From Chloroflexota bacterium (GTDB taxonomy: Bacteria; Chloroflexota; Dehalococcoidia; Lucifugimonadales; UBA2985): a stretch of DNA of 35,202 nucleotides. This document shows, piece by piece, positions 1 through 35,202 of this stretch (positions are counted from its first letter, which is position 1; each line of letters starts with the position of its first letter). The notes under the pieces are model-generated. The model had not been told where the DNA came from. It made no database searches and saw only the letters and a program-made list of their open reading frames with translations. Location of the stretch: the NCBI GenBank assembly GCA_028877205.1, contig JAPPHY010000021.1:1-35202 (forward strand), written 5' to 3'. A program made the position numbers and the translations under genes.

Positions 1-501
1 CACGATGGCCGGCCGGTTCACGAGCGCGCGTGCGATGGTAACCCGCTGGCGCTGGCCGCCGGAGAGCTCGCCAGGCAGGTGAGAGGCGCGGTCGGTGAGC
101 CCAACACTGTCGATGATCTCCATGGCGCGGGAGCGCGCTTCGGCCGAACCGACGCCCGACAGGAGCAGCGGCATCTCCACGTTTTCGACTGCGGAGAGGA
201 CGGGCAGGAGGTTGTAAAGCTGGAACACGAATCCCATGCGGCGGGCGCGGTAGTCGCTGCGCTCGTCGTCAGGGAGGTTGTGCAGCTCCACGCCGTCGAT
301 GAGGACGCGGCCGGCGTCGATCTCGTCCAGGCCTGAGAGGCAGTTCAGGAGGGTAGTCTTGCCGCAGCCGGACGGGCCCATGATGGCGACGATCTCGCCT
401 CGGCTGACACTGAGGTCAACGCCTCGCAGCGCGTTCACGGTCAGGCTGCCGGTGCTGTAGGTCTTGTGGATGTCCCGCGCATTGACTATGAGGTCTTCCA
501 T
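1..501 (-). CDS. ABC transporter ATP-binding protein (LolD/MacB/FtsE type), partial
   Basis: ATPase subunit of an ABC transporter; it would sit on the cytoplasmic face of the membrane and drive a permease by ATP hydrolysis. The first 167 residues are visible and the gene runs off the left edge. The Walker A motif GPSGCGKTT is near residues 43-51, the Q-loop follows in [11 protein letters not shown], and the ABC signature LSGGQRQR lies near the cut. Walker B and the H-loop fall outside the window. The phrase around the Q-loop ([20 protein letters not shown]) is typical of the lipoprotein-release and macrolide-export ATPases of the MacB/LolD family. A FtsX-like permease is therefore expected further left, but it is not visible. 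The ATG at 499-501 gives a standard N-terminus just before the first beta strand. A 169-bp gap separates it from the SDR gene upstream on the same strand. Confidence 0.9.
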
Positions 502-670
502 CGGCTCTCCCGTGTCTCGGAGTTTCTGAGTGCAATCAATATGGTAGGGGAGAGCGCAACGGATTTCAATGGCACGACGGGCGCGTTCTGTGAAATCCCC
601 GGTGTGTTCGAACAGCCTGCCTTGAAGCAGCTCACCCGTTTGCGGTAGAGGACCGCGGCGCGAAACCGCG

Positions 671-1471
671 CTAGTAGTGTATGGCGCGGGGCGCGCCGCC
701 GCCCGCGGCGATAGCGTCGCCGTTGACCGCCGCGCACCGCGGCGACGCAAGCATGGCCACCACGTAGGCGATGTCCCGCGCATCGATGATCCGACGCACG
801 CTGTTGGCGTCGGCCATGCGGCGCTCAGCCTCCTCCGGTGTGACGCCGAGGCGGCGTACCTGATCCGCGAGCGTGGTCGCGGTTCGTTCCGTGCGGGTCT
901 GTCCGGGATGCACAACGGTGACGTTGACGCCGTGCGGCCCAAGCTCGTCCGCAAGGTTCTTGGTCATGGCGGATATGGCTACGTTCCTCATGCTCCCGAT
1001 GGTGTTGCCCGTCTGCCGAGCGGCGAGCCCGCTGATGTTGATGATGCGCCCCCATCCCTGTCGCACCATGTGGGGCGCAGCCTCGCGGGCGCAACGCAGA
1101 TAGCCGAGCACCTTCACGTTCATGTCCGGCCAGAAGTGGTCCGACACTATGTCCGATAGCGGAACGGGAGGCGCGGCCCCTCCGGGCTGCGCGGCGCAGT
1201 TGACCAGGATGTCAAGCCTGCCGAGAGCTTCAACGGCCGATTGCACCATCGCCTTCACGGAGTCGTCGTTGGAGGTGTCCGCGGGGATGGGAATGATACG
1301 GCGGCCGGAGGCCTCGGCCAGCTCGCGCGCCGCCGCTTCCAGCGGCTCCGGCCTGCGGGCCGCGATGGCCACGTCCACGCCCTCCATCGCAAGCTCCCTC
1401 GCCACCGCCTTGCCTATGCCGCTGCTGCCTCCGGTGACAATCGCCGTCCTGCCTTGAAGCTCCAGGTCCAT
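671..1471 (-). CDS. SDR-family protein lacking the YxxxK catalytic pair
   Basis: Rossmann-fold short-chain dehydrogenase/reductase family protein of 266 residues, a normal length. The dinucleotide-binding motif TGGSSGIG (14-21) is intact and NCAA (91-94) replaces NNAG. A Ser is present in the INISG stretch (147). No tyrosine occurs between about residues 125 and 235: the helix that normally carries YxxxK reads [13 protein letters not shown], with Gly and Asn at the expected Tyr and Lys positions. The C-terminal half ([11 protein letters not shown]) is otherwise typical of the fold. It probably still binds NAD(P)(H), but whether it is an oxidoreductase is open. A strong ribosome-binding site (aaggagg) lies 5 nt before the ATG, and an extended -10 element is at 1518-1526. 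The substrate is unknown. The SDR assignment is certain; the loss of catalytic residues is read directly from the translation. Confidence 0.88.
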
Positions 1472-1517
1472 GCGTCCTCCTTGAAGGGTCGTTGAGAGTG
1501 AGTGGTGTGCTGCGGTG

Positions 1518-1526
1518 AGTATAGCA
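1518..1526 (-). promoter_or_regulatory. Extended -10 element TGCTATACT of the SDR gene
   Basis: On the minus strand the sequence reads TG-C-TATACT, 46 nt upstream of the SDR start at 1471. It matches the TGnTAnnnT extended -10 form that recurs before other genes here. No clear -35 was required for the call. Confidence 0.55.
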
Positions 1527-1558
1527 GACGTGCGGGGTTAGGCTGGGGGGCTAGGTTC

Positions 1559-1587
1559 TTGCAGGCCTTGTAGTGAACTTCTATAAT
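1559..1587 (+). promoter_or_regulatory. Sigma70-type promoter of the small ORF / DUF262 operon
   Basis: A TTGCAG box (1559-1564), a 17-nt spacer and a perfect TATAAT (1582-1587). The ATG of the 49-codon ORF lies only 10 nt after the -10, so the transcript may begin at or just before that codon. Confidence 0.6.
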
Positions 1588-1597
1588 CCCGCAAAGA

Positions 1598-1747
1598 ATG
1601 CGAAAGGCAAATGGTAGGTGCCAAGTGCGTGTTTTTGTGCCTAATGAGGCGGACGTTTCATTTGCCAGCAACTCGTCGTGGCCGCTCATGAAGGGTAGAA
1701 ATCAATGGGCACTAGAGCTGATTGAAAAAGCTGAGGTACTCCAGTGA
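1598..1747 (+). CDS. 49-residue hypothetical protein coupled to the DUF262 gene
   Basis: Unrecognised small protein of 49 residues, starting MRKANGRCQVRVF and ending ELIEKAEVLQ. Its stop TGA (1745-1747) overlaps the GTG start of the DUF262/HNH gene (1744-1746) as GTGA, the classic arrangement for translational coupling. A perfect TATAAT ends 10 nt before its ATG and no Shine-Dalgarno sequence is visible, so translation may be leaderless. Its base composition is low in G+C like the DUF262 gene and unlike the flanking genes, so the two probably arrived together. The sequence is mixed charged and hydrophobic, with no signal peptide or membrane segment and one Cys. It could be a regulator, an antitoxin-like partner, or simply a leader peptide setting translation of the nuclease. 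Reality as a gene is inferred from position, since no homolog is recognised. Confidence 0.5.
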   Translation: MRKANGRCQVRVFVPNEADVSFASNSSWPLMKGRNQWALELIEKAEVLQ

Positions 1748-3696
1748 AGATTAGTACGGTACTTGACCAGATCGACCTAGGCGCTATGGCATTGCCTGTA
1801 TTCCAGAGAGGATTCGTCTGGAATAGAAGTCAGGTGAGAGGGCTAATGCAATCTCTATATCGGAGGCATCCGGTTGGAACGCTGCTGACGTGGAAAACTC
1901 AGACGGAAAACGTCGCGGTCCGAGGGAGTGGGCAACTTCAGGCGGGGTATGTAAGCCTGCTTTTGGACGGTCAGCAAAGGATTACTTCTCTCTACGGCAT
2001 AGTGCGCGGCAAGAACCCTCCTTTCTTCGAGGGCGACAGTAGTGTCTTCAGAGGCTTGTACTTCAACGTCTTGACCGAGACGTTTAGCTTCTACGCGCCA
2101 ATAGCGATGCAGAACGATCCAGCTTGGATAAGCGTGACGGAACTTATGCGCGAAGATATAAAGCCATTTGTCGACAGAATCAAGGATGATCCAGTACTCG
2201 CACCAGAGCTCGCTAGCATCGTAGGCAGACTAACCTCCATCACTGGCATACGCGACATGGAGCTGCATACTGAAGAACTTTCGGGTGAATATCTAGATGA
2301 AGACATCGTGGTGGAAATCTTCAACAGGGTGAATAGCAGCGGAACAAACTTGTCCAAGGGAGACTTGGCCTTGGCAAAACTGTGCGCAAAGTGGCCTGAA
2401 GCGCGGAAGCAAATGAACATGAGGCTCAGCAAGTGGAAGAACGCGGGCTTCAGTTTCAAGCTTGACTGGCTGCTTAGGTGTGTAACCACCCTGATCACTG
2501 GTGAAGCCCAGTTCACCGCACTGGCAAACGTCAAGGTGGTCCAATTCAGAGAAGGCTTGATCAAGACCGAGAAACACGTAGACTATTTGCTTAATCTGAT
2601 AGCCTCACGCTTAGGACTTGACCATGGCCGTGTCTTGGGGAGTCCCGGTTCCTTTCCCCTCATGGTTCGTTACCTAGAACAGCGGGGCGGCAAACTGGCA
2701 GACCAAATGGAGAGCGACCGGCTACTCTATTGGTATATCCACACATTGCTGTGGGGCAGATACTCCAGTTCCACAGAGAGTGTGTTGGGTCAAGATTTGG
2801 CCGCGATCAAGGATGCAGACGATGATCTAGGCCGGCTGATTGAAGGTTTGCGCAGGGATAGAGGTGACCTGAAGCTGACTGCCAGCGACTTTCAGGGTTG
2901 GCGAGTCGACACGAGATTTTACCCCATGTTGTACATGCTTACGAGGGTCCAACATTCTAGGGATTGGTGTAGTGGAATTGAGTTGTCACACCTCACCCTG
3001 GGTAGGTCCAGTAGCTTGCAGTTGCATCACATATTTCCAAAGTCACGGCTCTATGACAACGGATACAGCCTCAGGGAGGTGAATGCCCTAGCAAACTTCA
3101 CCTTTCTTACTCAGAGTTGCAACTTAGAGGTCTCGAACAGGTATCCCTCTGAGTACCTACCCAAGTACAGGGACTCGCAGAGCGGAGCCGTCGAATCACA
3201 CTGGATTCCAATGGACGAAGACCTATGGCAGATAGGCCGCTACCGGGACTTCCTGGCAAAGAGACGGGAGCTCTTGGCCGCGGCCGCAAATGGTTTTCTT
3301 GACGCGCTGAGGGAGGGATCGGTGCCACCGTCGGACGCTATCAGTACTTCCCTTGAGGACTCAGAAGAAGTGAGCCCAACAATGGCAAGTCTAGACGAGG
3401 ATGAGATTCTACTCGATGCCAATATCTGGGTCACGGAGCAGGGTCTGCCAGAGGGGGAAATGCCATTCGAGTTAGTCGATGAAGCAACAGGCGAGCTTCT
3501 GGCAATCTTGGATCTAGCTTGGCCCCATGGTCTCCAAGAGGGGTTGAGCAAGCCGGTTGCTCTCCTCATCGACGAAGACGCCGAGGTCGAAGCAGTTGCA
3601 AGTCAACACGGCTTCAGCTGCTACACGGATGCTGAATCGCTCAAAGGCTACGTTGCCACTCAGATTCTAGCCAGCGAGGAACCCGCAGTCGTTTAG
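1744..3696 (+). CDS. DUF262 / DUF1524-HNH protein (GmrSD-like, putative defence nuclease)
   Basis: Single-chain protein of 650 residues. The N-terminal DUF262 domain shows ALPVFQRGFVW (16-26), the DGQQR motif (75-79) and FNRVNSSGTNLS (193-204). A helical middle follows. A DUF1524-type HNH nuclease region has QLHHIFPKS (426-434) and downstream NALANFTFLT with conserved Asn residues. This order is that of fused GmrS/GmrD type IV restriction enzymes; DUF262 domains are ParB/Srx-fold NTP-using modules and the HNH domain cuts DNA. The last ~90 residues (560-650) are an acidic extra domain containing LDLAWPHGLQEGLSKPVALL, which I do not recognise with certainty. The GTG start is supported by the usual DUF262 N-terminus (KISTVLDQI) and by overlap with the preceding stop. 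Codon use is clearly more AT-rich than in neighbouring genes, which suggests horizontal acquisition. A role against modified phage DNA is inference from the family. Confidence 0.85.
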   Translation: MKISTVLDQIDLGAMALPVFQRGFVWNRSQVRGLMQSLYRRHPVGTLLTWKTQTENVAVRGSGQLQAGYVSLLLDGQQRITSLYGIVRGKNPPFFEGDSSVFRGLYFNVLTETFSFYAPIAMQNDPAWISVTELMREDIKPFVDRIKDDPVLAPELASIVGRLTSITGIRDMELHTEELSGEYLDEDIVVEIFNRVNSSGTNLSKGDLALAKLCAKWPEARKQMNMRLSKWKNAGFSFKLDWLLRCVTTLITGEAQFTALANVKVVQFREGLIKTEKHVDYLLNLIASRLGLDHGRVLGSPGSFPLMVRYLEQRGGKLADQMESDRLLYWYIHTLLWGRYSSSTESVLGQDLAAIKDADDDLGRLIEGLRRDRGDLKLTASDFQGWRVDTRFYPMLYMLTRVQHSRDWCSGIELSHLTLGRSSSLQLHHIFPKSRLYDNGYSLREVNALANFTFLTQSCNLEVSNRYPSEYLPKYRDSQSGAVESHWIPMDEDLWQIGRYRDFLAKRRELLAAAANGFLDALREGSVPPSDAISTSLEDSEEVSPTMASLDEDEILLDANIWVTEQGLPEGEMPFELVDEATGELLAILDLAWPHGLQEGLSKPVALLIDEDAEVEAVASQHGFSCYTDAESLKGYVATQILASEEPAVV

Positions 3697-3815
3697 GGCC
3701 CCACTACATGAGTCCCAGACGCGCGGACTGCCAGCAGAACTTCGACCTCCGTAGTGTTCGACTCAGTGCGAGCTATGGCCAGTCGCCGAACTCAAAACGA
3801 GAGATTCAGATTCCC

Positions 3816-3844
3816 TTGACCCCTGCGTAGGGCTATGCTACCAT
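3816..3844 (+). promoter_or_regulatory. Promoter of the ferredoxin gene
   Basis: TTGACC (3816-3821), a 17-nt spacer and TACCAT (3839-3844) preceded by TGC, which gives an extended -10 TGCTACCAT. The predicted leader to the ATG at 3934 is about 83 nt. Confidence 0.65.
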
Positions 3845-3933
3845 CGCTCCGATGCTGCCAATAGTCGAAGATAGCGACGGCAGCAGAGAGTGATCAGGAG
3901 CAACGAAACCCTGACTAAGGAGGTGTCCAACCG

Positions 3934-4227
3934 ATGACCTACATCATTGCCGAGCCATGCGTGGACGTGAAGGACGGAGCCTGTGTGGACGTCTGCCCGG
4001 TGGACTGCATCTACGGGATGGACAACGAAAATGACCGCATGCTGTACATCCATCCGGATGAGTGCATCGACTGCGCCGCGTGCGAGCCGGTATGCCCGGT
4101 GAACGCCATCTTCGTCGAGGAGGACACGCCGGAGGAGTGGAAGGCGTGGATCCCCATCAACTACGACTTCTTCAAGGACGAAGACGCGACCCGCGCGCAG
4201 GTTGACGAGCTCAAGCCCCGCGGCTAG
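3934..4227 (+). CDS. fdxA: 7Fe ferredoxin ([3Fe-4S][4Fe-4S]), FdxA-like
   Basis: Small cytoplasmic electron carrier of 97 residues. Cys9, Cys17 and Cys54 fit the [3Fe-4S] cluster ligands. Cys21, Cys44, Cys47 and Cys50 fit the [4Fe-4S] cluster, as in Azotobacter FdI and actinobacterial or Thermus FdxA; Cys25 is extra. The second cluster motif reads [13 protein letters not shown]. The C-terminal tail ([15 protein letters not shown]) is typical of this ferredoxin group. A perfect aaggagg ribosome-binding site lies 9 nt before the ATG. The gene has its own promoter and a strong terminator hairpin downstream, so it is probably monocistronic. The redox partner cannot be named from context. Confidence 0.95.
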
Positions 4228-4293
4228 ACCCTCCGTCTCACACCATACAGCGCGACCGCCTTGGCGGTTCCGCCACAGCTAATCGGAGACAAG

Positions 4294-4326
4294 AACAGGG
4301 AGCCTTCTGTAGGAAGGTTCCCTGTT
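4294..4326 (+). terminator. Strong hairpin between ferredoxin and the lipoprotein pair
   Basis: A 14-bp stem (4294-4307 with 4313-4326, one G-T pair) around a 5-nt loop, followed by a short T-containing stretch. It lies between convergent genes, 66 bp after the ferredoxin stop and 48 bp from the 3' end of the minus-strand gene, so it may terminate from both sides. The T tract is weak. Confidence 0.65.
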
Positions 4327-4374
4327 TGCGTTTACACGGGTCACTCTTCGATGCCGGCAATGCGGCCCCGCAGT

Positions 4375-5310
4375 CTACAGCACCTGGCGCAGGCCGGCCA
4401 CCAGCTCATCGAATGAGGCATAGCCCTCGTACTTGGAGGCGATGCGCCCATCCCGGTCCAGGATGAACACGAAGGACTCGTTGAGGTAGTCCTCGATCAT
4501 GCTGAGACCCCAGGTATCGACGAGGGGGGAGTAGCTAGCGGTCGTCAGGTCTCCCTGAATCTCGTGGGGGTTGTCGTACACCTCCACGTGCACAAAGCTG
4601 ACGCTGTCCCTGTATTCGTCCTTCAGCTCGCTCACCGTCTCAACCTGTGGCCCGCAGGTGGGGCTGGTGCACAGCGCTGGGCTGGCGAACACCACGACGG
4701 AGGGCATCCCGTCGCCGACAAGTTGCGGGATGGTGGCCTGGTACAGGTCCGGGTCCGGCGTTGACCAGCTTGTGATCTCGTCAAGGCTGGACACGACCGC
4801 GGCGGTCTTGTTCACCTCCATGGGAGGCGACGTACCGACGGCGGGCGTGAAGCTGGAATCCTTCACGTGGAGTGGAATCCTCGCGGCGCTGATCTCGCCG
4901 TCCGCGCCCTCCGCCTCCACGAAGAGCTCCCACTCGCCCGCACGGTCGAACTCCAGCTGCGTCACGTAGTTGCCCCTGGTGCCGAACGGCCACTGGTAGA
5001 ACGCGGCGGTCGCGGTCTCCGACGGGCTCGCGTCCTCCACGAACGTGGAAGTCAAGGACACCTGAGGCACATTGACGAGCGCCCGAGGGCTGAGGAGCAG
5101 GAACGCCACCCGGTTGGAGCCGACGCTCAGGTCGGTGGTTGCCAGTATGCCAGTCAGGTCGGTGTCGTCCGGTGTAGGCGTGGGCGTTGGGGTCGCGGTC
5201 GGCTCCGGGGTCGGCGTGGGCGAGCTGCAAGCCGCCCCGGCGATAACGATCATCGCCAGGGCGGCCGCCGCCATGACAATTGGCCGGACGCTGCGCGATA
5301 GTGTGGTCAC
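4375..5310 (-). CDS. Thioredoxin-fold lipoprotein with CX4C site
   Basis: Exported lipoprotein of 311 residues. A hydrophobic signal segment (12-27) ends at a lipobox Cys28, followed by a Thr/Pro linker (31-47), a beta-rich domain (about 55-150) and a C-terminal thioredoxin-like domain (about 165-311). The redox-site region reads FASPALCTSPTCGPQVE, with Cys214 and Cys219 separated by four residues rather than the usual two. The end (FVFILDRDGRIASKYEGY) matches the beta-strand after the cis-Pro region in TlpA/redoxin proteins. It probably acts outside the membrane in thiol or metal redox chemistry. The GTG start (5308-5310) has a ggagag site 7 nt upstream. It follows the next redoxin gene by 17 bp, so the two form an operon. 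The specific substrate is unknown. Confidence 0.82.
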   Translation of the reverse strand: MTTLSRSVRPIVMAAAALAMIVIAGAACSSPTPTPEPTATPTPTPTPDDTDLTGILATTDLSVGSNRVAFLLLSPRALVNVPQVSLTSTFVEDASPSETATAAFYQWPFGTRGNYVTQLEFDRAGEWELFVEAEGADGEISAARIPLHVKDSSFTPAVGTSPPMEVNKTAAVVSSLDEITSWSTPDPDLYQATIPQLVGDGMPSVVVFASPALCTSPTCGPQVETVSELKDEYRDSVSFVHVEVYDNPHEIQGDLTTASYSPLVDTWGLSMIEDYLNESFVFILDRDGRIASKYEGYASFDELVAGLRQVL

Positions 5311-5327
5311 TGTTGGGCTCTCCGCTC

Positions 5328-6671
5328 CTACGGCCCTTCCACGTATGAGCCGAAGGTGAATGCGAAAACGCTGAAATCTTCCGAGTTGGAGCTGAGCTTC
5401 AGCTCCAGGCCATTGTACTCCGGCAGCTCCACCACGCGGTACATCCGCGGCTCGTCTACCAGGAAGTAGCTCATACCGTTCTCGTCGTGCATGATGTCGG
5501 CACCGCCGTAGCCCTCCGGAATCGGCTGGTCGTCGAGCGTTGCCACGACCTTGAACGGCTCGCCGTCCTCGAAGTTTATCACCACGTTCACCGTGGTGCC
5601 GTTGAACCGCAGGCCGATGTAGTCCTCCAGGTTCTCAGTGGTCCGGGCGTGGGTGACGTTCTCCAGCTCCTTGGTCCAGAGGCCGTGCAGGTAGAGCAGG
5701 TGGTTCCGGTGGTCGCCCGGGTCCTGGTACAGGAAAGGAGCTCCGACGTCCGCGCTGTAATACTCGATGTTGCCGACGTAGGGCGTAGTGCCGCGGTTGC
5801 GGTACTCTCCGGCGTACAGCTCTCGGGTCTGCCCGGTCTCGATGCCTCCCGTCGCCTTGGGGTCGCGGTCCGGCCTGACAACGCCGCCGACGGGTATGTT
5901 ATAGACCTTGGCGCCCGTCTCCACAAGAAGCTCACGAATCCTCTTTTCCGTCTCCGTGTAAGCTCCTTCGCCGATGTGCGAGTAGCGAACGATGCCATCC
6001 CTGTCGATGAGGTACTTGGCGGGCCATGCGCGATTGTTGTAGGCGCGCCAGGTCTGGAAGTCGTTGTCCTGGACTATCGGGTACTTCAGGCCGTAATCGA
6101 CGGCCGCCGCCTCCACGTTCTCCATGACCTTCTCGAACTCGAACTCCGGCGAATGGACGCCCACTATGACCAGGCCCAGGTCGGCGTACTTGTCGTGCCA
6201 CTCCTTCAGGAAGGGGAGGGTTCGGATGCAGTTGACGCAGGTGTATGTCCAGAAGTCGATGAGCACCACCTGGCCGCGCAGCTCATCCAGGTTGAACGGC
6301 TCCGTGTTGATCCAGCCGGTGATGCCGGCGAGCTGCGGCGCAGTGGGGCCGTCGGCGACGGCGCGAGGCTCTGGAGTGGGCGACGGCTGCGACGGGTCCT
6401 GCGTGGCCTCGGGCTCCGTCGCGGGCTCCTGGGCCGTGGCGTCGGGCACCTCGGAGGTGGGGGTGTCGGAGTCCGTCTGTTCAGTTGTCGGCGCCGGGTC
6501 GGTTGCCGCCTGCTGCTGTTGCTCGGCGGGTGTTGCGGTCGGCGCAGGTGTAGTCGCAGGATCGCCGCCACAGGCCGCCGCGAGCAGGACGACCGCGGCG
6601 AGCAGAGCGATTAGGGTTGCCGCCGACGCCGTGCGGCCGGTCCTTGCCCTGTATACGCTGGATGTTCTCAT
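5328..6671 (-). CDS. Thiol-disulfide oxidoreductase lipoprotein (DipZ C-terminal-like)
   Basis: Exported lipoprotein of 447 residues. The signal segment ends at Cys34 (LLAAAC) and is followed by a long Thr/Pro/Glu linker (about 38-105). A thioredoxin/AhpC-like domain contains FWTYTCVNCIRTLPFL with Cys145 and Cys148, and the cis-Pro segment RAWPAKYLID is near Pro217. The remaining ~170 residues form a beta-rich domain that includes NIEYYSADVG and VNVVINFEDGEPF. This layout resembles the extracellular part of mycobacterial DipZ, where a thioredoxin domain is joined to a carbohydrate-binding-like module; the CcdA membrane part is absent here. Probable role: disulfide exchange or reduction of extracytoplasmic proteins. 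First gene of a two-gene operon. A ribosome-binding site (aggggtg) precedes the ATG and an extended -10 is at 6736-6744. Confidence 0.87.
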   Translation of the reverse strand: MRTSSVYRARTGRTASAATLIALLAAVVLLAAACGGDPATTPAPTATPAEQQQQAATDPAPTTEQTDSDTPTSEVPDATAQEPATEPEATQDPSQPSPTPEPRAVADGPTAPQLAGITGWINTEPFNLDELRGQVVLIDFWTYTCVNCIRTLPFLKEWHDKYADLGLVIVGVHSPEFEFEKVMENVEAAAVDYGLKYPIVQDNDFQTWRAYNNRAWPAKYLIDRDGIVRYSHIGEGAYTETEKRIRELLVETGAKVYNIPVGGVVRPDRDPKATGGIETGQTRELYAGEYRNRGTTPYVGNIEYYSADVGAPFLYQDPGDHRNHLLYLHGLWTKELENVTHARTTENLEDYIGLRFNGTTVNVVINFEDGEPFKVVATLDDQPIPEGYGGADIMHDENGMSYFLVDEPRMYRVVELPEYNGLELKLSSNSEDFSVFAFTFGSYVEGP

Positions 6672-6735
6672 TCGGTCACCCCTGTGTGGTCTCGAGTTTC
6701 GGGACTATTCCCTCAACTGCCAGTCTAGCCCCGCA

Positions 6736-6744
6736 ATATTAGCA
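6736..6744 (-). promoter_or_regulatory. Extended -10 TGCTAATAT of the redoxin operon
   Basis: Minus-strand TG-C-TAATAT, 64 nt upstream of the start at 6671, within an AT-rich patch of an otherwise G+C-rich gap (6672-6876). I see no gene in the remainder of that gap. Confidence 0.55.
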
Positions 6745-6876
6745 TTTTCTTAACGATGTTAATCCGCTCTTACGCAGCCGATATACAGTGTCCATTACAG
6801 ACCATATGCCACGGCTCCGCCACGCTGCGGCGGGCCTTGCGGGGCCGGTAGGCTCGAAAGCAGCGCCACTGACAGT

Positions 6877-7215
6877 TCAGCCGCCTGAGATCGCACAGCC
6901 GGGCGTGAGCTCGTCCGGGAAGTCCCGACACCGCTGCGGCCTGCGGTCGTATATGCGGCATGCGTTGGTCGCGGGGTCGAGCATCGGGCATCGCCAGCCG
7001 GGGTGGTCGTCGAAGCGGACCCAGGCGCGGCCGTCGCTTGCCCACCGCACGACCGCGGTCACGCCGATTGCCGTGGCCTGCTCCCTGAACGGTTGCACCT
7101 CGTGCTCCTGGAGTGCGAGCACCAGGGGTCCCTGGCAGCACATGGCACGGCACTGCTCCATGCAGATGCGGCTGGCGGCCTCGGCGGTGAGGCCGGGAAT
7201 CAGGTGCGGCGCCAT
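6877..7215 (-). CDS. YkgJ-family cysteine-cluster protein
   Basis: Small cytoplasmic protein of 112 residues. Cys residues occur at 18, 22, 26, 27, 76, 86, 96 and 107. The pattern CMEQCRAMCCQGP followed by RCPMLD, ACRIYDRRPQRCRDFP is that of the YkgJ/UPF0153 putative zinc- or Fe-chelating family (PF03692). The ATG at 7213-7215 lies inside the end of the MFS gene (16-bp overlap) with an aggagg site 5 nt upstream, so translation is coupled to the transporter. A longer open frame continues far upstream through the MFS gene, but that part is out of frame with a recognisable protein and is a shadow. The biochemical role of the family is not established. Confidence 0.85.
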   Translation of the reverse strand: MAPHLIPGLTAEAASRICMEQCRAMCCQGPLVLALQEHEVQPFREQATAIGVTAVVRWASDGRAWVRFDDHPGWRCPMLDPATNACRIYDRRPQRCRDFPDELTPGCAISGG

Positions 7216-8426
7216 TGCTTCCTCCTCGCGCTCCGGTCCAGTCGCAGCGCCGAGCGAAAGGTGGCGCCGATGTACAGCGTGATGAAAACGCCGCCCATCG
7301 CCACCGCAAACGGCGGGTTGATGACGGTTGCCACTGCGCCGGCAAGGGAACCACCCACGGACGTAAAGCCGAACGTGAGACCGTAGATGCCGAGCACACG
7401 GCCTCGCATGTCGTCGTCGCAATGCAGTTGGAGCATGGTACCCATCGTAACGTCGTAGGCCATCAAGGAGCCTCCGGCCAGCCCCGCCATCAGCAGCGAG
7501 AGGGCGAACACGGGCGAGTAGGCGAACAGCACAATCGACACGCCTGCGCCCAAAGTGGTGAAGGCGAGCAGCGGGCCCTTGCGCCGGAAGTCGCCGAGCG
7601 AGGCCACGCCCAGCGTGCTGAGCATGGAGCCAAGGCCGCTGGCGGCGGACAGGTAGCCCAGCCCTGTTGCGCCCACATTCAACACGTCCCTGGCCATGAC
7701 TGGCATCATCACCAGATGGGAGAAGCCAAATGCCTCCATCAGCAGGCTGAGGAACAGGAGCCGTCGGATCGCGCTGTTCCGCCATGCGTATCGCAACCCC
7801 TGGCCAGTGGACTGCCAGAACGGCTCGCGCTGCGGAGCGGCGCGAAAGTCGCCTCGAATGACCAGCAGGAACGCCAGCCCGACCGCGGAGCCGGACGCGG
7901 CCAGCAGGTAGCTGCTTCCGACCCCGAAGTTGTGGATGAGAGCGCCTGCTATGAGCGAGCCGATGACGCGGCTGATGTTCATGGCCATGAGACGGGAGGC
8001 CATGGCGTTGAGCAGCCTCTCCGGCCCCACTATCTGATAGGCCAGAACGTTGGATGCGGGCAGCTGCGTTCCCATCAGCATGCCCTGTGTCAGCGCGATG
8101 GGCGCCATGTGCCACAGCTGGATCTGGCCTGTGATCGCGAGGAATCCGGTCAAACCGGAGATGACGAATCCGAAGAAGTAGACGACTCCGAGCACGAAAC
8201 GCTTGTCGTATCGCTCGACGATGGTGCCGCCAAAGGCCCCGAACCCAACGAGGCCAAGGCCCTGGATTCCCGCGATGGCGCCGACCCAGAACGGCGAGTC
8301 GGTGATCTCCAGCACAAGCCATCCCTGCGCGAGCATCCGCACGCTCATCGACATGGAGCCGAAGAGGAAGCTGCCCCACAGCCAACGGAAGGCCGTGACC
8401 TCAAAGGCCATGAGGGTACGCGGCAT
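7200..8426 (-). CDS. MFS transporter, EntS / MFS_3-like exporter
   Basis: Twelve-helix inner-membrane transporter of the major facilitator superfamily, about 408 residues from the ATG at 8424-8426. Hydrophobic helices alternate regularly, with basic loops such as VERYDKRF after helix 2 and DDDMRGRVLGIYGLTF before helix 10. The latter resembles the EntS-like / MFS_3 group of small-molecule exporters. A TTG at 8490-8492 would add 22 residues (430 in total). I prefer 8426 because the family normally begins a few residues before the FRWLWG helix, though a TAGAAT -10 at 8521-8526 (minus) would fit either start. The gene overlaps the downstream YkgJ-type gene. The substrate is unknown. Confidence 0.88.
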   Translation of the reverse strand: MPRTLMAFEVTAFRWLWGSFLFGSMSMSVRMLAQGWLVLEITDSPFWVGAIAGIQGLGLVGFGAFGGTIVERYDKRFVLGVVYFFGFVISGLTGFLAITGQIQLWHMAPIALTQGMLMGTQLPASNVLAYQIVGPERLLNAMASRLMAMNISRVIGSLIAGALIHNFGVGSSYLLAASGSAVGLAFLLVIRGDFRAAPQREPFWQSTGQGLRYAWRNSAIRRLLFLSLLMEAFGFSHLVMMPVMARDVLNVGATGLGYLSAASGLGSMLSTLGVASLGDFRRKGPLLAFTTLGAGVSIVLFAYSPVFALSLLMAGLAGGSLMAYDVTMGTMLQLHCDDDMRGRVLGIYGLTFGFTSVGGSLAGAVATVINPPFAVAMGGVFITLYIGATFRSALRLDRSARRKQWRRT

Positions 8427-8520
8427 GCGCCTCACTGCGGTGTCGCGTCGGGTCAGTGTGCGGTCGGAATCCTGCAAGGCGTCTCCAAGCAAACCGGATT
8501 AGGGAATGACGGCCAGTGGC

Positions 8521-8526
8521 ATTCTA
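8521..8526 (-). promoter_or_regulatory. Putative -10 TAGAAT of the MFS operon
   Basis: TAGAAT on the minus strand in the 177-bp divergent gap between the MFS and SRAP genes, preceded by TG. The -35 is not clear. Confidence 0.4.
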
Positions 8527-8603
8527 CAGGTACGCACGGGCTGCTTCAATGGCGGGGGACTTGCCTTATGAACGCAGGCGATTCGTAGTAAACTGGTGGG
8601 GTC

Positions 8604-9281
8604 ATGTGCGGCAGATACTCGCTGGCGGTGTATGCGTCCGAACTGGCTCTCAGGTTCGACTTCGAGGGCGGCGAGGAGACACTTCCGCCTCGCTTTAACA
8701 TCGCACCCACGCAGGAGGTCCTGGCCGTCACGCGTAACGCCGACGACTCCCGCAACGCAGCGCGGGGCATGCGATGGGGCCTCATTCCGTTCTGGGCCAA
8801 GGACATCTCCATCGGCAACCGCATGATCAACGCCCGTGCGGAGTCGATCGACACAAGCCCCGCCTTCCACCGCGCGTTCGAGAGGCGGCGGTGCCTGGTG
8901 ATCGCGGACGGCTTCTACGAGTGGCTGAAGGTGGGGAAGGACAGAGTGCCGATGCGCATATCGCTACGCTCCGGAGAGCCTTTCGCCTTTGCTGGGCTCT
9001 GGGAGACTTGGCGGTCTCCGGACGGCGAGCCGGTGGCATCGTGCTCCATCATCACCACGACAGCGAACGCCGTTATGGAGCCGATCCATAGCCGAATGCC
9101 CGTCATCCTGCCGGAGTACGCCGAGAGCGTGTGGCTGGACGCCGCGGGCGCGCGTTCAGCAGCGGAGCTCAAGGAGCTCCTCATCCCGTACGCAGGCACC
9201 GACCTGGAGGTCTACGAGGTGTCCAAGCTCGTCAATTCGCCTCGCAACGACACGCCGGAGGTCATGGCGAGGGTAGGCTGA
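8604..9281 (+). CDS. yedK: SRAP-family protein (YedK / HMCES): abasic-site DNA crosslinker
   Basis: SOS response-associated peptidase-like protein of 225 residues. Members react through Cys2 with abasic sites in single-stranded DNA, forming a stable thiazolidine crosslink that shields the lesion. Visible key residues are Cys2 (MCGRYSL), Asn32 in FNIAPTQ, NARAE (76-80), Glu107 in DGFYEWLK and His162 in IHSRMPVIL, so all active-site elements are present. The start is fixed because Cys2 must be N-terminal after Met removal. A TAAACT -10 (8589-8594) ends 9 nt before the ATG, so the mRNA may be leaderless, although ggtgggg could serve as a close ribosome-binding site. No LexA-like operator was recognised. 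It is followed after 33 bp by the aldolase-SDR gene, with no obvious functional link. Confidence 0.95.
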   Translation: MCGRYSLAVYASELALRFDFEGGEETLPPRFNIAPTQEVLAVTRNADDSRNAARGMRWGLIPFWAKDISIGNRMINARAESIDTSPAFHRAFERRRCLVIADGFYEWLKVGKDRVPMRISLRSGEPFAFAGLWETWRSPDGEPVASCSIITTTANAVMEPIHSRMPVILPEYAESVWLDAAGARSAAELKELLIPYAGTDLEVYEVSKLVNSPRNDTPEVMARVG

Positions 9282-9314
9282 CAAGCCCGGAACCGTCGCT
9301 GGAGAAGGCATGGC

Positions 9315-11369
9315 ATGAGGAGCGCGTGGTCTGAGAGCGAGGCGGCCGGGCTGTCGCCGCTGGACCTGCTGGTGTACCAGAGCCGTCTTGTGGGCGGGGA
9401 GCCGGCGCTTGCGCTGTGGGGCGGAGGCAACACCTCGCTTAAGACCATAGAGCGTGACTTCACGGGCGCGGAGCGCTCCGTCCTGCGCATCAAGGGCAGC
9501 GGCGCGGACATGAAGACCATCGGCCGGGGCGGCTTTCCGGGCGTCGTCCTGGACTACGTGCTGCCGCTGCTCGACCGCGACGATATGTCGGACGACGAGA
9601 TGGTGGACTACCTGGGCCACTGCCTGCTGGAGCCGTCGTCGCCGCGGCCGTCCATCGAGACGCTGCTCCACGCCTTCCTGCCCCACGCCAGCGTGGTGCA
9701 CAGCCACGCGGACGCGATCCTGTCGATCACCAACACGCGCAGGCCGTACGAGCTGCTCGCTGAGGCGTTCGGCGAGGAAGTGGCGGCCGTCGCGTACCGC
9801 AGACCGGGCTTTCTGCTGTCGAAGGAGGTGGCACAGAGCGCGCAGACCGGCGCGGCCGTGAGGGGTGTAGCGCTGCTCAACCACGGCCTTGTCACGTGGG
9901 GCGATACGCCGAGAGAGGCCTACGAGACACACATCGAACTCGTCACCCGCTCCGAGGAGTTCGTGAGGACCGCCGCGAGCGGCCGACGGCCGTTCCGCAG
10001 GTCGGAATCGGCGCGACCCACTCCCGCCATTCGCCGTAGGGCGGCGGCCGCGCTTGGCCCCGCGTTGCGAGGCCTGCTGCGGCACGGAGGGGTGCTGCAC
10101 TTCGAGGACGGCGACGAGGTGATGCGGCTGGTGTGCTCTCCGGACGCAGAGTCGCTGGCGCAGGTCGGCGCGGCGACGCCCGACCACCTGCTGACCACGA
10201 AGAGGACGCCACTGGTCGTGGATACCGGAGACGTCTCGGACACGGAACAGGCCAGGTCTAGGCTCGCGGCCGCTGTGGAGGAGTACGCCCGCTCGTACCG
10301 GCAGTGGTACGAGCACCACACGGACGGCGCGCATCCTATGCTGGATCCGTATCCGAGGGTCGTGCTGCTGCGTGGAGTGGGCATGTGGACGGCGGGCGCG
10401 AATGCTCGGGCGGCGCTGGCGGCCGCCGACATATATCGCCACACGATCGACATCATGGCGGGGTCTCAGGCGCTTGACCGGTACGCGTCGCTTTCACTGC
10501 AGGACGCCTACGACGCCGAGTACTGGCCGCTGGAGCTGTACAAGCGGACGCTGGCGCCGCCGGAGCGGGAGCTGTCGGGCCGCGTGGCGCTGGTGACGGG
10601 CGCGGCCAGCGGCATCGGGCGCGCCATCGCGCTGAAGTTCGCGGAGGAGGGCGCGCACGTGGTGGTGACGGACGTACACGCCGCAGGCGCGCGAGCCGTG
10701 GCGCGGGAGATCGCGGAGAGGCACGGCTCGGAGCGCGTCACTCATCGCAGGATGGACGTCACGGATGAGGAATCCGTAAGGGAGGCGTTCTACGCGGCGC
10801 GGCTGGCCTTCGGAGGGTTGGACGTGCTGGTCTCGAACGCGGGCATCGCGCCAGTGGGCGCGATCGACTCGCTGGAGCTTGCGGACTGGCAGCGCAGCCT
10901 ATCGGTGAACGCAACAGGCCACTTCCTGGTCGCGAAGCAGGCTGTAGCAATCATGAGAGAGCAGGGGCTTGGGGGAAGCCTGATCTTCGTCGCCACCAAG
11001 AACGTGCCCGCGCCCGGTCAGGAGCTAGGCGCGTACAGCGCGGCCAAGGCGGCGGAGGCGCAGCTTGCGCGGGTGCTCGCAATCGAGAACGGGCCGCACG
11101 GGATACGCTCCAACATCATCAACCCGGACGCCGTGTTCCAGGGGTCGCGGCTGTGGTCGCCGGCGGTCAGGCGTGGCCGGGCGCAGGCGCACGGCATTCC
11201 GGTCAGTGAGGTGGAGGACTTCTACCGCCGCCGCACGCTTCTGCGAGCAACGGTCACTGCGGAGGATGTCGCGGAGGCGGCGCTGTTCCTGGCGGGGGAT
11301 CGATCGCTGAAGACTACGGGCGCAATGCTGCCGGTCGATGGCGGGCTGCGGGACGCGTTTCCGCGTTAG
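9315..11369 (+). CDS. Bifunctional class II aldolase / short-chain dehydrogenase
   Basis: Fusion of 684 residues, the length of the rhamnulose-1-phosphate aldolase/lactaldehyde dehydrogenase-type proteins (RhaEW/YuxG-like). Residues ~15-390 are the class II aldolase/adducin domain: GGGNTS (36-41), metal-binding HSH (129-131) and His190 in LLNHGLVTWGD. Residues ~421-684 are an SDR with TGAASGIG (429-436), SNAG (507-510), Thr561 at the usual Ser position, and catalytic YSAAK (574-578). In this family the aldolase cleaves a ketose 1-phosphate and the dehydrogenase handles the resulting aldehyde; the exact sugar here is not known. ATG at 9315 with ggagaa upstream. No kinase, isomerase or sugar transporter is adjacent, so the pathway context is missing. 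Confidence 0.93.
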   Translation: MRSAWSESEAAGLSPLDLLVYQSRLVGGEPALALWGGGNTSLKTIERDFTGAERSVLRIKGSGADMKTIGRGGFPGVVLDYVLPLLDRDDMSDDEMVDYLGHCLLEPSSPRPSIETLLHAFLPHASVVHSHADAILSITNTRRPYELLAEAFGEEVAAVAYRRPGFLLSKEVAQSAQTGAAVRGVALLNHGLVTWGDTPREAYETHIELVTRSEEFVRTAASGRRPFRRSESARPTPAIRRRAAAALGPALRGLLRHGGVLHFEDGDEVMRLVCSPDAESLAQVGAATPDHLLTTKRTPLVVDTGDVSDTEQARSRLAAAVEEYARSYRQWYEHHTDGAHPMLDPYPRVVLLRGVGMWTAGANARAALAAADIYRHTIDIMAGSQALDRYASLSLQDAYDAEYWPLELYKRTLAPPERELSGRVALVTGAASGIGRAIALKFAEEGAHVVVTDVHAAGARAVAREIAERHGSERVTHRRMDVTDEESVREAFYAARLAFGGLDVLVSNAGIAPVGAIDSLELADWQRSLSVNATGHFLVAKQAVAIMREQGLGGSLIFVATKNVPAPGQELGAYSAAKAAEAQLARVLAIENGPHGIRSNIINPDAVFQGSRLWSPAVRRGRAQAHGIPVSEVEDFYRRRTLLRATVTAEDVAEAALFLAGDRSLKTTGAMLPVDGGLRDAFPR

Positions 11370-11534
11370 CGGAGCATCCGCTCATGTCCTTCGACAGGCT
11401 CAGGATGAGCGAACTAGCACGGCCTGCTCATGCCCTCCAACAGGCTCCGCACCTGATGCGGGGATGAGCGGACTACTCTTGCCCACTCGTGGTGAGCACG
11501 TCGATCCATTCGAGCGGGCGGTTATGGCTTCGTC

Positions 11535-11554
11535 ACCCTCGCGTACGCGGGGGT
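11535..11554. repeat. REP-like palindrome 1
   Basis: Imperfect 9-bp inverted repeat around a TA centre (core CGCGTACGCG) with one T-G pair, inside the repeat cluster. Confidence 0.6.
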
Positions 11555-11583
11555 CTAGGCCCCGGAGGCGGGGAGGGGGACGG

Positions 11584-11603
11584 ATTCCCGCGTGCGCGGG
11601 AAT
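11584..11603. repeat. REP-like palindrome 2
   Basis: Perfect 9-bp inverted repeat ATTCCCGCG / CGCGGGAAT around TG, followed by GACGG. It resembles REP elements common in high-G+C genomes. Confidence 0.7.
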
Positions 11604-11778
11604 GACGGAAGTGAGGCCGTCCGTCTGCTCATTTCCTTCGACTAGCTCAGGATGAGCGGACTACTCTTGACCGCTCGTGGTGAGCCCGTCGAACCACTTG
11701 AGTGGGCACACGCAGAGAGCGGGCATCCCCCGCTCATTTCCTTCGACAAGCTCAGGATGAGCGGTCGGTAGAAGCGCC

Positions 11779-12465
11779 TTACCCGCTCCAGCCCAACTCC
11801 GCCATGTCGTGGAAGAGCAGGCCGGTGACCTCCCTGGGCTGCGTCACCAGCCACAGCGCGGCCTCGGCGGAGGTCCTGGGGTGGAGGGGCGCATCCGGCG
11901 CCATGTCCGTGAGCACCCATCCGGGCGACAGCGCGTTTACGGCCGCCTTGCCCGCCAGCTCGCCGGCCGAGGCTATGGTGAGCGCGTGCAGCGCGGCCTT
12001 CGATACGCCGTAGACGCCGCGCAGGTCCTGCGACATCACGCCCGAGGTGGAGCCGACGTTGATCACGCGGGGGTCGTCAGACTCCAGCAGGAGCGGGATG
12101 AGCCGCTTCGTGCAGAGGTACACGCCGGTCACGTTGATGGCAATCGTCCGCTCAAACTCATAGTCCGGGAGGTCGTATAGCCCGCCGATTTCCTTCGGCG
12201 ACACACCTGCGTTGTTGACGAGCACGTCGAGCGCGCCCCAGTAGCCGCTGACCCACTCGGCGATGCGGTCGTTGTCGGCGGCTGTGGAGACGTCGGCCTG
12301 CAGGACGCGGAGGCCGGATAGCTCACGCTGCGCCTGGTCCAGCTTCGCCCGGTCTCGTGAGACGGCCAGCACGTCGGCGCCATTCTCGAGGAATATCTTG
12401 CAGATCTCGTAGCCTATGCCGCGGCTTCCGCCCGTGACCAGCGTCCTCTTGCCCTGGAGGGACAT
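11779..12465 (-). CDS. Short-chain dehydrogenase/reductase
   Basis: Classical SDR of 228 residues. TGGSRGIG (11-18) binds the cofactor, NNAG (84-87) and Asn111 are present, and the catalytic set is Ser139, Tyr152 and Lys156 (YGVSK). The C-terminus is shorter than usual and lacks the DGG segment, but LSPGWVLTDM is intact, so the substrate loop differs from FabG-type members. An aaggagt ribosome-binding site precedes the ATG and an extended -10 TGCTAACTT is at 12494-12502. It stands alone and converges with the aldolase-SDR gene. The substrate is unknown. Confidence 0.92.
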   Translation of the reverse strand: MSLQGKRTLVTGGSRGIGYEICKIFLENGADVLAVSRDRAKLDQAQRELSGLRVLQADVSTAADNDRIAEWVSGYWGALDVLVNNAGVSPKEIGGLYDLPDYEFERTIAINVTGVYLCTKRLIPLLLESDDPRVINVGSTSGVMSQDLRGVYGVSKAALHALTIASAGELAGKAAVNALSPGWVLTDMAPDAPLHPRTSAEAALWLVTQPREVTGLLFHDMAELGWSG

Positions 12466-12493
12466 GGCGACTCCTTACGGCTGGAATGCGCCA

Positions 12494-12502
12494 AAGTTAG
12501 CA
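12494..12502 (-). promoter_or_regulatory. Extended -10 TGCTAACTT of the SDR gene
   Basis: Minus-strand TG-C-TAACTT, 28 nt upstream of the ATG at 12465. Same TGCTAnnnT form as several other promoters here. Confidence 0.5.
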
Positions 12503-12720
12503 CAGCGGCGAGGGAGGGTCAAGGCGGCAGGCGGGCGGCCCGGGGGTGTGCCGACGGCTGCACGCCCATCTCGAATTTGATGGAGGAACGCACTAGTCCG
12601 ATATGTAAGCCTACCGGCACACCTTTGCTGGGTGATGTCTGCTCCTTTAGCAGTGCCTCTGGTTTACTCTACGTGATTTCCCAGAGCAAATCCTATTGGG
12701 CATCTTGGCGTCGCGCACTC

Positions 12721-12750
12721 TTGAATCAGCCGTCAATTCTCTCGTACAAT
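12721..12750 (+). promoter_or_regulatory. Promoter of the secreted-protein islet
   Basis: TTGAAT (12721-12726), an 18-nt spacer and TACAAT (12745-12750). It lies in a 445-bp gap (12466-12910) in which I find no convincing gene, and gives a leader of about 150 nt before the GTG at 12911. Confidence 0.5.
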
Positions 12751-12910
12751 GGAACTAGCTACAGCAACCGAGGGCGACCTATGCCAAGCAGCATGTGCAG
12801 TGGGTGGAGTCTGCAAAACAAGGAGATGGGCAGCATGCCCCCTTGTGACTTCACCCCGGTTGTCGGTTGCTGTAGCGGTGACCTGTCATCCTTGTCACAA
12901 GGGGGTTCCC

Positions 12911-13174
12911 GTGTACATCAGCAAGCGCAGCTTGATTCTGATTCTGGCGGTCGTCCTGGCCGTCCTCGTGGTTTCTCCTGCTTCAGCGGACCAACACGAT
13001 CCCCGTCTTCAGGCTGTAGAGGCTTGGGAAGCTATCGAGTGGTTCGAAAGCAGCTGTGAGGCCGGAACGTTACCGAAGATCGCTGGGTCGTACAACACCT
13101 TGACCGTTGTAGGTAAGGGAGACCTGGCTCGTTGGGTCGGTACTCGCTATCTCCTGAAATTGTTTCCGGGGTGA
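12911..13174 (+). CDS. Secreted hypothetical protein, N-terminal part
   Basis: Unrecognised protein of 87 residues from a GTG start with an aaggggg site upstream. Residues 1-27 form a good Sec signal peptide: basic KR, a hydrophobic run LILILAVVLAVLVV, and the cleavage motif ASA before DQHD. The mature part is acidic and contains one Cys. The frame stops soon after RWVGTRYLLKLFPG. The next frame (13132-13533) overlaps it by 43 bp and reads like the continuation of an exported Cys-containing domain, so the two may be one gene split by a frameshift. Base composition is lower in G+C than the flanking genes. Confidence 0.5.
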   Translation: MYISKRSLILILAVVLAVLVVSPASADQHDPRLQAVEAWEAIEWFESSCEAGTLPKIAGSYNTLTVVGKGDLARWVGTRYLLKLFPG

Positions 13175-13533
13175 ACTGGTCTCCTGCTATCTCCGGAGCG
13201 TTCCTGGAAGAGGATCGACTTCTAGGTTACGGTGTGTTTTGCGTCCACGTCGAGGTCATCCGAGAGAACGTCGACGTCAAGCTAGTCTGTGGTACAAAAT
13301 ACGACGGTGTCGACATCTGTCCAGAGGTTCAACTGCGAGAGATCCCTCTATCCGTAGGGTACAACTTCGTGAGGTTCGAGGAACCGATCCATGACGTCGT
13401 GGGGTACAAAGCGTGGTTCAAGTGTTCAGACGGTTCCAGGTTGTGTTGGCCCGCGAGAGTAAGCGGTGTGCGGTACAAGCCCCCAACCGAAAGGGCCATC
13501 TGTCAGTATCTCACGGAAGGCCGATGGTGCTGA
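13132..13533 (+). CDS. Hypothetical Cys-containing protein, possible C-terminal part of the secreted protein
   Basis: Open frame of 133 codons with no recognised family. It contains five Cys (within VFCVHVEV, KLVCGTKY, DICPEV, KCSDGSRLCWPA and ICQYLTEGRWC), more typical of a disulfide-bearing exported domain than of a cytosolic protein, yet it has no signal peptide of its own. Together with the signal peptide in the overlapping upstream frame this suggests a frameshifted gene: a single-base slip near 13132-13160 would join them. The start at 13132 has no good ribosome-binding site, which supports the same view. Its stop TGA overlaps the start of the following small gene (TGATG). Confidence 0.5.
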   Translation: MGRYSLSPEIVSGVNWSPAISGAFLEEDRLLGYGVFCVHVEVIRENVDVKLVCGTKYDGVDICPEVQLREIPLSVGYNFVRFEEPIHDVVGYKAWFKCSDGSRLCWPARVSGVRYKPPTERAICQYLTEGRWC

Positions 13534-13727
13534 TGAACAACTACTGCGTCAACAGAATCCCACAAAGTGATGGCATCCACGTGGTACACCGCTCCGAGTG
13601 TCGATGGTGTCCGTTTCCTAGAAACCAAATCGACTTGGGTTTGTGCGACTCCGAAAGGATTGCCGTCGAGTTAGCCCGTGAACGTCTAGGGCAAGTAAGA
13701 CTCTGTGCATGGTGTTTGCCGAGTTGA
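13533..13727 (+). CDS. Small Cys-rich conserved hypothetical protein
   Basis: Protein of 64 residues. From memory it matches the spacing of a widespread small bacterial family whose members read roughly YVN..PQsnGdHEVH...C...P...N...LG, then a helical region and a final C..C. Here the corresponding pieces are YCVNRIPQSDGIHVVH, ECRWCPFPRNQIDLG, AVELARERLGQV and LCAWC. The paired Cys suggest metal binding or a disulfide. The ATG at 13533 overlaps the preceding stop by one base (TGATG), so it is translationally coupled to the secreted protein gene. The function of the family is unknown to me. An in-frame ATG at 13524 is a possible alternative start. Confidence 0.6.
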   Translation: MNNYCVNRIPQSDGIHVVHRSECRWCPFPRNQIDLGLCDSERIAVELARERLGQVRLCAWCLPS

Positions 13728-13757
13728 CTGGCACTCATCCGCTTGACAGTAGCGGGA

Positions 13758-13859
13758 CTACTGAATGCGGCCGTCTTCGAACTTGTACCCACCAACTAGA
13801 TGTCCTCTAATGACTTTGCCGCATCTGGTGACAACGCACACGCTCAGGCAAGTCATCAT
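13758..13859 (-). CDS. Possible 33-residue Cys-containing small protein
   Basis: Tentative ORF in the 304-bp gap 13728-14031. The product contains CLSVCVVTRCGKVIRG followed by GGYKFEDGRIQ. The first part is Cys-rich like a degenerate zinc ribbon, and the second looks like a designed beta turn rather than random translation. An aggga sequence sits a few nt before the paired ATGs. Too short to be sure, and nothing else supports it. Confidence 0.22.
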   Translation of the reverse strand: MMTCLSVCVVTRCGKVIRGHLVGGYKFEDGRIQ

Positions 13860-14031
13860 ATGGTTCCCTAAGGTCCGGTGTCTATAGCGCAGTTGGGGTA
13901 ATCAAGGTGACCGATGAGCGCGCCCGCAGACTGTGACGAGTGCGCCTTATCGACTCCCGCCGCCGCCCGCGGTACAATCCCGACGCGGCGTCCTACTATT
14001 CTCCAGCGTCTCGCCGAGGGGGTCGAACGGC

Positions 14032-14337
14032 ATGCCCCATGCACACATGCACAGCTACACAAGCCTGAGGGCCGGCGAACCTGAGCAGCTGACCGATGAT
14101 GAGGCCTTCAACTCGATCCTGGACTCAATCATCACCCAGGAGCTTGTGCTGGGAAGGTCTGTGGAGTGGACGGGGAACATCGGCGAGGTCTGGCAGGACC
14201 CCTCGGGCAACTGGACGCTGTACACCAGGGCAATCGCTCTCACCGGCAACGGGGACGACGGCACGCCCTGCATCCAGAGGGACACGCTCATCTGCGAGGA
14301 GATCAGGGCGGAGCAGGACCCGCCCATCCGGCACTAG
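14032..14337 (+). CDS. Hypothetical protein
   Basis: Protein of 101 residues without a recognised domain. It begins MPHAHMHSYTSL, is acidic, and has two Cys near the end (TPCIQRDTLICEE). No signal peptide or membrane helix. A gaggggg site lies 8 nt before the chosen ATG. The frame is open from 13933, but the upstream Pro-rich part (LPPPPAVQ) looks non-coding. A possible -10, TACAAT at about 13972, precedes it. It precedes the catabolic-looking cluster, though a separate promoter appears between them. Confidence 0.55.
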   Translation: MPHAHMHSYTSLRAGEPEQLTDDEAFNSILDSIITQELVLGRSVEWTGNIGEVWQDPSGNWTLYTRAIALTGNGDDGTPCIQRDTLICEEIRAEQDPPIRH

Positions 14338-14479
14338 CTGCGGGATGTCGCGCTCGCCGCGGGCTGCCGAAGTTCGACGTGATCTTGCACGCCGTCGGCC
14401 ATCGCGGTGGTGCCTCACCTTGTCCGGGTTACACAGCGCGCCCCTGCCGCCGGGGCCGCTGGCGCGTGGCAAGTCGTAC

Positions 14480-14488
14480 TGCTAGAAT
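14480..14488 (+). promoter_or_regulatory. Extended -10 TGCTAGAAT upstream of the cyclase cluster
   Basis: TG-C-TAGAAT within the 224-bp gap 14338-14561, leaving a leader of about 70 nt before the cyclase start. Likely promoter of the five-gene cluster. Confidence 0.5.
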
Positions 14489-14561
14489 TGGGCGAAGATT
14501 CCGGGCCGGCTGCGCAGGCGATGGCTGCGGGCCGCACATTCGATTGCGGAAGGGGGACGCC

Positions 14562-15515
14562 ATGACTCGCACCGGCACTCCTGACGAGGCCGAAATCCTC
14601 AGCTACGTACCATTGGTTAGCAACTGGGGCAGGTGGGGGGAGGACGATCAGCATGGCACCATCAATCACCTGGGGCCTGAGCAGCGCCGGCGCGCCGCGT
14701 CTCTCGTGCAGGACGGCGTGGCCGTGTCGTGCGCCAGGCCCATCACAACTGAGCTGGCCGTCGATGTGCGGAATCCGTTCATCCACTATATGACGGGTTC
14801 CGGCGAGGGCTTTCCCGTGACCCACCCTGAGGGGCCGCCCGAGCCGATGCAGGGCAGCGGCGACTTCATCGGCGTGGCGTTTCACGGATACGCGATCACG
14901 CACCTGGACTCGCTCTGCCACATCTTCTGGAACGGCCAGATGTACAACGGCCGTCCCGCGGCGATGGTGACCACGCGTGAGGGCGCCACTGCAAACGCCA
15001 TTGACGTGCTCAAGGACGGCGTGATGGGTCGAGGCGTGCTGCTGGACGCCGCCCGGCATCGAGGCGTGGACTGGATGGAGCCCGGTGAGGGCGTGATGCC
15101 CGACGAGCTGAGCGCGATGGAGGAGGAGCAGGGTGTGCGCGTGGAGCAGGGCGATCTGCTGCTGGTGCGCACTGGCCACTACCGCCGACGTAGGGAGGTT
15201 GGCCCACGGCCGCTGCCCGACGGCTGGCCCGGCCTCCACGCGTCGTGCATACCGTGGCTGCACGAGAGGAGCATCGCGGTGCTTGGCGGCGACACCGTCA
15301 GCGACGCGGTGCCGTCCGGCTACCCCAACCTTCGCCAGCCTATCCACCAGATTGCGCTGCCGCACATGGGCCTGTGGCTCATCGACAACTGCAACCTGGA
15401 GGAGCTTGCCGCGGCGTGCGCCGAGCGGGGGCGCTGGGAGTTCCAGCTCACCCTCGCGCCGCTGCGCGTCCAGTACGGCACCGGATCGCCGGTGAACCCG
15501 ATTGCGGTGCTTTAG
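14562..15515 (+). CDS. Cyclase-family metal hydrolase (kynurenine formamidase-like)
   Basis: Putative cyclase (PF04199) of 317 residues. The metal-binding signature HxxxxxHxDxxxH is present as FHGYAITHLDSLCH, giving His108, His114, Asp116 and His120. A second conserved stretch is LLVRTGHY near residue 204. The family includes bacterial kynurenine formamidases, isatin hydrolases and other metal-dependent ring or amide hydrolases; the residues W-G..D..G (NWGRWGEDDQHGTINHL) are typical of the longer members. The ATG at 14562 has a ggaaggggg site. It leads a run of five genes on the same strand with gaps of 67, 42, 10 and 10 bp. The substrate is not identified; opening of a cyclic amide or lactone is plausible. 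Confidence 0.88.
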   Translation: MTRTGTPDEAEILSYVPLVSNWGRWGEDDQHGTINHLGPEQRRRAASLVQDGVAVSCARPITTELAVDVRNPFIHYMTGSGEGFPVTHPEGPPEPMQGSGDFIGVAFHGYAITHLDSLCHIFWNGQMYNGRPAAMVTTREGATANAIDVLKDGVMGRGVLLDAARHRGVDWMEPGEGVMPDELSAMEEEQGVRVEQGDLLLVRTGHYRRRREVGPRPLPDGWPGLHASCIPWLHERSIAVLGGDTVSDAVPSGYPNLRQPIHQIALPHMGLWLIDNCNLEELAAACAERGRWEFQLTLAPLRVQYGTGSPVNPIAVL

Positions 15516-15582
15516 CCCGCCGCACAGACCGTCCGGCTCCTGCGCGGGCCTCGGTCTCAGCCCACATTCCGGGAGGTAGACA

Positions 15583-16332
15583 TTGCAGCAGCTTGAGCCC
15601 GTCCAGCGCGCGCTGGTCGTTACCCCACATCCCGACGACGCCGAGTTCGGCTGCGCGGGCACCGTGGCTCTCCTTGTCCGCGAGGGCAGGGAGGTGTTCT
15701 ACGTGGTGGCCACCAGCGGCAACAAGGGCGGCCGCGACACAGACATGACCGCCGACTACCTCACGGAGGCGCGGCAGGACGAGCAGCGCAGGGCCGCCGA
15801 GGTTCTCGGTGTGTCCGAAGTGGTGTTCCTGGACTTCGGCGACGGCGAGCTGGAGGACGACCACGCCTTCCGCCGGGAGCTCGTCTACCACATACGCCGC
15901 CTCAAGCCGGACATCGTGTTCACGACCGACCCCTTTCGCACGTCGTTCTACATCCACCGCGACCACCGCATGACCGGCATCGTGACGCTGGACGCGGCGT
16001 TCCCCTATGCGCGGGACAGGCTCCACTACCCGGAGCACATCGAGCAGGGGCTGGACGGCCACAACGTCGACGAGGTGTTCCTGTGGGGGTCGGAGTTGCC
16101 GGACACGTTCATCGACGTAAGCGACGTGGTCGATCTGAAGGTGAAGTCGCTGTTGGCGCACACGAGCCAGATGCAGGACCACATAAAGGAGGCCGGCGGC
16201 GAGGAGGCGTTCGGCGAGCGGATGAAGGCGATGTCCCAGAGGTGGATGAAGCGCCACAACCTGCCTTTCGAGCATGCCGAGGGGTTTCGACGCTACGGCA
16301 TCCGGCGGATGAGGGAAGAGGAGGAGTCCTAG
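15583..16332 (+). CDS. PIG-L / LmbE-family deacetylase
   Basis: Zinc-dependent N-deacetylase family protein of 249 residues. The PHPDDAE motif (15-21) supplies His16 and Asp19, and IHRDH (124-128) supplies the third ligand, His128. The family includes GlcNAc-PI deacetylase, MshB and Bca, and also many hydrolases of unknown substrate. The start is TTG at 15583 with a ggaggt site 5 nt upstream; no better ATG fits, because the fold begins at RALVVTPHPDD. Second gene of the cluster, 67 bp after the cyclase. An amide hydrolysis step in the same catabolic route is a reasonable guess. Confidence 0.9.
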   Translation: MQQLEPVQRALVVTPHPDDAEFGCAGTVALLVREGREVFYVVATSGNKGGRDTDMTADYLTEARQDEQRRAAEVLGVSEVVFLDFGDGELEDDHAFRRELVYHIRRLKPDIVFTTDPFRTSFYIHRDHRMTGIVTLDAAFPYARDRLHYPEHIEQGLDGHNVDEVFLWGSELPDTFIDVSDVVDLKVKSLLAHTSQMQDHIKEAGGEEAFGERMKAMSQRWMKRHNLPFEHAEGFRRYGIRRMREEEES

Positions 16333-16374
16333 ACTGCGCGACCGCGATACGACGCGGCAGACGGGAGGCGAGAT

Positions 16375-17169
16375 ATGCCGTTCGTGAATCTGGAAGAGAC
16401 GACGATCCACTACGAGGAAGCGGGGAGCGGGTCGCTTGCCTACCTGTTCTGTCCGGGCCTTGGCGGCGACGGCAGCGGCTTCGTGGACCACTTCGACTTC
16501 TGGGCGGAGCACTTCCAGCGGGTGTTGACGTGGGACTACCGCGGCGCCGGGCAGTCGTCGCAGGCCGCAAAGTACAACCTGCCGCTGTTCGCTAAGGACC
16601 TGAACGCCATGATGGACGCGCTGGGCATCGAGAAGGCGGTGCTGCACGGCGTGTCCTGGGGCGGCGTGGTAGTGCAGCAGTTCGCGCTGGACTACGTCGA
16701 GCGTTGCGCGGCGATCGTGCTGGACTCCACGTCCAGCGAGGTGAACGTGGCGGCGTCGGAGAACTGGTACAACCGCGGCGAGGTTGCCCGGCTTGGCTCC
16801 GCCGCGCAGGTTGGGGAGTTCAGGCCTGCGTTCGCGGGCCACACGTCGAGTGCGCAGGCGGCGCAGCAGCAGGGCGTGCAGGTGAAGCCGGAGCACCTCG
16901 AATCGTACGTGGCGAGCGCACGTGCGATAGCCGGCCTGCGTGAGCACCCGTTCACTCCTCGACTCGGTCAGATCACGTGCCCCGCGCTGGTGGTGGCCGG
17001 TGGGCAGGACGCCACGGCTGGCGCGGGTGGCTCGGTGATACTGTCGCGGAACCTGCCGAATGCTAGGCTGGAGATCTTCCAGGACGCGGGCCACGGCGTG
17101 TTCCGGCACAAGCGCGACGAGTTCCGCGAGCTGGTGCTGGAGTTCTGCCGCGAGCACGGCGTGCTGTAG
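16375..17169 (+). CDS. Alpha/beta hydrolase
   Basis: Alpha/beta-hydrolase fold enzyme of 264 residues, the size of 3-oxoadipate enol-lactonase or haloperoxidase-like members. Nucleophile Ser94 lies in HGVSWGG, and the acid is probably Asp212 in VVAGGQDATAG. The catalytic His is His240 in FQDAGHGVFRHK. The oxyanion region is FCPGLGGDG. Cytoplasmic; no signal peptide. The ggagg ribosome-binding site precedes the ATG, 42 bp after the PIG-L gene. It would hydrolyse an ester, lactone or C-C bond; the substrate is unknown. Confidence 0.9.
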   Translation: MPFVNLEETTIHYEEAGSGSLAYLFCPGLGGDGSGFVDHFDFWAEHFQRVLTWDYRGAGQSSQAAKYNLPLFAKDLNAMMDALGIEKAVLHGVSWGGVVVQQFALDYVERCAAIVLDSTSSEVNVAASENWYNRGEVARLGSAAQVGEFRPAFAGHTSSAQAAQQQGVQVKPEHLESYVASARAIAGLREHPFTPRLGQITCPALVVAGGQDATAGAGGSVILSRNLPNARLEIFQDAGHGVFRHKRDEFRELVLEFCREHGVL

Positions 17170-17179
17170 GAGGTAAAGT

Positions 17180-17980
17180 ATGCTTGAGTCATTGAGCCTT
17201 GATGGCAGGGTGGTGGTGGTGACCGGGGGAGGCACCGGCCTGGGCAGGGCGATGGGCCGTCATCTTGCACGCGCGGGCGCCGACATCGTGATTGCCGGTC
17301 GCAGGACCGGCCCGATAGAGGAGGCGGCCGAGGAGTTTGCGAGCATGGGGCGGAGGGCGCTGGCGATTTCGACCGACGTCACCGACTCCGCGCAGGTCAA
17401 CGCGCTGTTCGAGCGTGTGCTTGCGGAGCTTGGCCGCGTTGACGTGCTCGTGAACAACGCCGGAGGCGGCGGAGCAGGCGGCAAGCAGCTATGGGAGATC
17501 ACGGACGAGGAGTGGCGGGCCGGCATCGACACCAACCTGACGGGGGCGTTCTACTGTGCGCGCGCGGTCATCAAGCACATGGTGGACCGGGGAAGCGGCC
17601 GCATCATCAACATCTCGTCGGGCCAGGGACTGCGGGGCCAGCGGGGCAGCTTCATGTACGGCACCGCTAAAGGCGGCGTCATCCAGCTGACCCGCGTGCT
17701 GGCTGCGACCTACGGCTCGGCGGGCGTCACGAGCACATGCATCGTTCCCGGCATGATACCAGTCCGCCAGCAGGCCGACGACGAAGGGGCGAATCGTCGC
17801 CTCGCGTTTCTGCCCATGGGACGCGCCGCCACGCCCGAGGAGATGGGGCCGCTGGCCGTGTTCCTGGCCTCCGACGCGTCGGCGTACATGAACGGCGAGA
17901 TGCTCTACTGCGACGGCGCAGCGATGGCCGGCGGCGCCGCTACCACCGGCTACGCGCCCGTGATACCACTCAACGACTAG
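17180..17980 (+). CDS. Short-chain dehydrogenase/reductase
   Basis: Classical SDR of 266 residues with a complete active site: TGGGTGLG (15-22), NNAG (92-95), Ser147, Tyr160 and Lys164 (YGTAK). The C-terminal tail after CDGAAMAGG is slightly extended. An aggagg ribosome-binding site sits just after the preceding stop and the gap is 10 bp, so it is co-transcribed with the hydrolase. It is followed 10 bp later by a paralog that lacks the catalytic Lys. Likely oxidises or reduces an alcohol/ketone intermediate of the cluster's pathway. Confidence 0.92.
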   Translation: MLESLSLDGRVVVVTGGGTGLGRAMGRHLARAGADIVIAGRRTGPIEEAAEEFASMGRRALAISTDVTDSAQVNALFERVLAELGRVDVLVNNAGGGGAGGKQLWEITDEEWRAGIDTNLTGAFYCARAVIKHMVDRGSGRIINISSGQGLRGQRGSFMYGTAKGGVIQLTRVLAATYGSAGVTSTCIVPGMIPVRQQADDEGANRRLAFLPMGRAATPEEMGPLAVFLASDASAYMNGEMLYCDGAAMAGGAATTGYAPVIPLND

Positions 17981-17990
17981 AGGTGCTGAA

Positions 17991-18752
17991 ATGCCGATTC
18001 CGATGGAATGGGATCTGTCCGGCAAGTGCATTGTGCTGACGACCGGGAGTCGAGGCTGGGCGCCGATACTGGCCGAGGGTCTAGCGGAGGCGGGCGCCGA
18101 CCTCGCGATCATCGGCCACCGCCCCGAGGTGCTGAGCGCGGCGGCTGAAGCGGTGCAGAAGTACGAGAGGCGGGTGGTCACGATACCCGCCGACCTCAAA
18201 GAGCGAAATGAGGCCCAGCGGGCCATCCAGGAGGCGGTCGCATTCCTGGGCAGGATCGACGCACTGGTGAACGACCCGCAGGTCGAGTTCGCAAAGCCCA
18301 TCCTGGAGGTCACGCCGGAGGAGGTTGACGCCGTGTTCGGCCGGAACGTCAAGAGCGTGCTGTACTGCTGCCAGGAGGCGGGCAAGGCGATGATGGAGCA
18401 GGGCGGCGGTCGAATCGTGAACCTGTCGTCGGTCATGGCTGAGCGCGGCCTGTCGAACGAGGTTGTCTACTGCGCAAGCATGGCGGCGGTTGAGCAGCTC
18501 ACGAGGGCACTCGCGCTTGAGTGGGCCAAGAGCGGCGTCGCGGTCAACGGCATCGGCACAGCCTGGTACACGACTGAGGAGATTCCCCTGGAGCAGCAGC
18601 AGGAAGACCCACTGGTGCGATACCTGCCGTCGCGCAGGCTGGGCCATCCCCGTGAGATCGTCCCGCTGCTGGCGCTGCTCTGCTCGGACGGCAGCAGCAA
18701 CGTGAACGGGCAGACCATCTTCGTGGACGGCGGCGCTATGACCCACGCGTAG
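17991..18752 (+). CDS. SDR-family protein with degenerate active site
   Basis: SDR-fold protein of 253 residues, last gene of the cluster. The cofactor loop reads TTGSRGWA (17-24) instead of TGxxxGIG, and NDPQ (94-97) replaces NNAG. Ser147 and Tyr160 remain, but the catalytic Lys is Met164 (YCASM). The C-terminal DGGAMTHA is intact, so the fold is probably complete. It directly follows a canonical SDR, which suggests a non-catalytic partner in a mixed oligomer or a repurposed ligand-binding protein. Enoyl reductase-like use of a different catalytic set cannot be excluded. The gaggt ribosome-binding site precedes the ATG. Confidence 0.87.
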   Translation: MPIPMEWDLSGKCIVLTTGSRGWAPILAEGLAEAGADLAIIGHRPEVLSAAAEAVQKYERRVVTIPADLKERNEAQRAIQEAVAFLGRIDALVNDPQVEFAKPILEVTPEEVDAVFGRNVKSVLYCCQEAGKAMMEQGGGRIVNLSSVMAERGLSNEVVYCASMAAVEQLTRALALEWAKSGVAVNGIGTAWYTTEEIPLEQQQEDPLVRYLPSRRLGHPREIVPLLALLCSDGSSNVNGQTIFVDGGAMTHA

Positions 18753-18872
18753 GGGGCGGGGGCCGGGCTAGGGCGCGAGCGCAAAACAGAATTTGTCCAC
18801 AAGTGGACAGTAACTCACGCAGAAATCCTGAGAGCCGGGGCTCCCATCGCGTGCAGATGGTACGTTGATTGA

Positions 18873-19589
18873 CTACTGGGTCACAAGCCTTGGAATCGTC
18901 AAAGGCGCTGGTATCCAGTTCTCAGGTACCCATGACATGAGGTTCTGGCAGACTTGTATCTGAGAGGTGTTCTGTGTTCCGTCTGAGTAGACCAAGGGTT
19001 CATACACACACCGCCAATACTGCTCCATGGTGTCTTCGCGCCACCTACCCATTGGGTTCCTTTCCCTAACTTCAATGAACCGTTCCAAAGAGGTATACTC
19101 TTCGCTACATGGGCCTTTCGTCTGTTGCACTTCATTCATGTAGTTGGCATTTTCGATTGCGCTACGAATGTCCCACAGCGCATCATCGTGCAGGAATCGG
19201 GTGGGCAATTCTAGGCGCCTTTCCCACCACCCCTTCTCTCGAAGAATCTCCTCTTCAGTACCTTGGTACTCCACTGTCTCCAGAATGTATGAGGTACAAC
19301 GAGGGCTAAAGGAGAATTCCAACGTTAGCTCCGGCCAAATCACCAATTCTTCTGCTTGCTCACTCGAGGCCACTTGTTCAACAGAATTGCCCGTAGATTC
19401 TTGAATTTCAGTTGATCCAGGCTCGCCAGGCAACCCCTGCGGTCCCTGTTCTCCTTGTTCACCCTGGGGCCCAGGCAGTCCCTGTTCCCCTCGTTCACCC
19501 TGAGGGCCTGGCGGTCCTTGGACACACGCGGGCATCAGTAGGAGACAGAAGAACAGTGTCACTGCTTTAGCAGCCACGGATTCACGCAT
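18873..19589 (-). CDS. Lipoprotein with collagen-like repeat
   Basis: Exported lipoprotein of 238 residues. A signal segment (9-21) ends at Cys22 in LLMPAC. Immediately after it come 11 Gly-X-Y triplets (about residues 25-57), rich in GPQ, GEQ and GLP, as in bacterial collagen-like stalks. The remaining ~180 residues contain a Ser/Glu linker and a Trp- and Cys-containing C-terminal domain with four or five Cys (PRCTSY, GPCSEEY, RCVYEP, VCQNL) that I do not recognise. The collagen part probably makes a trimeric stalk that presents the C-terminal domain at the surface. The coding sequence is lower in G+C than neighbours. A gagagg site precedes the ATG. The 120-bp gap on its 3' side holds nothing clear. 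Confidence 0.8.
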   Translation of the reverse strand: MRESVAAKAVTLFFCLLLMPACVQGPPGPQGERGEQGLPGPQGEQGEQGPQGLPGEPGSTEIQESTGNSVEQVASSEQAEELVIWPELTLEFSFSPRCTSYILETVEYQGTEEEILREKGWWERRLELPTRFLHDDALWDIRSAIENANYMNEVQQTKGPCSEEYTSLERFIEVRERNPMGRWREDTMEQYWRCVYEPLVYSDGTQNTSQIQVCQNLMSWVPENWIPAPLTIPRLVTQ

Positions 19590-19753
19590 TGATCGCGCTA
19601 CCTCTCCAGCAATCTCTTCCGCACCCGATGTCTCCTATCATGCTGAGCCAAGACCAGTCTCCAATTTTACCCCTGGTTCCTCAATTGTCTATGACCATTG
19701 CCATTAGCAAAGGGTATTAGGTAGCCACAACGCATCGCTACCAGTCAAGCGCC

Positions 19754-20323
19754 TCACCTTCGCGAAATTGCCGGCGCGGATACGTTGGCCTGCGCTGCAC
19801 CTGCGGCCCAGGCCATGCTCGCGAGCATTCGCACGGGGTCGAGTACCGGCCAGAAGTCACTGTTGTTGAAGAAGTACGCGTTGGCAAAGACCGCCACGCC
19901 GGCCGCCGCCGAAATCAGCGCGCCAGCTCGCCCCGCGGCGCCTCCGGCTCGCCACAGGGCCACCGCCGCCACGCTCGAGGAGCCGAGGAACAGGGGGTTG
20001 ATGGTCTTCCACACGTCGCCGGTGTAGCTGCCGAACACGCCTGGGTAGGCGTTGGCGAGCACCACCAGGGAAAGCGTAGCCAGCGCCAGGCTGCGTACCC
20101 AGGGGACTTCACGCGTGCTCAGCCAGATCCACCAGGCGCCGCCGAACCCCATCAGAAGCGCCGGTATCTGCCACAGCTTCCAGGGCAGGTAGGGAACTGA
20201 CTTCCCATCCGGGTCGACAAGGTCCGTCCTCTCCGTCCAGGCGAAGATCGCGAGAGCAACGAAGGCCGTGACGGCCAGGGCTGGAATAGGCTTCAGGTCA
20301 CGGGGCTGAATGAGATTGAGCAT
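19754..20323 (-). CDS. Multi-pass membrane protein, hypothetical
   Basis: Integral membrane protein of 189 residues with about five or six hydrophobic helices: near 14-29, 52-68, 78-93, 112-124, 130-147 and 163-178. Conserved-looking polar loops include NAYFFNNSDFWPVLDP. No family recognised. It could be a small transporter subunit or a structural membrane protein. The gap to the lipoprotein gene downstream (19590-19753) contains no visible gene. Confidence 0.75.
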   Translation of the reverse strand: MLNLIQPRDLKPIPALAVTAFVALAIFAWTERTDLVDPDGKSVPYLPWKLWQIPALLMGFGGAWWIWLSTREVPWVRSLALATLSLVVLANAYPGVFGSYTGDVWKTINPLFLGSSSVAAVALWRAGGAAGRAGALISAAAGVAVFANAYFFNNSDFWPVLDPVRMLASMAWAAGAAQANVSAPAISRR

Positions 20324-20486
20324 CGTGGGCTCCGGTGAACTTGGTATTACGGCGGTCTCTCTCGGTTCGCCACCGGCTGCGTCCGCGCGAAGGCAGTCCA
20401 GATGATAGCAGTGTCCGGAGTGGCGGTCAACGCAAGCCAGCGGGCCGACTCTATTCCCGCTCGCGCGCTGCGGCGGCCGGGTGTAC

Positions 20487-20492
20487 TATAAT
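20487..20492 (+). promoter_or_regulatory. Consensus -10 TATAAT upstream of the small helical protein
   Basis: Perfect TATAAT in a G+C-rich context, 53 nt before the ATG at 20546. The -35 is not obvious. Confidence 0.5.
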
Positions 20493-20545
20493 CGTCGGTA
20501 TGGAGATGAGCCAGCCCGGACATCGCCGATAGCGGAGGAGTGCAG

Positions 20546-20848
20546 ATGAGCACGACAAGTTCACTGGATGACAGATTCGAGGAGGCCGAACGGGGCCTGG
20601 ACTGGCTGGAGAAGCTGGAGGCGCTGCAGGCGCGCTCCGCATCCGACCGAGCCGCCTATGAGGTCGCGGAGTACGTGATGAGGCTGCGGGCGGCGGTTAC
20701 TGAGCTGGCCGGTGAGCGTACGGCCTCGCAGCTGAGCGAGGACGTAGGTGAAGAAACGGCACAGCTTGTGGACGAGCTCCGGCAGGCGGGCGATAGCGAC
20801 TACTGGAACACGAGGATACGTCCCGCGCTGCTGAAGACGGACTCCTGA
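20546..20848 (+). CDS. Small helical hypothetical protein
   Basis: Cytoplasmic protein of 100 residues, highly charged and almost entirely helical (DRFEEAERGLDWLEKLEALQ, then further heptad-like stretches), consistent with a coiled-coil hairpin. No recognised family. The ATG at 20546 is preferred over the GTG at 20540 because ggagg at 20534-20538 is then 7 nt away. It stands alone between a divergent membrane protein and the M16 protease gene. Confidence 0.7.
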   Translation: MSTTSSLDDRFEEAERGLDWLEKLEALQARSASDRAAYEVAEYVMRLRAAVTELAGERTASQLSEDVGEETAQLVDELRQAGDSDYWNTRIRPALLKTDS

Positions 20849-20937
20849 AGCGGCCATCGCACCGCCGCAGCCGACGCCCTCCGTGCAATCTCATCGGCTT
20901 CACGCGCCAATTCTCTCCTTGAGTGGCGCTAAACCCC

Positions 20938-20966
20938 TTGTCAGGCCGTAATGCAGGTGGCACAAT
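20938..20966 (+). promoter_or_regulatory. Putative promoter of the M16 protease gene
   Basis: TTGTCA (20938-20943), a 17-nt spacer and CACAAT (20961-20966). Leader of about 120 nt to the ATG at 21095. Confidence 0.5.
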
Positions 20967-21094
20967 CTGATTCGCCTGTCCTATCTGCGCCGTAGCTGGA
21001 TGGACAGGCAATATTTGTGTCGAAAGCAGAGTGAATTCAATTCCGGCTAGGTTGCCGGAAGCTCCGGGCTAGCAATCGGGAGGCAAAGAGTTCG

Positions 21095-24000
21095 ATGAGC
21101 ACGAGATTTCGGTACGTGGTGGTCACTGTAGTTCTTGCGCTGCTGGCGGTCGCGCTGGCGGCATGCGAGTCGGAGCCCACGCCCGCACCAACTCAGGCGC
21201 CCACCGCCACGCCGGCGCCAACGGCTACGGCCACACTCGAGCCTACGGCCGCGCCTGAACCTACTGCGACCTCGATTCCTCCCACAGCCACATCTGTCCC
21301 CACGCCAACTGCTGAACCCACCGTTGCGCCTACCGCCACACCTACGCCGCCGCCCACTGCCACGCTTGCGCCAACGCCGACTCCTGAACCGACGGCCACG
21401 GCCACCCCGACACCCGAGCCAGACCTCCCTCTTGCCTTCGATCCACTGGTGGTTCGCGGCACGCTGTCCAACGGTATCAGATACTACATCAGGCACAACG
21501 AGGAGCCGCGGGATAGGGCGCAGATTTCGCTGGTAGTGAAGGCCGGCTCGGTCCATGAGGAGGAGCACCAGCGCGGCTTGGCCCACTACGTGGAGCACAT
21601 GGCCTTCAACGGCACTGAACGCTTCGCCAAGCAGGAGATCATCGACTACCTTGAATCCATCGGCAGCGACTTTGGCGCCGACGTCAATGCAAGCACCGGG
21701 TTCGACAGGACCGCGTACTTCCTGGAGATACCAACCGACGACCCGGAGATCACCGAGACCGCATTCGAGATTCTCAGCGATTGGGCCTACGCCGTCACCT
21801 TCGACCCCGAGGAGGTTGAGCTGGAGCGGGGCGTTGTGCTGGAGGAGTGGCGACTGAGCCAGGGCTTCTACTCAAGACTGCAGGACAACCTCTTTCAGCT
21901 GATCTTCGGCTCGTCGATCTACGCGCGGCGAGCCCCCATCGGCCTGCCGGAGGTCATCGAGTCGGCGGACGCTGATCTCCTCCGAGAGTACTACGATCGC
22001 TGGTACAGGCCTGGCCTGATGGCCGTGATAGCGGTGGGCGACTTCGACGTCAAGGCGATGGAGGCCAAGGTGAAGGAGCACTTCGCGCCGCCGCCCGAGG
22101 GCGAGGCCAGCCAGGAGAGCGCCGTCCCGGGTATAGCCACCAGCAGGCCGGTCGTGCGCATCCCAGGACACGCCGAACCGCGGATCGAGGTGTTCACCGA
22201 CTCCGAGTCGCCCGGCACTCAGTTCGTCCTCATCCGAAAGCTGGCTCCCGAGAAGGGCCAGACCAAGGCGGCATTCCGGCGATCCGTGGTCGAAAGACTC
22301 GCCTTCATGATGCTGAACGCGCGCCTGTTCGAGAGGGCTCAGGAAGCGGATGCTCCGTACCTTGTGGCCGACGGAGGCCGTTCACCCTACGCGGAGCCGC
22401 TGGACATCGTGACCTTCTCGGCCTGGGTGGAGTCGGGCGGCATCGAGGTGGGCCTGCAGGCCGTGCTGGAGGAGCTTCAGCGCGTCAGGCTGCACGGCTT
22501 CACCGAAAGCGAGCTGACCCGCGAGAAGAGCAACCTTATGAGTCAGGCGGAGAGCTACTACAGGCAGCGGGAACAAGTACCGACACAGAGCTTCGTAAAC
22601 GAGTACACGGACCACTTCCTGAACGGAACTTTGGTTCCGGGTATCAAAGCTGAGTGGGCGCTCTACCAGGAGTTGCTGGCCGAGATCGCGCTGGAAGAGT
22701 TCGCTGACGTCACGGAGCCCTGGACCATGTCTGAGGACACGTCGCTGCTCATCGTGAGGCCCGCGGCCACTGAGGCCGGAACCGACGAGGCGTTGGCATC
22801 GGCCACGCTGTCGCAGCTCATGGCGGCCGGCACACTGGACGTGGAGCCGTACGCGGACGAGCTGGGAGACGTCCCGCTTATGCCCACGCTCCCTACGCCC
22901 GGCAGCATCATCTCCGAAGAGCAGATTGGGTCGATCGACGCGCAGAGATGGACGCTTTCCAACGGCGTAACTGTGATCGCCAAGCAGACCGACTTCCGCG
23001 ACGACGAGGTGGAGTTCACCGCCTTCAGTCCCGGCGGGCACTCGCTCGTGTCGGACGAAGATCACACTTCCGCGCTGTTCGCAGCGGCCCTGGCTACCGG
23101 CAGCGGCGTTGGCGTCCACGACCGGGTGGCCCTGGACAAGCTGCTGGCCGGCAAGAGGGTGTCTGTGTCCCCGTACATCGCCGAGCTGTTCGAGGGCTTC
23201 TCCGGGAGTGCCTCACCGGATGACATGGAGACCATGTTCCAGCTTATCGCGCTCTACTCCACCATGCCGCGCTTCGACCCGGTCGTATTCGACCAGTTCG
23301 AGGCGCGACTGCGCAGCATTGCGGAGTTCTACGCGGCCGAGCCCGACGTCGTCCTGTTCGACACAGTGAGATCGGTGCTGAGCCAGAACCACCTGCGGGA
23401 GCGTCCTCTATCCGTCGAGCTGATCGAGGAGCTAAGCCTGCAGCGCGCCGCTGCCGTGTACGCCGACCGGTTCGCAGACATGAGCGATGCAACGTTCGTT
23501 TTCGTGGGCGCGTTCGAGTGGGAGACGATGCGCTCGCTGGCCGAGACGTACCTGGCCAGCCTGCCGACCACGGGCCGAGCCGAGGAGTGGCGCGACACGG
23601 GGATCGACCCGCCGCCGGGTATCGAGGAGCACGTGGTGCACAAGGGCGTCGAGCCGCGCAGCAACTCGGTGCTCGTCTATGCCGGGGACATGGAGTGGAG
23701 CAGGGGAGAGGCCCTCAGGCTCAACGTTGCCGGAGAGATGCTGGGAACTCGCCTGCGAGAGCGGATCCGCGAGGCGCTGAGCGGCACGTATGCCATCAGC
23801 GTGAACTCGGGCAGTCGCAGCCTCCCGGACCCCGAGTACCAGATCTCCATAATCTTCGGCAGCGACCCGTCTCGCACTGAAGAGCTGTTCGGCGAGGTCC
23901 TGACCGAGGTGGCGTGGCTGCGAGAGGGTGGTGAGCAGGAGTATCTGGACAAGGCCAAGGAGCTACTCCGCACCTCAAGGGAGGAGCAGCTGCGGATGAA

Positions 24001-24178
24001 CGGATTCTGGCTAAGCCAGATCAGGGCGGCCGCCCAAAGGGGCGAGCCGTTCGAGGCTATAGTCGGTTTCGACGAGCTGCTGGACGCCGTGACCCTCGAT
24101 GACATAGCCGCCGTGGCCCGGCGTTACTTTGGCGAGGACCGGTACATCAGGGTGGTGCTGAAGCCTGAGGAGGGGTAA
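21095..24178 (+). CDS. M16-family zinc protease lipoprotein (PqqL-like, double M16)
   Basis: Exported lipoprotein of 1027 residues. The signal peptide ends at Cys24 (LAAC), followed by a Thr/Pro/Ala linker of about 85 residues. The N-terminal M16 half (about 113-580) has the inverted zinc motif HYVEH (164-168) with Glu167 as base, and the third ligand Glu244 lies 76 residues after the last His, exactly as in pitrilysin. The C-terminal half (about 600-1027) is a second M16 unit without HxxEH, as expected for the non-catalytic partner that closes the chamber. Length and order match bacterial PqqL-like proteases. It likely degrades small peptides outside the cytoplasmic membrane, anchored by lipid. 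A gggagg site lies upstream of the ATG. The Thr/Pro linker is encoded by a low-complexity DNA stretch (about 21180-21425). Confidence 0.93.
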   Translation: MSTRFRYVVVTVVLALLAVALAACESEPTPAPTQAPTATPAPTATATLEPTAAPEPTATSIPPTATSVPTPTAEPTVAPTATPTPPPTATLAPTPTPEPTATATPTPEPDLPLAFDPLVVRGTLSNGIRYYIRHNEEPRDRAQISLVVKAGSVHEEEHQRGLAHYVEHMAFNGTERFAKQEIIDYLESIGSDFGADVNASTGFDRTAYFLEIPTDDPEITETAFEILSDWAYAVTFDPEEVELERGVVLEEWRLSQGFYSRLQDNLFQLIFGSSIYARRAPIGLPEVIESADADLLREYYDRWYRPGLMAVIAVGDFDVKAMEAKVKEHFAPPPEGEASQESAVPGIATSRPVVRIPGHAEPRIEVFTDSESPGTQFVLIRKLAPEKGQTKAAFRRSVVERLAFMMLNARLFERAQEADAPYLVADGGRSPYAEPLDIVTFSAWVESGGIEVGLQAVLEELQRVRLHGFTESELTREKSNLMSQAESYYRQREQVPTQSFVNEYTDHFLNGTLVPGIKAEWALYQELLAEIALEEFADVTEPWTMSEDTSLLIVRPAATEAGTDEALASATLSQLMAAGTLDVEPYADELGDVPLMPTLPTPGSIISEEQIGSIDAQRWTLSNGVTVIAKQTDFRDDEVEFTAFSPGGHSLVSDEDHTSALFAAALATGSGVGVHDRVALDKLLAGKRVSVSPYIAELFEGFSGSASPDDMETMFQLIALYSTMPRFDPVVFDQFEARLRSIAEFYAAEPDVVLFDTVRSVLSQNHLRERPLSVELIEELSLQRAAAVYADRFADMSDATFVFVGAFEWETMRSLAETYLASLPTTGRAEEWRDTGIDPPPGIEEHVVHKGVEPRSNSVLVYAGDMEWSRGEALRLNVAGEMLGTRLRERIREALSGTYAISVNSGSRSLPDPEYQISIIFGSDPSRTEELFGEVLTEVAWLREGGEQEYLDKAKELLRTSREEQLRMNGFWLSQIRAAAQRGEPFEAIVGFDELLDAVTLDDIAAVARRYFGEDRYIRVVLKPEEG

Positions 24179-24250
24179 GTGCAGGGAGGCAATCTCGAGG
24201 CATGTGCGCGCGTCCTGACGGCGCCGGCGCCTGGTTGACCGGCGGATCTG

Positions 24251-24259
24251 TGCTATATT
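24251..24259 (+). promoter_or_regulatory. Extended -10 TGCTATATT of the CrtC/AttH-like gene
   Basis: TG-C-TATATT ending 8 nt before the GTG at 24268 and 11 nt before the ATG at 24271. No Shine-Dalgarno sequence lies between, so the transcript is probably leaderless. Confidence 0.55.
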
Positions 24260-24267
24260 CCTGCGTA

Positions 24268-25500
24268 GTGATGCGAGTCCTCAACAAGCCTGGAGTTGCT
24301 TCGCCACTTATCTCGATAGTCCTGCTCATCCTCGCTGGTGTAGCGTGTTCGGGTAACGACAACGAGACGCCGACTGAGACACCGCAATCGACAGCCGTAC
24401 CCACCTTCACTCCCGCTTCGACTCCATCTCCTGAATCTCCACCAACACCCACGACGGCACCAGTGACGTCTCCCGGACCCGCGGCTACGGCCGCTTCCAG
24501 TCCTGCCGCCGCGCGCCGCGCATCGGAACAGTCGGTGGAACTGCCTCACGATGAGGGCGTCCACCTTTCCGGACTGGAGTGGTTCTACTTCAACGGCCAC
24601 CTGACTGCGGAGAACGGACAGGAGTTCAGCTATCACTTTGTCACATTCCAGACCGTGCAGCCATCCGGCCTGACTTCCCGTCTGGCACAGCTGAGTTGGG
24701 CGGACCACGCCGAAATGCTGCACCTCACCGGCGAGAAGGCTGCGGTGCCGCTGCCGGAGGCGTCGTCGGGTGAGTTCGATCTGTCAACTGACGATTGGAG
24801 GATGAGCGGCAACGGGGAGGAGTACCAACTCAGCTTCGGGGTAGGGGAGTATACGGTTGAGCTTGAGGCCGTTTCGCAGAGGCCCGCCGTGCTCCATCAC
24901 GGTTCCGGGCTGGTTGACCTTGGCGTTGCGGGCAAGACCTACTACTACTCTCGGACACGCCTGGCGACCTCCGGCACCGTGACTGTTGGCGGTGTCTCTC
25001 ACGCTGTAACGGGAGTTTCCTGGATGGACCACCAATGGGGAGAGTTCACCACGTTGGGCATCGGCTGGGACTGGCTCAGCCTTAATCTGGACGATGGCTC
25101 CGACCTGACGGTCTCCGTCGTGTGGGAGCAGGAAGGGCACAAACCGGTCAGCACCTACGGCACCTACGTACCGGCCGACGCTTCCCCAATACACCTGCCC
25201 GGCGAAGACGTTTCGCTCGAACCCGGTGGAACCTGGACAAGCCCTGCCACCGGGGCCGTGTACCCTGTCGACTGGAGGTTGCGAGTCGATTCGCTGGAGT
25301 TGGACCTTTCGCTGACAGCCTCAATGGAGGAGGCCGAATTCGCCCTGAGCACGTTCATCCCAGTGATCTACTGGGAGGGGTCGGTTTCAGCGACGGGTAC
25401 GAGGCGCGGCACGCCGGTTGCGGGTCGCGGCTTCGTGGAGATGGTGGGATACGCCCCCATAATACTTGAGACTCCGCCAACCGAGGAGGCCCAACCCTGA
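24268..25500 (+). CDS. CrtC/AttH-like lipocalin-fold lipoprotein
   Basis: Exported lipoprotein of about 410 residues. A hydrophobic signal (SPLISIVLLILAGVAC) is followed by a Thr/Pro/Ser linker of about 55 residues and a double-lipocalin domain of the carotenoid 1,2-hydratase (CrtC)/AttH type. Diagnostic pieces are GLEWFYFNGHL, GVSWMDHQWGEF, GWDWLSLNLDDGSDL and the end YWEGSVSATGTRRG with GRGFVEMVGY. Family members bind or hydrate hydrophobic ligands such as carotenoids; the natural ligand here is unknown. I take GTG 24268 (or ATG 24271) as start because an extended -10 ends just 8 nt before it. An in-frame start at 24202 would place the signal peptide too deep. It follows the M16 gene by 89 bp. 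Confidence 0.85.
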   Translation: MMRVLNKPGVASPLISIVLLILAGVACSGNDNETPTETPQSTAVPTFTPASTPSPESPPTPTTAPVTSPGPAATAASSPAAARRASEQSVELPHDEGVHLSGLEWFYFNGHLTAENGQEFSYHFVTFQTVQPSGLTSRLAQLSWADHAEMLHLTGEKAAVPLPEASSGEFDLSTDDWRMSGNGEEYQLSFGVGEYTVELEAVSQRPAVLHHGSGLVDLGVAGKTYYYSRTRLATSGTVTVGGVSHAVTGVSWMDHQWGEFTTLGIGWDWLSLNLDDGSDLTVSVVWEQEGHKPVSTYGTYVPADASPIHLPGEDVSLEPGGTWTSPATGAVYPVDWRLRVDSLELDLSLTASMEEAEFALSTFIPVIYWEGSVSATGTRRGTPVAGRGFVEMVGYAPIILETPPTEEAQP

Positions 25501-25608
25501 CGGCGCCTGCGGCGTGACAGCCGGTGCATGCGGGTTCTGCGTGCTCGGCGCGTCCGGCCGGCATCCGTGAAGGTACCACCTGGGGACGCGATGGGCAGCT
25601 CGCGCAAG

Positions 25609-25693
25609 CGGAGGGGGTGGGATTCGAACCCACGTCACCTTTCGGTAAACCTGTTTTCAAGACAGGCGCCATCGTCCACTCGGCCACCCCTCC
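25609..25693 (-). tRNA. tRNA-Ser (anticodon UGA)
   Basis: 85-nt cloverleaf on the minus strand: acceptor GGAGGGG pairing with CCCCTCC, D-arm GCCGAGTGG, and anticodon stem CCTGT/ACAGG with loop CTTGAAA (anticodon TGA). It has a long class II variable arm with its own stem (GTTTACCGAAAGGTGAC region) and the T-arm GTGGGTTCGAATCCCAC. The discriminator is G and CCA is not encoded. The long variable arm confirms a serine tRNA. Confidence 0.96.
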
Positions 25694-25764
25694 CAGGTCA
25701 ATCCTACCCAATTCGCGTCCGCATTGCCAGCCCGTCCTCGACGCTTCCAGCCGCAGCCGCCCGA

Positions 25765-25773
25765 TGCTACAAT
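25765..25773 (+). promoter_or_regulatory. Extended -10 TGCTACAAT of the cupin-tsaD operon
   Basis: TG-C-TACAAT, 41 nt before the TTG start of the cupin gene. The identical nonamer occurs upstream of the VOC gene at 30983-30991 (minus). Confidence 0.6.
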
Positions 25774-25814
25774 GACCGCCGTAGAGCTTCCATCCCACTC
25801 GCGGAGGTGTCGAG

Positions 25815-26180
25815 TTGAAGGTCATCAGGATGAAGGACGTCCCGGCGGAGCCGGTCGAAGGCGGCATATTCATCGGCGGCGAGGTCTCGCGCCAGCCCCT
25901 GGTCACGGAGGACATGGGGCCCTACTTCAGCATGACCAACGTCAGCTTCAGCCCCGGCGCCAGGAACAAGCTCCACACGCACAGCAGCGACCAGGTGCTG
26001 CTCGTGACCGCTGGCACCGGCATCGTGGCCACGGAGGAGGGCGAGGCGGTGGTGACGGTGGGCGACCTCGTTCACATTCCCGCGGGCGAAAAGCACTGGC
26101 ACGGCGCAACTCCAGACTCGGCCTTCGCGCACATCTCGCTCACGCAGGTGGGCAGCGTCGGCCAGCAGGTCGAGGAGTAG
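25815..26180 (+). CDS. Cupin-domain protein
   Basis: Single-domain cupin of 121 residues. The first cupin motif is HTHSSDQVLLVTAG, with His54 and His56 as metal ligands and Gln60 at the place usually held by Glu. The second motif is GDLVHIPAGEKHWHG, with His94 or His96. The TTG start at 25815 has a ggaggt site 7 nt upstream; the next ATG (25830) would remove the first beta strand. It lies 26 bp before tsaD and shares its promoter. Role unknown: small cupins include sensors, isomerases and quercetinase-like enzymes. Confidence 0.87.
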   Translation: MKVIRMKDVPAEPVEGGIFIGGEVSRQPLVTEDMGPYFSMTNVSFSPGARNKLHTHSSDQVLLVTAGTGIVATEEGEAVVTVGDLVHIPAGEKHWHGATPDSAFAHISLTQVGSVGQQVEE

Positions 26181-26206
26181 CCGGGCGGGCCTGCTGGGAG
26201 ATCGAA

Positions 26207-27229
26207 GTGAGGGTGCTAGGCATAGAGACGTCCTGCGACGAGACCGCAGTATCGGTCGTCGAGGACGGTCGTCGCATCCTGTCCAACGTCATCGCATCGC
26301 AGGTGGAGATGCACGCCCGCTACGGCGGCGTGGTGCCGGAGGTTGCCTCGCGGCAGCACGTGCTGGAGATGGTGCCCGCTCTGGAGGAAGCTCTCGGACG
26401 GGCCGGTCTCGACTGGGGCGGCCTGGACGCGATCGCCGTGACCAACGGCCCCGGCCTCGCGGGCGCGCTGCTGGTGGGCGTGAACACCGCCAAGGCGCTG
26501 GCCCTTTCGACAGGTCTGCCCCTGATGGGGATCAACCACCTCGAGGGCCACGTGTACGCCAACTGGCTGGAGGACGCCGACCCGGAGTCGGAGTGCGGTT
26601 TTCCGCTGATGTGTCTCATCGCGTCGGGCGGCCACACCGACCTGCTGCTGATGGAGGACCACGGACGCTACACCCTGCTGGGGCGCACTCGAGACGACGC
26701 GGCGGGCGAGGCCTTCGACAAGGCGGCGCGCATCCTGGGCCTCGGCTTCCCGGGCGGCCCGGAGGTGCAGCGCGCCGCCCAGGACGCCACGGGTGAGATG
26801 TCCCTCCCCAGAGCGTGGATGAGAGGCACGCACGACTTCAGCTTCAGCGGCCTGAAGACGGCCATTCTCCACGCGGCCAGGAAGGAAGGGATCTACCCTC
26901 CGCAGGAGGACACTCCTCCGGACGCGAGGCTGGTCAGGGAAATGGCCTACGCATTCCAGATGTCGGTTGCGGATGTGATGGCGGTGAAGACGCTGGAGGC
27001 GGCTCACAAACACGGCGCCAGGGGCGTGATGCTGGGTGGTGGGGTCGCCGCCAACGCCATGCTGAGGCAGGTGCTCCGCGAGAAGTCGACGCTTCCTGTG
27101 TTCATTCCTTCCCCGCGGCTCTGCACGGACAACGGCGCCATGATCGCGTCCTGCGCCTACTTCAGGAGCTCACAAGGCGTGGGCGACGGGTGGGACATGG
27201 ACGTGTATCCCAGCCTCCACCTGGGGTAG
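26207..27229 (+). CDS. tsaD: tRNA N6-threonylcarbamoyladenosine transferase TsaD
   Basis: Universal ASKHA-fold enzyme of 340 residues that, with TsaB and TsaE, transfers threonylcarbamoyl to A37 of ANN-reading tRNAs. The start MRVLGIETSCDETAVS is canonical. The metal-binding HLEGH (111-115), GRTRDDAAGEAFDK, the signature HDFSFSGLKTA, GGGVAANAMLR and CTDNGAMIA are all present. The start is GTG at 26207 with gggag upstream; the same frame is open back to 25724, but that part is a shadow over the cupin gene. It converges with the minus-strand operon, only 19 bp between stops. tsaB and tsaE are not adjacent. Confidence 0.97.
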   Translation: MRVLGIETSCDETAVSVVEDGRRILSNVIASQVEMHARYGGVVPEVASRQHVLEMVPALEEALGRAGLDWGGLDAIAVTNGPGLAGALLVGVNTAKALALSTGLPLMGINHLEGHVYANWLEDADPESECGFPLMCLIASGGHTDLLLMEDHGRYTLLGRTRDDAAGEAFDKAARILGLGFPGGPEVQRAAQDATGEMSLPRAWMRGTHDFSFSGLKTAILHAARKEGIYPPQEDTPPDARLVREMAYAFQMSVADVMAVKTLEAAHKHGARGVMLGGGVAANAMLRQVLREKSTLPVFIPSPRLCTDNGAMIASCAYFRSSQGVGDGWDMDVYPSLHLG

Positions 27230-27248
27230 TCGGCCGGGTCGGATCCGC

Positions 27249-27827
27249 TCACCATCGCCACTCGGACTCCCACTCGCCCAGCTCGTCCCAGGGCTCGTAA
27301 GGCGGCTCCTCCGCCGGGGCGGGGGCGGGGAGAAGCGCCTCCCTCAGGCCGAACAGCCGGTTCACGAAGTCGTAGGCCTGCTCGGCAAGCCGTCCCTGGT
27401 AGGATAGGGACACCTGCTCCCGGCCGAGGTGTAGCAGTATCATCCCCTCCTCGGCTATGTCCACGTACCGGTACAGGTGATAGAGCGCGGCCAGGGTCAG
27501 AACGGCGGCCAGCCCCATCTCCAGAGGCGGATAGCCTATCGTGGCAAGCGCTGAGCCGGCCCCGGCCAGCAGGAGCGCCACGCGCCACAGGGACGAAATG
27601 CCCCGCGAGGTGCGCCTCACCTCGGCAAGACCTACGTCCAGCAGCGACACGAATGTCACGTGCCTCCGGCGTCCGCTCCTGTGTACGAGAAGCAGCCGGC
27701 GGTCGGTGAGGACGATCGAGTTGCGGTCTCCGGTCGCCGCGGGGTCGAGACCCCGCCGCTCGCCGAAGGACGCCTCCACCGCCTCATCCGCCGACAGCGG
27801 CAGATGGTCGTCCGTTGTCTTGTCCAT
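27249..27827 (-). CDS. Membrane protein with bacterial PH-like halves
   Basis: Protein of 192 residues. Residues ~35-70 (SIVLTDRRLLLVHR and following) look like the first strands of a bacterial PH domain. Two membrane helices follow (about 82-98 and 103-120). A second beta segment (YVDIAEEGMILLHLGREQVSLSY) and a final amphipathic helix (AYDFVNRLFGLREALL) complete the protein. This layout is seen in small PH-domain membrane proteins of unknown function. The ATG overlaps the stop of the DUF2851 gene by one base (TAATG), so it is translated together with it. Third gene of an XRE-controlled operon. The partner and role are unknown. Confidence 0.78.
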   Translation of the reverse strand: MDKTTDDHLPLSADEAVEASFGERRGLDPAATGDRNSIVLTDRRLLLVHRSGRRRHVTFVSLLDVGLAEVRRTSRGISSLWRVALLLAGAGSALATIGYPPLEMGLAAVLTLAALYHLYRYVDIAEEGMILLHLGREQVSLSYQGRLAEQAYDFVNRLFGLREALLPAPAPAEEPPYEPWDELGEWESEWRW

Positions 27828-29263
27828 TACAGTCTCGCAGCCTGCGGGCGGCAGCCGGCGCGGCCCTGCAGCACCCTGTAGACGTGGATCAGCCCCTGCT
27901 GTCTCCTGGCGGAGTTTACCACGGGGCACCCGCCTTTGGAAGCTGCTATGAGCGCCTTGACCTCCCTGGTGACCTCGTTGTCCGGGCAGGGTGGAGCGCC
28001 GCGGTAGAGCTCAAGAGCCCTGCGTCCGAGCGCTGCGTTTCCCGCTAGATGGGCGGTTGCATACAGGTAGGGCAGCAACACGTTGGCCAGTATCTCTCCG
28101 GCGCGGCCCGCTCCCACCAGCGCAGGCGCCCCGGACGAGGGCCGGTGGAAGTCCAGGTGGGAGACCCAGAACCCGTCACCCTCCACCTGGAACGCCCTGC
28201 GAATGCCCGTGGGAGAGCTGACGCCGCACAGCCCAAGCAGCGCCTGCTGGAGTCCCTCCTGCCAGTGCCGGGCCAGAATGAATCCCGCGGCCGCCAGCCT
28301 GCGGATTGGGCTGTTCTGAGGCCGGATGCCGGTTCGGTCCCAGTCCGCCGGACCCAGAACGGGGCGGAGTTCGGACATGCTCCAGCGCGCTGAGAGCTCC
28401 GCTGCGCGTGTCTCGCCCTCCGGCGTGAGCAGGAGGGCTCTCCTCTGGTGGGGCAGCAGTCCGGCGGAACCCAGCAGCAACGCCTCCAGCGACAGCAGGT
28501 CCGGGGCATCCCCCGCCAGCGATCCGATCTTAGCCAGCGGCAGGCCGCGGGCCAGGCGGAGCATGGGACCGCGGTTGCGGCTGTAGCCCAGCGCCTCCAG
28601 GAGCGAGGCGTAAAGCACCTCCCTGGAATCCCCGTCCCGGATGCTTGCCATCATGGCCGAGGCTTTGCGGAGAAACCTGCGGTCTCCGGCCTCGTCCAGG
28701 GCCTGCTCCAGCCCGGGCCGTGGCAGTGCCAGCAGGCGCTGGAGTGGAGCCGCCGCCGGCGAGCGCCCTGGAACGCAGGAGACCGGCGGCTCACGGGCAT
28801 CCTTGGAGGGCAGGTGGTCGATGCGCACCTCGCGAGCGCCGGAGGCCGCGGCTCCCTGACCTCTCTGCCCGCTGAGGAAGAGGTGGAGCACCACGTCCTT
28901 GTAGCGGGAATCCGTGTGATGGCCGTGGCCCCGCCAGTCGCTCTGCCGGACGTGCACCTCCACGTCTCCACGCACGAGCTCCCCGTCGGGCGTGATCAGC
29001 ACCGCATCGCGAAAGTCTGGCCCGGATCCCGGAGCGGGCCGGCCGGGGTACAGCATCTGGGCTTCCCTTCCGTCAAGGGCGACGACCCGCCCCAGCGCGC
29101 CGGAGCGCCACCATTCGGCAACCGACTCCTCCGGCGGCATGCCGAAGGCCGTGTTCCCCAGAGTGGACCTGCGCCGATGCGGCCACCGCGGGCGCGCGGT
29201 ATCCGGGACGCGCGTCTCTCGAGGCTGCGCGCAGGCCGGCGCGTCATCCTTGATGCTTCTCAT
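27827..29263 (-). CDS. DUF2851 family protein
   Basis: Protein of 478 residues matching DUF2851. Conserved pieces near the N-terminus are GPDFRDA (81-87), GDVEVHVRQSDW (99-110), HGHHTD (113-118) and YKDVVLHLFL (121-130). The concentration of Glu, His and Asp on adjacent strands looks like an active site, possibly nuclease-like, but the family's function is not known to me. The remainder is helical and contains basic stretches. I place the start at ATG 29261-29263, which overlaps the XRE gene by 20 bp and has a ggaggg site 6 nt upstream. An in-frame start at 29317 would lack support, and ATG near 29140 is possible. Coupled to the PH-like membrane gene downstream. Confidence 0.87.
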   Translation of the reverse strand: MRSIKDDAPACAQPRETRVPDTARPRWPHRRRSTLGNTAFGMPPEESVAEWWRSGALGRVVALDGREAQMLYPGRPAPGSGPDFRDAVLITPDGELVRGDVEVHVRQSDWRGHGHHTDSRYKDVVLHLFLSGQRGQGAAASGAREVRIDHLPSKDAREPPVSCVPGRSPAAAPLQRLLALPRPGLEQALDEAGDRRFLRKASAMMASIRDGDSREVLYASLLEALGYSRNRGPMLRLARGLPLAKIGSLAGDAPDLLSLEALLLGSAGLLPHQRRALLLTPEGETRAAELSARWSMSELRPVLGPADWDRTGIRPQNSPIRRLAAAGFILARHWQEGLQQALLGLCGVSSPTGIRRAFQVEGDGFWVSHLDFHRPSSGAPALVGAGRAGEILANVLLPYLYATAHLAGNAALGRRALELYRGAPPCPDNEVTREVKALIAASKGGCPVVNSARRQQGLIHVYRVLQGRAGCRPQAARL

Positions 29264-29525
29264 CCGTGCCCTCCGCGGGCGGGCCTTCCCGTTCCGGCGC
29301 GGCGGACCCGTACTCAAAGCCGGCGCGCTCCGCGATCATGTTGAGCAGGGTGCGTGATGCCCCCCTGGGCCGGTACATCCCGGTCTCCCACTCGCTTATG
29401 GTCTGCTGTCTGGTGCCCAGCTCCTCGGAGAGCTGCTGCTGGGTCAGCCCCATGTGGCGCCTCAGGGCGCGCACGCTGTCGGCGGACCAGGCTGGGCTTC
29501 TCCTTCCTCTTGCTCCGTACTCCAT
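29244..29525 (-). CDS. XRE-family HTH transcriptional regulator
   Basis: DNA-binding protein of 93 residues with a helix-turn-helix at about 18-65 (LRRHMGLTQQQLSEELGTRQ, then TISEWETGMYRPRG), followed by a short acidic tail. The start ATG lies 6 nt after a TAAAAT -10 and has no ribosome-binding site, so the mRNA is probably leaderless. A perfect 18-bp palindrome occupies the promoter spacer, the expected place for autorepression. The gene overlaps DUF2851 by 20 bp. XRE control of a DUF2851 gene suggests a conditionally expressed module, but the inducing signal is unknown. Confidence 0.92.
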   Translation of the reverse strand: MEYGARGRRSPAWSADSVRALRRHMGLTQQQLSEELGTRQQTISEWETGMYRPRGASRTLLNMIAERAGFEYGSAAPEREGPPAEGTDEKHQG

Positions 29526-29531
29526 GCGGGC

Positions 29532-29559
29532 ATTTTACACGCTTGCGTGTAACCGTCAA
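29532..29559 (-). promoter_or_regulatory. Promoter of the XRE-DUF2851-PH operon
   Basis: Minus strand: TTGACG at 29559-29554, a 16-nt spacer and TAAAAT at 29537-29532. The ATG at 29525 follows after 6 nt. Confidence 0.7.
29535..29552. promoter_or_regulatory. Palindromic operator in the XRE promoter
   Basis: Perfect inverted repeat TTACACGC-TT-GCGTGTAA, 8-bp arms. It covers nearly the whole -35/-10 spacer and the first three bases of the -10, so a bound dimer would block RNA polymerase. The adjacent XRE protein is the obvious candidate binder. Confidence 0.75.
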
Positions 29560-29609
29560 GTCCAGCGGCTTGCTAGGCCGCGCCGCCTATGTACCGGCTT
29601 GCCCCGACC

Positions 29610-29618
29610 TGCTACTAT
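29610..29618 (+). promoter_or_regulatory. Extended -10 TGCTACTAT of the nadX gene
   Basis: TG-C-TACTAT ending 9 nt before the ATG at 29628, with no Shine-Dalgarno sequence between, which points to a leaderless mRNA. Confidence 0.6.
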
Positions 29619-29627
29619 ATGCAGGCC

Positions 29628-30452
29628 ATGAATTCAACGGAGCAGGGTATAGGTATACTCGGCTGCGGAGCCATCGGGCGGGGGCTGGCGCTCGCCGTCG
29701 ACGGCGGAGCGATCCGCCGCGCCAGGGTGGTTGCGCTCTACGACCAGGACGCCGTCAGGCTGGCGAGTCTGGCGGAGCGTCTGTCTTCGCGACCAGCAGC
29801 CTGTGACACAGTCGAAGGGTTCCTGGCCGCCGCAGGCGTGAGCCTCGTGGTGGAGGCGGCCTCGCAGGAGGCAGTACGCCGCAACGCCGAGGCCGTTCTG
29901 GCGAGCGGCAGGGACCTCATGGTCATGAGCACTGGTGCTCTCCTTGACGCCGACCTCCACGCTCGAATCGAGGCCGCGTCTGCGGAGTCTGGCTGCCGGG
30001 TCTACGCGCCCTCGGGCGCCCTCGGCGGAATCGACGCCATCCGCGCCTCCAGGCACGAGCTGGAGGAGGTGACGCTCACCACTCGAAAGCCTCCGGCCAG
30101 CCTCGTCGACTCCGCCACGGGCAGAGACATGGGCGACTTAACCTCCGCAACCGTGGTATTCGAAGGTAACGCAAGCGAGGCCGTGGCGCGCTTCCCGTTC
30201 AACATCAACGTGGCCGCAACGCTCAGCCTCGCCGGCCTTGGCCCGGAACGCACCCGCGTGCGCATCATCGCCGACCCGGAGGCGAAGGGCAACAACCACG
30301 AGGTGTACGCGGCAGGCCGGAGCGGCACGCTGCGGTTCACCATGGAGAACGTGCCACACCCGGACAACCCCATGACCAGCCACCTGGCCGTGCTCTCCGC
30401 CATCGAGACCCTGCGGGGCATCTGCGAGGGCGGCGTAAGGGTGGGCGCGTAG
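29628..30452 (+). CDS. nadX: L-aspartate dehydrogenase (NadX type)
   Basis: NAD(P)-dependent enzyme of 274 residues that converts L-aspartate to iminoaspartate for NAD synthesis. The Rossmann motif GCGAIG (12-17) is followed by EAASQEAVR, SGALGGIDA (129-137), the signature FPFNINVAATLSLAG and catalytic His224 in GNNHEVYA. The ending VPHPDNPMTSHLAVLSAI is typical. I start at ATG 29628 because an extended -10 lies just upstream and the beta strand IGILGCG begins a few residues later; an ATG at 29589 would extend into the promoter. nadA and nadC are not adjacent. It is divergent from the XRE operon with about 100 bp between. Confidence 0.92.
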   Translation: MNSTEQGIGILGCGAIGRGLALAVDGGAIRRARVVALYDQDAVRLASLAERLSSRPAACDTVEGFLAAAGVSLVVEAASQEAVRRNAEAVLASGRDLMVMSTGALLDADLHARIEAASAESGCRVYAPSGALGGIDAIRASRHELEEVTLTTRKPPASLVDSATGRDMGDLTSATVVFEGNASEAVARFPFNINVAATLSLAGLGPERTRVRIIADPEAKGNNHEVYAAGRSGTLRFTMENVPHPDNPMTSHLAVLSAIETLRGICEGGVRVGA

Positions 30453-30491
30453 CGGCCTGCTTGAAGAGCCTCGGGGCCGCCGCCTTCTCTC

Positions 30492-30554
30492 AGTCCGCTC
30501 ATCCCCGTATCGGGGTACGGGGCAGGCTCTGAGCTTGTCGAAGGAAATGAGCGG
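30492..30554 (-). repeat. Dispersed repeat copy, opposite orientation
   Basis: Its reverse complement begins CCGCTCATTTCCTTCGACAA and ends GGGGATGAGCGGACT, with an inner hairpin CCCCGTA..TACGGGG. It is the same family as the cluster at 11381-11764 and closest to the unit at 11427-11475, which also carries an inserted GC-rich stretch. It again lies between convergent gene ends. Confidence 0.78.
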
Positions 30555-30565
30555 CGATCCGTAGC

Positions 30566-30928
30566 TCAGGACGGCTGCTCCGACAGGACCAGCCCGGTCG
30601 TGTTGCCCTCCGGATCAGCGAACATCGCGATGGTGACTATCCCCGGTATCTCTGTGGGAGGCATCAGCGTCCTGCCGCCGAGCTCCTCCGCCCGGTCCAG
30701 GTACGCCTGGAGGTCGTCCACCTCCACGTACAGGATGACGCGCGGGTGGTCTCCCTCCTGCACCTGCGGAATGCCCCCGTTGATCCCCGTCTCGGTGTGG
30801 GTATCGACGAAGCCGTAGTTGATGGGATTGTCGCTCTCCACGTGCCAGCCGAACAGGCTCCCGTAGAACTCCTTCGCCCTCTCTGCGTCCCGGACCGTAA
30901 TCTCCCAGTGCACCACCGGATTGGGCAT
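30566..30928 (-). CDS. VOC-family (glyoxalase-like) protein
   Basis: Vicinal-oxygen-chelate fold protein of 120 residues, two beta-alpha-beta-beta-beta units. His7 (VVHWEITV), VDDLQAYLDRAEELGG and the end FADPEGNTTGLV are typical. The sequence resembles small VOC proteins annotated as glyoxalase/bleomycin-resistance-like, which often bind a metal or small ligand without known activity. A gaggaggt site lies 4 nt before the ATG, and an extended -10 TGCTACAAT is at 30983-30991. Monocistronic. Confidence 0.9.
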   Translation of the reverse strand: MPNPVVHWEITVRDAERAKEFYGSLFGWHVESDNPINYGFVDTHTETGINGGIPQVQEGDHPRVILYVEVDDLQAYLDRAEELGGRTLMPPTEIPGIVTIAMFADPEGNTTGLVLSEQPS

Positions 30929-30982
30929 GTCTACCTCCTCATTCGTGCTGCCGCGCCGTCTCCCTGACAGGCGCTGCCCGGA

Positions 30983-30991
30983 ATTGTAGCA
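30983..30991 (-). promoter_or_regulatory. Extended -10 TGCTACAAT of the VOC gene
   Basis: Minus-strand TG-C-TACAAT, 54 nt before the ATG, identical to the element at 25765-25773. Confidence 0.6.
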
Positions 30992-31058
30992 CAGCCGGTG
31001 AACCTACAGGCTCCGGGCACGCGAAAATGTGATATGGTAGACGGGAGAGGAGACAACG

Positions 31059-32219
31059 ATGAGCGGCGAGCCACAACTTTTTCGGGTTGATCCACAGAGT
31101 CGGGAGTCCAAGCGCATTGAAGAGGTGGATTTTCGCCAATTGGGACTCCAGGAGAGGCAAGACATTCAGGAGTGGGTAGCCGTTAACCCAGGCATTTTGG
31201 GTGACGACCTTCTGATAGTTGGCAAGGAGTTTCGAGGCTTTGACCGAACAGATGAAAGACTTGACCTGCTGGGGGTAGACCCAGACGGTAAGCTCGTGGT
31301 GATTGAGCTAAAGCGCGATGACACGGGCGCAGACGCTCACTGGCAGGCAATAAAGTACGCAAGCTACTTTCGTCGGGCCTCTGCGGAGCAGATCGTGGGC
31401 ATGCTGGCCGGGTACAAGAATGTCTCCACCGAAGACTCTGAGGAAGAATTGGTGCAGCACCTTGGTGGCGATGACCTCAACTCGCTGAACAACGACCAGC
31501 GAATCATCCTAGCGAGCCACCGGTTCGCTCCTGAGGTGACCTCTGCTGCCTTGTGGCTTAACAGTAAGACTCCCGGTGAAGAGTTGATTACCTGCGTCAC
31601 GCTTACCCCCTTTCGGGATGCCGACACTGGTGCATTGTATGTCCAGGCGGCTACGATCATACCCGTGCCGGGAGAAGAGGACTACGTCATCGGTATAGAC
31701 ACCACCTCACCGCACGCCTCAAGTACGGGAAGTAGCAACTTTGCAGCCAACTTGAAAAGGACGTTCCAGAGGCATAGGAATGACGAAGTTACCCCCTTCG
31801 TCAAGAAGGTGGGCAAGCTCGCATTGCAGGAACTCCCGGTTGAGGTCCGACCAACCAAAGTCGGCAAATGGGCCGCCGGCCGGCCGGACTTCCGATACTA
31901 CAATCTCTGGTATGGAAAGCCTCCGTGGCGCAACCATCACGTATGCTACAGGGTTACTCTCAGGCCGCAAGACTCAGACAGATGGTTGGCGATTGTGCGG
32001 TTCATGGATGAGCGGAAGCTCACTTCCCAGCACTTGGAAAGAGCGCAAATCCACGAGAACCAAGAGACGGACGATGAAGGACTCTTTGTGAAGATTGGAG
32101 TCGAGACACTCAACGACGACTTCGCCGGCAGGATCGCCGACACTTTACGTCAAGTAATTGAGCACATCACGCCAATTGTGGACAACCTTGAAGAAGAGAG
32201 CAACGAAGAAGAAGCCTGA
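31059..32219 (+). CDS. PD-(D/E)XK nuclease-like protein (NucS/DUF91-like N-terminus)
   Basis: Protein of 386 residues. The N-terminal ~115 residues carry a PD-(D/E)XK-type core: DERLDLLGVD (65-74, Asp69), VVIELKR (80-86, Glu83 and Lys85), then HWQAIKYASYF with the Gln and Tyr typical of NucS/DUF91-like and related nuclease domains. The rest is unrecognised. It has FANLKRTF-like helical stretches and a C-terminal domain with YRVTLRPQDSDRWLAIVRFM, similar in feel to DUF4268-type domains, and an acidic tail. A gagaggag site precedes the ATG. The coding sequence is lower in G+C than its neighbours. It stands alone, so a role in defence or DNA repair is inference from the nuclease motif only. Confidence 0.75.
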   Translation: MSGEPQLFRVDPQSRESKRIEEVDFRQLGLQERQDIQEWVAVNPGILGDDLLIVGKEFRGFDRTDERLDLLGVDPDGKLVVIELKRDDTGADAHWQAIKYASYFRRASAEQIVGMLAGYKNVSTEDSEEELVQHLGGDDLNSLNNDQRIILASHRFAPEVTSAALWLNSKTPGEELITCVTLTPFRDADTGALYVQAATIIPVPGEEDYVIGIDTTSPHASSTGSSNFAANLKRTFQRHRNDEVTPFVKKVGKLALQELPVEVRPTKVGKWAAGRPDFRYYNLWYGKPPWRNHHVCYRVTLRPQDSDRWLAIVRFMDERKLTSQHLERAQIHENQETDDEGLFVKIGVETLNDDFAGRIADTLRQVIEHITPIVDNLEEESNEEEA

Positions 32220-32321
32220 CGCCCGCCCACATTCAATCCAGTGCCGTCATGCCTTCATTGGTCCGCCGAGTCCCTCACTTCTCTCCCTAATCTCAACGGC
32301 TTAGACCAGAGCTATGTCGCG

Positions 32322-32351
32322 TTGACACCCCGCGGACGCCGGTGCTATTCT
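32322..32351 (+). promoter_or_regulatory. Promoter of the CoA-transferase gene
   Basis: Perfect TTGACA (32322-32327), an 18-nt spacer and TATTCT (32346-32351) preceded by TGC. Leader of about 54 nt. It lies in the 192-bp gap after the nuclease-like gene, which otherwise holds nothing. Confidence 0.75.
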
Positions 32352-32411
32352 GCGGTATCCGCTCCCGACGGCGTTTCGCGTCGTGACGGCATCTGCTCAG
32401 GAGGTGGCAGC

Positions 32412-35099
32412 ATGGTGCAGACGGAAGCAGCGGTCGCAACAACCCCCAGGGCTTTGGAAGGTGTCCGCGTCCTCGACTTCACGTGGGTTCGGGCAGGCCC
32501 GTGGTGCAACAGGTGGCTGGGCGCGCTCGGCGCGGAGGTCATCAAGGTCGAGTGGCCCCAGGCCCCCAACACCCGCGGCGAGAACATCGGAACGGGCGCT
32601 GGCACACCCGACGGGTTCCCCGCCAACCTCAACACGAACGGCCACTTCAGCGACACCAACTGCAACAAGCTGAGCGTTACGCTCAACACCCGCACACCCC
32701 GCGGCCAAGACCTGGTCAAGAGGCTCGTTGCCGTGTCCGACATCGTGATCGAGAACTTCGCCTACGGCGTGCTCGAGCGCTGGGGCCTCGGATACGAGGA
32801 CATGAAGAAGCTGCGGCCCGACATAATCTACCTATCCATGTCCGGCTTCGGCCACACCGGCCGCGACCGCGACTACCAAACGATGGGCCCGATCGCGCAG
32901 GCGCTGTCCGGCCTCACGTACACGTCCGGTCTGCCGGGGCAGCAGCCCGCCGGCTGGGGCTGGTCCTACATGGACGACACAGGCGGCATGTACGGCGCCA
33001 TGTACGCCCTGAGCGCTATCTATCACCGCAACGTGACGGGCGAAGGCCAGCACGTAGACCAGTCGCAGTGGATCACCGGAGCCCCCTTGAACGGCGCGGC
33101 GTTTCTTGACATCCAGGCCAACGATCGCTCAACCATCCGCGAGGGCTATCCGCCGGGCAACCGCGCCCACTGGCCGGGGACGCCTCTCACCAGCGCCTAC
33201 CGGGAGCGCACGGTTGCGCCGCACAACGCGTATCGCACCAGCCCCGGCGGCTACAACGACTGGTGCGCCATCGTGTGCGTAACGGACCGAGAGTGGCGCA
33301 GCCTGGTGGAGGTGATGGGGTCGCCGCCGTGGGCCAAGGACTCCAAGTTCGACACGGTTTCCGGAAGGCTCCAGCACCAGGAGGAGCTGGACGCCGGAAT
33401 CGAGGCGTGGACCAAGACGCTGGAGAAGTACGAGATCATGGAGCGGTGCCAGAGGGCGGGCGTGCCCTCCATGCCCGTCCAGAGCAGCCAGGACCGGTTC
33501 GATAACGACCCTCAGCTGCGGCAAAGGGAGATGTACCGCCCGGTCGAGCACCTGGCTATCGGCACGTGGCCGTTGCAGAACGCCCCCTTCAAGCTGTCCG
33601 AGACGCCTGCGTACAATCATCAGGCCGGGCCGCTCGTCGGCCAGCACAACAAGGACGTGTTCGAGGGCCTGCTGGGCATCAGCCACGAGGAGCTGGTGGA
33701 CGGCTTCGAGGACGGCACCTTCTGGCCGAGGGACCTCGACCGCACTCAGTACACCTACCTCCAGGACATGATCGACGACGGCTCTGCCGCCGAGTGGATG
33801 GGTCAACCCAAGGGCCCGCTCTCGCCGCCCGCGCCCGTGCGCACGCCGGACGCGGAGACCGCCGGGGCGTTCGGCGGCCTGCGCGTGCTGGAGCTGACGG
33901 ACGAGAAGGGGCAGTGGCTCGGCAAGCTCATAGCCGACCTGGGAGCCGACGTCATCAAGATCGAGCCCCCCGGAGGTGAGTGCACCCGCACGGTGGGGCC
34001 GTTCTACCAGGACGTGCCGAACCGCGAGAAGAGTCTCTACTTCTGGCACTACAACACCTCCAAGCGCGGTATCACGCTGGATATAGAGACGGAGGACGGC
34101 CGTCGGCTCTTCCGCAAGATGGCCGGGAGTGCGGACCTGATTCTGGAGTCCTACAGCCCCGGGTACCTGCCCTCGCTGGGCTTGGGCTACGACGACCTGA
34201 AGGAGAGCAATCCGGGCCTCATCATGTGCTCGCTGACCTCGTTTGGCCAGACGGGCCCGTGGAAGGACTACGCGGGCAGCGACCTGCTGCACCTCGCGGC
34301 GGGAGGGCAGATGGCCGGCTGTGGCTACGAGGAGATCGACGTGCCGGACGCTCCACCGATTGCCGGCGGCGGCGGCCAGGCGTGGCACATGGGCAGCCAC
34401 TTTGCGTTCATCGGCACGGTGGCGGCGCTCATCTACCGCTCCAGGACGGGCCGCGGCCAGTACGTCGACGCCTCCGTCCACGAGGCGTGCGCTCTCACGA
34501 CCGAGGGCCACGTCAGCAACTGGATCTACAAGAATCAGGTCGTGCAGCGCCAGACGGGACGCCACGCCTCCGCCACCCGGACCGACCCCACTCAGATGCT
34601 GTGCGGCGATGGGAAGTACCTCAACGGCGGCGTCGGCAACAGGGTAACGGCGGCCAGGCTGCCCGCCCTCGCGGAGTGGATGGATGAGCTTGGCCTTGCC
34701 GAAGACCTGATGGACGAGAAGTACAAGGACCCTGCGGTGTTCAACGAGAACCGGCCCTACATCGCAGAAGTCGTGGCCCGCTTCCTTGGCAGCGTATCGC
34801 GGGACGAGGCTTATCACCGCATGCAGAAGATGGGCATCAACTGCGGCGCCGTGCGCTCCCCGGACGAGGTGCTGGAGGACCCGCACCTTTGGGACCGCGG
34901 CTTCTGGACCGAGGTGACCTACCCGGAGGTCGGCGCAACCCTGCGTCATCCCGGCCCGGCGGGCATATTCAACGGCTCGCCGTGGCGCATCTCGCGTCGT
35001 GCTCCTCTCATCGGGGAGCACAACGAGGAGGTGCTGTGCGGAGAGCTGGGCCTCAGCAGGGCGGAGCTCTCCGTGCTGGCGGAAAGCGGCGTGGTGTAG
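32412..35099 (+). CDS. Double-domain class III CoA-transferase (CaiB/BaiF family)
   Basis: Fusion of two CaiB/BaiF-type units, 895 residues in all. Half 1 is about 12-460 and half 2 about 487-895; each starts with the family pattern (GVRVLDFTWVRAGPW and GLRVLELTDEKGQW) and contains LGAEVIKVE or LGADVIKIE. Half 1 has Asp188/Asp189 in YMDDTGGMYG at the place of the catalytic Asp of formyl-CoA transferase. In half 2 the same place reads HMGSHFAFIG with no acidic residue. Class III enzymes move CoA between organic acids via an aspartyl-CoA intermediate, and are abundant in SAR202-like Chloroflexota. The ATG at 32412 has a perfect aggaggt site. The frame is open from 32241, but that region holds the promoter. 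The acid substrates are unknown. Confidence 0.93.
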   Translation: MVQTEAAVATTPRALEGVRVLDFTWVRAGPWCNRWLGALGAEVIKVEWPQAPNTRGENIGTGAGTPDGFPANLNTNGHFSDTNCNKLSVTLNTRTPRGQDLVKRLVAVSDIVIENFAYGVLERWGLGYEDMKKLRPDIIYLSMSGFGHTGRDRDYQTMGPIAQALSGLTYTSGLPGQQPAGWGWSYMDDTGGMYGAMYALSAIYHRNVTGEGQHVDQSQWITGAPLNGAAFLDIQANDRSTIREGYPPGNRAHWPGTPLTSAYRERTVAPHNAYRTSPGGYNDWCAIVCVTDREWRSLVEVMGSPPWAKDSKFDTVSGRLQHQEELDAGIEAWTKTLEKYEIMERCQRAGVPSMPVQSSQDRFDNDPQLRQREMYRPVEHLAIGTWPLQNAPFKLSETPAYNHQAGPLVGQHNKDVFEGLLGISHEELVDGFEDGTFWPRDLDRTQYTYLQDMIDDGSAAEWMGQPKGPLSPPAPVRTPDAETAGAFGGLRVLELTDEKGQWLGKLIADLGADVIKIEPPGGECTRTVGPFYQDVPNREKSLYFWHYNTSKRGITLDIETEDGRRLFRKMAGSADLILESYSPGYLPSLGLGYDDLKESNPGLIMCSLTSFGQTGPWKDYAGSDLLHLAAGGQMAGCGYEEIDVPDAPPIAGGGGQAWHMGSHFAFIGTVAALIYRSRTGRGQYVDASVHEACALTTEGHVSNWIYKNQVVQRQTGRHASATRTDPTQMLCGDGKYLNGGVGNRVTAARLPALAEWMDELGLAEDLMDEKYKDPAVFNENRPYIAEVVARFLGSVSRDEAYHRMQKMGINCGAVRSPDEVLEDPHLWDRGFWTEVTYPEVGATLRHPGPAGIFNGSPWRISRRAPLIGEHNEEVLCGELGLSRAELSVLAESGVV

Positions 35100-35140
35100 C
35101 GCGCTGTTCAGTTTGACAACCGGCGAGGCGGCGCCGTCCC

Positions 35141-35202
<62 letters not shown>

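Follow-up and report, generated by a model that had tools for sequence, protein, structure and literature searches.

The gene at positions 1744-3696 (+) of the DNA analysed here (the window, a stretch of 35,202 nucleotides) belongs to the known GmrSD family. It is probably a single, acquired and self-sufficient nuclease gene standing between an SDR-family reductase gene and a ferredoxin gene, and the 49-codon open reading frame (ORF) overlapping its start is most likely open by chance. A preliminary description of the locus had interpreted the two frames as a fused DUF262-HNH nuclease with a small partner protein; the nuclease part of this interpretation holds, whereas the partner part is not supported. 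The elements of the overlap are:

1598-1747, + strand: small ORF, 49 codons, ATG-initiated, without a clear Shine-Dalgarno (SD) sequence or conserved counterparts; located in the nuclease leader and probably either open by chance or a relic
1733-1736, + strand: GAGG, SD sequence of the DUF262/HNH gene, 7 nt before the GTG; predicted to pair with leader bases 1640-1642 and 1666
1744-3696, + strand: stand-alone GmrSD-family nuclease gene with a GTG start at 1744, 650 codons (650 aa), recognized by Pfam, PADLOC and fold match

The coordinates, the lengths and the GTGA overlap of the two frames are exactly those given in the preliminary description, and the TATAAT hexamer noted there is present at 1582-1587, 10 nt from the ATG of the small ORF. 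The low G+C content claimed for both frames was also confirmed: it is 49.3% in the 49-codon ORF and 52.5% in the nuclease gene, as against 66.8% (1-1471) and 65.9% (4228-12500) in the flanks. The G+C content is already reduced, to 55.6%, in the segment preceding the small ORF (1472-1597). The start of the nuclease gene is considered secure because it has a good SD sequence and because the GTG aligns with the Met-Lys-Ile start of the homologues.

The nuclease matched the Pfam profile GmrSD_N at 3.9e-23 (83.1 bits, cut-off 33.2). The match to GmrSD_C was below the cut-off (14.8 bits vs 23), as was that to HNH_4, and the assignment of the HNH domain is therefore based on motif and fold. The best PADLOC model, judged by profile match alone, was PDLC04151 (HEC-05; 2.9e-41 over residues 2-514). 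A profile search of the PDB returned a single sequence (7p9k/7p9m, 7e-24), which is annotated as a DUF262 protein, and the fold search with an AlphaFold2 model of the nuclease (pLDDT 83.5) identified BrxU as the best match (E 7.5e-16, Z ~20 over residues 1-525), followed by SspE and DndI. The GmrSD_N and BrxU matches bear out the earlier reading of the gene as a fused, GmrSD-like DUF262-HNH nuclease. Three domains were distinguished:

1750-2382, + strand: DUF262 domain (GmrSD_N, ParB/Srx-like NTPase), residues 3-213, with FQRG and DGQQR (D75-R79) motifs
2914-3240, + strand: HNH (DUF1524-like) nuclease domain, residues 391-499, with invariant H428, H429, N451 and N460
3388-3666, + strand: extra C-terminal domain, residues 549-641, with the order a-b-b-b-a-b-a in the model

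Residues D75, G76, Q77, Q78 and R79 (the sequence reads LDGQQR) are invariant in 70 sequences, and the four HNH residues listed above are likewise invariant in the 70 homologues. ParB-CTPase structures align to residues 1-201 and Cas9 HNH structures to residues 391-499 (Z 5-6). Because the fold match to BrxU is accompanied by invariant DGQQR and HNH residues, the protein is a fused member of the GmrSD family with intact motifs. Its DUF262 domain would bind or hydrolyse NTP and sense DNA, and its HNH domain would cut DNA; the enzyme most likely acts alone, as a nucleotide-gated and probably modification-dependent DNA endonuclease directed against phage or plasmid DNA.

The C-terminal domain, for which no Pfam match was found, is common to the close homologues of the nuclease, and E552, D590, W593, G596 and Q598 are invariant in their alignment. 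Its structural matches were modest and included two mitoribosomal chains (9g6k_L9, Z 6.6; 6z1p_AS, Z 5.7). The order of helices and strands in the model and these two chains point, as we assume, to a link with Vsr/RAP-like proteins of the PD-(D/E)XK type, and the domain may possibly be a module of this kind. Four cyanobacterial homologues (L041, L042, L044 and L136; 771-772 aa) have approximately 120 further residues at the C-terminus. Two relatives of the nuclease are broken: one (L013) lacks residues ~78 to ~509 and then runs into a stop, and the other (L026) has kept the C-terminal fragment alone.

The insertion site is defined by the following features:

671-1471, - strand: left flank, SDR-family reductase gene, which adjoins the ferredoxin gene in relatives (73% identical in G004, 64% in G001)
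3816-3844, + strand: native ferredoxin promoter, TTGACC-17-TACCAT, matching TTGAAT...ATGCTATAAT in two relatives
3934-4227, + strand: right flank, ferredoxin gene

The SDR and ferredoxin genes are separated by 2462 bp here, and by 281 and 208 bp in two genomes from the same family, where they are neighbours. Since the native ferredoxin promoter is recognizable, the insertion probably ends before ~3810. Bounded by the SDR gene on one side and this promoter on the other, the acquired piece therefore carries essentially one gene, and the event would have been the acquisition of a lone GmrSD-family (BrxU-like, PADLOC HEC-05-type) gene and its insertion between the two flanking genes. The ORF list contained no integrase-like gene beside the nuclease, a search of the insertion for terminal repeats and target-site duplications gave none that were convincing, and none of the 89 nuclease homologues compared was found to occupy this chromosomal position.

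Some other parts of the window were also conspicuous. A second solitary low-G+C gene of defence type (31059-32219, + strand; 386 aa) lies between glyoxalase-like and CoA-transferase-like genes, and Pfam (4.7e-7) recognizes a NucS_C-like nuclease domain in its product, which also matches the PADLOC model PDC-S11 (2e-65). Another low-G+C patch contains a gene (18873-19589, - strand) whose 238-aa product has collagen-like Gly-X-Y repeats and begins like a lipoprotein. The window ends in a nearly pure G run of ~55 nt (35142-35202), which is suggestive of an artefact of sequencing or assembly.

To judge the overlap between the small ORF and the nuclease gene, a set of 90 loci was compared, consisting of this locus and the 89 homologues, which are mostly 48-60% identical. 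In 65 of the 90 loci the nuclease gene starts with NTGA, because the codon next to that for the initial Met begins with A. With A in this position a TGA always arises one base into the start codon, and the GTGA overlap is therefore nearly automatic and uninformative. Here it is a by-product of the N-terminus, GTG-AAG containing TGA. Because any protein with Met and an A-initial codon produces this TGA, an overlap of stop and start says little in favour of coupled gene pairs among the DUF262/HNH nuclease genes studied.

A comparable conserved ORF was found upstream in none of the 89 homologues. The preliminary description had named a conserved small upstream ORF with the same overlap as the mark of a partner gene, and its absence from all 89 speaks largely against that proposal. 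A close relative carrying the nuclease locus was not found; the nearest nuclease is 60% identical, and its upstream region is unrelated. The 49-residue product had no credible counterpart in 197 relatives (weak, chance-level matches only), in 400 genomes of the phylum, plasmids, phages and viral contigs, or in the 49 genomes carrying a nuclease homologue (best E 0.046), and nothing was found in Pfam, NCBIfam, PADLOC or PHROGs. A six-frame comparison of this 49-residue sequence with the fetched loci, the upstream genes of the homologues included, gave no match above chance in any upstream gene. Eighteen matches were obtained in the PDB, mostly to DARPins (best E 0.0008), and were judged to be chance because they are short, involve designed repeat proteins and nearly all lack a single stretch passing the threshold. 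Thus the small partner protein of the preliminary description found no support, either as a counterpart in the homologues or as a relative in any collection searched. A real partner (inhibitor, specificity factor or antitoxin-like) co-translated with the nuclease could draw on the stop/start overlap, the shared base composition and a coding-like codon score, but in view of these negative searches, of the low confidence of its single-sequence structure model (pLDDT 64) and of the ability of BrxU to work without one (PMC8565348), we consider it very improbable. Since the nearest nuclease homologue is just 60% identical, the frame may conceivably encode a fast-evolving or lineage-specific small protein.

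What lies upstream of the nuclease homologues varies (HsdS, PLD, ParA-like, DUF4391, or nothing), and such variety, with hsdS as a frequent neighbour, agrees with the literature on RloF and GmrSD. Frames of at least 142 codons overlap the nuclease start by ATGA or GTGA in nine homologues; four of these frames encode HsdS, one a PLD-like, one a ParA-like and one a DUF4391 protein, and two have no Pfam match. The 49-codon frame could accordingly be read as the 3' end of an upstream gene of the donor, truncated at the left border of the insertion, a reading with which its coding-like codon score and its beginning close to the change in G+C content are consistent. The 49-residue sequence, however, resembles neither the C-terminus of any upstream neighbour nor any family, and such an origin seems to us quite improbable. 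On the conjugative Nostoc plasmid pNPM2 (L136) the nuclease homologue adjoins drmC, a helicase gene and a PD-(D/E)XK nuclease gene, a DISARM-like neighbourhood.

The frequency of such a frame by chance was estimated from dinucleotide shuffles in which the overlapping TGA was held fixed and frames of at least 49 codons were counted. These were obtained in 2.0-6.6% of the shuffles with any start and in 0.5-3.8% with ATG only. Among the 65 NTGA loci the forced frame is at least 49 codons long in 12, nine of which are the long frames described above. Besides the 49-codon ORF itself, the short examples near this size are frames of 52 codons at L051 (not in phase with a frame of 174 codons) and at L094 (its end resembling an HsdS tail), 48 codons at L091 and 47 codons at L079 (likewise out of phase, here with a frame of 971 codons). 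Spurious-looking frames of 47-52 codons thus occur in ~3 of the 64 other NTGA homologues, in agreement with the 2-7% of the shuffles, and none of the short forced frames of other loci resembles the 49-residue sequence. The codon use of the 49-codon frame is weakly coding-like: its score is -1.1 bits, compared with means of 1.5 for true-frame and -12.6 for wrong-frame pieces of the nuclease gene, and a score as high is reached by 71% of the true-frame and by 19% of the open wrong-frame pieces.

Two features precede or lie within the small ORF:

1559-1587, + strand: possible promoter, TTGCAG (weak -35-like), 17 nt, TATAAT (1582-1587)
1616-1627, + strand: putative alternative start, SD-like AGGTG (1616-1620) and in-frame GTG 1625, read directly from the sequence; would give a 40-aa version

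Promoter statistics were drawn from 373 kb of host sequence, in which exact TATAAT is rare (28 sites on both strands); seven sites lie within 300 nt of gene-like starts, six of them 20-60 nt upstream. The hexamer at 1582-1587 may for these reasons represent a genuine -10 element. At 17-nt spacing the best -35 sequence, TTGCAG, matches the consensus at 3 of 6 positions, and the pair was absent from the output of a consensus promoter scan. The possibility that ATG 1598 is translated without a leader was considered and rejected: none of 149 host gene-like ORFs had an exact TATAAT less than 20 nt from its start, which makes the 10-nt geometry unusual, the test being rough since the first ATG or GTG was taken as start. 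GTG 1625 stands 37 nt after the TATAAT, the usual distance for this genome, whereas ATG 1598 does not.

No Rfam or tRNA features were found in the leader. Its predicted minimum free energy is -54.8 kcal/mol (z -1.74), with 10 of 200 shuffles folding equally stably, and the probability that the nuclease SD sequence is unpaired was predicted to be ~0.08-0.09, a value exceeded by 21 of 23 homologous leaders, and to rise to ~0.3 if the upstream leader is held open. These predictions would fit a leader in which translation from ATG 1598, or from GTG 1625 with its SD-like AGGTG, opens a hairpin hiding the nuclease SD sequence, the peptide itself being inert. But 9% of the shuffled leaders hide the SD sequence as well, the SD-like site of GTG 1625 is itself predicted to be paired and no homologue retains such an ORF, which makes this mechanism unlikely. 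There is, by the same estimate, a small probability that a lineage-specific leader ORF, possibly starting at GTG 1625, acts as a brake on the translation of a solitary restriction enzyme. The coding-like codon score, the 2-7% rarity and GTG 1625 with its AGGTG and 37-nt spacing were counted against a chance origin; the 49-codon ORF would still most likely be a chance, non-conserved open frame in the ~150-nt leader of a nuclease that needs no partner.

Most GmrSD proteins are fused into a single chain, and the family is enriched near type I restriction-modification (R-M) genes, the name RloF being used for DUF262 proteins encoded between hsdS and hsdR (PMC4619093), and BrxU alone, without a partner, is sufficient for phage defence (PMC8565348). 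In several homologues the gene comes immediately after hsdS and overlaps it by 4 nt, an arrangement known from RloF (PMC4619093), but the nuclease studied here has no adjoining type I R-M genes, its neighbours being the SDR and ferredoxin genes, which are of housekeeping type, and does not lie between hsdS and hsdR. HEC-05, the best PADLOC model for the nuclease, is a candidate defence class of PADLOC only, and no paper naming it was found in the literature. The combination of DUF262 and HNH domains and its fold are also found in SspE and DndI (9jfl, 7dri, 7drr), but these match less well than BrxU, and no phosphorothioation genes were seen beside the nuclease. Like the type IV restriction enzyme BrxU (PDB 7p9k/7p9m), the protein is a single chain with DUF262 and HNH domains; the two are ~21-23% identical, and there are no BREX genes in the window. 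The C-terminal domain (residues 549-641) lies outside the BrxU alignment. What this locus contributes to the known systems is a GmrSD-family gene that is solitary and cleanly inserted, and whose product has an uncharacterised C-terminal domain common to its nearest homologues.
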